Source: Pseudolabrys sp. (GTDB lineage Bacteria; Pseudomonadota; Alphaproteobacteria; Rhizobiales; Xanthobacteraceae). From it: DNA of 42,912 nt. A model generated the notes under the pieces. That model did no database searches. It was given only the letters and a program-made list of their open reading frames with translations, and was not told the DNA's origin. Numbering within the stretch: the stretch's first letter is position 1; the number at the start of each line of letters is the position of its first letter. The translations under genes and the position numbers were made by a program. Shown piece after piece: positions 1 to 42,912 of the stretch. The stretch spans positions 1 to 42,912 of the forward strand of contig JALHRB010000030.1 in assembly GCA_022841665.1 (NCBI GenBank). The letters run 5' to 3'.

Positions 1-216
1 GCCGTTGTACCCGTAGCCCATCTGCATACGGACCCAGCCGCCAACCTTGAGGCAGGTATCGGTGCCGGGGATGTAATAGAACCCAGCGCCATACAGGCTG
101 CAAATCTTCACGTACTGGACCGGCTTGGCCTTGACGGGAAGATCGGCCGCCTGTGCCCCAGTCATCGCAACGAGACCCGCTGCGGTGCCCAGGAGAAGGC
201 TTTTCACCATCTTCAT
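1..216 (-). CDS. Porin, N-terminal part (truncated by window edge)
   Basis: The first 72 codons of an outer-membrane porin of the Rhizobiales Omp2b-like type are present; the rest lies left of the window. The product begins [18 protein letters not shown] and has a signal peptide ending near AQA-ADLP. The mature start then reads [20 protein letters not shown], followed by [14 protein letters not shown], the opening strand typical of these trimeric general-diffusion porins. The ATG at 216 is preceded on the minus strand by a strong TTTGGAGGTT ribosome binding site (221-230). The reading frame is open to base 1. Seen: signal peptide, conserved N-terminal motif. Inferred: full-length porin outside the window. 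Confidence 0.9.
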
Positions 217-830
217 CTTGAACCTCCAAAACATTGTTTATCGTGAGAGGGTTCCGTATCCGCCCAGTGCGACAGCACCGATGGAACTTCCCCTTGCTCC
301 CCGCTGCCCGGAGAAACGTTTCACACCACGCTCGACCCAACTTTGACTGACAAACCTGGGCTTACACTTGGTGCGATCCGTCAAACCGGAAAGCGCGACC
401 TGGGGATGCCCCCCTCCGTCGCAGGGGAGACATTAATGGATGAGCCTTGCCGCGCAACGAAGAAGCGCCCTTCCCACAGGCCCTTAGGGCGCTTTTCAAA
501 TCACTGTTGCGCAAAAAACACGCAGCCCAACCGACCCGGGCAAAGCATCCCGGGAAGTAGGCCGCCATTCTCGTAAAACCTGATTTTAGACTTTATTTTC
601 AATGCATTACCCAAATACTTAAACACAACTCTGCGTCGAATCGCATAACCACATTGTTTTTGTAGTTTATCGAATTCTGCAGATTTTGACCAGTTTGACG
701 CCTGTGGCCCGCCGCGCCCGGCCGGACGCTGTCCGCCCCGGCTCGGGAGCCGGCGGCCGTTAAGCCCCGGTTAGCCTTGTGGGAGGCTGTCCGGCCCCGG
801 ATGATTCGGCAGTCGATTCCCCGGCTGAGG
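217..830. other. Intergenic region upstream of porin, no convincing gene
   Basis: I see no convincing protein gene here. The translations that stay open are Arg/Pro-rich and overlap a tRNA or repeats. The stretch must hold the porin promoter (minus strand), but I cannot place a clear -35/-10 pair. It contains a terminator-like hairpin at 463-493 followed by four T on the plus strand, a short inverted repeat CCGGCTC/GAGCCGG at 738-753, and a more AT-rich block at 590-690. A TTGACT at 343-348 followed by TACACT at 363-368 has only a 14-bp spacer, so it is a poor promoter. Confidence 0.5.
463..496 (+). terminator. Rho-independent terminator-like hairpin
   Basis: AAGCGCCCT (463-471) pairs with AGGGCGCTT (485-493) across a 13-nt loop and is followed by a short T tract on the plus strand. 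No plus-strand gene precedes it, so it may end a small untranslated transcript starting near 343-370. That transcript is inference only. Confidence 0.4.
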
Positions 831-1028
831 CGCCGCGCGCTCAAAATCGAGGGTTCGAATGGGTCGGACGGGGAGGCTGGCGGAGACGGAGGGATTCGAA
901 ACCCATAGGCCCGGCTTCGCCGGGCCGTTCTACGCGCGAGGCGCCGCGCTAAGCGCGCCGCCGCGCGCTCAAAATCGAGGGTTCGAATAGGCCGGGCGGC
1001 AAGGCTGGCGGAGACGGAGGGATTCGAA
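831..1028. repeat. Duplicated tRNA-Ser 3' end within a 70-bp direct repeat (128-bp offset)
   Basis: Positions 831-900 and 959-1028 are direct copies, 65 of 70 bases identical at a constant 128-bp offset. The right copy includes the 3' end of the tRNA-Ser gene; the left copy repeats those 27 bases (874-900 versus 1002-1028), including T-stem, acceptor strand and CCA. Each copy also carries ATCGAGGGTTCGAAT (846-860 and 974-988) in the opposite orientation, matching the T-arm of the tRNA itself. A stable GGCCCGGC/GCCGGGCC hairpin lies between the copies at 908-926. Such repeated tRNA 3' ends are typical of attachment-site remnants, but no integrase is nearby. Confidence 0.75.
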
Positions 1029-1098
1029 CCCTCGATACGCCTTTGGAGCGTATAACGGTTTAGCAAACCGCCGCCTTCAGCCACTCGGCCACGTCTCC
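1009..1098 (-). tRNA. tRNA-Ser (anticodon GCU)
   Basis: Class II serine tRNA of 90 nt that reads AGC/AGU codons. The acceptor stem pairs GGAGACG (1098-1092) with CGTCTCC (1016-1010), with discriminator G. The anticodon loop reads TTTGCTAAA in the stem context GGTTTGCTAAACC. A long variable arm and the T-arm GGGTTCGAATCCC follow. The CCA end is encoded at 1006-1008. A TATATA box lies at 1114-1119 and TTGACC at 1133-1138 upstream on the minus strand, but their 13-bp spacing is too short for a standard promoter. Confidence 0.96.
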
Positions 1099-1238
1099 GC
1101 GTGCGGACGTGCGTATATAATCTGCCCTCCCCGGTCAAACGACGGCTGTTTCCGGCAACGCAGCGGTCACGCGCGTGCTGAACTAGACGGGCAGGCGCGG
1201 GGTTATCGCTGCAAAGGGCATTCTAGAGGAGCCGGGCC

Positions 1239-1496
1239 ATGCGCCCTTTGCGTTACATCCTACCTGCGCTCGCGACCCTTGCGGCTTTCGGATCCGCGCC
1301 AAGCCACGCCGATCCGTACCGCTGGTGCGCGCAATACGGCGGCGGCGATCTCGGCGGCGGCCGCAATTGCGGCTTCGTCACGCTCGAGCAATGCAGGGCG
1401 ACGGTGAGCGGCATGGGCGGTACCTGTGAGCTCAACCAGTTCTATACCGGACCGGAGCCGCAAAGCCGCAAGCCGCGCAAACGGCAACGCGGCTGA
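1239..1496 (+). CDS. Small secreted protein, DUF3551 family
   Basis: An 85-residue secreted protein. A signal peptide (residues 1 to about 24, MRPLRYILPALATLAAFG, cleavage after SHA) precedes the core DPYRWCAQYGGGD followed by GRNCGFVTLEQCRATVSGMG and GTCELN. The four Cys and the FVTLEQC-A-V-GMGG pattern define DUF3551, an exported family abundant in Bradyrhizobium and relatives whose function is unknown. The C-terminal tail is Arg/Lys-rich. An AGAGGAG ribosome binding site sits just upstream of the ATG. It appears to be a single-gene unit following the divergent tRNA. Confidence 0.88.
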   Translation: MRPLRYILPALATLAAFGSAPSHADPYRWCAQYGGGDLGGGRNCGFVTLEQCRATVSGMGGTCELNQFYTGPEPQSRKPRKRQRG

Positions 1497-1573
1497 AGCG
1501 CACCGCATTGACCGATTGCGGAAACGTCGTCGCCGCTGTCGGGCGACGCGCTTGCCTCTTTCAGCAAAACCGA

Positions 1574-1873
1574 TCAGGCCGCGGCGCGGATCTCGCACAC
1601 CGGCGCCGGCGCCTGCGGATGCGCCTTGAGCCAGTCGCGCGCGGCGCGCTGGGCCAGGCCGATCTCGCTGTCGCTCATCTGTTCGGCAATCTCGCGGCGC
1701 AACTGCGCGGCGTGCGCGTGCCCGCGCATGGCGGCGATGTTGAACCACTTGTGCGCCTCGATCAGATCGACGTCGACGCCCGCGCCGGCCGAATAGACCA
1801 TGGCGAGCCCGAAACACTCGTCGGCGCCGGCGGGTTCGTCGCGCTTGACCGCGACGCGTTCGATGTCAGCCAT
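1574..1873 (-). CDS. Sel1-repeat (SLR/TPR-like) small protein
   Basis: A 99-residue protein whose central part, ADECFGLAMVYSAGAGVDVD followed by LIEAHKWFNIAAMRGHAHAA, is one and a half Sel1-type repeats (the LG-Y--G-GV--D---A--W-- A A--GH--A pattern). Sel1 repeats form alpha-helical solenoids for protein-protein contacts. There is no signal peptide, so it is probably cytoplasmic. The ATG at 1873 has an excellent GGGAGG ribosome binding site about five bases upstream. It converges on the DUF3551 gene. A similar short single-Sel1 protein is common in Bradyrhizobiaceae; its partner is unknown. Confidence 0.85.
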   Translation of the reverse strand: MADIERVAVKRDEPAGADECFGLAMVYSAGAGVDVDLIEAHKWFNIAAMRGHAHAAQLRREIAEQMSDSEIGLAQRAARDWLKAHPQAPAPVCEIRAAA

Positions 1874-2214
1874 TTTAGGCCTCCCGTTTTATCGCGACCG
1901 GCGTCCCCCGACGCTGACGGTCACGCGTCCCTGTTGCCGGACGAAAGGCTCGCCGCGGCAGGCGCGATAGTCGGGATAAAATTTGAACGGCAGTTTAAGC
2001 GTTGCGATGAATCGAACATGAATGCGCCGCAGTTCCGCCGCGCCAGGGCACGCAAAAAGTGCCGTATTATCGCCCAAAAACCGGGTATTGGTGCGCCGGT
2101 GACGAAATGCTAACCGAGCCTGTTCAGGCCGGGCTAACCACCGCCGCGACAAGCAGGCGCCCTTCACGTGTGCCGCTTGGCACGCAAGACTCTCAACAAG
2201 CCGGATCTCGCTCC
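1874..2214. other. Intergenic, no supported gene
   Basis: This stretch lies between the divergent Sel1 and DUF2147 genes. Open frames exist on both strands but lack a ribosome binding site, a recognisable motif or a plausible start, so I do not call them. The last 150 bases presumably hold the DUF2147 promoter; no clear consensus pair is visible. Confidence 0.4.
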
Positions 2215-2649
2215 ATGAAAGTTCTGATTGCCGCCGCGTTCGGCGCAACGCTTCTGTCGACTGCCGCAACCGCCGTCATCGCGCAAAGCGCGGAAGGCAC
2301 CTGGCTGTCCGAGGACGGCGGCACCAAGGTGCGCATCGCCGACTGTGGCGGCAAGCTGTGCGCCACCGTCGTGTGGCTCGATGAACCGATCGACCCGGGC
2401 ACCGGCAAGCCGAAGACCGACAAGCGCAATCCCGACCCTGCCAAGCGCGCACGTCCCCTGCTTGGCTTGCAGGTGGTGAGCAACCTGACGCCGAGCGGTC
2501 CCAACCGCTGGTCGGGCACCGTCTACAACGCCGACGACGGCCGCACCTACAAGGCGAACCTGAAAGTGCAGAGCCAGTCCGTCGCCACGCTGCAAGGCTG
2601 CGTCCTGGGCGTGCTCTGCAAGGACCACACTTGGAAGCGCACGAACTGA
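2215..2649 (+). CDS. Secreted DUF2147 domain protein
   Basis: A 144-residue secreted protein. The signal peptide MKVLIAAAFGATLLSTAATA (cleavage near VIAQSA) leads into a single DUF2147 domain: EGTWLSEDGGTKVRIADCGG, then KLCATVVWLDEP, DKRNPDPAKRARPLLGLQVV, and W-GTVYNADDGRTYKANL. Two Cys in IADCGGKLC and two in GCVLGVLCK are the conserved pairs. The family is periplasmic or extracellular, and its function is unknown. The start at 2215 is chosen because the longer open frame upstream (from 2059) would bury the signal peptide. The stop codon lies inside a hairpin. Confidence 0.9.
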   Translation: MKVLIAAAFGATLLSTAATAVIAQSAEGTWLSEDGGTKVRIADCGGKLCATVVWLDEPIDPGTGKPKTDKRNPDPAKRARPLLGLQVVSNLTPSGPNRWSGTVYNADDGRTYKANLKVQSQSVATLQGCVLGVLCKDHTWKRTN

Positions 2650-2708
2650 CCGCGCTCGCGCGCGGTCATCCCGGCCAACCCGCGACCTGATCGGGGGGCG
2701 AGCCGGGA
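2647..2708. terminator. Hairpin plus degenerate intergenic palindrome between convergent genes
   Basis: TGACCGCG (2647-2654) pairs with CGCGGTCA (2661-2668) directly at the DUF2147 stop. It is followed by TCCCGGC (2669-2675) and GCCGGGA (2702-2708). The second pair resembles a decayed copy of the CCGG-rich repeats found further right in the window. There is no T tract, so any terminator role is inferred from position between convergent genes. Confidence 0.4.
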
Positions 2709-2737
2709 TCCAGATCGACAATTGCCGGATTAGGCGG

Positions 2738-3517
2738 CTATGCCGTGCGCGCGCGCTGCCCGAACAGCACCGCCTGCACCTTCGGGTCCTTCATGTCGAT
2801 GCCCTGGCGCAGTTCGAGGCCGAGCTTCATGCCGCGCTGTACGGCCGGGCGCGCCTTCACCGTGTCAAGCCAGCGCTTCACGTTCGGAAACTCGTCGAGG
2901 TCGATGCCCTGGCGTTCCCACAGATTGACCCAGCCGACGCACGCCATGTCGGCGATCGAATATTTGCCGGCGAGGAAATCGCGATCCTTGAGGCGGATGT
3001 TCATCACGCCGTAAAGCCGGTGCACCTCGTTGGCGTAGCGATTGATGGCGTAGGTCAGCGTCTCCACCGCGTAGCCCTTGAAGTGATTGAGCTGGCCCGC
3101 CATCGGCCCGAGCCCGCCCATCTGCCAGAACAGCCACTGCTCGACCTCGACGCGCGCGCGCTCCTCGCTCGGATAGAACTTGCCGGTCTTGCGGCCGAGA
3201 TATTGCAAAATCGCGCCTGACTCGAAGACCGAGATCGGCCTGCCGCCCGGACCGTCCGGATCGACGATCGCCGGCATGCGGTTGTTCGGCGAGATCTTCA
3301 GGAAGTCGGGCTTGAACTGCTCGCCCTTGGAGATGTTCACCGGGATCATGGTGTAGGGCAGCTTGCACTCCTCCAGCATGATCGAAATCTTGAAGCCGTT
3401 GGGCGTTGCCCAGTAGTAGAGCTCGATCGGTTTGGGCGTGCGCGTCGTTGCTTTCTTTGCCGCGGGCTTCTTCGCCGCCTTTGCTTTCATCGACCGCTTC
3501 TTCATCGCGCGCGCCAT
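2738..3517 (-). CDS. Glutathione S-transferase family protein, YfcG/YghU (Nu) type
   Basis: A 259-residue thioredoxin-fold protein. Residues about 31-110 form the N-terminal GST domain (IELYYWATPNGFKISIMLEE, with the ISPNNRMPAIVDPDG cis-Pro loop and VFESGAILQYL glutathione-binding segment). The rest is the helical C-terminal domain with QWLFWQMGGLGPMAGQ and YSIADMACVGWVNLW. TPNG--I in place of a catalytic Ser/Tyr and the WQMGGLGPM motif are hallmarks of the Nu class, which reduce disulfides using two glutathione molecules. Unusually, the first 30 residues are a Lys/Ala-rich tail (KKRSMKAKAAKKPAAKK) reminiscent of histone H1-like tails. The track ATG at 3517 keeps this tail; no internal start has a better site. 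Confidence 0.9.
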   Translation of the reverse strand: MARAMKKRSMKAKAAKKPAAKKATTRTPKPIELYYWATPNGFKISIMLEECKLPYTMIPVNISKGEQFKPDFLKISPNNRMPAIVDPDGPGGRPISVFESGAILQYLGRKTGKFYPSEERARVEVEQWLFWQMGGLGPMAGQLNHFKGYAVETLTYAINRYANEVHRLYGVMNIRLKDRDFLAGKYSIADMACVGWVNLWERQGIDLDEFPNVKRWLDTVKARPAVQRGMKLGLELRQGIDMKDPKVQAVLFGQRARTA

Positions 3518-3739
3518 GCCACTGCTCCGTTGTCCAATCCGAAACCGGGGCGAGAGCTAAGACCGCCGCCTCCTGGTGCGCAACTATCCGAAGTCACTCA
3601 TCAGCCATGATTTTCCGCGCCTCCGGGCGGCGACACTGGACGAATGCAACCTCTGATGGTTATTCTGTCGCTCTAGGTTGCAGGCACGGTCATACCGGCC
3701 GGCAAAGCCCTGCGCCTTTGAGGGCAACAAGGGGGACAA

Positions 3740-4024
3740 ATGTTCAAGAGTATGTTCGCCGCCGTGATCGCCGCCGGGCTGATCGCGGCCCCGCTGCCGC
3801 TTACGACCGGCGCTGCGGCGCAGACTGCGCAGCCCGCGGCGCCTGCCAAACAGGCCAAGCCGAAAAAGCCGCCGACGCCTGGACAGATCGCCGCGCGCGA
3901 GCGGATGAAGAAGTGCGCCGCCCAATGGAAGGAAGCTAAAGCCGCCGGCAAGATCGAGAAGGGACAGAAGTGGCCGAAATATTGGAGCGCCTGCAACAAG
4001 CGCCTCAAGGCGGCCGCGGCCTAA
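3740..4024 (+). CDS. Small secreted protein, PsiF-like
   Basis: A 94-residue protein with a signal peptide (MFKSMFAAVIAAGLIAAPLP, cleavage near AAA-QTAQ), a Pro/Ala/Lys linker, and a basic C-terminal module with two Cys: RERMKKCAAQWKEAKAAGK followed by WPKYWSACNKRLK. The CxxxWKEA-K pattern resembles the PsiF family of small exported proteins, but I cannot be sure from sequence alone. A GGGG-rich ribosome binding site (gggggac) lies just before the ATG. It is divergent from the GST gene; the 222-bp gap between them contains GCAACCT/AGGTTGC inverted arms (3646-3652, 3675-3681). Confidence 0.7.
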   Translation: MFKSMFAAVIAAGLIAAPLPLTTGAAAQTAQPAAPAKQAKPKKPPTPGQIAARERMKKCAAQWKEAKAAGKIEKGQKWPKYWSACNKRLKAAAA

Positions 4025-4056
4025 ACGCGCGATAGCGCGGCGACGGATCGCCGCTC

Positions 4057-4104
4057 AAAAAAACTGAGGGCGTCGGCGAGACCTAATGTCTCGCCGACGC
4101 CCTC
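4057..4104 (-). terminator. Strong rho-independent terminator (minus strand)
   Basis: A perfect 17-bp stem, 4066-4082 with 4088-4104, has a 5-nt loop. On the minus strand it is followed by a run of seven T (complement of 4058-4063 and flanking A). On the plus strand there is no T tract, so it serves minus-strand transcription. The nearest minus-strand coding sequence is the lysine-rich microprotein at 4230-4298. Confidence 0.8.
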
Positions 4105-4229
4105 TGATGCCATCCGGAACCGGGGCGCCGCGGAGCGATTGCGTATCGCTCACCACCCCATGACGCGCACCGGCCCGTATGACGCAATCTCCGGCACTTA
4201 CGTGCGAAGATCGGGAAGTGGCGTCAGAC

Positions 4230-4298
4230 CTAGAGCTTCTTCTTCCGCTTCTTGGTCTTCTTCGCCGCCTTCACTGCCTTCTTTCTACGTTTCGCCAT
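4230..4298 (-). CDS. Lysine/arginine-rich microprotein (22 aa)
   Basis: A 22-codon frame begins MAKRRKKAVKAAKKTKKR and ends in KKKL, about two-thirds Lys/Arg with Ala. The ATG at 4298 is preceded by GCTAGGAGGGCAGCA, a near-perfect Shine-Dalgarno at ideal distance. A longer in-frame ATG six codons upstream would overlap that site, so I prefer the shorter start. A strong minus-strand terminator lies about 125 bp downstream. Composition is like a histone H1 tail or nucleoid-binding peptide. The biochemical role is unknown; nucleic-acid binding is inference from charge. Confidence 0.6.
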   Translation of the reverse strand: MAKRRKKAVKAAKKTKKRKKKL

Positions 4299-4887
4299 TG
4301 CTGCCCTCCTAGCCATGAAAGTCATGGCGGTGTCGCATCAGTGCGGTCGGGAATCGACCCGCACTGCATTTCGTTTACTACAGCACAACGAAAAAAACAG
4401 CGTTCCGCTTAACGAAGTGTGTATGAGCGGCGCATTCGGCGCGTGTTGATGAAGCAATCGTGTGCATCGGCGATGAAAAAACACGTTCACGATTCATCGC
4501 GCGCTAAATTGTTGGCGCGCGATGCGCGATTTAAAAACATCCGATGAAATAAGGCTTTTTTCGACGTACGGCGCGCGCCTGATCGTCGCGTCGTTGCTGC
4601 CGGATGCCTGTTGGCTGCGTCACGCAGCGCGCCTGCGACGACGCGCGCCGCGCGCACGTGCAGTGCAAAAATAATTTTGCATAACTTGCCGCGCGCAAGG
4701 GCGGCGGCGACCGGAATCGATCAAAAAACGCCGAATCAGCGGCAAGTGATTCGCGTCGCGCGGCGTCCTCGGCGACCGATTTTCGCGCGCGCAATCCGTC
4801 CGCGACGTCGATCTGAAAACTTTGCGCGCGCGTCGTCGCCGGCGCGCGGCAAGTTATGCCGGCGCGCGATCCGCCTGCGCGCCGCGA
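4299..4887. other. Structured non-coding island with GCGCGC motifs, A-tracts and inverted repeats
   Basis: No credible protein gene is visible between the microprotein and gatB. The DNA alternates GCGCGC-rich patches with short A or T runs (4476-4481, 4533-4537, 4555-4561, 4723-4728). It holds an exact 18-bp inverted repeat, GCATAACTTGCCGCGCGC at 4679-4696 and its complement at 4842-4859, plus a partial third copy (GCGGCAAGTGAT, 4739-4750). Also present are TGCAAAA-ATAA-TTTTGCA (4664-4681) and a nested hairpin 4577-4586/4636-4645 enclosing GCTGCG-TCA-CGCAGC (4614-4628). It could be a structured RNA, a protein-binding array or a degenerate repeat; nothing in sequence decides. Confidence 0.5.
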
Positions 4888-6357
4888 TCAGAGACCGAGC
4901 TTTGCTTTGAGAATTTCGTTGACCGCCTGCGGGCTCGCCTTGCCGCCGGACGCCTTCATCACCTGGCCGACGAACCAGCCGATCGCTTTCGGATTGGTTT
5001 TTGCGTCGGCGACCTTGTCCGGGTTGGCGGCGACGATCGCGTCGACCGTCTTTTCGATGGCGCCGAGGTCGGTGACCTGCTTCATGCCGCGCGCCTCGAC
5101 AATAGCGCGCGGGTCGCCGCCCTCGCTCCATAAGATCTCGAATAAGTCCTTGGCAATCTTGCCGGAAATCGTGCCATCGGCGAGCAGGTCGAGCATGCCG
5201 CCGAGCTGCGCGGACGACACCGGCGAGCCGCCAATGTCCTTGCCTTCCTTGTTGAGGCGGCCGAACAGCTCGTTGATCACCCAGTTGGCGGCGGCCTTGG
5301 CGTCGCGCCCTTTCGCCACCGCCTCGAAGTAGTCGGCGGTCTCGCGTTCCGCGACCAGCACGCCGGCGTCGTAGGCCGACAGACCGAACGCGCGCATGAA
5401 GCGCGCCTTCTTGGCGTCAGGAAGTTCCGGCAGGTTCCGCTCGAGCGCGGCGACATAGTCGGCGGTGACCTCCAGCGGCAACAGATCGGGATCCGGGAAG
5501 TAGCGGTAGTCGTGCGCCTCTTCCTTCGAGCGCATCGAGCGGGTCTCGCCTCTGCCCGGATCGAACAGCCGCGTCTCCTGTACGATCGTGCCACCGTCCT
5601 CGATGATCTCGATCTGCCGGCGCGCCTCGTGCTCGATGGCCTGGCCGACGAAGCGGATCGAATTGACGTTCTTGATCTCGCAGCGCGTGCCGAGCGGCTC
5701 GCCCGGGCGGCGCACCGAGACATTGACGTCGGCGCGCAAGGAGCCCTGCTCCATGTTGCCGTCGCAGGTGCCGAGATAGCGCAGAATGGAGCGCAGCTTG
5801 GCCAGAAATGCCTTGGCCTCCTCGGACGAGCGGATGTCGGGCTTCGACACGATCTCCATCAGGGCTACGCCAGAGCGGTTGAGATCGACATACGAGTAGG
5901 CCGGATGGCGGTCGTGCAGGCTCTTGCCGGCATCCTGCTCCAGGTGCAGCCGCTCGATGCCGACGGTAACGGCCTCGCCGCCGTCGAGATCGACGACCAC
6001 CTCGCCCTCGCCCACCACCGGCGACTTGTACTGGCTGATCTGATAGCCCTGCGGCAGGTCCGGATAGAAATAGTTCTTCCGGTCGAACACCGACTTCAGA
6101 TTGATCCTGGCCTTGAGGCCCAAGCCGGTGCGGATCGCCTGCGCGACGCATTCCTCGTTGATCACCGGCAGCATGCCGGGCATCGCCGCATCGACCAGCG
6201 AGACGTGTGCATTGGGCGCGCCGCCGAATTCGGTCGAGGCGCCGGAGAACAACTTCGACTTGGATGTGACCTGGGCATGCACTTCCATGCCGATGACGAC
6301 TTCCCAGTCGCCAGTCGCGCCCTTGATCAGCTTGCCCGGTTTGCTGTGCACATTCAT
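4888..6357 (-). CDS. gatB: Asp/Glu-tRNA amidotransferase subunit B
   Basis: A 489-residue GatB, the kinase/transamidase subunit of GatCAB. The complex converts mischarged Glu-tRNA(Gln) and Asp-tRNA(Asn) to the cognate amides in bacteria lacking GlnRS or AsnRS. The family signature is clear: [56 protein letters not shown], and the [20 protein letters not shown] stretch. The C-terminal GatB/YqeY tRNA-binding tail ends [14 protein letters not shown]. The start at 6357 ([13 protein letters not shown]) fits family length better than a 12-codon upstream extension. In this window gatB is separated from gatA by about 1.8 kb of other genes. Confidence 0.97.
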
Positions 6358-6405
6358 GGCGCTAGACCTAACGGCCGCGCGCGCCCTGGGCAAGACGGCT
6401 CAGCC

Positions 6406-6852
6406 TCAGAGCGGCAGGTCGAGTTCGCGCCCGAGCGCCTGCTCGACGGCATCGAAACTGTCGAAGAATTCCCGGAACATGATGAGACGCCCGTCGCGGA
6501 ACTGCAGAAAATTGGCGAGGCGGATGCGCAGGACGCGTTGGCTCGAACGCTGTACGAAACTGGCTTTCACCAATACTGCCGCCTGATCGCCTTCGACGAC
6601 CACAAATTCCCGGTCGTGATGCTCGACGGCATAGAGCCTCGCGATTTCCGCGAAATTCTGCAGCACCGCCACCCTGCCCTGCTTGCGACCGACGAAAGGA
6701 AATACTTGCGGCGGACCGTAGATGATCCAATCGATGTCGTCGTGGATGAGCGCGGCGATACGCTCGAAATCACGCCGTCCATAGGCATCATAGATATCCC
6801 GAACCAACGCGTGCGTATCGGCTTCGCCCACGGAGAAGCTCCTCTTACGCAA
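6406..6852 (-). CDS. NTF2-like / SnoaL-like domain protein
   Basis: A 148-residue single-domain protein of the cone-shaped alpha+beta NTF2 fold. An N-terminal helix reads ALVRDIYDAYGRRDFERIAA, then LIHDDIDWIIYGP, a middle sheet (REFVVVEGDQAAVLVKASFV), and the closing strand RIRLANFLQFRDGRLIMFRE. The order HDDIDW then FRDGRL--FREFFDS matches the ketosteroid-isomerase-related group (COG3631). The substrate is unknown, and members of this fold may be enzymes or binding proteins. It lies 48 bp upstream of gatB on the same strand and could be co-transcribed with it. Confidence 0.85.
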   Translation of the reverse strand: MRKRSFSVGEADTHALVRDIYDAYGRRDFERIAALIHDDIDWIIYGPPQVFPFVGRKQGRVAVLQNFAEIARLYAVEHHDREFVVVEGDQAAVLVKASFVQRSSQRVLRIRLANFLQFRDGRLIMFREFFDSFDAVEQALGRELDLPL

Positions 6853-7053
6853 CCAGTATGGCGATACCTTTAGGCCGGGCCAAGCGTTTCTTAAACGATT
6901 TCAATCACATTCCGAGCTTGGAATATCCGTCGCCCTCATAGAAGGCTACGCGCGGCAACGGTCCATGAATGTCCCCGGAATTGCCCGAATTCTGCTCGGC
7001 CCGAGGCGTACACGTCCAGGAACCTACCTCTTCGCCATTCGTTGGAATGCGCC

Positions 7054-7218
7054 ATGAATTTGAACAGCAACAACGGCCATTTCGGCCTTATCCTCGGCGG
7101 CATCGTCGCCGCCGTCGCAGCCATGTTCATCTTCGGCGGCGGCGAGCTCGGCGGCAAAAAGACGGTACAAAGCGACCGCGATTTGCCGCCGCTGGCGGCG
7201 GAAGAGAGCACGCGCTAA
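7054..7218 (+). CDS. Small single-pass membrane protein (54 aa)
   Basis: A 54-codon frame starts MNLNSNNGHFGLILGG. One hydrophobic helix (GLILGGIVAAVAAMFIFGGG, residues about 11-30) is followed by a Gly/Lys turn and an acidic tail, TVQSDRDLPPLAAEE. Topology with short polar N-terminus and periplasmic or cytoplasmic tail is not resolved. It ends 12 bp before the stop of the convergent gene to the right. I do not recognise a named family, although short proteins of this layout occur in Bradyrhizobium relatives. The ribosome binding site is weak. Coding status rests on the hydrophobic helix and codon use. Confidence 0.55.
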   Translation: MNLNSNNGHFGLILGGIVAAVAAMFIFGGGELGGKKTVQSDRDLPPLAAEESTR

Positions 7219-7229
7219 GACGTCGCCCG

Positions 7230-8153
7230 CTAGAGCCCTGCGAAATCGAGGCCTGCAAAGGCGGCGCAGTTTTCGAACGCTAAGCCGGCCAGGCGCGGGA
7301 GGCCAAGGCGCAATCGCTCCCCGCGGACCTCGGTCGCGAGCCCGGATTTCCTCACTTCCTCGATCTCCGCAACGATCGTGCGCAAGCGCTTGGCGCTTTC
7401 TGCCGCGTCGACGTCGACGGTCGAGAATACGCCGCACGTATAGACTTGGAGCGTGTTGATCTCCCGCACGAGCGAATCCGCTTCACGGTAGAGATGGTCG
7501 AGTGTGCGACAGAAGGATACTTGGTCACTAACGGGAGGCCCATCGACATGACGGCCGAGGAGCGCCGGCGATCCTACCTGTATGCGCAACTCCAAATCCA
7601 TGATCTCGAGGACCATAGTTTGATCCAGCCGCAATGACAAAGACGTCTCTCGCAACAGCCGGTTCATGGTGTCCCGCTGCAACGCGCTACCAGCGAACAA
7701 GCGCTCGAAAATATCCCTGGCGAACTTTCGTTCAAAATTGACTTTTGTGTCTTGCTTCCAATCTTCGAAATTTCGATTCCCATCTTCCAGGCTTGCTGCT
7801 TTGCAAATCTTGTCCGACCTCTTTTGCTCTCCAAGGACGTCGGCGAGAAGCGACGCTTCGAATTTCTTCTGCGCAAGCGAATAAGTCAGCCGTGCTTTGA
7901 TCTGCCCATTCTCCTCTAGTTGGCGCTGCTTGGTGCGGTCATCCTGCTGCAGCATCAGCGAAATAAAGCCGACCGAGAGGGCGAGCGCCGTTCCTGCAAA
8001 CCCTGAGAGAAATTTTTTCCAGTCATCACGGCGGGCCACCGGATCCTTCGAAGTCAAATAGATGAAGAAAGCAACGGCGACGAAGGCCGAACCTAGAAAA
8101 ACCCAGAGCAGTATAAACGGTAACATGGCCCCCTCGCTAACCGAGGATTGCAA
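7230..8153 (-). CDS. Two-helix membrane protein with coiled-coil domain, low GC
   Basis: A 307-residue protein of unknown function. Transmembrane helix 1 (LPFILLWVFLGSAFVAVAFF, residues about 11-31) and helix 2 (GFAGTALALSVGFISLML, about 50-68) flank a short basic loop (SKDPVARRDDWKKF). The remaining 240 residues are soluble, charged and largely helical, beginning QQDDRTKQRQLEENGQ, and probably cytoplasmic. Base composition differs from the neighbours: 7681-7800 is 46% GC, whereas flanking genes are well above 60%. An alternative start is MLPFILL at 8126. It lies 9 bp downstream of gatA on the same strand. Signs point to recent acquisition; no family is recognised. Confidence 0.75.
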   Translation of the reverse strand: MQSSVSEGAMLPFILLWVFLGSAFVAVAFFIYLTSKDPVARRDDWKKFLSGFAGTALALSVGFISLMLQQDDRTKQRQLEENGQIKARLTYSLAQKKFEASLLADVLGEQKRSDKICKAASLEDGNRNFEDWKQDTKVNFERKFARDIFERLFAGSALQRDTMNRLLRETSLSLRLDQTMVLEIMDLELRIQVGSPALLGRHVDGPPVSDQVSFCRTLDHLYREADSLVREINTLQVYTCGVFSTVDVDAAESAKRLRTIVAEIEEVRKSGLATEVRGERLRLGLPRLAGLAFENCAAFAGLDFAGL

Positions 8154-8162
8154 GAAGCCAGT

Positions 8163-9638
8163 CTACCACCAAATCGCCGGCGTGAAGCGTCCAGCCGCCT
8201 GCTCGATCACCTGGCCGAGCGCGAACAAGGTTTCCTCATCGAAGGGACGGCCGATCAGTTGCAGGCCGAGCGGCAGGCCTTGCGCGTCGAGCCCGGCGGG
8301 CACGGCAATGCCCGGCAGGCCCGCCATGTTCACCGTCACCGTGAACACGTCGTTGAGGTACATCTCGATCGGATCGGCGCCGACCTTCTCGCCTAGGCCG
8401 AAGGCCGCGGACGGCGTCGCCGGCGTCAGCATGGCGTGCACGCCTGCCTTGAACGCCTCCTCGAAGTCGCGCTTGATCAGCGTGCGCAGCTTCTGCGCCC
8501 GCAGGTAATAGGCATCGTAATAGCCGGCGGAGAGCACGTAGGTGCCGATCATCACGCGGCGGCGCACTTCCGCGCCGAAGCCGGCCGCGCGCGTCGCCTC
8601 ATACATGCCGGTGATGTCGCGGCCCTCGGCGCGCAGGCCATAGCGCACGCCGTCATAGCGCGCGAGGTTGGACGAGGCTTCGGCCGGCGCCACGATGTAA
8701 TAGGCCGGCAATGCGTATTTCGTGTGCGGCAGCGAGATGTCGACGAGCTCGGCGCCGGCCGCTTTCAGCCAGGCCTTGCCCTGCTCCCACAAGGCTTCGA
8801 TCTCGGCCGGCATGCCGTCGAGGCGGTATTCCTTCGGAACGCCGATGCGCAAGCCCTTCACCGATTTGCCGATGGCGGCTTCGTAGTCCGGCACCGGTAG
8901 ATCGGCGCAGGTGGTGTCCTTCGGATCGTGGCCGGCCATCGAGCGCAAGAGGATGGCGGCGTCGCGCACCGTCTTGGCGAAAGGCCCGGCCTGGTCGAGC
9001 GAGGAGGCGAAGGCGACGATGCCCCAGCGCGACACGCGGCCGTAGGTCGGCTTGATGCCGACCGTGCCGGTGAAGGCCGCCGGCTGGCGGATTGAGCCGC
9101 CGGTGTCGGTGCCGGTCGCGCCGAGGCACAGATGTGCGGCTACGGCAGCGGCGGACCCGCCGGACGACCCCCCCGGCGTCAGCGGCGTGTTAGAACCCTT
9201 GCGCCGCCAGGGTGAGATCACGTTGCCGAAATAGGACGTCTCGTTCGACGAGCCCATGGCGAACTCGTCATTGTTGGTCTTGCCGAGCAGCACCGCGCCG
9301 TCGCGCCAGAGCTGCGACGTGACGGTGGACTCGTAGGTCGGCACGAAGTTGTCGAGGATGTGCGAGCAGGCGGTGGTTCGCACGCCCGCGGTGCAAAACA
9401 TGTCCTTGACCGCGAGCGGGATGCCGTCGAGCGGCCCAGCCTCGCCCTTGGCGATGCGCGCGTCGGCGGCTTTCGCCATGTCGGCGGCGCGCTCCGGCGT
9501 CTCCAGCACATAGGCGTTGAGTGCGCGCGCCTTCTCGATCGCCGCGACATGGGCGGCCGCCAGCTCGGCGGCGGAAAATTTCTTCGCCTGGAGGCCGTCG
9601 CGCGCCTCGGCGAGCGTGAGTGACGTGAGCTCGGTCAT
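8163..9638 (-). CDS. gatA: Asp/Glu-tRNA amidotransferase subunit A
   Basis: A 491-residue amidase-signature enzyme, the glutaminase subunit of GatCAB, which supplies ammonia to GatB. The Ser-cisSer-Lys triad is visible: Lys in [16 protein letters not shown], and the Gly/Ser-rich block [17 protein letters not shown] with [17 protein letters not shown]. Later blocks ([20 protein letters not shown] and [15 protein letters not shown]) match GatA. The start at 9638 ([15 protein letters not shown]) overlaps the upstream gene's stop as ATGA, indicating translational coupling and favouring this start over one six codons earlier. Confidence 0.97.
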
Positions 9639-9868
9639 TGATCGGGCGTGTCGCAAACAAACGCGTCGGCCGCGCGTTTCGACGGCGCCACCTGCTTGAT
9701 GAGGATCGTCCCGTCCGGCTGCGGCTCACGCACAAGCTCGCCCGGTAAGGGCAGCCCCATCGCGCGCAGATCGTCGGCCGTGTGGCCGTCGGGCAGACGG
9801 CCGGTCGAGATGACCTCGATCATCTCCCAGCGCCACTCCATATCCGCCTGCTCACACGCGAGGCACAT
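9635..9868 (-). CDS. Small protein between gatC and gatA
   Basis: A 77-residue hypothetical protein starting [18 protein letters not shown], with a CxxC at residues 2-5, then a compact central region [20 protein letters not shown] and a C-terminal half ending in CDTPDQ. It begins 3 bp after gatC and its stop overlaps the gatA start (ATGA), so it is embedded in the gatCA transcript. No known domain is recognised. CxxC might bind metal, but with one pair only this is weak. Its fixed place suggests expression with the amidotransferase rather than proven function in it. Confidence 0.7.
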
Positions 9869-9871
9869 GGG

Positions 9872-10159
9872 CTATTCCACAACCTTCGGCACCAGAAAGA
9901 AATTGTCGTCGCTCTGCGGCGCGTTCTTGACGATGTCGGCGGCGATGCCGCCATCGGTGACTGCGTCGGCGCGCTTTTTAAGTGCCATCGGCATCACCGA
10001 CGTCATCGGCTCGACGCCCGTCACGTCCACCTCGGAAAGCTGTTCGACGAAGGCAAGCATGGCGTTGAGTTCGCCCTTGAGGTGCTCGACCTCTTCCTCC
10101 TTGACCGCGATGCGCGCCAGATGCGCGATGCGGCGGACGGTGTCGGCGTCGACGGACAT
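9872..10159 (-). CDS. gatC: Asp/Glu-tRNA amidotransferase subunit C
   Basis: A 95-residue GatC, the small belt subunit that stabilises GatA on GatB. Family hallmarks are the N-terminal [20 protein letters not shown], the middle [20 protein letters not shown], and the C-terminal FFLVPKVVE, preceded by [18 protein letters not shown]. Length is typical. It is the first gene of the minus-strand gatC-orf-gatA run; its promoter should lie in the 66-bp gap to the nitronate monooxygenase gene. Confidence 0.96.
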
Positions 10160-10225
10160 GAGGCGGCCTCGGGACGATCGGTTCGCGCCGCGTATAGCAG
10201 AGGGCCGTTTGCCCTCGCAATGGAC

Positions 10226-11296
10226 CTAGGCCGCCAGACGCGCCATCAGGTCCTGCACCTCGATCCACAACGTCCGGGTCAACTCCCGCGCGGGCATTTC
10301 GCGGCCGAGCGAGGCCGCCTGACCGGCCCACATGGAGGAGAAATCGCCGGAGCCTTGCGCCTGCGCCTTGGCGTGCAGCGGCGCCAGCGCGCCGCCGGCA
10401 AGCGGAAACTCCGGCGCGATGCCGCTGACCGGTCCCAGCTCGCGCATCACCCGGTTGACCAGGCCGCGCGCCGGCCTCCCAGTCATTAAATTGGTGACAG
10501 CAGTGTCGTCGTCGTGTGCGGCCCTCAAAGCGGCGCGGTGCGGCGGCAATATCTTGGATTCCGGGCAGCGCAGGTAGGCGGTGCCGATCTGTACCGCGCT
10601 GGCGCCGAGGACGAGCGCGGCGGCGATGCCACGGGCGTCGGCGATGCCGCCGGCGCCGATGACGGGCACCCCCACCGCGTCCACCACCTGCGGGATCAGC
10701 GCGAAAGTGCCGGGCTGCGCGGCCAGGTCGACGGTGAGGAACATGCCGCGATGACCGCCGGCCTCGTAGCCCTGGGCGATGACGACGTCAGCGCCGTGCG
10801 CCTCCAGCCAGCGCGCCTCCTTGACCGTGGTGGCCGAGCTCATCACCAGGCAGCCCGCCGCCTTCACCCGCTGCACCAGCGCGGCCGCCGGCAGGCCGAA
10901 ATGGAAGCTCACCACCTCGGGCTTGAGCTCCTCCACCGCCGCGCACAAAGCCGCGTCGAACGGCGTGCGGTTGCTCGAGGGCACCGGGGCGGCCGGGTCG
11001 ATGCCGTATTCCGCGTAATAGGGCTTGAGCGCCTCGCGCCAGGCATGCTCGCGCGCATTGTTGGACACGGGCGGCGTGTGACAGAAGAAATTGAGGTTGA
11101 GCGGCTTGTCGGTCGCGGCGCGGAAGGCGGCGACCTGCGCGCGCATCTTGGCCTCGTCGAGCAGTGCGACCGGCAGCGAGGCGAGCCCGCCGCCCTGCGC
11201 CACCGCGATGGCCAATTCCGTGTCCATCGCCCCCGCCATCGGCGCCAGCACGATGGGGCGCTCGATCTTGAGCAAATCCAGCAAGCGGCGGTCCAT
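10226..11296 (-). CDS. Nitronate monooxygenase / 2-nitropropane dioxygenase family
   Basis: A 356-residue FMN-dependent TIM-barrel enzyme oxidising alkyl nitronates to carbonyl compounds and nitrite. Visible motifs are ERPIVLAPMAGAMDTELAIA at the N-terminus, the substrate-gating and catalytic region QGYEAGGHRGMF (His in GGHRG), and the FMN-phosphate loop GAGGIADARGIAAALVLGA. The sequence fits class I NMO. Start 11296 (MDRRLLDLLKIERP) is chosen because AAGGAGCAGAGC lies immediately upstream; an extended frame to 11413 adds a low-complexity leader. It is divergent from the polysaccharide deacetylase gene. Physiological substrate is unknown; propionate-3-nitronate is common for the family. Confidence 0.9.
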   Translation of the reverse strand: MDRRLLDLLKIERPIVLAPMAGAMDTELAIAVAQGGGLASLPVALLDEAKMRAQVAAFRAATDKPLNLNFFCHTPPVSNNAREHAWREALKPYYAEYGIDPAAPVPSSNRTPFDAALCAAVEELKPEVVSFHFGLPAAALVQRVKAAGCLVMSSATTVKEARWLEAHGADVVIAQGYEAGGHRGMFLTVDLAAQPGTFALIPQVVDAVGVPVIGAGGIADARGIAAALVLGASAVQIGTAYLRCPESKILPPHRAALRAAHDDDTAVTNLMTGRPARGLVNRVMRELGPVSGIAPEFPLAGGALAPLHAKAQAQGSGDFSSMWAGQAASLGREMPARELTRTLWIEVQDLMARLAA

Positions 11297-11435
11297 GCTC
11301 TGCTCCTTACGCGTCCGCGCCGACGCTAGCAGAGGGCGCGCCGGCGCGCTTTTCGTAAGACGAGAACCAAGCATTCGCGGCAGCGCGAGCAGCAGGCCCG
11401 TGGAACTCGCCACCGTTGCCCGCTACCATCGCGCC

Positions 11436-12320
11436 ATGCCCGCACCAAGCCACGGCCGCTACCCCTATTCGCCAATCGCTCAGCGCCCCGCCTATGACTG
11501 GCCGGGCGGCAAGCGGCTGGCCGTCTATATCGCGCTCAACCTCGAATGGTTCGCCTTCGGGGAAGGTCTCGGCGCCGAGCTCGCGCCCGGCGGGCCGCAG
11601 CCCGACGTGCTCAATTACGCCTGGCGCGACTACGGCAACCGGGTCGGCGTGTTCCGGCTGGCGGAATTGTTCGCCGAGCTGAAGCTGCCGGTGTCGCTCT
11701 TGATTAATTCGGACATGCTTGAGCACGCGCCGCAGGCGGTGGACGCCTTCCCCGGCGCCGAACTGGTCGGCCATGGCCGCACCAATTCGGAGCGCCAGGG
11801 CACGCTGAGCGAGGACGAGGAGCGCAAACTGATCGCGGAGAGCACGTCGGCGATCGAAAAATACTCGGGCCAACGCCCGCGCGGTTGGCTCGGGCCGTGG
11901 ATCTCGCAGTCGCCGCTGACGCCCGACCTGTTGCAAGAGGCCGGCTACCGCTATCTGCTCGACTGGTGCCACGACGACCAGCCGGTCTGGATGAAGACGC
12001 GCAAGGGCCGCATCCTGTCGGTGCCCTACCCGCAGGAGCTCAACGACATCCCGCAGATCGTCGCGCGCAAGCGCGAGGGCGCCGACTTTGCCGCTATGAT
12101 CGTCGATGCCTTCGAGGTGATGCAGGGCGAATGCGCCAACCGCCCGCTGGTGATGGGCGTCGCGCTGCATCCCTACCTTGTCGGCTGGCCGCACCGCTTC
12201 AAGTATCTGGCCCGCGCGCTGCGCCAGATCGCGCGCGAAGCCGACGAGCGGGTGTGGTTCACCACCGCCGGTGCCGTCGCCGCGCACGCGGCGGCGCTGC
12301 CGGACGGCACGGTGCCTTAG
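11436..12320 (+). CDS. Polysaccharide deacetylase family protein (PuuE-like)
   Basis: A 294-residue NodB-homology (CE4) protein with a (beta/alpha) barrel. It opens YPYSPIAQRPAYDWPGGKRL then IALNLEWFAFGEG; other blocks are LLINSDMLEH, ELVGHGRTNSERQG, PRGWLGPWISQSPLTPDLLQ, and ALHPYLVGWPHRFKYLARAL. The pattern resembles the PuuE/allantoinase-like CE4 group, which often acts on small amides rather than chitin oligosaccharides. The usual TFDDG metal motif is not obvious, whereas GHGRTNS could provide a metal His. Cytoplasmic, no signal peptide. Substrate unknown. Confidence 0.85.
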   Translation: MPAPSHGRYPYSPIAQRPAYDWPGGKRLAVYIALNLEWFAFGEGLGAELAPGGPQPDVLNYAWRDYGNRVGVFRLAELFAELKLPVSLLINSDMLEHAPQAVDAFPGAELVGHGRTNSERQGTLSEDEERKLIAESTSAIEKYSGQRPRGWLGPWISQSPLTPDLLQEAGYRYLLDWCHDDQPVWMKTRKGRILSVPYPQELNDIPQIVARKREGADFAAMIVDAFEVMQGECANRPLVMGVALHPYLVGWPHRFKYLARALRQIAREADERVWFTTAGAVAAHAAALPDGTVP

Positions 12321-12419
12321 GAAGACGACTGCCCTGGACGCGACGCAGCACGGAGCACGGAGCACAGCCGAGTGTTGCGCCGCAGATCCGGGGCCGTGAC
12401 CAATTCCGAATTTGTGAAG

Positions 12420-12461
12420 GTCCCGGTTCTGCAGCGCACCGCTACGCGCTGCGCCCGGGAC
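12420..12461. repeat. Long imperfect palindrome between convergent genes
   Basis: GTCCCGG (12420-12426) pairs with CCGGGAC (12455-12461), and inside it GCAGCGC (12431-12437) pairs with GCGCTGC (12446-12452). It is a two-step hairpin placed 4 bp past the stop of the cyclic-nucleotide-binding gene. Its GTCCCGG outline recalls intergenic palindromes common in Bradyrhizobium relatives. It may act as a bidirectional terminator although no T tract follows. Confidence 0.6.
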
Positions 12462-12464
12462 ACG

Positions 12465-12854
12465 TCAGATCGCTTTGCCCATGCCGCGGATGCGCTGCGC
12501 CAGCGCCGACATGATGTAAGTGGCGAAATTCGGCACTTCGTCCACCATGAAGCGGAAGGTGCGCGCGTCGATCAACGACAGCTCGCAGGCCTCGCGCGCC
12601 TTGGCGGTGGACGAGCGCGGCTCGCCGTCGATCATCGACATGAAGCCGAGCGCCTCGCCTTCGCCGATGGTCTCGATCACCTTGTCGCCGATCGTCATGT
12701 CGATGACACCCGCTTGCACGAGATACATGCAATCGCCCGGGTCGCCTTTGCTGAACACCGTGCCACCGGCCGGCACCTTGATGGTGGCGCCCGCGTTTCT
12801 CGCAAAGGTCCGCATGTCGATGACGGCGCGTTCGCGCCTGCTGCTGCCAACCAC
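12465..12854 (-). CDS. Cyclic nucleotide-binding domain protein
   Basis: A stand-alone Crp/cAMP-type beta-roll domain of about 115-130 residues. The core reads NAGATIKVPAGGTVFSKGDP, GDCMYLVQAGVIDMTIGDKV, then the phosphate-binding cassette GEALGFMSMIDGEPRSSTAK, and ends VDEVPNFATYIMSALAQRI. No helix-turn-helix follows, so it is probably a signalling or regulatory subunit rather than a transcription factor. The start is uncertain: GTG at 12854 has AAGGGA seven bases upstream, while ATG at 12815 (MRTFARN) fits known homologues. The longer frame to 13019 looks spurious. Confidence 0.8.
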   Translation of the reverse strand: MVGSSRRERAVIDMRTFARNAGATIKVPAGGTVFSKGDPGDCMYLVQAGVIDMTIGDKVIETIGEGEALGFMSMIDGEPRSSTAKAREACELSLIDARTFRFMVDEVPNFATYIMSALAQRIRGMGKAI

Positions 12855-13045
12855 GTTTAGTTCCCTTTTCCCCAATGCCGAGACTTTATCGACACGGCCC
12901 GCCCAAGCAAGCGGCCTCGCGCGCCGACCCCTTGCCTTTCCGATCACCCTGGCGGCGCCAGCCTGCGTGACGGCGACGACCTTGTCGGTATTCGGCGCGG
13001 CGGCCGCGTTGGCGATCATGTTCCCGCGTGCTACCGCTCGTCTTC

Positions 13046-13522
13046 ATGGCCGCCGTCATTCTGCCGCTCATCGAAGCCGCCCCTCTCCTGCCCGCGCGCG
13101 GCGCGCTGATCGGGCTCGACCTCGGCACCAAGACCATCGGCGTCGCCGTCAGCGACCCCGACCGGCGGCTCGCCACCGGGGTGGAGACCATCGCCCGCAC
13201 CGCTTTCACCAAGGACGCGGCGCGCCTCCTGGCGCTCGCCGCCGAGCGCAAGGCGGCCGGCCTCGTGCTCGGTCTCCCCATCAACATGGACGGCTCGGAA
13301 GGCCCGCGCGCGCAATCGACCCGCGCCTTCGCGCGCAACCTCGCCCGCCTCACCGAACTGCCAATCATGTTCTGGGACGAGCGCCTGTCCACCGCCGCGG
13401 TCGAGCGCGAGCTGATCGCGGCCGACGTCAGTCGCGCCAAGCGCGCGGCCGTGATCGACGAGCACGCCGCCATTTTCATCCTGCAAGGCGCGCTCGACCG
13501 GCTGGCGAAGCTCAAATCATAG
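13046..13522 (+). CDS. ruvX: Putative Holliday junction resolvase / pre-16S rRNA nuclease YqgF
   Basis: A RuvX/YqgF RNase H-like fold protein of 158 residues. The first catalytic Asp is in [17 protein letters not shown]; further blocks are [37 protein letters not shown] (second acidic residue), and the C-terminal [18 protein letters not shown] with the last Asp. The family processes pre-16S rRNA 5' ends and may act on junction DNA. ATG at 13046 is preferred; GTG at 13028 is an alternative. It ends at a terminator hairpin and converges on the secreted-protein gene. Confidence 0.93.
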
Positions 13523-13524
13523 AA

Positions 13525-13550
13525 AATGGGGCGGCCGGAGCCGCCCCATT
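13525..13550. terminator. Shared bidirectional terminator
   Basis: TGGGGCGGC (13527-13535) and GCCGCCCCA (13540-13548) form a 9-bp stem with tetraloop CGGA. It is flanked by AAAA on the left and TT on the right, giving T tracts in both directions (better on the minus strand). It lies between convergent ruvX and the secreted-protein gene. Confidence 0.75.
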
Positions 13551-13568
13551 CGCAATCTTCAAGCGAGA

Positions 13569-14015
13569 CTAGCGGACCGCCCGCACGTTACGGCGCGACT
13601 TACCCTGCAAGCCGGCGTCGATGTCCAGGGTCGTGGACGCACAGGAGCCGTAATAGCCGTAGTTGCGGGTGTTATCGGTGCTCACCCAGCAACGGCCCGG
13701 AGAATAGGCGTAGGCTTCGCTTGCCGAATAGCGCGGCGCCGGATCGTAAACGTAGGCGGGAGCGGGCCGCTCGTAAACATACGCCCGATCTTCGTAAACC
13801 GGGCCATAGGCATAGCCGCGGTCATAGTAACCCGGACCGCCATAGTAGTTGTTGTTCGCCGCGCTGACGGCCGCCGCGCCGACCAGCGCGCCGGCGCCGA
13901 AGCCGATCGCCGCCGCCGTGTTACGCCCATCGCGCGCCTGGCTGGGCGTCGCCGCCGCAAGCGCCAGCGCGCCGGTGACGGCCACAGCCGCCGCATACTT
14001 CAGAATGGTCTTCAT
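13569..14015 (-). CDS. Tyr/Gly-rich secreted protein
   Basis: A 148-residue exported protein. Signal peptide [20 protein letters not shown] with cleavage near SQA-RDGR. A small Gly/Ala stretch that could be a membrane or glycine-zipper segment ([20 protein letters not shown]) leads into Tyr-rich low-complexity sequence ([18 protein letters not shown]). The C-terminus has Cys in GRCWVSTD and YGSCAST. Such glycine-zipper, Tyr-rich periplasmic proteins are common in Rhizobiales and of unknown function. Start 14015 is chosen for the signal peptide. Confidence 0.8.
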
Positions 14016-14314
14016 TGGGTGCCTCCGTTTGTCGCCCGCGCCGCGCGGGCGAGTTTGCTCATCTTCATTCACGATGCGCCGGCGCGAAACGTGCGCCGGG
14101 CAATCGCAGCAACAACCCCGGAACCGCTGCGGGGGTTCCTGATTCCCGCGGCTTTGAATTCACAATCGCGTTGGAACCAACGTCTGGCAGTGTTTCGGCT
14201 GAGGCGATTTCTTGCGCGTGCCGGCCGGCTCAGGCGGTCTCGCCTGCCCGTTTACCGCGCCTTGTGGATCGGCCGCCGCCGCCCTTGCCGGGCCGGGTAC
14301 TTGCGCCTATAGAC
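14016..14314. other. Divergent promoter region of secreted-protein gene and pyrB
   Basis: A 299-bp region without a gene. It contains GGAACC (14120-14125) and GGTTCC (14134-14139) arms around a G-rich loop, but no clear pyrimidine attenuator and no confident -35/-10 pair. Confidence 0.4.
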
Positions 14315-15277
14315 ATGCCTTTAATGACCATCGCGCCGAAACAATCGTTCGTCCTCAGCCGGCGGCATCTGTTGGGGATCGAAGGCCTTACGCGCGCCGA
14401 CATCGTCGGTCTTTTGGACCTCTCCGAGGAATTCGTCGAACTCAACCGCCAGATCGAGAAAAAGCGCGCCACGCTGCGCGGCCGCACCCAGATCAACCTG
14501 TTCTTCGAAGTGTCCACCCGCACCCAGTCCTCGTTCGAGTTGGCCGGCAAGCGGCTGGGCGCCGACGTGATGAACATGTCGACCTCCTCGTCCTCCATGC
14601 GCAAGGGCGAGACGCTGATCGACACCGCTATTACCCTCAACGCGATGCACCCCGACATCATCGTGGTGCGCCACCATGCCTCCGGGGCGGTCGAGCTACT
14701 GGCGCGCAAGGTGGACTGCTCGGTGATCAACGCCGGCGACGGGGCGCACGAGCACCCGACCCAGGCGTTGCTCGATGCGCTCACCATCCGCCGCAACAAG
14801 GGCCGCCTCGAGGGGCTGACGGTCGCGATCTGCGGCGACATCCTGCATTCGCGCGTCGCCCGCTCCAACATCATCCTGCTCAACGCCATGGGCGCGCGCG
14901 TGCGCGTGGTCGCACCCTCCACGCTGCTGCCGCCGGGCGTCGAGCGCATGGGCGTCGAGGTCGCGCGCGACATGCGCGAAGGCCTGGCCGATTGCGATAT
15001 CGTCATGATGCTGCGCCTGCAGCGCGAGCGCATGAACGGCTCCTACGTGCCGTCCGTGTCGGAATACTTCCACTATTACGGTCTGGACGAGAAGAAGCTC
15101 GCTTACGCCAAGCCGGACGCCCTTGTGATGCATCCCGGCCCGATGAACCGCGGCGTCGAGATCGATTCCGGCGTCGCCGACGGCGCACAGTCGCTTATCC
15201 GCGAGCAGGTCGAGATGGGCGTCGCCGTGCGCATGGCGGTGCTGGAGGCGCTGTCGAGGGGCCTGCCGAATGCGTGA
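14315..15277 (+). CDS. pyrB: Aspartate carbamoyltransferase catalytic subunit
   Basis: A 320-residue ATCase that condenses carbamoyl phosphate and aspartate to carbamoyl-aspartate, the second step of UMP synthesis. Motifs: carbamoyl-phosphate loop [20 protein letters not shown], the 80s-loop segment [45 protein letters not shown], and the aspartate-binding [17 protein letters not shown]. Start ATG 14315 ([11 protein letters not shown]); a second ATG at 14324 is possible. It leads a plus-strand run with the dihydroorotase-like gene, plsY and dprA. Confidence 0.97.
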
Positions 15278-15288
15278 GGATTTTTACA

Positions 15289-15395
15289 CGTCATTCCGGG
15301 GCGCGCCGAAGGCGCGAACCCGGAATCCAGACGGGAGCACGAAATCCGCTTCCGGATTCCGGGTTCGCGGGCTCCGCCCGCGCCCCGGAATGACG
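15289..15395. repeat. Intergenic palindromic repeat, copy 1
   Basis: A 107-bp imperfect inverted repeat opens CGTCATTCCGGGGCGCG and closes CGCCCCGGAATGACG. Internal CCCGGAATCCAG / GGATTCCGGGTT arms add to it. It fills the gap between pyrB and the dihydroorotase-like gene. A second copy of the same family lies at 16715-16818. Similar palindromes are widespread in Bradyrhizobium-group genomes. Confidence 0.85.
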
Positions 15396-15404
15396 GAGTA
15401 AGCA

Positions 15405-16706
15405 ATGCTGTTAGACCGCCGCCCGATCCTGCTTGCCAACGCGCACATCGTCGATCCGTCGCGCGACCTCGACATCACCGGCGACGTGCTGATCGCCGAT
15501 GGCGTCATCCGCGAGGCCAAGAAAGGCATCGGCGCCGCCGGCGTGCCGGAAGGCACCGACGTCATCGACTGCCGCGGCCGCTTGGTCGCGCCCGGCCTCA
15601 TCGACATGCGCGCCTTCATCGGCGAGCCCGGCGGTGGCTACCGCGAGACCTTCGCTTCGGCGAGCCAGGCGGCGGCCGCCGGCGGCGTCACCACCATCGT
15701 CTGCCAGCCGGCGACCTCTCCCACCATCGATAATCCCGCCACCGTCGACTTCGTGCTGCGCCGCGCGCGCGACACGGCCATCGTGCATGTGCATCCGATG
15801 GCCGCGCTCACCAAAGGGCTCGAAGGCAAGGAGATGACCGAGATCGGCCTCTTGAAGGCCGCCGGCGCGGTCGCCTTCACCGACGGCGAGAAAAGCGTGA
15901 CCAACGCGCAGGTGATGCGCCGCGCGCTCACTTACGCGCGCGATTTCGACGCGCTGATCGTGCACCACACCGAGGATCCGGACCTGATCGGCGACGGCGT
16001 GATGAACGAGGGCGAATTCGCCGCCCGCCTGGGACTGCTCGGCATTCCGTGCGCGGCCGAGACGGTGATGCTCGAGCGCGACATCCGCCTCGTCGCGCTG
16101 ACCGACGGGCGCTACCACGCCGCTTCCGTCACCTGCGGGGAGTCGCTCGACGTGCTCAGCCGCGCCAAGAACGCCGGGCTCAAGGTGACGGCGTCGGCCT
16201 CGATCAATCACGTCACGCTCAACGAGAACGATATCGGCCCCTACCGCACCTTCCTGAAAGTGGCGCCGCCCTTGCGCGCCGAGGAGGACCGCCGCGCGCT
16301 GGTGCAGGCGGTGGCGACCGGCCTCGTCGACGTGATCATGTCCGACCACAATCCGCAGGACGTCGAGACCAAGCGCCTGCCTTTCGCGGAAGCCGCCGCC
16401 GGCGCCATCGGGCTGGAGACGATGCTGATCGCGGGCTTGCGGCTGGTGCATAATGGCGAGATCGCGCTGACGACGCTCTTGCGTGCGATGTCGACGCGCC
16501 CGGCCGAATTACTCGGCCTGCCGGGCGGCACGCTGAAGGCCGGGGCGCCGGCCGACCTCATCGTCGTCGATACCGACGTGCCCTGGGTGGTCGATCCGAC
16601 CGAGCTCAAGTCGAAATCGAAGAATACACCGTTCGACGAGGCCCGCATGCAGGGGCGCGTGCTGCGCACCATCGTCGCCGGCCGCACCGTTTACGAAGTG
16701 GTATGA
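15405..16706 (+). CDS. pyrC: Dihydroorotase homologue lacking metal ligands (PyrX-type)
   Basis: A 433-residue amidohydrolase-fold protein of the type I dihydroorotase group next to pyrB. The barrel opens with VIDCRGRLVAPGLIDMRAF and IGEPGGGYRETFASASQAAA. True enzymes carry D-x-H-x-H-x-R-x-P-G here; this protein reads D67-M-R69-A-F71-I-G73-E-P-G, so both His and the Arg are replaced. A conserved Asp is kept later in IMSDHNPQDVETK. The same loss is known in pseudomonad PyrX, which is inactive but supports ATCase assembly. I infer a non-catalytic partner of PyrB; a real PyrC would be elsewhere. Confidence 0.85.
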   Translation: MLLDRRPILLANAHIVDPSRDLDITGDVLIADGVIREAKKGIGAAGVPEGTDVIDCRGRLVAPGLIDMRAFIGEPGGGYRETFASASQAAAAGGVTTIVCQPATSPTIDNPATVDFVLRRARDTAIVHVHPMAALTKGLEGKEMTEIGLLKAAGAVAFTDGEKSVTNAQVMRRALTYARDFDALIVHHTEDPDLIGDGVMNEGEFAARLGLLGIPCAAETVMLERDIRLVALTDGRYHAASVTCGESLDVLSRAKNAGLKVTASASINHVTLNENDIGPYRTFLKVAPPLRAEEDRRALVQAVATGLVDVIMSDHNPQDVETKRLPFAEAAAGAIGLETMLIAGLRLVHNGEIALTTLLRAMSTRPAELLGLPGGTLKAGAPADLIVVDTDVPWVVDPTELKSKSKNTPFDEARMQGRVLRTIVAGRTVYEVV

Positions 16707-16714
16707 AGATAGAT

Positions 16715-16818
16715 CGTCATTCCGGGGCGCGGGCTTTGGCCCGCGAACCCGGAATCCAGAAATCTATACCGTGCTTCTAGATTCCGGGTCCGGCGCTTCG
16801 CGCCGTCCCGGAATGACG
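16715..16818. repeat. Intergenic palindromic repeat, copy 2
   Basis: A 104-bp inverted repeat, CGTCATTCCGGGGCGCGG at left and CGTCCCGGAATGACG at right, with ACCCGGAATCCAGAA / TTCTAGATTCCGGGT internal arms. It is the same family as 15289-15395 and fills the gap before plsY. Confidence 0.85.
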
Positions 16819-16831
16819 CGTAGGTGAAACC

Positions 16832-17416
16832 ATGGCGCTCCAACTCGCCGCGCTGTTCGGCTACCTGCTCGGGTCCATTCCGTTCGGGCTGATCCTGACG
16901 CGCGCCGCCGGCGGGCCGGACGTGCGCACCATCGGCTCCGGCAATATCGGCGCCACCAATGTGCTGCGCACCGGGCGCAAGGGGCTGGCCGCCGCCACGC
17001 TCCTGCTCGATATGTTCAAGGGCACGGCGGCGGTGCTGCTGGCCCGCCATTTCGCCGGCGAGCAGGCCGCGCTCGCCGCCGCCTGCGGGGCCTTTCTCGG
17101 ACATCTCTTTCCGGTCTGGCTCAAGTTCAAGGGCGGCAAGGGCGTCGCCACCTATATCGGCCTCTTGATCGGGCTTTACTGGCCGGCGGCCTTGATCTTC
17201 TGCGCGCTCTGGCTCGCGATGGCCGGGCTGTTCCGCTACTCGTCGCTGTCGGCGCTGATTGCCAGCGCGCTGACGCCGCTGGCGCTGTGGCTGCTCGGCC
17301 GACCGGCGGTCGCCGCCTTGTTCGTGGTGCTGACGGTGCTGCTGTGGATCATGCACCGCGCCAATATTTCCCGCCTGCTCGCCGGCACCGAAGGCCGCAT
17401 CGGCGCCAAAGGCTGA
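16832..17416 (+). CDS. plsY: Glycerol-3-phosphate acyltransferase PlsY
   Basis: A 194-residue inner-membrane acyltransferase that transfers the acyl group from acyl-phosphate to glycerol-3-phosphate, giving lysophosphatidic acid. Five membrane segments are evident, beginning [20 protein letters not shown]. The PlsY signatures are present: [17 protein letters not shown] (motif 1), [17 protein letters not shown], and [20 protein letters not shown] (motif 2), ending in an [20 protein letters not shown] helix. Length is normal. Confidence 0.96.
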
Positions 17417-17464
17417 CCACAACCTCGTTTAAACCCCCGGTTGTGCCACGCGCGCCGATCGGCG

Positions 17465-18613
17465 ATGCTAGCCGCATACCGGCCTGGGGGGCGCCGTTTG
17501 CGGGAGCGCGTGCGACTGACTGACGAGCAGCGGCTCGACTGGCTGCGCCTCATCCGTTCCGACAATGTCGGGCCGCGCACCTTTCGCGATCTGGTCAACC
17601 ACTACGGCGGCGCGCGCGCCGCACTTGACGCCCTGCCCGCGCTCGCCCGCCGCGGCGGCGCCGCAGCGCCGGGGCGCATCTGCCCGCTCGCGGAAGCCGA
17701 AGCCGAGTTGAAGGCCGCGCGCGCGCAAGGCATCGAGTTCGTCGCGCTTGGCGAACCCGACTATCCGCCGCGCCTGCAGATGATCGACGACCCGCCGCCG
17801 CTACTGGCCGTGCAGGGCGAGCGCGCGGTCCTCGCGCGCCCGCTCATTGCCATCGTCGGCTCGCGCAACGCCTCGGCCGCCGGCATGAAGTTCGCCGAGC
17901 GGCTGGCGCGCGATCTCGGAGCCGCCGGCTTCGTCACAGTGTCGGGGCTCGCGCGCGGCATCGACGCCGCCGCGCACCGTGCCAGCCTCGCCACCGGCAC
18001 CGTCGCCGTGCTCGCCGGCGGGCACGAGCGCATCTATCCCGCCGACCATGTCGACCTGCTGCGCGACATTCTGGCGGATGGCGCGGCGGTCTCCGAAATG
18101 CCGCTCGCCTGGGAGCCGCGCGCGCGCGACTTCCCGCGCCGCAACCGGCTGATCTCTGGTCTGTCGGTCGGCGTCGTCATCGTGGAGGCGGCGCGCCGCT
18201 CCGGCTCGCTCATTACCGCGCGCATGGCGGGCGAACAGGGCCGCGAAGTCTTCGCCGTGCCGGGATCGCCGCTCGATCCGCGCGCGGAAGGCACCAACGG
18301 CCTCTTGAAGCAGGGTGCCATCATGGTCACCGAAGCGTCCGACGTGATCAACGCGGTCGAGCCGATCCTCGGCCGCGCCATCGAGCCGCCGCCGGTGGAA
18401 GAGCCCGCGCACGAGACGCCTGCGCACGATAGCGAGCCGGCGGCCGACGAGCGCAGCCGTATCATCGCACTCCTGGGGCCTGCGCCCGCCTCGCTCGACG
18501 ATCTGGTGCGGCTGTCGCGCACTTCGCCCGCGATCGTGCGCACGGTGCTGCTCGAACTGGAAATCGCCGGACGGCTGGAGCGCCACGGCGGCGGATTGGT
18601 GTCGCTGGTGTAG
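17465..18613 (+). CDS. dprA: DNA-processing protein DprA (Smf)
   Basis: DprA of about 380 residues. It loads RecA on incoming single-stranded DNA in natural transformation and is common in non-competent bacteria. Regions: N-terminal SAM-like helices [20 protein letters not shown]; Rossmann-like core with [97 protein letters not shown]; and a C-terminal winged-helix-like DprA domain, [20 protein letters not shown]. Start is uncertain: ATG 17465, TTG 17498 (G-rich site) or GTG 17510 are in frame. It follows plsY by 48 bp. Confidence 0.93.
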
Positions 18614-18670
18614 ACTGCGTTGCGTAAGCGAATCGCGACGCAACATTCGCGACTCAATTATGGGCGCTCC

Positions 18671-19864
18671 ATGCTCTACCGCCGCTTGGCTCTTCCGCTG
18701 ATCGCGCTCGCGCTCGTGAGCGCGGACGCCGCCGCGCAGAATGCGCGCCGCGACACCTATGCCACCTTCGTCGCGAAACTTTGGCCGGACGCGCAGGCCA
18801 AGGGCATCACGCGCGCCAATTTCGATCTCGCGCTGCGCGGCTTGACGCCCGACCAGCGCGTCATCGCCGCCACGCAGCGCCAGCCGGAATACGGCAAGCC
18901 GGTCGGCGACTACGTCAACGCCATCGTCACGGCGAGCCGCATCGCGCGCGGCCAAGCCAAAGAGAAGGAATGGGCGAAGACCCTCGACGCGGTCGAGAAC
19001 CAATACGCGGTCGCACGCTGGGTGCTGATCGCGTTGTGGGGCATGGAGACCGACTATGGCGCGGCCAAGGACAAGTGGGACGTGTTCCGCTCGCTCTCGA
19101 CGCTCGGCTACATCGGCTACCGGCATCCTTATTTCCGCAACGAGCTGATCGTGGCGATGCACATCATGCAGGACAACAAGATCCCGCGCCCGCAGATGGT
19201 GTCGTCCTGGGCCGGCGCCATGGGACAGCCGCAGTTCATGCCCTCGAACGTCGTCGACTACGCCGTCGATTTCTCCGGCGACGGCAGGCCGGACATCTGG
19301 AACAACATCCCCGACGTACTCGCCTCGATGGCCAACTATCTGACCAAGTGGAAATGGACGCACGGCCTGCCCTGGGGCTTCGAGGTCACCGTGCCGCGCG
19401 GCTTCGACTATATGAAGAGCCGCGCCACCTTCGCGGAATGGACCGCGCTCGGCGTGCGCCGCGCCGACGGCAAGCCTTATCCGGAGGGCGGGCGCGGCAT
19501 CCTGTTCTTCCCGAGCGGCGCGCAGGGGCCGGCCTTCGTCGTCACCGACAATTTCGACGTGCTGAAGCAGTACAACAACTCGGACGCCTATGCGATCGCG
19601 GTCGGGCATCTGGCCGACCGCCTGCAGGGCGGCGCGCCGATCATGGCGAAATGGCCATCCGGCGACCGCCCGCTGCCGCGTGACGCGCGCATCGCCTTGC
19701 AGAAGAAAATGGCGGAACTCGGTTACAAGGTGCTCGAGTTCGAAGGCCACATCGACTTCGACCTGCGCGACAATATCCGCACCGAACAGAAAAAATTCGG
19801 CATGGTGCCGGACGGAAATCCGACGCCGGCCTTGCTGGAAAAGCTGGGGGTCAAGGTTAAGTGA
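18671..19864 (+). CDS. Lytic murein transglycosylase (MltB/SLT_2 type) with PG-binding domain
   Basis: A 397-residue periplasmic enzyme cleaving peptidoglycan glycan strands to 1,6-anhydro products. The signal peptide is residues 1 to about 22 (MLYRRLALPLIALALVSADA). The SLT_2 domain carries catalytic Glu126 in LIALWGMETDYGAAKDK, with SLSTLGYIGYRHPYF, SSWAGAMGQPQFMPSNV, DFSGDGRPDIWNNIPDVLAS motifs. A C-terminal PG_binding_1 fold begins near residue 332 (LPRDARIALQKKMAELGYKV). The start at 18671 puts Met at the signal peptide; the extended frame adds 17 unlikely residues. Confidence 0.93.
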   Translation: MLYRRLALPLIALALVSADAAAQNARRDTYATFVAKLWPDAQAKGITRANFDLALRGLTPDQRVIAATQRQPEYGKPVGDYVNAIVTASRIARGQAKEKEWAKTLDAVENQYAVARWVLIALWGMETDYGAAKDKWDVFRSLSTLGYIGYRHPYFRNELIVAMHIMQDNKIPRPQMVSSWAGAMGQPQFMPSNVVDYAVDFSGDGRPDIWNNIPDVLASMANYLTKWKWTHGLPWGFEVTVPRGFDYMKSRATFAEWTALGVRRADGKPYPEGGRGILFFPSGAQGPAFVVTDNFDVLKQYNNSDAYAIAVGHLADRLQGGAPIMAKWPSGDRPLPRDARIALQKKMAELGYKVLEFEGHIDFDLRDNIRTEQKKFGMVPDGNPTPALLEKLGVKVK

Positions 19865-20056
19865 TCAGCGCCGGCCGTTGCCGTTATGCCGGGTAACGCT
19901 CTCGGCCTCGAGCCGGACCATTTCGAGCAGATAGCCGAGGGTGTCGAGCCCGCTGCGCCGCGACAGGCTGGCGAGATCGGCCGAGATGGTCGCGACATAA
20001 CTGGCCACCTCGGAGCGTCCGCCGTTGCCGTTGGTGTGTTCGACCGGAGGAGACAT
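19865..20056 (-). CDS. Small hypothetical protein
   Basis: A 63-residue protein, MSPPVEHTNGNGGRSEVASY followed by VATISADLASLSRRSGLDTL and GYLLEMVRLEAESV. It is mostly two amphipathic helices with a leading polar tail. Short proteins with this pattern occur in Bradyrhizobium relatives and have no known function. The ATG at 20056 has GGAGG-like DNA within it and an upstream AT-rich promoter region. It converges on the transglycosylase gene, with adjoining stops. Coding call is moderate. Confidence 0.6.
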   Translation of the reverse strand: MSPPVEHTNGNGGRSEVASYVATISADLASLSRRSGLDTLGYLLEMVRLEAESVTRHNGNGRR

Positions 20057-20147
20057 GGTACGACGCAATGTTCCTGCACAGGGACGCGTAGGTGTCAAAA
20101 TACACTGTCTTTTCCATTTGTTAATCTCTAAATAGCAAATTGATCAA

Positions 20148-20168
20148 AATACATCCTTTGGTTGTATT
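20148..20168. promoter_or_regulatory. Inverted repeat in AT-rich topA upstream region
   Basis: AATACATCC (20148-20156) and GGTTGTATT (20160-20168) match at 8 of 9 positions around TTT. They sit in an AT-rich block (20090-20180) between the divergent small gene and topA, so they could be an operator. No named regulator consensus is matched. A TTGACA at 20236 closer to topA lacks a good -10 partner. Confidence 0.35.
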
Positions 20169-20335
20169 GCTGTGTAAAAGTCAGTCTCGGTGCCGCCCTA
20201 TTTGGCTGATCTTAACCCCGCGCCGGGCATGGCTTATTTGACAGCGAGGGTGCCCTTCACCATGTTCCCGGCAAAGCATGCGGCCGATTCCGCCACGGCA
20301 CAGCCTCCGTCGGGCGGATAACCCATTGGATTTTC

Positions 20336-23080
20336 ATGAATATCGTCGTTGTTGAATCGCCTGCCAAGGCGAAGACGATCAACAAGTACCTGGGGCCCGG
20401 CTACGAGGTCCTCGCCTCTTTTGGCCATATCCGCGACCTGCCGGCCAAAGACGGCTCGGTCGACCCGGAGGCCGGATTCCGCATGCTCTGGGAGGTCGAC
20501 GCCAAGTCCAACCAGCGCATGAACGACATCGCGCGCGCGCTCAAGGGCGCCAGCAAGCTGATCCTCGCCACCGACCCCGACCGCGAGGGCGAAGCCATCT
20601 CCTGGCACGTGCTGGAAGTGCTCAAAGAGAAGAAGGCGCTCAAGGACCAGACCATCGAGCGCGTGGTGTTCAACGCCATCACCAAGCAGGCGATCCTGGA
20701 GGCGATGAAGCACCCGCGGGCGATCGACGCGTCGCTCGTCGATGCCTATCTCGCACGTCGCGCCCTCGACTATCTGGTCGGCTTCACGCTCTCCCCCGTG
20801 CTCTGGCGCAAGCTGCCGGGCGCGCGCTCCGCCGGCCGCGTGCAGTCGGTGGCGCTGCGCCTCGTCTGCGACCGCGAACTGGAGATCGAGAAGTTCGTCG
20901 CCAAGGAATACTGGTCGATCGCCGCCAAGCTCGCGACTCCGCGCAACGACGTGTTCGAGGCGCGCCTCGTCGGTGCCGACGGGCAGAAGATCCAGCGCCT
21001 CGACATCGGCTCGGGCGCCGAGGCCGAGGCCTTCACCCGCGATCTCGAGAACGCGACGTTCAAGGTCGCCTCCGTCGAGGCAAAGCCCGCGCGGCGCAAT
21101 CCGCCGCCGCCCTTCACCACCTCGACCATGCAGCAGGAGGCGAGCCGCAAGCTCGGCTTCTCGCCGGCGCACACGATGCGGCTGGCGCAGCGGCTCTATG
21201 AAGGTATCGACGTCGGCGGCGAGACCGTCGGCCTCATCACCTATATGCGTACCGACGGCATCGACGTCGCACCGGAAGCGGTCGCCGCCGTCCGCGGCAT
21301 GATCGGCAAGCAATACGGCAACGAATATCTGCCCGAGTCGGCGCGCGTCTATCAGCAGAAATCGAAGACCGCGCAGGAAGCGCACGAAGCCGTGCGCCCG
21401 ACCGATCCCAACCGCCTGCCCGCGCAGGTCGCCAAGTCGGTCGACCGCGACCAGGCCCGCCTCTACGAGCTGATCTGGAACCGCGCGGTGGCGAGCCAGA
21501 TGCAGTCGGCCGAGCTCGAGCGCACCACCGTCGACATCACGGCAAAAGCGGGTCCGCGCACCATCGACCTGCGCGCCACCGGCCAGGTGGTCAAGTTCGA
21601 TGGCTTCCTTACGCTCTATCAGGAAGGCCACGACGAAGCCGACGAGGACGATGAATCGCGCCGCCTGCCGGCGATGAGCGAAGGCGAAATGCTCGCCAAG
21701 CAGGCGATCAACTCCTCGCAGCACTTCACCGAGCCGCCGCCGCGCTATTCGGAAGCCGCGCTCGTCAAGCGCATGGAAGAGCTCGGCATCGGCCGGCCCT
21801 CCACTTACGCGGCGATCCTGCAGGTGCTGCAGGACCGCGGCTATGTGCGTATCGACAAGAAGCGCCTGATGCCCGAGGACAAGGGCCGCGTCGTCGTCGG
21901 CTTCCTGGAGAGCTTCTTCCAGCGCTACGTCGAATACGACTTCACCGCCAACCTGGAAGAGCAGCTCGACCGTGTCGCCAACGGCGATGTTGAATGGAAA
22001 AAGGTCCTGCAAGACTTCTGGACTGACTTCATCGGCGCGGTGAACGACATCAAGGAACTGCGCGTCACCCATGTGCTGGACGCGCTCAACGACCTGCTCG
22101 AGCCGCATATTTTCCCGCAGCCGGCGGACGGCAGCGACCGCCGCAAATGCCCGAACTGCGCGACCGGCCGCCTGTCGCTCAAGCTCGGGCGCTTCGGCGC
22201 CTTCATCGGCTGCTCGAATTATCCGGAGTGCAATTTCACCCGGCAGATGACGCCGGGCGGGGCCGGCGGCTTCAACGGCACCAAGGTGCTGGGCGAAGAC
22301 CCGGTCACCGGCCTCGAAGTCACGCTGCGCGGCGGCCGCTTCGGTCCCTATCTCCAACTCGGCGAAGCCTCGAAGGAAAAGGACGCGCCGAAGCCCAAGC
22401 GCGCCGGCATTCCCAAGGGCGTAACGCCCGACGACGTCGATCTCGAGCGCGCGCTGGCGCTGCTGGCGCTGCCGCGCGACGTCGGCCCGCATCCGGAGGA
22501 CGGCGAGATGATCGTCGCCGGCGTCGGCCGCTTCGGGCCTTACGTCAAGCACGGGAAGATTTACGCCAATCTCGAAGACGGCGACGAGGTTCTCGGTATC
22601 GGCTTGAACCGCGCGGTCACGTTGATCGCCGAGAAGAAGCTCAAGCCGGGCAAAGGCCGCCGCTTCGGCGCCGATCCCGGCAAGGCGCTCGGCGACCATC
22701 CCGACAAGGGCGGCCCGGTCGTGGTCAAGAACGGCCGCTACGGGCCTTACGTGTCGCACGACGGCATCAACGCCACCCTGCCCTCCGACATGACGCCCGA
22801 GACAGTGACGCTGGAGCAGGCGGTCGTGCTCATCGACGCGCGCGCGGCCGCCGGCGGCGGCAAGGGCCGCAAGGGCAAGGCCGCCAAAGGCAAGGCCGCC
22901 AAAGGCAAGGCTAAAGGTCCCGCCAAGGCTCCCGTCAAGGCCGAGACTGCCGCACCGACCGCGCGCCGTCCCGCCGGGCGCAAGACGCCGTCCGGCAAGG
23001 CGACGCCAAAAGCCGCGCCAAAGAAGAAGGCCGTCGCCGCGGCCGCCAAGCCACCGCGCAAGGCCAAGGCTGCGGATTAG
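20336..23080 (+). CDS. topA: DNA topoisomerase I
   Basis: A 914-residue type IA topoisomerase that relaxes negative supercoils. The TOPRIM domain starts MNIVVVESPAKAKTINKYLG with acidic LILATDPDREGEAISWHV. The catalytic Tyr303 lies in GLITYMRTDGIDV. C-terminally there is a C4 zinc ribbon (CPNCATGRL then IGCSNYPECNFTRQ), three repeats with RFGPYLQLG, RFGPYVKHG and RYGPYVSHDG cores, and a Lys/Ala-rich tail of about 70 residues (KGRKGKAAKGKAAKGKAK). Such tails add DNA affinity and are common in Alphaproteobacteria and Actinobacteria. The ATG at 20336 is directly preceded by GGATTTTC. Confidence 0.97.
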   Translation: MNIVVVESPAKAKTINKYLGPGYEVLASFGHIRDLPAKDGSVDPEAGFRMLWEVDAKSNQRMNDIARALKGASKLILATDPDREGEAISWHVLEVLKEKKALKDQTIERVVFNAITKQAILEAMKHPRAIDASLVDAYLARRALDYLVGFTLSPVLWRKLPGARSAGRVQSVALRLVCDRELEIEKFVAKEYWSIAAKLATPRNDVFEARLVGADGQKIQRLDIGSGAEAEAFTRDLENATFKVASVEAKPARRNPPPPFTTSTMQQEASRKLGFSPAHTMRLAQRLYEGIDVGGETVGLITYMRTDGIDVAPEAVAAVRGMIGKQYGNEYLPESARVYQQKSKTAQEAHEAVRPTDPNRLPAQVAKSVDRDQARLYELIWNRAVASQMQSAELERTTVDITAKAGPRTIDLRATGQVVKFDGFLTLYQEGHDEADEDDESRRLPAMSEGEMLAKQAINSSQHFTEPPPRYSEAALVKRMEELGIGRPSTYAAILQVLQDRGYVRIDKKRLMPEDKGRVVVGFLESFFQRYVEYDFTANLEEQLDRVANGDVEWKKVLQDFWTDFIGAVNDIKELRVTHVLDALNDLLEPHIFPQPADGSDRRKCPNCATGRLSLKLGRFGAFIGCSNYPECNFTRQMTPGGAGGFNGTKVLGEDPVTGLEVTLRGGRFGPYLQLGEASKEKDAPKPKRAGIPKGVTPDDVDLERALALLALPRDVGPHPEDGEMIVAGVGRFGPYVKHGKIYANLEDGDEVLGIGLNRAVTLIAEKKLKPGKGRRFGADPGKALGDHPDKGGPVVVKNGRYGPYVSHDGINATLPSDMTPETVTLEQAVVLIDARAAAGGGKGRKGKAAKGKAAKGKAKGPAKAPVKAETAAPTARRPAGRKTPSGKATPKAAPKKKAVAAAAKPPRKAKAAD

Positions 23081-23086
23081 GCACAG

Positions 23087-23176
23087 CGTCATGGCCGGGC
23101 TCGTCCCGGCCATCCACGCCTTGCTTGCTTCTCTTCAGACAAGACGTGGATGCCCGGCACAAGGCCGGGCATGACG
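23087..23176. repeat. Intergenic palindrome of GTCATGGCCGGG type
   Basis: A 90-bp inverted repeat: CGTCATGGCCGGGCTCGTCC at left and GGCCGGGCATGACG at right, with the inner TCCACGCCTTG / AGACGTGGATGCCCGG arms. It is placed after topA and before rnr, probably forming a long hairpin that can act as a terminator. Elements of this outline are common between genes in Bradyrhizobium-group genomes. Confidence 0.8.
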
Positions 23177-23273
23177 GATTCGGCTAGTCCCGCCGTTCCA
23201 TATTGCTGGCGAACCCAATGGCTCGCCATTACATTATTTTCTGACAGCGCCTCATGGGCGCAGGACATTTATT

Positions 23274-25553
23274 TTGAAGAAATCATCCAGACCACGCAGC
23301 GGCGAATTTCCCTCCAGGGACGAACTCCTCGCCTTCATCCGCGAACAGCCCGGCAAAGTCGGCACCCGCGAGATCGCCCGCGCCTTCGGCCTCAAGAACG
23401 CCGCCCGCGCCGAACTCAAACGCGTGCTGCGCGAACTTGCCGACCAGGGCGACATCGAAAAGCGGCGCAAGAAGCTGCATCACCCGGGAATTCTCCCCTC
23501 CACCGTGCTCGCCGACGTCACGGCACGCGACGCGGACGGCGACCTCATCGCCACGCCCGACGAATGGGACGAGGAGATGCACGGGCCCGCGCCGCGCATC
23601 CGCATCCACACGCCGCACCGGCCACGCCCCGGCGAAGCCGCGGGCTTAGGGGACCGCGTGTTGCTGCGCGTCGAGGAAACCGAAGAAGACGAAGGCATCC
23701 GCCACCGCGGCCGCGTCATCAAGATCATCGACCATCCCAAGCATCGCGTGCTCGGCATCTTCCGCAAAGGCGCGCACGGCGGCGGCCGGCTCGAGCCGGT
23801 CGACAAGAAGATGCTCGGCAGAGAAATCGCCATTCCGCCGGGCGCCACCGCCGAGGCGCAGGACGGCGACCTGGTCGCGGTCGAGGTCAGCAGCGGCCGC
23901 CGCCTCGGCCTGGCGCAAGGACGCGTAGCCGAGAAGCTCGGCTCGCTGGTGACCGAGCGCGCGGTCAGCCAGATCGCCATCCATTCCCATTCCATCCCGC
24001 ACGTGTTCCGGCGCGAGACGCTCAACGAGGCGGAGGCCGCCAAGCCCGCGACGCTGCACGGGCGTGAGGACTGGCGCAAAGTCCCCTTCGTCACCATCGA
24101 TCCGCCCGACGCCAAAGACCACGACGACGCCGTGCATGCCGAGCCGGACGAAGCGCATAACAACAAAGGCGGCTACATCGTCTCGGTGGCAATTGCCGAC
24201 GTCGCCCACTACGTGACGCCGGGCTCGGCGCTCGACCGCGAGGCGCTGGTGCGCGGCAACTCGGTCTATTTTCCCGACCGCGTGGTGCCGATGCTGCCGG
24301 AGCGAATCTCCAACGACCTGTGCTCGCTGCGGCCGCGCGAGGACCGCGCCGCACTGGCCGTGCGCATGACGATCGGCGCCGACGGCCGCAAACGCGCGCA
24401 TACGTTTCACCGCATCCTGATGAAGTCGGCGGCCAAGCTCTCCTACCAGCAGGCGCAGTTCGCGGTGAGCGGGCGCACCGACGAGGACACCGAAAGCCTG
24501 CTCGAACCGGTGCTGAAGCCCCTCTTCGCCGCCTACGAAACCTTGGTGCGCGCGCGCACCGAGCGCCAGCCGCTCGACCTCGATTTGCCCGAGCGCAAGA
24601 TCCTTCTGAAGGCCGACGGCACCGTCGATCGCGTCATCCGCCCCGAGCGGCTGGAGGCGCACCGGCTGATCGAGGAGATGATGATCCTCGCCAACGTCGC
24701 CGCCGCCGAGACCCTGGAGCGCGCGCGCATTCCGCTGATCTACCGCGTGCACGACGAGCCGGCGATCGAGAAGGCAAACGCGCTGCGCGAATTCCTCGCC
24801 ACGCTCGACATCAGCTTCGCCAAAGGCGGCGCGCTGCGGCCGGCCGCCTTCAACCGCATCCTTTCGCAGGTGAAGGGACGCGACTCCGAGCAACTGGTCA
24901 ACGAGATCGTCCTGCGCACGCAGGCGCAGGCCGAGTATGCCGCCGAGAACTACGGCCATTTCGGGCTGAACCTGCGCCGCTACGCGCATTTCACCTCGCC
25001 GATCCGCCGCTACGCCGACCTCATCGTGCACCGCGGGCTGATCCGCGCGCTTAAGCTCGGCCACGGCGCGCTGCCGGAGGCCACCGACGGCACGATGCTA
25101 AGCGAGGTCGCGGCTTCCATCTCCGCCGCCGAGCGGCGCGCCATGCTGGCCGAGCGCGATACCTCCGACCGGCTGATCGCGCATTTCCTCGCCGACCGCG
25201 TCGGCGCCACTTTCGACGGCCGCATCTCCGGCGTCACCCGCGCCGGCCTGTTCGTGAAGCTGCACGAAACCGGCGCCGACGGCTTCGTCCCGGCGCGTAC
25301 CATCGGCGACGAGTATTTCCGCTACGACGAGAAGGCCCACGCCATGGTCGGGCGCGACTCAGGATTGCGCTACCGGCTGGGTGACAGCGTCACGGTAAAG
25401 CTGGTAGAGGCGGCCCCGGTCGCGGGCGCGTTGCGCTTCGAACTCCTGTCGGAAGGCCAGCCCGGCCGCGCCTCCCGCCCGCAAAAGCGGGGCCGCGACC
25501 AGGACGAGCGGCGCGGCGAAAGACATCGCCGCAAGCAACGGAAGAAACGATGA
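23274..25553 (+). CDS. rnr: Ribonuclease R
   Basis: A 759-residue processive 3'-5' exoribonuclease of the RNB family that degrades structured RNA. N-terminal winged helix: RDELLAFIREQPGKVGTREI. A cold-shock domain follows (HRGRVIKIIDHPKHRVLGIF). The catalytic RNB domain has TIDPPDAKDHDDAVHAEPDE (Asp cluster), VSVAIADVAHYVTPGSALDR, VYFPDRVVPMLPERISNDLC, and FGLNLRRYAHFTSPIRRYAD. A C-terminal S1 domain (VGATFDGRISGVTRAGLFVK) and a basic tail end the protein. The first codon is TTG (23274) with AGGA eight bases upstream; no closer ATG or GTG suits. Confidence 0.95.
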   Translation: MKKSSRPRSGEFPSRDELLAFIREQPGKVGTREIARAFGLKNAARAELKRVLRELADQGDIEKRRKKLHHPGILPSTVLADVTARDADGDLIATPDEWDEEMHGPAPRIRIHTPHRPRPGEAAGLGDRVLLRVEETEEDEGIRHRGRVIKIIDHPKHRVLGIFRKGAHGGGRLEPVDKKMLGREIAIPPGATAEAQDGDLVAVEVSSGRRLGLAQGRVAEKLGSLVTERAVSQIAIHSHSIPHVFRRETLNEAEAAKPATLHGREDWRKVPFVTIDPPDAKDHDDAVHAEPDEAHNNKGGYIVSVAIADVAHYVTPGSALDREALVRGNSVYFPDRVVPMLPERISNDLCSLRPREDRAALAVRMTIGADGRKRAHTFHRILMKSAAKLSYQQAQFAVSGRTDEDTESLLEPVLKPLFAAYETLVRARTERQPLDLDLPERKILLKADGTVDRVIRPERLEAHRLIEEMMILANVAAAETLERARIPLIYRVHDEPAIEKANALREFLATLDISFAKGGALRPAAFNRILSQVKGRDSEQLVNEIVLRTQAQAEYAAENYGHFGLNLRRYAHFTSPIRRYADLIVHRGLIRALKLGHGALPEATDGTMLSEVAASISAAERRAMLAERDTSDRLIAHFLADRVGATFDGRISGVTRAGLFVKLHETGADGFVPARTIGDEYFRYDEKAHAMVGRDSGLRYRLGDSVTVKLVEAAPVAGALRFELLSEGQPGRASRPQKRGRDQDERRGERHRRKQRKKR

Positions 25554-26305
25554 CGGACGACACTGCGGGTCAAAGCCAACGTCTGGTCGAGCGCATGACC
25601 AAGTCCGAGCGCGATCAGAGCTTCCCGGACAGCGCGCCGCGCGACGCCGCCACCCTGATGCTGATCGACCGCGCCGGCCCGCAGCCCAAGGTGCTGCTCG
25701 GCCGCCGCCATCACGGGCACAAGTTCATGCCGGGCAAGTTCGTGTTCCCGGGTGGGCGCATCGAGACGCTCGACGTTGCCATGCCTTCGGTGAGCGACCT
25801 GCATCCCGACACCGAGGCCAAGCTCATCGAGCGCGTCGAGAACCCGGCCGCGGGCTTTGCGCGCGCGTTGGCGCTCACCGCAGTGCGCGAGACCGCGGAG
25901 GAGACCGGCCTGCTGCTCGGCGTCAAGCGCGACGACGCGCCGGCCGCGCCCGGCGAGATCTGGACCGAGTTCGCCAAGGCGAAGGTGCATCCCGACCTCG
26001 GGCAATTGCATTTCATCGCGCGCGCCATCACGCCGCCGAAACGGCCGAAGCGCTTCGACACCCGTTTCTTCACCGCCGACGCGACCGCGGTCGCGCATAC
26101 CATCGAGGGCGTGGTCGGCCCCGATTCCGAGCTCACCGAACTGGTCTGGGTGCCGATCGCGGATGCCGCCCAACTCGACATGCCGACCATCACCGCGACG
26201 GTGCTGGAGGAACTGCTGGCGCGGGTGAAGGCCGGCATGGCGCACGGGCTGCCGGTGCCGTTCTATTACATGGAGGACGGCCGCTTCTTCCGCGAGCTTC
26301 TCTAG
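25550..26305 (+). CDS. Nudix hydrolase (NUDT19-like)
   Basis: A 251-residue Nudix protein. Pyrophosphatases of this superfamily hydrolyse nucleoside diphosphates linked to another moiety. The Nudix box starts in FVFPGGRIE and, after an unusually long insert of about 40 residues, ends in ALTAVRETAEETGLLLG with the REx2EE core. The protein begins with RDAATLMLIDRAGPQPKVLL and ends in GLPVPFYYMEDGRFFREL. The long insert between GGRIE and RETAEETG resembles the NUDT7/NUDT19 group active on CoA esters; that is inference. Its ATG overlaps the rnr stop (ATGA), implying coupled translation. Confidence 0.88.
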   Translation: MTDDTAGQSQRLVERMTKSERDQSFPDSAPRDAATLMLIDRAGPQPKVLLGRRHHGHKFMPGKFVFPGGRIETLDVAMPSVSDLHPDTEAKLIERVENPAAGFARALALTAVRETAEETGLLLGVKRDDAPAAPGEIWTEFAKAKVHPDLGQLHFIARAITPPKRPKRFDTRFFTADATAVAHTIEGVVGPDSELTELVWVPIADAAQLDMPTITATVLEELLARVKAGMAHGLPVPFYYMEDGRFFRELL

Positions 26306-26320
26306 GCCGGAGTCGGACGC

Positions 26321-26845
26321 TTGAACTCATATCATTTGGAGCAATGGCGCGAACTCTACATCATGCTCGGCGGCGCCGCGGCGGCGCTGACCGGCCTGTT
26401 GTTCGTCGCCATCTCGCTCCAGCTCGACCACATCATGAAGGACGATGTGTTCCGCTGGCGGGCCCGCAACAACCTTCTCTATCTGCTGACCCTGCTCGTG
26501 ATCTCGGCGCTGGTGCTGATCCCGCAGCCGGTTGCCCTGCTCGGAGCCGAACTGATTGCCATCAACGCGTTCTGGTCGCGAAACGCGCTCATTCCGCTCT
26601 ACAAGCGCTTCGTGCGGAAAAAGGACCTCGGCGGCCTGTCGGTGCGACGGGCCTTCGTCTACGTCGGCATTTACGGCTGCGGCGCGCTCGGCGGCGCCCT
26701 GCTGATCTACCGGCCTGGCATCGGCATGTATGTCGTCGCCGCCGCTTATCTCGCTTTCCTGAGCGTCATCATTCTGAACGCCTGGGAGATCATGCTGGGG
26801 GCCTGGAACGCGGACGTCAAAAGAGGCGGCAAAGCCGAGCGCTAG
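26321..26845 (+). CDS. Four-helix membrane protein, unknown function
   Basis: A 174-residue inner-membrane protein. Helices: IMLGGAAAALTGLLFVAISL (about 14-33), LLYLLTLLVISALVLIPQ (about 52-69), VYVGIYGCGALGGALLIY (about 113-130), and GMYVVAAAYLAFLSVIILNA (about 135-154). A charged loop (YKRFVRKKDLGGLSVRRAF) separates the pairs. No catalytic motif is visible. TTG at 26321 is used as start with GGAG eight bases upstream; no in-frame ATG precedes residue 15. It follows the Nudix gene by 15 bp, probably in the same transcript. Confidence 0.75.
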   Translation: MNSYHLEQWRELYIMLGGAAAALTGLLFVAISLQLDHIMKDDVFRWRARNNLLYLLTLLVISALVLIPQPVALLGAELIAINAFWSRNALIPLYKRFVRKKDLGGLSVRRAFVYVGIYGCGALGGALLIYRPGIGMYVVAAAYLAFLSVIILNAWEIMLGAWNADVKRGGKAER

Positions 26846-26854
26846 TGCGATTTC

Positions 26855-26882
26855 TTGACATTTCGCCCTCGGACGCTAGTTT
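26855..26882 (+). promoter_or_regulatory. Sigma-70 type promoter for rpmG
   Basis: TTGACA (26855-26860) is followed by a 16-bp spacer and TAGTTT (26877-26882), 57 bp before the rpmG start. The -35 is perfect and the -10 matches at the first two and last positions. It gives rpmG its own promoter just after the membrane-protein gene. Confidence 0.55.
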
Positions 26883-26938
26883 CCGCGCCCAATGGCACCC
26901 AGCCCCGCAATTTGACCCGTTTCTGAGGATTAAGTCCT

Positions 26939-27106
26939 ATGGCCAAAGCCATCAGTCTCAAGATCAAGCTCGTGTCGAGCGCCGGCACCGGCCACTACTA
27001 CGTGACCAAGAAGAATTCGCGCACCCAGACCGACAAGCTGGTGAAGAAGAAGTACGATCCGGTCGCCAAGAAGCACGTCGAGTACCGCGAAGGTAAGATC
27101 AAGTAA
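26939..27106 (+). CDS. rpmG: 50S ribosomal protein L33
   Basis: A 55-residue large-subunit ribosomal protein starting [20 protein letters not shown] and continuing [20 protein letters not shown], ending EYREGKIK. It is the Cys-free type of L33 (no zinc ribbon), as is usual in Alphaproteobacteria. Its own promoter lies at 26855-26882 and a compact terminator at 27130-27151, so it appears monocistronic. The ATG at 26939 is preceded by TGAGGATTAAG. Confidence 0.96.
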
Positions 27107-27129
27107 GCTTTCGCGCAGAACTTCATGCG

Positions 27130-27151
27130 GGGCGCCCTTGCGGCGCCCTTT
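27130..27151 (+). terminator. Terminator after rpmG
   Basis: GGGCGCC (27130-27136) pairs with GGCGCCC (27142-27148) over a CTTGC loop, followed by TTT. It is placed 24 bp after the rpmG stop. Confidence 0.75.
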
Positions 27152-27226
27152 GCATTTCAAGTTGGGGAATATTCACCCGGGCGCAAAGCTGATAGCGTCG
27201 AGGCCGACAAAATCCGGGAGAACGCC

Positions 27227-27670
27227 ATGTCCGTCATGCTGCGCGCGCTGATCGCGGCCGTCCTTTTCCTGCCGCTCGCCTTCGGGCAGGCGCAAGCCGG
27301 CGCCAAGCACCGCCTCGCCCTCCAGATCAGCGACGACGACGCCGCCAAGATGAACGCCGTGCTCAACGTCGCCGCCAATGTGTCGAAATACTATTCGGAC
27401 AAAGGCGACGAGATCGAGATCCAGGTGGTCGCCTTCAATGCCGGCATCACGATGCTGCGGCAGGACAAGTCGCCGGTGCTCGCGCGGCTGAAGTCGTTCA
27501 AGCAAGGCATGCCGAACGTCGAATTCAAGGCCTGCCAGAACACGCTCGATGCCCTCGCGCGCAACGAAGGCAAGGAGCCGCCGCTGGTCGAGAACGCCGA
27601 ACGCGTGACGGCGGGCGTGGTGACGCTGATCGAATTGCAGGAAAAAGGCTGGACGATCGTGCGGCCGTAA
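27227..27670 (+). CDS. Secreted DsrE-like protein
   Basis: A 147-residue protein with a signal peptide (MSVMLRALIAAVLFLPLAFG, cleavage near QAQA-GAKH). The DsrE/DsrF-like alpha/beta domain has LALQISDDDAAKMNAVLNVA, EIEIQVVAFNAGITMLRQDK, and FKACQNTLDALARNEGKEPP, then a last strand RVTAGVVTLIELQEKGWTIV. The single conserved Cys in FKACQNTLDA matches the active Cys site of the DsrE family of sulfur carriers. Being exported, it is of the periplasmic DsrE-like group; its role is not established. GGGAG precedes the ATG. Confidence 0.88.
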   Translation: MSVMLRALIAAVLFLPLAFGQAQAGAKHRLALQISDDDAAKMNAVLNVAANVSKYYSDKGDEIEIQVVAFNAGITMLRQDKSPVLARLKSFKQGMPNVEFKACQNTLDALARNEGKEPPLVENAERVTAGVVTLIELQEKGWTIVRP

Positions 27671-27973
27671 CGGCGGCGCGCCTTGTGAGGTGGCCGGCCG
27701 GAAGCGGTGACATGAGGAGGCCACTCGCACCGCCTCCGGGCCGGCCGAACCCTACGGACCCAGGAGATGCGGCGGACCTGAGCACTCCGCAGGGCATTGG
27801 AAGGGGCGCGAGGATGCCGAAGCCGCCCGTCCGCGCCGTCGAGCGCAAGGTTAGACCAAGCGCCCTGCCCGGCCAAACGGCATTTTAAGCCGCTGAAATG
27901 GCGAACGATTTTTCGGGATAAGCCGCGCGCCGGCACGATCCGCAGCGCGAATCTGTGGAAACCGGCCGACGCC
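27671..27973. other. Gap between convergent DsrE-like gene and pleD, no clear gene
   Basis: This 303-bp stretch has no well-supported gene. A 58-codon Pro/Arg-rich frame from ATG 27712 (MRRPLAPPPGRPNP) has a GGAAG site but no recognisable motif, so it is not called. The right half has ATTTTAAGCCG and GATTTTTCGGG islands. No clear pleD terminator hairpin was found. Confidence 0.4.
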
Positions 27974-29347
27974 TCAGGCGGCGTCCTGCGCCACCCGGTT
28001 TCGACCGTCGCGTTTGGCGCGATAGAGCGCCTGATCGGCACGTTTCAGCATCTTGGCGGCGCTGTCGTCCGTGCCGCCAAGCGCTGCAATGCCGATCGAG
28101 ATGGTGACGTCGAGATTGCGCGCGCCCTGCTGGATCGCGAAGGGCTCGCCCGCGATGCGCCGGCGCAGGCGCTCCGCCACCATGGTGGCCACCGCGATGT
28201 CGGTCTCCGGCATCACGATGACGAATTCCTCGCCGCCGTAGCGGCAGGCGAGATCGATGTTGCGGATCGACTTGCGGATGCGCAGCGCGAACTCGCGCAG
28301 CACGTCGTCGCCGGCGTCGTGGCCGTGGCCGTCATTGATGGCCTTGAAGAAGTCGATGTCGACGATCAGCACCGCGATCGGCTTGCCGCGCGCGGCCGCC
28401 TGCTCCACCAGCGCCGAGAGGTGCGTCTCCATGTAGCGGCGGTTGAACAGGCCGGTGAGCGCGTCGGTGATCGCCATCTCGATCGAGGCCTGCACGTTGT
28501 CGCGCAGCCGCTCGGTGTAGCGCTTCTTCTTGATCTGCGTGCGTGCGCGCGCCAGCATCTCGTTCCTGTCGACCGGGCGGATCAGGTAGTCGTTGACGCC
28601 GATCTCCAGCCCGCGCACCAGGCGCTGGTTGTTGTCGGCCTCCGCGACCGCCAGGATCGGCACGTTGCGGGTGCGGTCGAGCGAGCGCACCTGGCTGCAC
28701 AGGCGCAGGCCGTCGAAATTCTGCAGGCCGAGCGAGACGATCAGCAGGTCGTAATTGCCCTCGGCGGCGTGGAACAGCGCTTCGTTCGGATCGGTCTCGA
28801 CGTCGACCGAGTGCTCGGTGGCAAGCGTCTGCGCCAGCCGCTCGTAGGAACTGGCGCGGTCGTCGACGATGAGGACGCGGCCCTGGCGGCCGGTTTCGGC
28901 CACCGCTTCGCGTTCGGGGCTCTGGATGCCGATTTCCTTGGTGGTGAGCGCGCGCATGCGCAGCTCGTCGGTCACCATCTTGAGGCGCGCGAGCGAACGC
29001 ACGCGCGAGACCAGCGCCACGTCGGTCACCGGCTTGGTGAGGAAGTCGTCGGCGCCGGCCTCCAGGCCGCGCACGCGGTCGGCCGGCTGGTCGAGCGCGG
29101 TGACCATCACGACCGGAATGTGATGGGTGATCGGATTGGATTTAAGCCGCCGGCAGACCTCGAAGCCGTCCATGTCCGGCATCATCACGTCGAGCAGCAC
29201 GATGTCGCACTCGGCGCGCTCGCACAGAGCCAGCGCATCGAGGCCGTTATTGGCGGTGACGACGTCGAAATACTCGGCCGACAGCCGCGCTTCCAGGAGC
29301 TTCACGTTGGCCGGGACGTCGTCGACGACAAGAACGCGCGCGCTCAT
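27974..29347 (-). CDS. pleD: Diguanylate cyclase response regulator PleD
   Basis: A 457-residue REC-REC-GGDEF protein making c-di-GMP at the pole during the swarmer-to-stalk type transition. First receiver: SARVLVVDDVPANVKLLEAR, phospho-Asp53 in DIVLLDVMMPDMDG, and Lys in DDFLTKPVTD. The second receiver (RVLIVDDRASSYERLAQTLA) has Ser for the acceptor in DLLIVSLGL, so it is an adaptor receiver as in Caulobacter. GGDEF domain: DALTGLFNRRYMETHLSALV and RYGGEEFVIVMPETD, with an upstream RNID inhibitory I-site (RxxD). Start 29347 is 10 bp after divK. Confidence 0.95.
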   Translation of the reverse strand: MSARVLVVDDVPANVKLLEARLSAEYFDVVTANNGLDALALCERAECDIVLLDVMMPDMDGFEVCRRLKSNPITHHIPVVMVTALDQPADRVRGLEAGADDFLTKPVTDVALVSRVRSLARLKMVTDELRMRALTTKEIGIQSPEREAVAETGRQGRVLIVDDRASSYERLAQTLATEHSVDVETDPNEALFHAAEGNYDLLIVSLGLQNFDGLRLCSQVRSLDRTRNVPILAVAEADNNQRLVRGLEIGVNDYLIRPVDRNEMLARARTQIKKKRYTERLRDNVQASIEMAITDALTGLFNRRYMETHLSALVEQAAARGKPIAVLIVDIDFFKAINDGHGHDAGDDVLREFALRIRKSIRNIDLACRYGGEEFVIVMPETDIAVATMVAERLRRRIAGEPFAIQQGARNLDVTISIGIAALGGTDDSAAKMLKRADQALYRAKRDGRNRVAQDAA

Positions 29348-29357
29348 GACATTACCC

Positions 29358-29729
29358 TCAGGCAGGACCGAGGAAATGACGGATCGTCTCGATGAACTTG
29401 CCCACCGAGATCGGCTTGGACAGGTAGGCCTCGCAGCCACCCTCGCGGATGCGCTCCTCGTCGCCTTTCATCGCGAAGGCCGTCACCGCCACCACGGGGA
29501 TCGCTTTCAGCTCGGCGTCGTCCTTCAGCCATTTCGTCACTTCGAGGCCGGACACTTCCGGCAACTGGATATCCATCAGAATTAAATCGGGCCGGTGCTT
29601 GCGCGCGAGATCGAGCGCCTCGATTCCGTTGCGCGTGCCGACTGTCCGGTAGCCATGGGCCTCCAGCAGGTCGTGGAAGAGCTTCATATTGAGCTCGTTG
29701 TCCTCCACGATCAGGACGGTCTTCGCCAT
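29358..29729 (-). CDS. divK: Cell-cycle response regulator DivK
   Basis: A 123-residue single receiver domain. [20 protein letters not shown] supplies the acidic pair, Asp53 in [14 protein letters not shown] is the phospho-acceptor, [16 protein letters not shown] holds the conserved Thr/Ala region, and [11 protein letters not shown] the Lys. These match DivK, which is phosphorylated by DivJ and dephosphorylated by PleC and controls CtrA activity through DivL and CckA. It lies directly upstream of pleD, the usual order in Rhizobiales. A GGGGGGA site precedes the ATG. Confidence 0.95.
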
Positions 29730-29855
29730 TCCCCCCGCCCCATTTGTCCCCAAACGCCCCCGAGCCCGGGTCGGCGCGCCGTCGCCAGGCCGCGCATGCT
29801 CGGGCATGATAAGCAACGGTAGTCCCGATATATTACGGAAAGGCAAATTTGGCCG

Positions 29856-30155
29856 ATGAAAGCGCGCGGCCCCCTCACCGCCGAAGTCGCGGAAACGGTT
29901 GCAATTCAGGCGTTTAGCTTCATAGCGGGCGAGCCGGAGCGGCTTGGGCGCTTCCTCGCCGTGACCGGCATCGGCCCGGCCGAGATTCGCGCCGCCAGCC
30001 GCGAGCCCGGGTTCCTCATCGGCGTGCTTGAATACCTGATCTCCGACGAGGCCCTGCTGACCGCCTTTGCCGCCGACGCGGGCTTGAGGCCGGAGGACCC
30101 GGTAAAGGCGCATGCGGCGCTCGGCGGCACGCCCTGGGAGCGGGAGGTGCCGTGA
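29856..30155 (+). CDS. DUF3572 family protein
   Basis: A 99-residue alpha-helical protein: [40 protein letters not shown], and [20 protein letters not shown], the DUF3572 profile. The family is widespread in Alphaproteobacteria beside divK and dinB, with function unknown. The ATG has GGAAAGG nine bases upstream. Its TGA stop overlaps the dinB GTG start (GTGA), so the two are translationally coupled. Confidence 0.88.
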
Positions 30156-31399
30156 GCTTCTGCCGCGATTGCCTGGCCGACGCCCCGGACAAGGCCACGC
30201 GCTGCCAGGCCTGCGGCTCGCCGCGCCTCCTGCGCCATGGCGGCATGGAGACGCTGAGCATCGCGCATGTCGACTGCGACGCCTTTTACGCCACAATCGA
30301 GAAGCGCGACGATCCTTCCCTCACCGACAAGCCGGTGATCGTCGGCGGGGGAAAACGCGGCGTGGTAGCAACATGTTGCTACGTGGCGCGCACTTACGGC
30401 GTGCGCTCGGCCATGCCGATGTTCGAGGCGCTCGGCCGCTGCCCGCACGCGACCGTCATCAAGCCGAACATGGCGAAATACGCCGAGGCCGGCCGCGCGG
30501 TGCGCAAGATGATGCTGGCGCTGACGCCGCAGGTCGAGCCGCTGTCGATCGACGAGGCCTTCCTCGACCTCACCGGCACCGAGCGGCTACACGGCATGCC
30601 ACCCGCCAAGGTGCTGGCGCGCTTCGCCCGCGACGTCGAGCGCGATCTCGGCATCACGATTTCGGTCGGCCTCTCCGCCAACAAATTCCTCGCCAAGATC
30701 GCCTCCGACATGGACAAGCCGCGCGGCTTTGCCGTGCTCGCCCCGGCGGAGGCGCCCGCCTTCCTCGCCGGCAAGCCGGTCGGCTTCATCTACGGCGTCG
30801 GCGCGGTGAGCGCGGCGCGGCTCGCCGGCGACGGCTTTCGGCTGATCGGCGACCTGCAGCGCGCCGACGAGCGCGACCTGATGCGCCGCTACGGCGAGGA
30901 AGGCTTGCGGCTGTGGCGGCTGGCGCGCGGCATCGACGCGCGCAAGGTCGAGCCCGACAGCGAGACCAAGAGCATCTCGGCGGAAACGACCTTCGACAAG
31001 GACATCGGCGACTTCCGCCCGCTCGAGCAGACACTGTGGGAGCTGACCGAGAAAGTATCGTCCCGCCTCAAGCGCAGCGCGCTGGCCGGCTCGACGGTGA
31101 CGCTCAAGCTCAAGAGCGCCGACTTCAAGATCCGTACGCGGGCGCGCTCGCTGCCCAGCCCGACCCAGCTCGCCGCGCGCATCTTCGCCACCGGCCGCGA
31201 CCTCCTGAAGAACGAGGTCGGCGCCACGCGCTACCGGCTGATCGGCATCGGCGTCAGCAATCTGGAAGAAGCAACGGGCGACGATCTCGCCGACCTGATC
31301 GATCGCCGCGCCGCCGAAGCCGAGCACGCGGTGGACCGCCTGCGCACGAAGTTCGGCAAAGACGCCGTGGTGAAGGGGCTGGCGATCGACGACGATTGA
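30152..31399 (+). CDS. dinB: DNA polymerase IV (Y-family), with N-terminal zinc-ribbon-like segment
   Basis: A 415-residue translesion polymerase. The first 28 residues hold CRDCLADAP and CQACGSPRL, a CxxC pair set resembling a zinc ribbon, absent from E. coli DinB. The catalytic core follows: [20 protein letters not shown] with the first metal Asp, [31 protein letters not shown] with [24 protein letters not shown], then the helix-hairpin-helix and little-finger domain ([20 protein letters not shown]). The GTG start overlaps the upstream DUF3572 stop. An 18-bp palindrome lies at codons around 72-77. Confidence 0.94.
30365..30382. other. 18-bp perfect palindrome inside dinB
   Basis: GTAGCAACATGTTGCTAC reads the same on both strands. 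It encodes V-A-T-C-C-Y with codons gta, gca, aca and tgt, which contrast with the GC-ending codons of the gene. It may be a protein-binding site or chance. Confidence 0.6.
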
Positions 31400-31521
31400 G
31401 TGGCGCGCGCCCGACAGGGAACTTTAAACACCCAAGTTCCATCAGCCTTTTTGCGCGAATCCGGAACGCTCGCTGTCCCTATTGCTTAGCAGTGTGTCGA
31501 CATGACGCATAGGAGGCGGCG

Positions 31522-31887
31522 ATGGCGAGCTTCAAGCGACCTCTCGCGCTCGTGGTGGAAGATGACCGAGACCAGCGGGAGCTTCTGGGCGCGCTTTTCG
31601 AAGAGAGCGAAATGGACGTGCTGGCCTGCGAAAGCGCGGAAGCGGCCGTACCGCTGCTGGAAGAATTCGGCCCGCGCGTATCGCTGCTCTTCACCGACGT
31701 TCATCTGGCCGGAGTGATGGACGGCGCCGAGCTTGCGCGCCTCGCCCACGACCATTTCCCCGCCATGACCGTCATCGTCACATCGGGCCATCACCGCCCG
31801 CAGGCGCTGCCTCGAAATACGAAATTCATGCCGAAGCCGTGGCACGCGCTGGAAGTTCTGGTCGAAGCCGAAAAATCGCTGCGCTGA
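31522..31887 (+). CDS. Single-domain response regulator (receiver)
   Basis: A 121-residue receiver domain. ALVVEDDRDQRELLGALFEE has the acidic pair, Asp59 in SLLFTDVHLAGVMDG is the phospho-acceptor, TVIVTSGHHRPQ the Thr/Ser switch, and Lys105 in FMPKPWHALEV closes the site. No output domain, so it acts by protein contacts. The partner kinase is not in the window. An AGGAGG site sits 6 bp before the ATG. Upstream, GGAACTT (31418-31424) and AAGTTCC (31434-31440) are 7-bp inverted arms that could be a terminator for dinB or an operator. Confidence 0.88.
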   Translation: MASFKRPLALVVEDDRDQRELLGALFEESEMDVLACESAEAAVPLLEEFGPRVSLLFTDVHLAGVMDGAELARLAHDHFPAMTVIVTSGHHRPQALPRNTKFMPKPWHALEVLVEAEKSLR

Positions 31888-31905
31888 ACGCGGCCACGGC
31901 GCGCT

Positions 31906-32772
31906 TCAGGGACAGGCCTTCACCTTCTTCATCTCCAGCGACGTCATTTCGCCGACGATGGTGAAGTCGGAATAATCGAGCACCAGCGCGCGCGAGATGC
32001 CGTTCTCGTAGAGCTCGAAGCCGATGGAATACACCGGCGTCTGCTCACCGGTGTGCGGCGCCTTCTCGTCCTTGGTCTCGAAATAGCTGATGTTGACCGG
32101 CCAGCGCGTGAGCTTGGCGAGCTCGGGAATCTTGGCGCCGGCGTCCTCGACCGGCTTCTCGCCGGGCGGAATCGGCCGGCCGATCACGGTCAGCGTCTGG
32201 TAGAGCTTCTCGCCGGTTTCCGAACCGTCATAGACCGGAAATTCGAGGATGCTCTTGTCCGCGCGTGCCGCCTCGACGATGCGGCGCATGTGCTCGGTCG
32301 GAAACACGGCGCCGACCGGCATTGTGAGGCTCTTCTGCTTCGGCTTGGTGAGATTGACCGACACCGCCGCCGTGCCGCGCTCGGCGCGGCCGTTGACCGT
32401 GTCGGTGGTCTTGTCGTTGAGCATGTTCTGCGAGTCGAAGCGGAATTTCTTGGCGTCGCCGTCCTCCCAGGTGGTCGAGCGCAGGTCGCTGAGCGCGGCC
32501 TTGCCCTCGCCGGAATTCAATTCCGACACCTGGCGGAATTGCAGCGCGTAGCCCTCGCAGGCATTGCCGGAGAAATCGTACAGGATGCGCCCGCGCACGG
32601 CCTCGATGCCGCGGCTGCCGCGCGACTTCGACAGCTTGAGGTCATAGACCGCCCGGTGCGGCGCCAGCAGCACCTTGTCCGTCGGCGGCGCGGCAGCGGC
32701 TGGAAAGAGGCCGGCGGCTAGCCCGAGCGCAAGGACGGGCATCAACCGGGCGATGGTCGCGGGTCTGGTCAT
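31906..32772 (-). CDS. eipB: Envelope integrity protein EipB (DUF1849)
   Basis: A 288-residue periplasmic beta-spiral protein. Signal peptide MTRPATIARLMPVLALGLAA with cleavage near AAA-PPTD. Family motifs: VLLAPHRAVYDLKLSKSRGS, VRGRILYDFSGNACEGYALQ, WEDGDAKKFRFDSQNMLND, and VFPTEHMRRIVEAARADKSI. Cys72 (NACEGY) and Cys287 (KACP) sit where Brucella EipB has its conserved disulfide. EipB supports envelope stability in Brucella and has been linked to the TPR protein TtpA. Start 32772 is chosen for the signal peptide; the longer frame adds a proline/arginine-rich leader. Confidence 0.88.
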   Translation of the reverse strand: MTRPATIARLMPVLALGLAAGLFPAAAAPPTDKVLLAPHRAVYDLKLSKSRGSRGIEAVRGRILYDFSGNACEGYALQFRQVSELNSGEGKAALSDLRSTTWEDGDAKKFRFDSQNMLNDKTTDTVNGRAERGTAAVSVNLTKPKQKSLTMPVGAVFPTEHMRRIVEAARADKSILEFPVYDGSETGEKLYQTLTVIGRPIPPGEKPVEDAGAKIPELAKLTRWPVNISYFETKDEKAPHTGEQTPVYSIGFELYENGISRALVLDYSDFTIVGEMTSLEMKKVKACP

Positions 32773-32969
32773 AAAAGCCTCTCCACAGCGGCGCGGCGCC
32801 GCTAGATGCGGGAGAAAAGCGGCAAGATGCGGCAAGATAGAGGCCGCCCCGCCGCCCAGCAACGGCGCGAGGGCCCGCCGGCGCGGTTTTGCCCCGCTAA
32901 TCGAGGGTGCTGGCTTGCGCGCGAGCGCCCGATCCGCCAAGACAGCGCGGTCATTTTTGGAGGGACGGC

Positions 32970-33440
32970 ATGGCCGGATCGGTAGAGAGCAAGCTCGCAA
33001 GTCTCGGCATCGTCCTTCCCACGCCTGCCGCCCCAGTCGCCAATTACGTGGCCTTCGTGCGTAGCGGTAACCAGCTCGTCGTCTCCGGCCAGCTTTGCTT
33101 CGGCGCTGACGCCAAGCTGGTGGCCAAGGGCCAGCTCGGCGGCGGCGTCTCGCTCGAGGACGGCCAGAAGGCGGCACGCGCCTGCGCCGTCAATCTGCTC
33201 GCCCAGGTGAAGGCCGCGGTCGGCGATCTCGACAAGATCGTGCGCGTGGTGCGCCTCGGCGGCTTCATCAATTCGGCGGCCGGATTCACCGACGGGCCGA
33301 AGGTGATGAATGGCGCCTCCGACCTGATGGTGGAAGTGTTCGGCGACAAAGGACGGCACGCCCGCTCGACCGTGGGCGTCGCCGCCCTGCCCGCCGACGC
33401 GGCGGTGGAAGTGGAAGGTCTGTTCGAAGTCGGCGCATGA
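32970..33440 (+). CDS. RidA family (YjgF/YER057c/UK114) protein
   Basis: A 156-residue protein of the longer RidA subgroup. Key stretches: VESKLASLGIVLPTPAAPVA, NYVAFVRSGNQLVVSGQLCF, ARACAVNLLAQVKAAVGDLD, VVRLGGFINSAAGFTDGPKV, and HARSTVGVAALPADAAVEVE with the conserved Arg. RidA proteins hydrolyse reactive enamine/imine intermediates; this longer group is less studied and may not have that activity. The ATG follows GGAGG by 7 bp. The stop codon TGA is the first part of a palindromic repeat. Confidence 0.9.
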   Translation: MAGSVESKLASLGIVLPTPAAPVANYVAFVRSGNQLVVSGQLCFGADAKLVAKGQLGGGVSLEDGQKAARACAVNLLAQVKAAVGDLDKIVRVVRLGGFINSAAGFTDGPKVMNGASDLMVEVFGDKGRHARSTVGVAALPADAAVEVEGLFEVGA

Positions 33441-33479
33441 TCCCGAAAAGTGGGAACCGGTTTTCGGACAAGATCATGC
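33435..33479. repeat. Rhizobiales-type palindromic repeat overlapping ridA stop
   Basis: The element begins GCATGATCCCGAAAA and ends TTTTCGGACAAGATCATGC, with arms GCATGATC/GATCATGC and CCGAAAA/TTTTCGG. The RidA TGA (33438-33440) lies inside the left arm. The outline matches a palindrome I know from many Rhizobiales intergenic regions. Here it forms the boundary between the RidA gene and the glycerophosphodiesterase gene. Confidence 0.8.
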
Positions 33480-33493
33480 ACAAAGAAAAATAA

Positions 33494-34237
33494 ATGCCCG
33501 GGCTCGACTGGCTCACCGCCCGCCCTATCGCCCATCGCGGCCTGCATGACGCATCGGCCGGCGTGATCGAGAACACGGCCGGCGCCTTTTCCACCGCCAT
33601 CGCCGGCAATTACGGCATCGAGTGCGATCTCCAGCTCAGCCGCGACGGCGAGGCCATGGTGCACCATGACGGCGCGCTCGGCCGTCTCACCGAAGGCAGC
33701 GGACGGCTGATCGACATGGACGCGGCCGCGCTCAAGGCCGTGCGCTTCAAGCAGACGGCGGACCGCATGCTCACGCTCGGCGACTTGTGCGACCTGGTCG
33801 CCGGACGGGCGACGCTGGTGATCGAGCTCAAGAGCGAATTCGACGGCGACACGCGGCTGGTGCAGCGCGCCGCCGAGGTCTTGCAGCGCTATGCCGGGCC
33901 GGTGGCGGTGATGTCGTTCGACCCGGCGATGGTGGCCGCGCTGCGCGCGATCGCGCCTGGCCTGCCGCGCGGCATCGTCGCCGAGCGGCATTACAGCCAC
34001 GACGGCAAAGCTATTCCGCCGGCGGAGAATCGTCGGCTGGCGCACCTCCTGCATGCCCATCGCACGCGCCCGCATTTCGTCGCCTACCACGTGAAGGACC
34101 TGCCGGCGGCAGCGCCGCTGATCGCGCGCTGGCTGTTCGGCCTGCCGCTGCTGACCTGGACGGTGCGCAGCGAGGACGACCGCCGGCGCGCGCTGCGCTG
34201 GGCCAGCCAGATGATCTTCGAGGGCTGGCGGCCCTGA
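33494..34237 (+). CDS. Glycerophosphodiester phosphodiesterase
   Basis: A 247-residue TIM-barrel GDPD that cleaves glycerophosphodiesters to glycerol-3-phosphate and an alcohol. Catalytic features: H14-R15 in PIAHRGLHD, E26-N27-T28 in GVIENTAGAF, metal ligands E43 and D45 in GIECDLQLSRDG, and H57-H58-D59 in AMVHHDGALGRLT. Later blocks are TLVIELKSEFDGDTRLVQ and FVAYHVKDLP, ending LPLLTWTVRSEDDRRRAL. No signal peptide, so it is cytoplasmic. It starts 14 bp after the palindrome. Confidence 0.92.
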   Translation: MPGLDWLTARPIAHRGLHDASAGVIENTAGAFSTAIAGNYGIECDLQLSRDGEAMVHHDGALGRLTEGSGRLIDMDAAALKAVRFKQTADRMLTLGDLCDLVAGRATLVIELKSEFDGDTRLVQRAAEVLQRYAGPVAVMSFDPAMVAALRAIAPGLPRGIVAERHYSHDGKAIPPAENRRLAHLLHAHRTRPHFVAYHVKDLPAAAPLIARWLFGLPLLTWTVRSEDDRRRALRWASQMIFEGWRP

Positions 34238-34270
34238 TCGCGCAGGAACGGTGCGCGGCATCCGTTCGTT

Positions 34271-34295
34271 GGACAAAGCCCTTCAACATTTGTCC
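34271..34295 (+). promoter_or_regulatory. Inverted repeat next to ribosome binding site
   Basis: GGACAAA (34271-34277) and TTTGTCC (34289-34295) are exact inverted arms with 11 bases between. The right arm abuts the GGAG ribosome binding site of the following gene. A transcript could fold here and affect initiation, or the arms may be a regulator site. Confidence 0.4.
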
Positions 34296-34306
34296 GGAGT
34301 TCCACC

Positions 34307-34540
34307 GTGAAGAAACTCGCACTGGCCGTTGCGGCCATCGCCTTCGCCGCGGCCTTGATCCAGGCCGACGCAGCGACCGACTTGTCCGCGAAAAAGAAGC
34401 GCGTCGAGCGCGGCGAGCAGAAAATCGCCTGCACCCCCGCCGGCTGCCATCCGATCCCGGCCGGCTGCTATCCGACCATGGGTTACACTTGGGACGGCGT
34501 CCCGTCGGGCTTCGATGTGGTGGTCTGCCGCCGCCGATAA
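34307..34540 (+). CDS. Small Cys-rich secreted protein
   Basis: A 77-residue exported protein. Signal peptide MKKLALAVAAIAFAAALIQA, then a basic hinge (KKKRVERGEQK) and a Cys-containing core IACTPAGCHPIPAGCYPTMG ending YTWDGVPSGFDVVVC. Four Cys suggest two disulfides. Short proteins of this kind are present in Bradyrhizobium relatives with no known role. GGAG before ATG supports the start. Confidence 0.8.
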   Translation: MKKLALAVAAIAFAAALIQADAATDLSAKKKRVERGEQKIACTPAGCHPIPAGCYPTMGYTWDGVPSGFDVVVCRRR

Positions 34541-34591
34541 TCGGCATCGCGCGTCACGATTTCCGGCGTAAAGTGGGGCCATAAAGCCCCG

Positions 34592-35830
34592 ATGACCGAC
34601 CTTTCGCTCCGCATCCGTGTCGTCCCGTCGCTGGCCGAGGTCCCGGCCGCGGCCTGGGACGCCTGCGCGGCCGGCGATGCGGGCGACGCTCTTAAACTAA
34701 CATCTGAGGATAAGTTATCCCCAGAGTTATCCACACAAGCATTTCGACCCAACCCATTTGTTTCACACGTTTTTTTATCGTCTCTTGAACAGTCGTTTTC
34801 GGTCGGCGCCCGGACCGGCTGGCAGCCCCAGCATCTGCTGGCGGAAGGCCCGGACGGGACGCTGCTGGGCGCCATGCCCTGCTACGTGAAGAGCCACTCG
34901 CGCGGCGAATACGTCTTCGACCAGGGCTGGGCCGACGCTTTCGAGCGCGCCGGCGGCGACTACTATCCGAAACTCCAGGTCGCGGCGCCCTTCACCCCGG
35001 TGACCGGCCCGCGCCTGCTGGCGCGGCCGGGCCCGCTCGCCGACGCCGTGCGCGGCGCGCTCGGCGACGCGCTGGCCGAGATCGCCGCCGATAACGGGCT
35101 GTCGTCGGCGCACGTCACCTTCCTGACCGAGCCGGAATGGCGGCTGCTCGGCGAGCGCGGCTACCTGCAGCGCACCGACCAGCAATTCCATTGGCAGAAC
35201 GAAGGCTATGCGAGCTTCGCGGATTTCCTCGCGCGGCTGTCCTCGCGCAAGCGCAAGACCATCCGGCGCGAGCGCAAGGACGCGCTTAGCCCCGGCATCG
35301 AGGTGGCCTGGCTCACCGGCTCGGACCTGACCGAGAGCGTATGGGACGCCTTCTTCGCCTTCTACATGGACACCGGCTCGCGCAAATGGGGCCGGCCTTA
35401 TTTGACGCGCGAATTCTTCTCCATCGTCGGGCAAACCATGCGCGACCGCATCCTGCTGGTGATGGCCAAGCGCGCCGGGCGCTATATCGCCGGCGCCATC
35501 AACTTCATCGGCGCCGGCACGCTCTACGGCCGCAACTGGGGCGCCATCGAGCACCACCCGTTCCTGCATTTCGAGCTGTGCTACTACCAGGCCATCGACT
35601 ACGCGATTGCCCACAAGCTCGGGCGCGTCGAGGCCGGCGCGCAAGGCGAGCACAAGCTGGCGCGCGGCTACCTGCCGCACACCACCTATTCGGCCCATTA
35701 CGTCGTCAACCCGGCCCTGCGCCGGGCCATCGCCGAGTACCTGGCGCGCGAGCGCGCTTATGTACAGGCGGTGGGCGAAGAGCTTGCGGCGGCCGCGCCG
35801 TTCCGCAAGGATTTGGTCGAATCCGAGTAA
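34592..35830 (+). CDS. FemAB-like / GNAT-fold N-acyltransferase (COG3146, DUF482)
   Basis: A 412-residue protein of the peptidoglycan-like amino-acyl or N-acyltransferase family. Visible stretches: LSLRIRVVPSLAEVPAAAWD, NPFVSHVFLSSLEQSFSVGA, RTGWQPQHLLAEGPDGTLLG, GEYVFDQGWADAFERAGGDY, SSRKRKTIRRERKDAL, FYMDTGSRKWGRPYLTREFF, and GRNWGAIEHHPFLHFELCYY. Substrate is unknown. Odd point: codons 30-70 (34680-34800) are AT-rich with ctt, aaa, tta and ttt, and contain an insert of about 20 residues relative to homologues I recall. The DNA there holds three DnaA-box-like 9-mers. Translation remains in frame throughout. Confidence 0.88.
   Translation: MTDLSLRIRVVPSLAEVPAAAWDACAAGDAGDALKLTSEDKLSPELSTQAFRPNPFVSHVFLSSLEQSFSVGARTGWQPQHLLAEGPDGTLLGAMPCYVKSHSRGEYVFDQGWADAFERAGGDYYPKLQVAAPFTPVTGPRLLARPGPLADAVRGALGDALAEIAADNGLSSAHVTFLTEPEWRLLGERGYLQRTDQQFHWQNEGYASFADFLARLSSRKRKTIRRERKDALSPGIEVAWLTGSDLTESVWDAFFAFYMDTGSRKWGRPYLTREFFSIVGQTMRDRILLVMAKRAGRYIAGAINFIGAGTLYGRNWGAIEHHPFLHFELCYYQAIDYAIAHKLGRVEAGAQGEHKLARGYLPHTTYSAHYVVNPALRRAIAEYLARERAYVQAVGEELAAAAPFRKDLVESE
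34705..34735. promoter_or_regulatory. Cluster of three DnaA-box-like sites inside acyltransferase gene
   Basis: TTATCCACA lies at 34727-34735 (perfect 9-mer for DnaA boxes), TTATCCCCA at 34715-34723 (8 of 9), and the minus-strand TTATCCTCA at 34705-34713 (8 of 9). An AT-rich stretch with T7 follows. Overall GC is 39% over 34691-34800. Confidence 0.6.
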
Positions 35831-35855
35831 CCGCTGCGCCCCGGGGAAACCGCCA

Positions 35856-36278
35856 ATGCCTGCTTACGATCCGAACAACATCTTCGCCAAGATCCTGCGC
35901 GGCGAACTGCCCTGCTACAAGGTCTACGAGGACGACAAGGCGCTGGCCTTCCTCGACATCATGCCGCGCGCGCCCGGGCACACTCTAGTGCTGCCCAAGG
36001 CCCCTGCCCGCAACCTGCTCGACGTGCCGGCCGAGGACCTCGCCCATGTCGCTACGGTGGCGCAGAAGGTCGCCAAGGCGGCGATGACAGCCTTCGGCGC
36101 CGACGGCATCACGGTGCAGCAGTTCAACGAAGGCGCCGGCGGCCAGGTGGTCTTCCACCTGCATGTGCACGTCATTCCGCGCAAGAGCGGCCAGCCGATG
36201 AAGCCGCCGGCGAGCGAGAAGGAAAAGCCGGACGTTTTGGCCGAGCACGCCAAGAAATTGGCGGCGGCGCTGGCCTAG
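35856..36278 (+). CDS. HIT family hydrolase (Hint-like)
   Basis: A 140-residue histidine-triad nucleotide-binding protein. NIFAKILRGELPCYKVYEDD, FLDIMPRAPGHTLVLPK, GITVQQFNEGAGGQVVFHLH, and the triad H101-L-H103-V-H105-VIP. Such proteins hydrolyse adenosine phosphoramidates and similar nucleotides. Its stop codon overlaps that of the convergent azlD gene (CTAG). Confidence 0.93.
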   Translation: MPAYDPNNIFAKILRGELPCYKVYEDDKALAFLDIMPRAPGHTLVLPKAPARNLLDVPAEDLAHVATVAQKVAKAAMTAFGADGITVQQFNEGAGGQVVFHLHVHVIPRKSGQPMKPPASEKEKPDVLAEHAKKLAAALA

Positions 36279-36619
36279 GGGGCGAAGAGGTAGCCGCCGG
36301 CCAGCAGAAACAACTCGCCGACGATGACGCCGGCAAAGACCGAGCGCTTGATCACCAGATAGGCCAAGAAGCCGGCGACCGCTGCGCCGACGCGCACGCT
36401 CAAGGGGATGGTGGCGAGCGCGCCGGACGAGAACAGGATCAGCTTGGCGAGCACCCCGGCGATGATCGCGGTGGCGACCGCGCGCGACCACACCACGATC
36501 TCGGAATCCTCGTTCAGGCCGCGCGCCAGCACCAGGCCGAGCGCGCGCCACACCTCGTTCGGCAGGAAGCCGACCAGGATCAGCACCAAGTAAGGGGACA
36601 ACTCGGCGACCGTGCTCAT
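36275..36619 (-). CDS. AzlD family branched-chain amino acid exporter subunit
   Basis: A 114-residue four-helix membrane protein: LSPYLVLILVGFLPNEVWRA, AVATAIIAGVLAKLILFSSG, VRVGAAVAGFLAYLVIKRSV, GVIVGELFLLAGGYLFAP. It pairs with the AzlC-type protein to form a branched-chain amino acid exporter. It starts inside the azlC stop (ATGA overlap). The stop overlaps the HIT gene stop. Confidence 0.85.
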   Translation of the reverse strand: MSTVAELSPYLVLILVGFLPNEVWRALGLVLARGLNEDSEIVVWSRAVATAIIAGVLAKLILFSSGALATIPLSVRVGAAVAGFLAYLVIKRSVFAGVIVGELFLLAGGYLFAP

Positions 36620-37344
36620 GTCACGGCCTCGCGCAGGCGGTGTACCAGGTAGGCAAGCGTGCCGCCGCCGACGCCGGTCCATAAAAGGTCGAGCTCGACG
36701 TGCCAGTAGGCGAGCGCCGGCCCGATCGTCAGCCCGAGCACCAAAGCGAGGCGGTCCACCATCGCCCGCGCGTTGTTGGCGGTCGAGATCAGGAACGACA
36801 GCGGCGTGAGAAACAACAGCGTGCCGGCAAACAGCGGCGGCAGCCCGGCCGCGAGGTAGAAGCCGGCGAAACCGAACAGCACCGCCGTGCCCATGTAGCC
36901 GACCGAAAGGCCGTTGCTGTAGGCCATGCGGTGCTCGCGCGGCAGCGACGGCAGGATGCGCAGCGACTCCACCCACATGCTCACCGAGGTGAAATGCGTG
37001 ATCAGCAGCAGGTCGCGCGTGCGCATGCCCTCGCGCTTCACCAGCGGCAGCAGCGCCACCACCATCGGAAACAGCCGCACCGCGCTCAAGGTGACGGCGA
37101 TGGCGACCTCGATCAGGGCTGCCCCCACCCCGATGGCAGAGATGACGATCACCTGCGCCGGCGCTGCCCAGACCAGGATGGTCGACAGCGCCAGCCACCA
37201 GGAGCTTAAGCCGAAATCATGCGCCAGCGCGCCGATGCCGACATAGGTGCCGGCCAGCACCATGATGAAGACCGTCTTGAGAGAGGCTTTCACGCCGCCG
37301 AAGAAGGCGGCGGCGGACGTGTCGAAGCTCGGAACCGGCGCCAT
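36616..37344 (-). CDS. AzlC family branched-chain amino acid exporter subunit
   Basis: A 242-residue multi-pass membrane protein. Starts MAPVPSFDTSAAAFFGGVKA; helices include VFIMVLAGTYVGIGALAHDF, WLALSTILVWAAPAQVIVIS, and AVLFGFAGFYLAAGLPPLFA. Family AzlC motifs are W---F--W-APAQ and R--PM---L (here LSAVRLFPMVVALLPLVKRE). With the downstream AzlD partner it exports leucine-like amino acids. The 20-codon longer frame would lose the typical start. Confidence 0.87.
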   Translation of the reverse strand: MAPVPSFDTSAAAFFGGVKASLKTVFIMVLAGTYVGIGALAHDFGLSSWWLALSTILVWAAPAQVIVISAIGVGAALIEVAIAVTLSAVRLFPMVVALLPLVKREGMRTRDLLLITHFTSVSMWVESLRILPSLPREHRMAYSNGLSVGYMGTAVLFGFAGFYLAAGLPPLFAGTLLFLTPLSFLISTANNARAMVDRLALVLGLTIGPALAYWHVELDLLWTGVGGGTLAYLVHRLREAVT

Positions 37345-37416
37345 GGCGGAACCTGTCTCACAGGCTCCCGGCCCGCGCAACAGGCGGCGCAGCATTGCCC
37401 GCATGCGCGGCGAAAT

Positions 37417-37443
37417 GAAAAGGCCGGGCGCTTAGCCCGGCCT
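37417..37443 (-). terminator. clpA terminator
   Basis: A 9-bp stem AGGCCGGGC (37421-37429) with GCCCGGCCT (37435-37443), loop GCTTA; on the minus strand it is followed by TTTT. It lies 24 bp after the clpA stop. Confidence 0.82.
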
Positions 37444-37467
37444 CTTCTCAATTTGTGCCGTGCAGCG

Positions 37468-39879
37468 TCAGGCCTTGATCAGCGGGACCTTCGGCACCGA
37501 GCCGCGCTTGCCGCCGTCGCCCTTCGGCTTCGGCCGCGGCGAGCGGCGTTTGGCCTTGGGACGCACCGCCGGCAACTTCTCCGGCTTCGGCGTGACCGGC
37601 CCTTCGAGGAACTGCAGGCCGAGCTTGTCGCGGCCCGCTTCGTCCTTGTCGACGACGACGCGCACGTGGCCGCCGTCCTTCAGGTGGCCGAACAGCACCT
37701 CGTCGGCGAGCGGCTTCTTGATGTGCTCCTGGATCACGCGCGCCATCGGCCGCGCGCCCATCAGCTCGTCATAGCCGTTGGCGATCAGCCAGCGTGTAGC
37801 CTCGTCCGACAACTCGATGGTGACGTTGCGGTCGCCGAGCTGGGCCTCGAGCTGGAGCACGAACTTCTCGACCACCTTGGAGATCACTTCCGGCGACAGG
37901 TGCGCGAAGGTGATGGTGGCGTCGAGACGGTTGCGGAACTCCGGCGCGAACAGCTTGTTGAGCGCCTCGATGTCGTCGCCCTCACGCTTGGTGCGGGTGA
38001 AACCGAAGGCGGCCTTGGCCATGTCGGAGGCGCCCGCGTTCGTGGTCATGATCAGGATCACGTTGCGGAAGTCGACCTGCTTGCCGTTGTGGTCGGTCAG
38101 CTTGCCGTGGTCCATGACCTGCAACAGCACGTTGAACAGGTCGGGATGCGCCTTCTCGATTTCGTCCAGCAGCAGCACGCAATGCGGATGCTGATCGACG
38201 CCGTCGGTCAAGAGGCCGCCCTGGTCGAAGCCGACATAGCCGGGCGGCGCGCCGATCAGGCGCGACACCGTGTGCCGCTCCATGTACTCGGACATGTCGA
38301 AGCGGATCAGCTCGACGCCGAGCGAGGCGGCGAGTTGCTTGGCGACCTCGGTCTTGCCGACACCGGTAGGGCCGGAGAACAGGTAGCAGCCGATCGGCTT
38401 CTCCGGCTCGCGCAAGCCGGCGCGCGCCAGCTTGATCGAGGCTGACAGCGCGTCGATCGCCTTGTCCTGGCCGTAGACCACGGTCTTAAGCGTCTGCTCG
38501 AGATGCCGGAGCACCTCGGCGTCGTCCTTCGACACGGTCTTGGGCGGGATGCGCGCCATGGTCGAGATCGTGGTCTCGATCTCCTTGATGCCGATGGTCT
38601 TCTTGCGCCGGCTTTCCGGCAGCAGCATCTGTGCCGCGCCCGACTCGTCGATCACGTCGATCGCCTTGTCCGGCAGCTTGCGGTCGTGGATGTAGCGCGA
38701 CGACAGCTCCACCGCGGCCTTGATGGCTTCGTTGGTGTATTTGAGCTTGTGGTAGTCCTCGAAATAGGGCTTGAGGCCCTTCAATATCTCGATCGCATCC
38801 GGCACCGACGGCTCGTTGACGTCGATCTTCTGGAAGCGCCGCACCAGTGCGCGGTCCTTCTCGAAGTACTGGCGGTACTCCTTGTAGGTGGTCGAGCCGA
38901 TGCAGCGGATGGTGCCGCCGGCGAGCGCCGGCTTGAGCAGGTTCGAGGCATCCATCGCGCCGCCGGAGGTGGCGCCGGCGCCGATCACGGTATGGATCTC
39001 GTCGATGAACATGATCGCGCCCGGATAGGCCTCGATCTCCTTGATGACCTGCTTGAGGCGCTCCTCGAAGTCGCCGCGGTAGCGCGTGCCGGCGAGCAAT
39101 GTGCCCATGTCGAGCGCGAACACGGTCGCGCCCTTCAAGACGTCCGGCACCTCGCCATGGATGATGCGGCGCGCGAGACCTTCCGCGATCGCGGTCTTGC
39201 CGACGCCGGCTTCGCCGACGAACAGCGGGTTGTTCTTCTGGCGGCGGCACAGCACCTGGATGGTGCGGCTGATCTCGCTGTCGCGGCCGATCAGCGGGTC
39301 GATCTTGCCGTCCTTCGCCTTCTTGTTGAGGTTGACGCAGTAGGCCTCGAGCGCATCGCCCTTCTTCTTGGGCTCGTCGCCGCTCTTGGTCTCGGCCTCC
39401 TCGTCGGCGCCGCGCACCGGGCGCGACTCGGTCATGCCCGGCCGCTTGGCGATGCCGTGGCTGATGTAGTTGACCGCGTCGTACCGGGTCATGTCCTGCT
39501 CTTGCAGGAAATAGGCGGCGTGGCTTTCGCGCTCGGCGAAGATCGCGACCAGCACATTGGCGCCGGTCACTTCCTCGCGCCCGGAGGACTGCACGTGGAT
39601 CACGGCGCGCTGGATCACGCGCTGGAAGCCGGCCGTCGGCTTGGAATCCTCCGCGCCGTCGGTGATCAGATTTTCCAGTTCGGATTCGAGATAGGCGGTG
39701 AGGCTGCGGCGGAGCTTGTCGAGATCGACATTGCACGCGCGCATCACGGCGGAGGCGTCCTGGTCGTCGATCAGCGCCAGCAGCAGGTGCTCGAGCGTGG
39801 CGTATTCGTGGTGCCGCTCATTGGCCAAAGCAAGCGCCCGGTGGAGCGACTGCTCGAGGCTGCGCGAGAATGTTGGCAT
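37468..39879 (-). CDS. clpA: ATP-dependent Clp protease ATP-binding subunit ClpA
   Basis: An 803-residue AAA+ unfoldase that feeds substrates to ClpP. N-domain: [20 protein letters not shown] and [20 protein letters not shown]. First AAA module has Walker A GEAGVGKT (222-229) and Walker [10 protein letters not shown]; second has GPTGVGKT (503-510) and [13 protein letters not shown]. The ClpP-docking loop aligns at AAFGFTRTK (IGL in E. coli, here FGF). The C-terminus is a Lys/Pro/Arg-rich tail of about 45 residues ([14 protein letters not shown]). Its adaptor clpS lies just upstream on the same strand. Confidence 0.96.
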
Positions 39880-39951
39880 TAGGCTTCCAGTTTCCTTTGT
39901 ATTGGACGTCCCCCCAATGTGCTTATGTGCCGCGCCCGGTTTTTCCTGCGC

Positions 39952-40290
39952 TTATTTTTTCTCCATCACGCACTGCAGCGGGTGCTGGTGCTTGCGCGCG
40001 AAATCCATCACCTGCGTCACTTTGGTCTCGGCGACTTCATAAGTATAGATGCCGCACTCGCCTATCCCGTGATGATGAACATGCAACATGATGCGTGTGG
40101 CAGCTTCGTGATCCTTGCCGAAAAAACGCTCGAGCACGTGCACGACGAATTCCATCGGCGTGTAGTCGTCGTTGAGAATCAGCACCCGGTACATGTTCGG
40201 CCGCTTGGTCTGCGGCTTGGTCTTGGTGATGACCGAGGTGCCGGGGCCGCCGGGCGGCTCGCTGCGCCGCTTGCGGTCGTCGTCGGCCAT
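39952..40290 (-). CDS. clpS: ClpS, adaptor for N-degron substrates
   Basis: ClpS of 112 residues from [17 protein letters not shown]. Core: [60 protein letters not shown], and the end [16 protein letters not shown]. It binds N-terminal aromatic or Leu residues of substrates and hands them to ClpA. The frame extends to 40350 with a weak GAAGA site, but homologues start at MA-. The clpA start is 72 bp downstream. Confidence 0.94.
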
Positions 40291-40650
40291 GCGCGGGGCA
40301 CGACTGCCCGCGGGCATGGTCAAGGTCATGGCATTGGCCGAGGCACGCATCTTTCGTCTTCACCCTTGGCCGCGCGGGCGACGCAGCACGACCATCATAG
40401 GCACCCCGGCAGCCGTTCCAAGCCCGTCGATTGGCGAACCTGGCCCGTTTCGGGACAAAATGAGCAAGAATTGCGCCGGTTCCGCCCCTTCCCCATAGAT
40501 AGCTCTTGGTTAAGCAGCCGCAACCCGCTTGCGGACGATCCGAACCGAATTTTCCCCTAATTCTCGAAAGGCTTCTCACGATATTGCAAGGGCACAGCCG
40601 GCATAGAGGGAACTCGGCTGCGACGTCCCTTGCAAGGCTGGTGATCCCTC
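40291..40650. other. Divergent region between clpS and TadG-like gene
   Basis: No gene is supported beyond a possible clpS leader (40291-40350). The stretch must hold promoters for clpS and the TadG-like gene. GGTTAAGCAGC and CCCTAATTCTCG are AT-containing islands, but no CtrA box with exact TTAA-N7-TTAA spacing was found here. Confidence 0.4.
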
Positions 40651-41925
40651 ATGTTGGCGCGTTTTCTGCAAAATTGCCGGGGCGGCGTCGCTCCGATGCT
40701 GGCCTTGACCGCCATTCCCCTCATGGGCGCCGTCGGCGTGGCCGTGGATTTCTCCCGCGCCAACGCCACCCGCACCGCCTTCCAGGCCGCGCTCGATTCG
40801 ACCGCGCTGATGCTCTCCAAAAGCGCGGCGACGCAATCCAAGGAAGCCTTGCAGACTGCGGCGACCGAGAAATTCAACGCGCTGTTCAGCCGGCCGGACG
40901 CCAGCAACGTCGCGGTCACGGCGGAATATTCCGGAGCCGCCGGCTCGAAACTGGTGCTCAGCGCCACCGCCACGCTGACGACCAATTTCCTCGGCGTGCT
41001 CGGCTACGGCTCGATCGACATCGGCGCCAGCGCCACCTCGACCTGGGGCAACACGCGCCTGCGCGTCGCGCTTGCGCTCGACAATACCGGCTCGATGGCG
41101 TCGGACGACAAGATGAGCGCGCTCAAGACCGCCTCGAAAAACCTGCTCGCGCAGCTTCAGGCTGCCGCGACGAATGCCGAGGACGTCTACGTCTCCGTCG
41201 TTCCGTTCAACAAGGACGTGAACATGGGCGCCGGCAATTACGACAAGGAGTGGGTGCGCTGGGATCTGTGGGAGGCGGAAAACGGCACCTGCAGCAAATC
41301 CAAATACCATTCGCAAAGCCGCTGCGTTTCGAATGGACATACCTGGACGCCGGCGAGCCGCGCCGACTGGAACGGCTGCGTCACCGACCGCGACCAGAAT
41401 TTCGACACCACCAATGACGCGCCGGTCGCCGACGCCACGCTTTATCCGGCCGAGCAATACGGGTCCTGCCCGGCCGCCATCATCGGACTCACCAACAACT
41501 GGACCGACCTCACGGCCAAGATCGACGCCATGCAGCCGGCGGGCAATACCAACCAAGCGATCGGCCTGCAGGTCGGCTGGCAGTCGCTCACCGCCGCGCC
41601 CTTCACCGTCCCGGCGATGGACCCGAATTACAAATACACCCAGGTCATCATCCTCTTAACCGACGGCCTCAATACCGAAAACCGCTGGTACGACAGCGCC
41701 TCGCCGATCAATGCGCGTCAGCAGAAGACCTGCGACAACGCCAAGGCGGCCGGCATCGTCCTCTACACCGTGCAGGTCAGCACGGGCGGCGATCCGGAGT
41801 CGGCGCTGTTGAAGAACTGCGCGAGCGACACCAGCAAGTTCTACATGCTGACCTCCGCGACCCAGATCGTGACGACCTTCAGCCAGATCGGCACCGCGCT
41901 TTCCAATCTCCGGATCGCCATGTGA
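40651..41925 (+). CDS. TadG-like pilus-associated protein with vWA domain, copy 1
   Basis: A 424-residue protein with an N-terminal TadE/TadG helix (RGGVAPMLALTAIPLMGAVG then VAVDFSRANATRTAFQAALD) and a von Willebrand A domain. The MIDAS motif is D-N-T-G-S in RVALALDNTGSMASDDKMSA; later strand VIILLTDGLNTENRWYD is typical vWA. Tight adherence Flp pilus systems contain TadE/F/G-like minor pilins; here the flanking tad cluster is not in the window. Middle segment ENGTCSKSKYHSQSRCVSNG carries Cys. A paralogue follows after 228 bp. Confidence 0.88.
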   Translation: MLARFLQNCRGGVAPMLALTAIPLMGAVGVAVDFSRANATRTAFQAALDSTALMLSKSAATQSKEALQTAATEKFNALFSRPDASNVAVTAEYSGAAGSKLVLSATATLTTNFLGVLGYGSIDIGASATSTWGNTRLRVALALDNTGSMASDDKMSALKTASKNLLAQLQAAATNAEDVYVSVVPFNKDVNMGAGNYDKEWVRWDLWEAENGTCSKSKYHSQSRCVSNGHTWTPASRADWNGCVTDRDQNFDTTNDAPVADATLYPAEQYGSCPAAIIGLTNNWTDLTAKIDAMQPAGNTNQAIGLQVGWQSLTAAPFTVPAMDPNYKYTQVIILLTDGLNTENRWYDSASPINARQQKTCDNAKAAGIVLYTVQVSTGGDPESALLKNCASDTSKFYMLTSATQIVTTFSQIGTALSNLRIAM

Positions 41926-41933
41926 GCCGCGCG

Positions 41934-41948
41934 CTAACCGGCCGTTAA
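41934..41948 (+). promoter_or_regulatory. CtrA-box-like site
   Basis: CTAA (41934-41937) and TTAA (41945-41948) with exactly 7 bp between match the CtrA box TTAA-N7-TTAA at 7 of 8 positions. It lies 206 bp upstream of the second TadG-like gene. Single-site prediction; low confidence. Confidence 0.3.
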
Positions 41949-41954
41949 GCCTGT

Positions 41955-41971
41955 CGGCTAACAATTAGCCG
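41955..41971. terminator. Hairpin after first TadG-like gene
   Basis: CGGCTAA (41955-41961) pairs with TTAGCCG (41965-41971) across CAA. It is 30 bp after the stop of the first TadG-like gene. No T tract follows, so it may be a weak terminator or an operator. Confidence 0.4.
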
Positions 41972-42153
41972 GCATTCGCGGTATTGCCGCCAGAAGGCGT
42001 TAACCGGCTAAGTGCTTGCCGCAAAATGCATTGTGCCCGGAGCCGCCAAGCCTCGGTTTGCGCTGTGGTGGGTTTTCCGGGCTACCGATACACCCGCGAT
42101 TTAATCTCGCGCCCTAGTGTGGCAGCCGAATTCCTCTGGTTTCGGTGACCGCC

Positions 42154-42912
42154 ATGCAGACACTCTGGGCCAAATTCCGCCGTTCGCTGCACGCCTTCAA
42201 AAAGGCGCGCGCCGGCAATGTCGCCATCACCTTCGCCTTCGCCACCCTGCCGGTCGTCGGCGCGGTCGGCGCAGCCATCGACTTCAGCCACGCCAATTCG
42301 GTCAAGGCCGCCCTTCAGGCCGCGCTCGACTCCACCGCGCTGATGGTCGCCAAGGATGCGCCCACCCTGAGTGACGGCGACCTCGACGCCAAGGCGCTGG
42401 CCTACTTCAAAGCGCTGTTCACCCGGCCGGAGGCAAAGGGCCTCTATATCAACGCCACCTATACGACGAGCGGCGGATCCGCGGTTCTCGTCGAAGGCTC
42501 GGTCGACGTGCCGACCACGTTTCTCGGCGTGCTCGGCAAGGATTATGTGACCGTCGGCGGCACGTCCAAGACGAAATGGGGGTCGACGCGCCTGCGGGTC
42601 GCGCTCGCGCTCGACGTCACCGGCTCGATGGCCAGCGACGGCAAGATGACCGCGCTCAAGTCCGCCACCAAGAATCTGCTGACCCAGCTCAAGAGCGCCG
42701 CCGGCCAGAACGGCGACGTCTATGTCTCGATCATTCCGTTCAACAAGGACGTCAACGTCGGCGCCAGCAACTACAACGCCAACTGGATCGACTGGACCGA
42801 TTGGGACTCTCAAAATCAGACCTGCAGCGGCGGCGGATCGGGCGGCGGCGGTTGGGGCGGCGGCGGATCGGGCGGCGGCTGGGGCGGCGGCGGCTGGGGC
42901 GGCGGCGGATCG
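42154..42912 (+). CDS. TadG-like vWA protein, copy 2 (truncated by window edge)
   Basis: The first 253 codons of a paralogue of the preceding gene. It has a TadE/TadG helix (AGNVAITFAFATLPVVGAVG) and vWA MIDAS motif D-V-T-G-S in RVALALDVTGSMASDGKMTA. At the place where copy 1 has a Cys-containing segment, copy 2 enters a Gly/Trp/Ser-rich repeat (CSGGGSGGGGWGGGGSGGG and on) from 42826 to the window end. The reading frame is open to the last base. The repeat could be an expandable linker. Same family and likely pilus-related role. Confidence 0.85.
   Translation, partial: MQTLWAKFRRSLHAFKKARAGNVAITFAFATLPVVGAVGAAIDFSHANSVKAALQAALDSTALMVAKDAPTLSDGDLDAKALAYFKALFTRPEAKGLYINATYTTSGGSAVLVEGSVDVPTTFLGVLGKDYVTVGGTSKTKWGSTRLRVALALDVTGSMASDGKMTALKSATKNLLTQLKSAAGQNGDVYVSIIPFNKDVNVGASNYNANWIDWTDWDSQNQTCSGGGSGGGGWGGGGSGGGWGGGGWGGGGS

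Follow-up and report, generated by a model that had tools for sequence, protein, structure and literature searches.

Non-origin sites that control the initiator DnaA have been described in Escherichia coli, and those that we found described are intergenic in the available portion of the source (PMC5742627). They include the DARS sites, in which box I opposes boxes II and III and boxes I and II interact head-to-head, and datA, which works together with an IHF site; both are placed between genes in the same excerpted text (PMC5742627). The DnaA boxes of E. coli are also reported to gather towards the origin, where an ori-proximal titration region shows a conserved enrichment of DnaA-box motifs (PMC12371093, as far as the available part goes). 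No element of the kind presented below was found in the literature consulted, in which coverage is thin and which includes the available parts of PMC5742627, PMC12371093, PMC10797057, and PMC4468827.

DnaA-box control clusters as such are already known; the present array is a conserved one of DnaA type outside the origin, which a coding gene on the terminus side carries in a group for which the literature consulted listed no such site. The array is carried by a femAB-like acyltransferase gene in a 42,912-base stretch of DNA, hereafter the window. From sequence comparison across the genus, we regard it, with a probability of roughly one half, as a candidate control site that is bound by DnaA, is specific to the genus, and sits within a protein-coding gene.

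The array resembles DARS1 and DARS2 of E. coli in being a three-box cluster far from oriC, in which one box opposes two and the same-strand pair is separated by 3 bp. The boxes at sites -46 (minus strand), -36 (plus strand), and -24 (plus strand) reproduce the arrangement of a box I opposite boxes II and III; however, the geometry of the first pair differs. In K-12, a cluster between bioD and uvrB, which we take to be DARS1, has its boxes in the order +, -, - with gaps of 5 and 3 bp, whereas the femAB array runs -, +, + with gaps of 1 and 3 bp; thus, the -46 and -36 boxes diverge across a 1-bp gap, while the corresponding K-12 boxes converge across 5 bp. If site -15 is taken as DARS box I instead, it converges with -24 with no gap, and it is degenerate in the window. 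The likeness to datA lies in the presence of a DnaA-box cluster outside the origin, datA being a site that modulates DnaA. In datA, the DnaA boxes surround an IHF site and the element stimulates hydrolysis of the ATP bound to DnaA; DARS sites promote ADP release from the protein. In contrast to both DARS and datA, the femAB array is located inside a coding gene. By analogy, a DARS-like function of the array is still conceivable.

Two further systems invite comparison. The titration boxes of E. coli share with the femAB array a conserved enrichment of DnaA-box motifs; however, they are origin-side in the available part of the source (PMC12371093), whereas the femAB array is terminus-side and confined to one gene. 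Within the genus itself, the region upstream of hemE, which corresponds to the Caulobacter-type position of oriC, likewise contains RTCCACA and RTCCCCA boxes beside AT-rich DNA. Unlike the femAB array, this region is flanked by hemE and a kinase-PPPase gene, adjoins the skew flip in genome G011, and is nearly devoid of the YTRTCAACA and RTCCTCA types.

Host Gene and Box Array

The gene hosting the element (Table 1) encodes a protein with a full-length Pfam match to FemAB_like (E 2.7e-156, model positions 1-369 of 369). The original prediction, made from the window alone, had placed three DnaA-box-like 9-mers within 31 bp, in frame in a FemAB-like acyltransferase gene; the exact coordinates and strands of the boxes and the identity of the gene were confirmed, and the alignment bears out that NPFVSHVFLSSLE is a FemAB family pattern. 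The predicted 39% GC was recovered as a value of 0.39 over 34689-34788, which is the third least stable 100-bp stretch in the window. The accompanying statement that the window is otherwise well above 60% GC does not hold throughout, since the window contains 100-bp stretches of 32% GC at 574-673 and at 20088-20187, which are the least stable 100-bp DNA in the window, and a 100-bp stretch of 40% GC at 7708. In terms of GC at third codon positions (GC3), a scan of the window found two in-frame dips, of which that in femAB is the deeper. Elsewhere in the window, the EcpR1 sRNA (RF02500) is matched with 94 bits at 27687-27797 on the minus strand.

Table 1. Positions in the window of the femAB-like gene and of the elements within it
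Feature	Position	Strand	Basis or conservation
femAB-like acyltransferase gene hosting the element	34592..35830	+	412-aa ORF, Pfam FemAB_like PF04339
Variable in-frame linker, residues 26-53, carrying the box array	34667..34750	+	alignment and predicted structure
DnaA-type 9-mer TTATCCTCA, site -46	34705..34713	-	exact in 10/40 genus genomes, close variants in others
DnaA-type 9-mer TTATCCCCA, site -36	34715..34723	+	TTATCCCC[AG] in 13/40 genus genomes
DnaA-type 9-mer TTATCCACA, site -24, best conserved	34727..34735	+	TTATCAACA in 20/40, TTATCCACA in 9/40
Site -15, plus strand CGAGGAYAW in 16/40 (minus-strand TCCTCG type)	34736..34744	-	degenerate in window: CAAGCATTT
AT-rich tail; 16 codons, mostly ending in A/T, from the conserved NPFVSH...FLxSLEQ block	34751..34798	+	

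Across the 42,912 bases of the window, a match to TTATCCACA with at most one mismatch occurs at just five positions, among them sites -46, -36, and -24. With the looser TTATNCACA and one mismatch allowed, there are 13 matches in the window against 6.1 expected, a number reached in none of 100 shuffles; three strict sites within 40 bp were absent from all 200 first-order Markov copies of the window, with an analytic expectation of ~3e-6 per window, and as the consensus had been chosen in the original prediction after the sites were seen, these chance figures are to be read as "not chance" and not as an exact probability.

Conservation Across the Genus

The genus set comprises 43 genomes, in all of which femAB was sought; 40 were kept, G015 and G020 being left out for lack of an orthologous femAB hit and G048 for lack of the N-terminal part. 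Over codons -20 to +15 around NPFVSH, GC3 averages 0.34 in the 40 genomes vs 0.83 over codons 20-120, and a dip of more than 0.2 is present in every one of them. When the NPFVSH codons are averaged in four-codon blocks, GC3 ranges from 0.25 to 0.47 in the genus vs 0.63-0.86 outside (25 genus rows, 85 other rows); outside the genus there is no average dip, yet single outgroup rows (L053, L042, L014, and, less so, L080) show one. In a scan of 800 kb of G011 together with the window, which missed the mnmE insert described below and is not exhaustive, the femAB dip is the lowest in-frame GC3 dip reported (0.27, the next being 0.33).

The linker is 23-64 aa long in the 40 genus members vs 4 aa by the same measure in L074, a row from other Rhizobiales. 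At least one strict box is found in 39 of the 40 linkers and two or more in 19, counts which, like all box and genome counts given here, do not represent independent events, the genus rows being related by ancestry. The linker of G003 has no strict box, and that of G052 has one degenerate site. Long linkers of 54-64 residues characterize seven genomes that form one clade (support 100/100). One to three RTCCACA boxes precede the core in five of the seven, and one RTCCTCA does so in five; the clade members G004 and G040 show no extra RTCCACA there, and G040 also has no RTCCTCA upstream of the core. By eye, the FemAB linkers of some other Rhizobiales (L118, L042, L020, L030, and L021) encode repeats like TTGAATCANNNTCTGAA instead of DnaA boxes.

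The array pattern with a 4-base gap and at most three mismatches is matched in 30 of the 43 genus genomes, at other loci in some cases. The core pattern with at most two mismatches was found in 4 of 198 family genomes, all belonging to the genus (1 of 47 genera), at a setting that is specific and not sensitive, as 7 of the 11 genomes by which the family sample represents the genus go unmatched. Among 297 genomes of the order, the same setting matched three, namely G000, which is the source of the window, an AT-rich place in the 1.5-Mb G389, and mnmE of G427.

Box Excess and the Two Layers of the Element

Across the 40 genomes, boxes within one mismatch of the textbook consensus TTATCCACA number 70 in 4128 bp of linker vs 1 in the remaining 35,784 bp of gene sequence. 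Synonymous shuffling (300 shuffles each) yielded on average 1.8 boxes (maximum 6) under the codon usage of the rest of the gene and 16.4 (maximum 27) under the linker region's own AT-rich usage. The broader YYRTCCMCV, present in 28 of the 40 linkers, was observed 45 times vs shuffle means of 11.0 (maximum 19) and 12.9 (maximum 24), respectively. Loose-motif boxes are spread over the two strands and over several codon phases, where they encode, for example, LST, HEDN, LVHR, and AVDR. A common strand and phase (LST, LSP) is shared by 62 of the 111 loose-motif boxes, and a constraint on the peptide could also be at work in these 62.

The box core and the AT-rich tail behave differently at the codon level. 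In the box core (codons -12 to -4), pairs of sequences with the same residue use the identical codon in 0.79 of cases vs 0.61 in codons 60-200. In the AT-rich tail (codons 0-15), the value is 0.54 vs about 0.61 elsewhere in the gene; because codon identity is only 0.54, the tail has kept its composition and not its sequence. In the AlphaFold2 model, residues 30-51 are predicted to be disordered (pLDDT <50), whereas the block encoded by the tail is modeled with more confidence (mean pLDDT 82 for residues 51-60 and 96 for residues 61-70). This contrast between linker and tail block suggests that the boxes are placed where the protein tolerates change and that the AT-rich tail is a matter of synonymous choice where the protein does not. 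The layout of boxes beside weak DNA is origin-like, and a role in bending or in oligomer entry would be equally possible.

It is nearly certain that the site is selected at the DNA level, as had been suggested originally; the genus-wide GC3 dip, the excess of boxes over synonymous shuffles, and the codon identity in the box core all bear on this point. The proposed check by alignment in relatives found at least one strict box in 39 and the low third-position GC in all of the 40 genomes, and the predicted cluster of DnaA-type boxes adjoining AT-rich DNA stands as a sequence feature of the genus. The option of a recent insert, also raised at the time, did not hold, because the element is common to the genus, in which most FemAB proteins share 72-82% identity with that of the window.

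Chromosomal Position

Position and GC skew were sampled by stretches in four relatives, G011, G004, G040, and G019, the source genome G000 being a draft. In G011 (5.59 Mb, one contig), the skew flips from minus to plus at ~3.99-4.00 Mb, beside hemE (URO-D, PF01208) at 3.9898 Mb, and from plus to minus at ~1.09 Mb; femAB is located at 0.835 Mb, and with a single exception every 10-kb bin between 800 kb and ~1.09 Mb has positive skew. In G004, femAB (2.098 Mb) is followed by a terminus-type flip between 2.26 and 2.44 Mb, and hemE is at 0.221 Mb. In G040, the skew flips between the stretches 1.10-1.12 and 1.14-1.16 Mb, an interval that includes hemE (1.134 Mb); femAB is found at 2.860 Mb. The skew is positive on both sides of femAB in both of these genomes. 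G019 is arranged differently: its skew flips between 1.57 and 1.61 Mb of contig C1, at parS and mnmE, and both femAB (0.029 Mb) and hemE (0.409 Mb) lie elsewhere; the flip that adjoins femAB here runs from plus to minus and is thus of the terminus type.

Expressed as a fraction of the path from origin to terminus, femAB is located at about 0.91 in G011, 0.85-0.92 in G004, 0.84 in G040, and 0.92 in G019, where the values for G040 and G019 assume a terminus opposite the origin and that for G019 also assumes that contig C1 is a circle. In the draft G000, contig C3 carries hemE and two parS cores, and the window corresponds to contig C30. One more exact parS core, the third, was noticed on a contig other than C3, at G000:C7:43026-43039.

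The array does combine, at the level of sequence, a DnaA-box cluster with adjoining AT-rich DNA, as an origin would. Nevertheless, femAB does not lie at a minus-to-plus skew flip in any of the four relatives. With the GC-skew flip at hemE or at parS-mnmE and not at femAB, the array is not the chromosome origin. The skew check named in the original prediction placed the origin-type flip elsewhere in all four, and the chromosome-origin option, with femAB some 84-92% of the way toward the terminus, had to be dropped. A site for DnaA titration or regulation is the sole option of that prediction left, with DnaA binding itself suggested by the enrichment of boxes.

The Probable Reader of the Array

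The hemE gene was found in 41 of the 43 genomes, and 30 of the 41 upstream regions were analyzed; together these contain 141 YYRTCCMCV sites, and 28 of the 30 include CTGTCCAC. RTCCACA reaches 7.9 per kb in the 30 hemE-upstream regions and 6.3 per kb in the linkers, vs 0.06 in the rest of femAB and 0.11 in 800 kb of G011; the corresponding values for RTCCCCA are 3.3, 2.2, 0.03, and 0.08 per kb. The window's own -36 and -24 sites belong to these RTCCACA and RTCCCCA types. The enrichment of both types in both places is the best argument for DnaA that sequence comparison offers, and DnaA is likely to be the protein that reads the array.

Other box types are distributed differently. Upstream of hemE, the loose RTCAACA is enriched about sixfold over bulk DNA (1.28 vs 0.215 per kb), and the loose RTCCTCA shows no enrichment (0.09 vs 0.17 per kb). 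[CT]T[AG]TCAACA and [CT]T[AG]TCCTCA have one occurrence each in 11.7 kb of hemE-upstream DNA. Judged by these counts, the -46 type (RTCCTCA) and the commonest -24 form, TTATCAACA, are not oriC types in the genus, because they are near absent from hemE-upstream DNA. By eye, TTATCAACA and TTATCCCC[AG] both violate the weak-site consensus HHMTHCWVH as quoted in the available part of PMC12371093.

Proposed Role and Competing Explanations

The best reading by analogy is that the array would work like datA or DARS and need not belong to either class. We propose that DnaA would bind the femAB array as an oligomer and that the weak DNA beside it would help the array to bend, wrap, or open. The site could then sequester DnaA or shift its nucleotide state, and its copy number would double late in replication, which would tune when the origin fires again. 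The protein would tolerate the element because the boxes occupy a loop and the AT-rich stretch results from synonymous codon choice.

A wider proposal is put forward only tentatively, namely that the genus may run an alphaproteobacterial counterpart of datA/DARS inside a protein gene on the terminus side and that this element, together with the parS-side insert in mnmE and its presumed CtrA-like repeats, would illustrate the placement of replication-control DNA in tolerant loops of housekeeping proteins. If this is true, a conserved, coding-embedded, terminus-side array in Alphaproteobacteria would imply that such control has evolved more widely, and protein genes would be able to carry non-origin DnaA control sites. 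Because synonymous recoding can eliminate the boxes, the function of a site of this kind would be open to direct test.

Two alternatives concern what the bound protein does or which protein it is. DnaA at the array might control transcription of femAB and of the HIT-domain gene (Pfam) that follows on the same strand, acting as an intragenic roadblock or repressor with no role in replication; the first box starts 113 bp into femAB, the same DnaA-binding data would fit, and DnaA reportedly also acts on cell-cycle transcription in Caulobacter. However, femAB is conserved in other Rhizobiales, which on average have no GC3 dip, and a roadblock has no need of an AT-rich tail kept in composition and not in sequence, so that a purely transcriptional role appears unlikely. 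A sequence-specific protein other than DnaA that recognizes GAGGATAA-N-TTATCCCC as an inverted repeat, together with the TTATC[AC]ACA site, would account for the near absence of the TCCTCA type and the YTRTCAACA form upstream of hemE, and sites -46 and -36 do form an inverted repeat where both are exact (-46 in 10/40; TTATCCCC[AG] at -36 in 13/40). We consider such a reader unlikely, given that five of the seven long-linker genomes add RTCCACA, the main hemE-upstream type, and that the two arms vary without keeping symmetry, as separate boxes would; to our knowledge, no other protein has this site.

The remaining alternatives dispense with a control site for DnaA. A dormant, accessory, or former replication origin, with DnaA boxes beside an unwinding element, would explain why sequence-conserved boxes are followed on one side by ~48 bp that are kept AT-rich and not conserved in sequence; it is nonetheless quite improbable, as none of G011, G004, and G040 has an origin-type skew flip at femAB, the flip in G019 is of the terminus type, and hemE, with its box-rich upstream regions, is present in nearly all of the genomes. 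A constraint on RNA or translation, in the form of a rare-codon pause or an mRNA hairpin from the inverted repeat, would agree with the use of TTA, CGA, CTA, and ATA codons, with GGAUA-N3-UAUCC, which by eye could fold, and with a two-sided change from A-T to G-C at one stem position in 3 of 40 genomes. Yet at the third stem position only 21 of 40 genomes have a pair, with no two-sided change that keeps it, and the hairpin is not supported by the pair counts over the 40 genomes; moreover, codon rarity does not account for the further boxes on the opposite strand and in different phases, making this explanation highly improbable. A neutral AT-rich insert acquired by transfer and not yet ameliorated would match the sharp contrast in composition with the rest of the gene. 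Its probability is almost negligible, since the dip is present in 40/40 genomes while same-residue codons elsewhere agree in only ~0.6 of pairs, the AT-rich tail is conserved family sequence, and no other copy of the 181-bp stretch was found in G000, where 22 other hits measured 16-32 bp (40 of 97 candidates scored).

Related Elements Elsewhere

Beside parS, mnmE contains an in-frame insert between its G4 and G5 motifs (G011 L187:15950-16120; L223-L252), which is AT-rich in most loci read, L249 and L251 being exceptions. Over 28 loci, TTAA-N7-TTAA, presumably the CtrA-like consensus, occurs in the insert 21 times in 14 loci vs 0 in 450 bp upstream, and [AG]TGAA[CT] occurs 69 times in 26 loci vs 2 in 450 bp upstream. 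In another family, tandem DnaA-like sites are located inside mnmE just before the G4 motif (G427 L334:1501-1527; gene recognized by eye). Additionally, in two genus genomes a tandem TTATCCACA pair lies between a hydantoinase-B gene (Pfam, L276) and a small gene, at L275:1686-1712 and L276:1284-1310.
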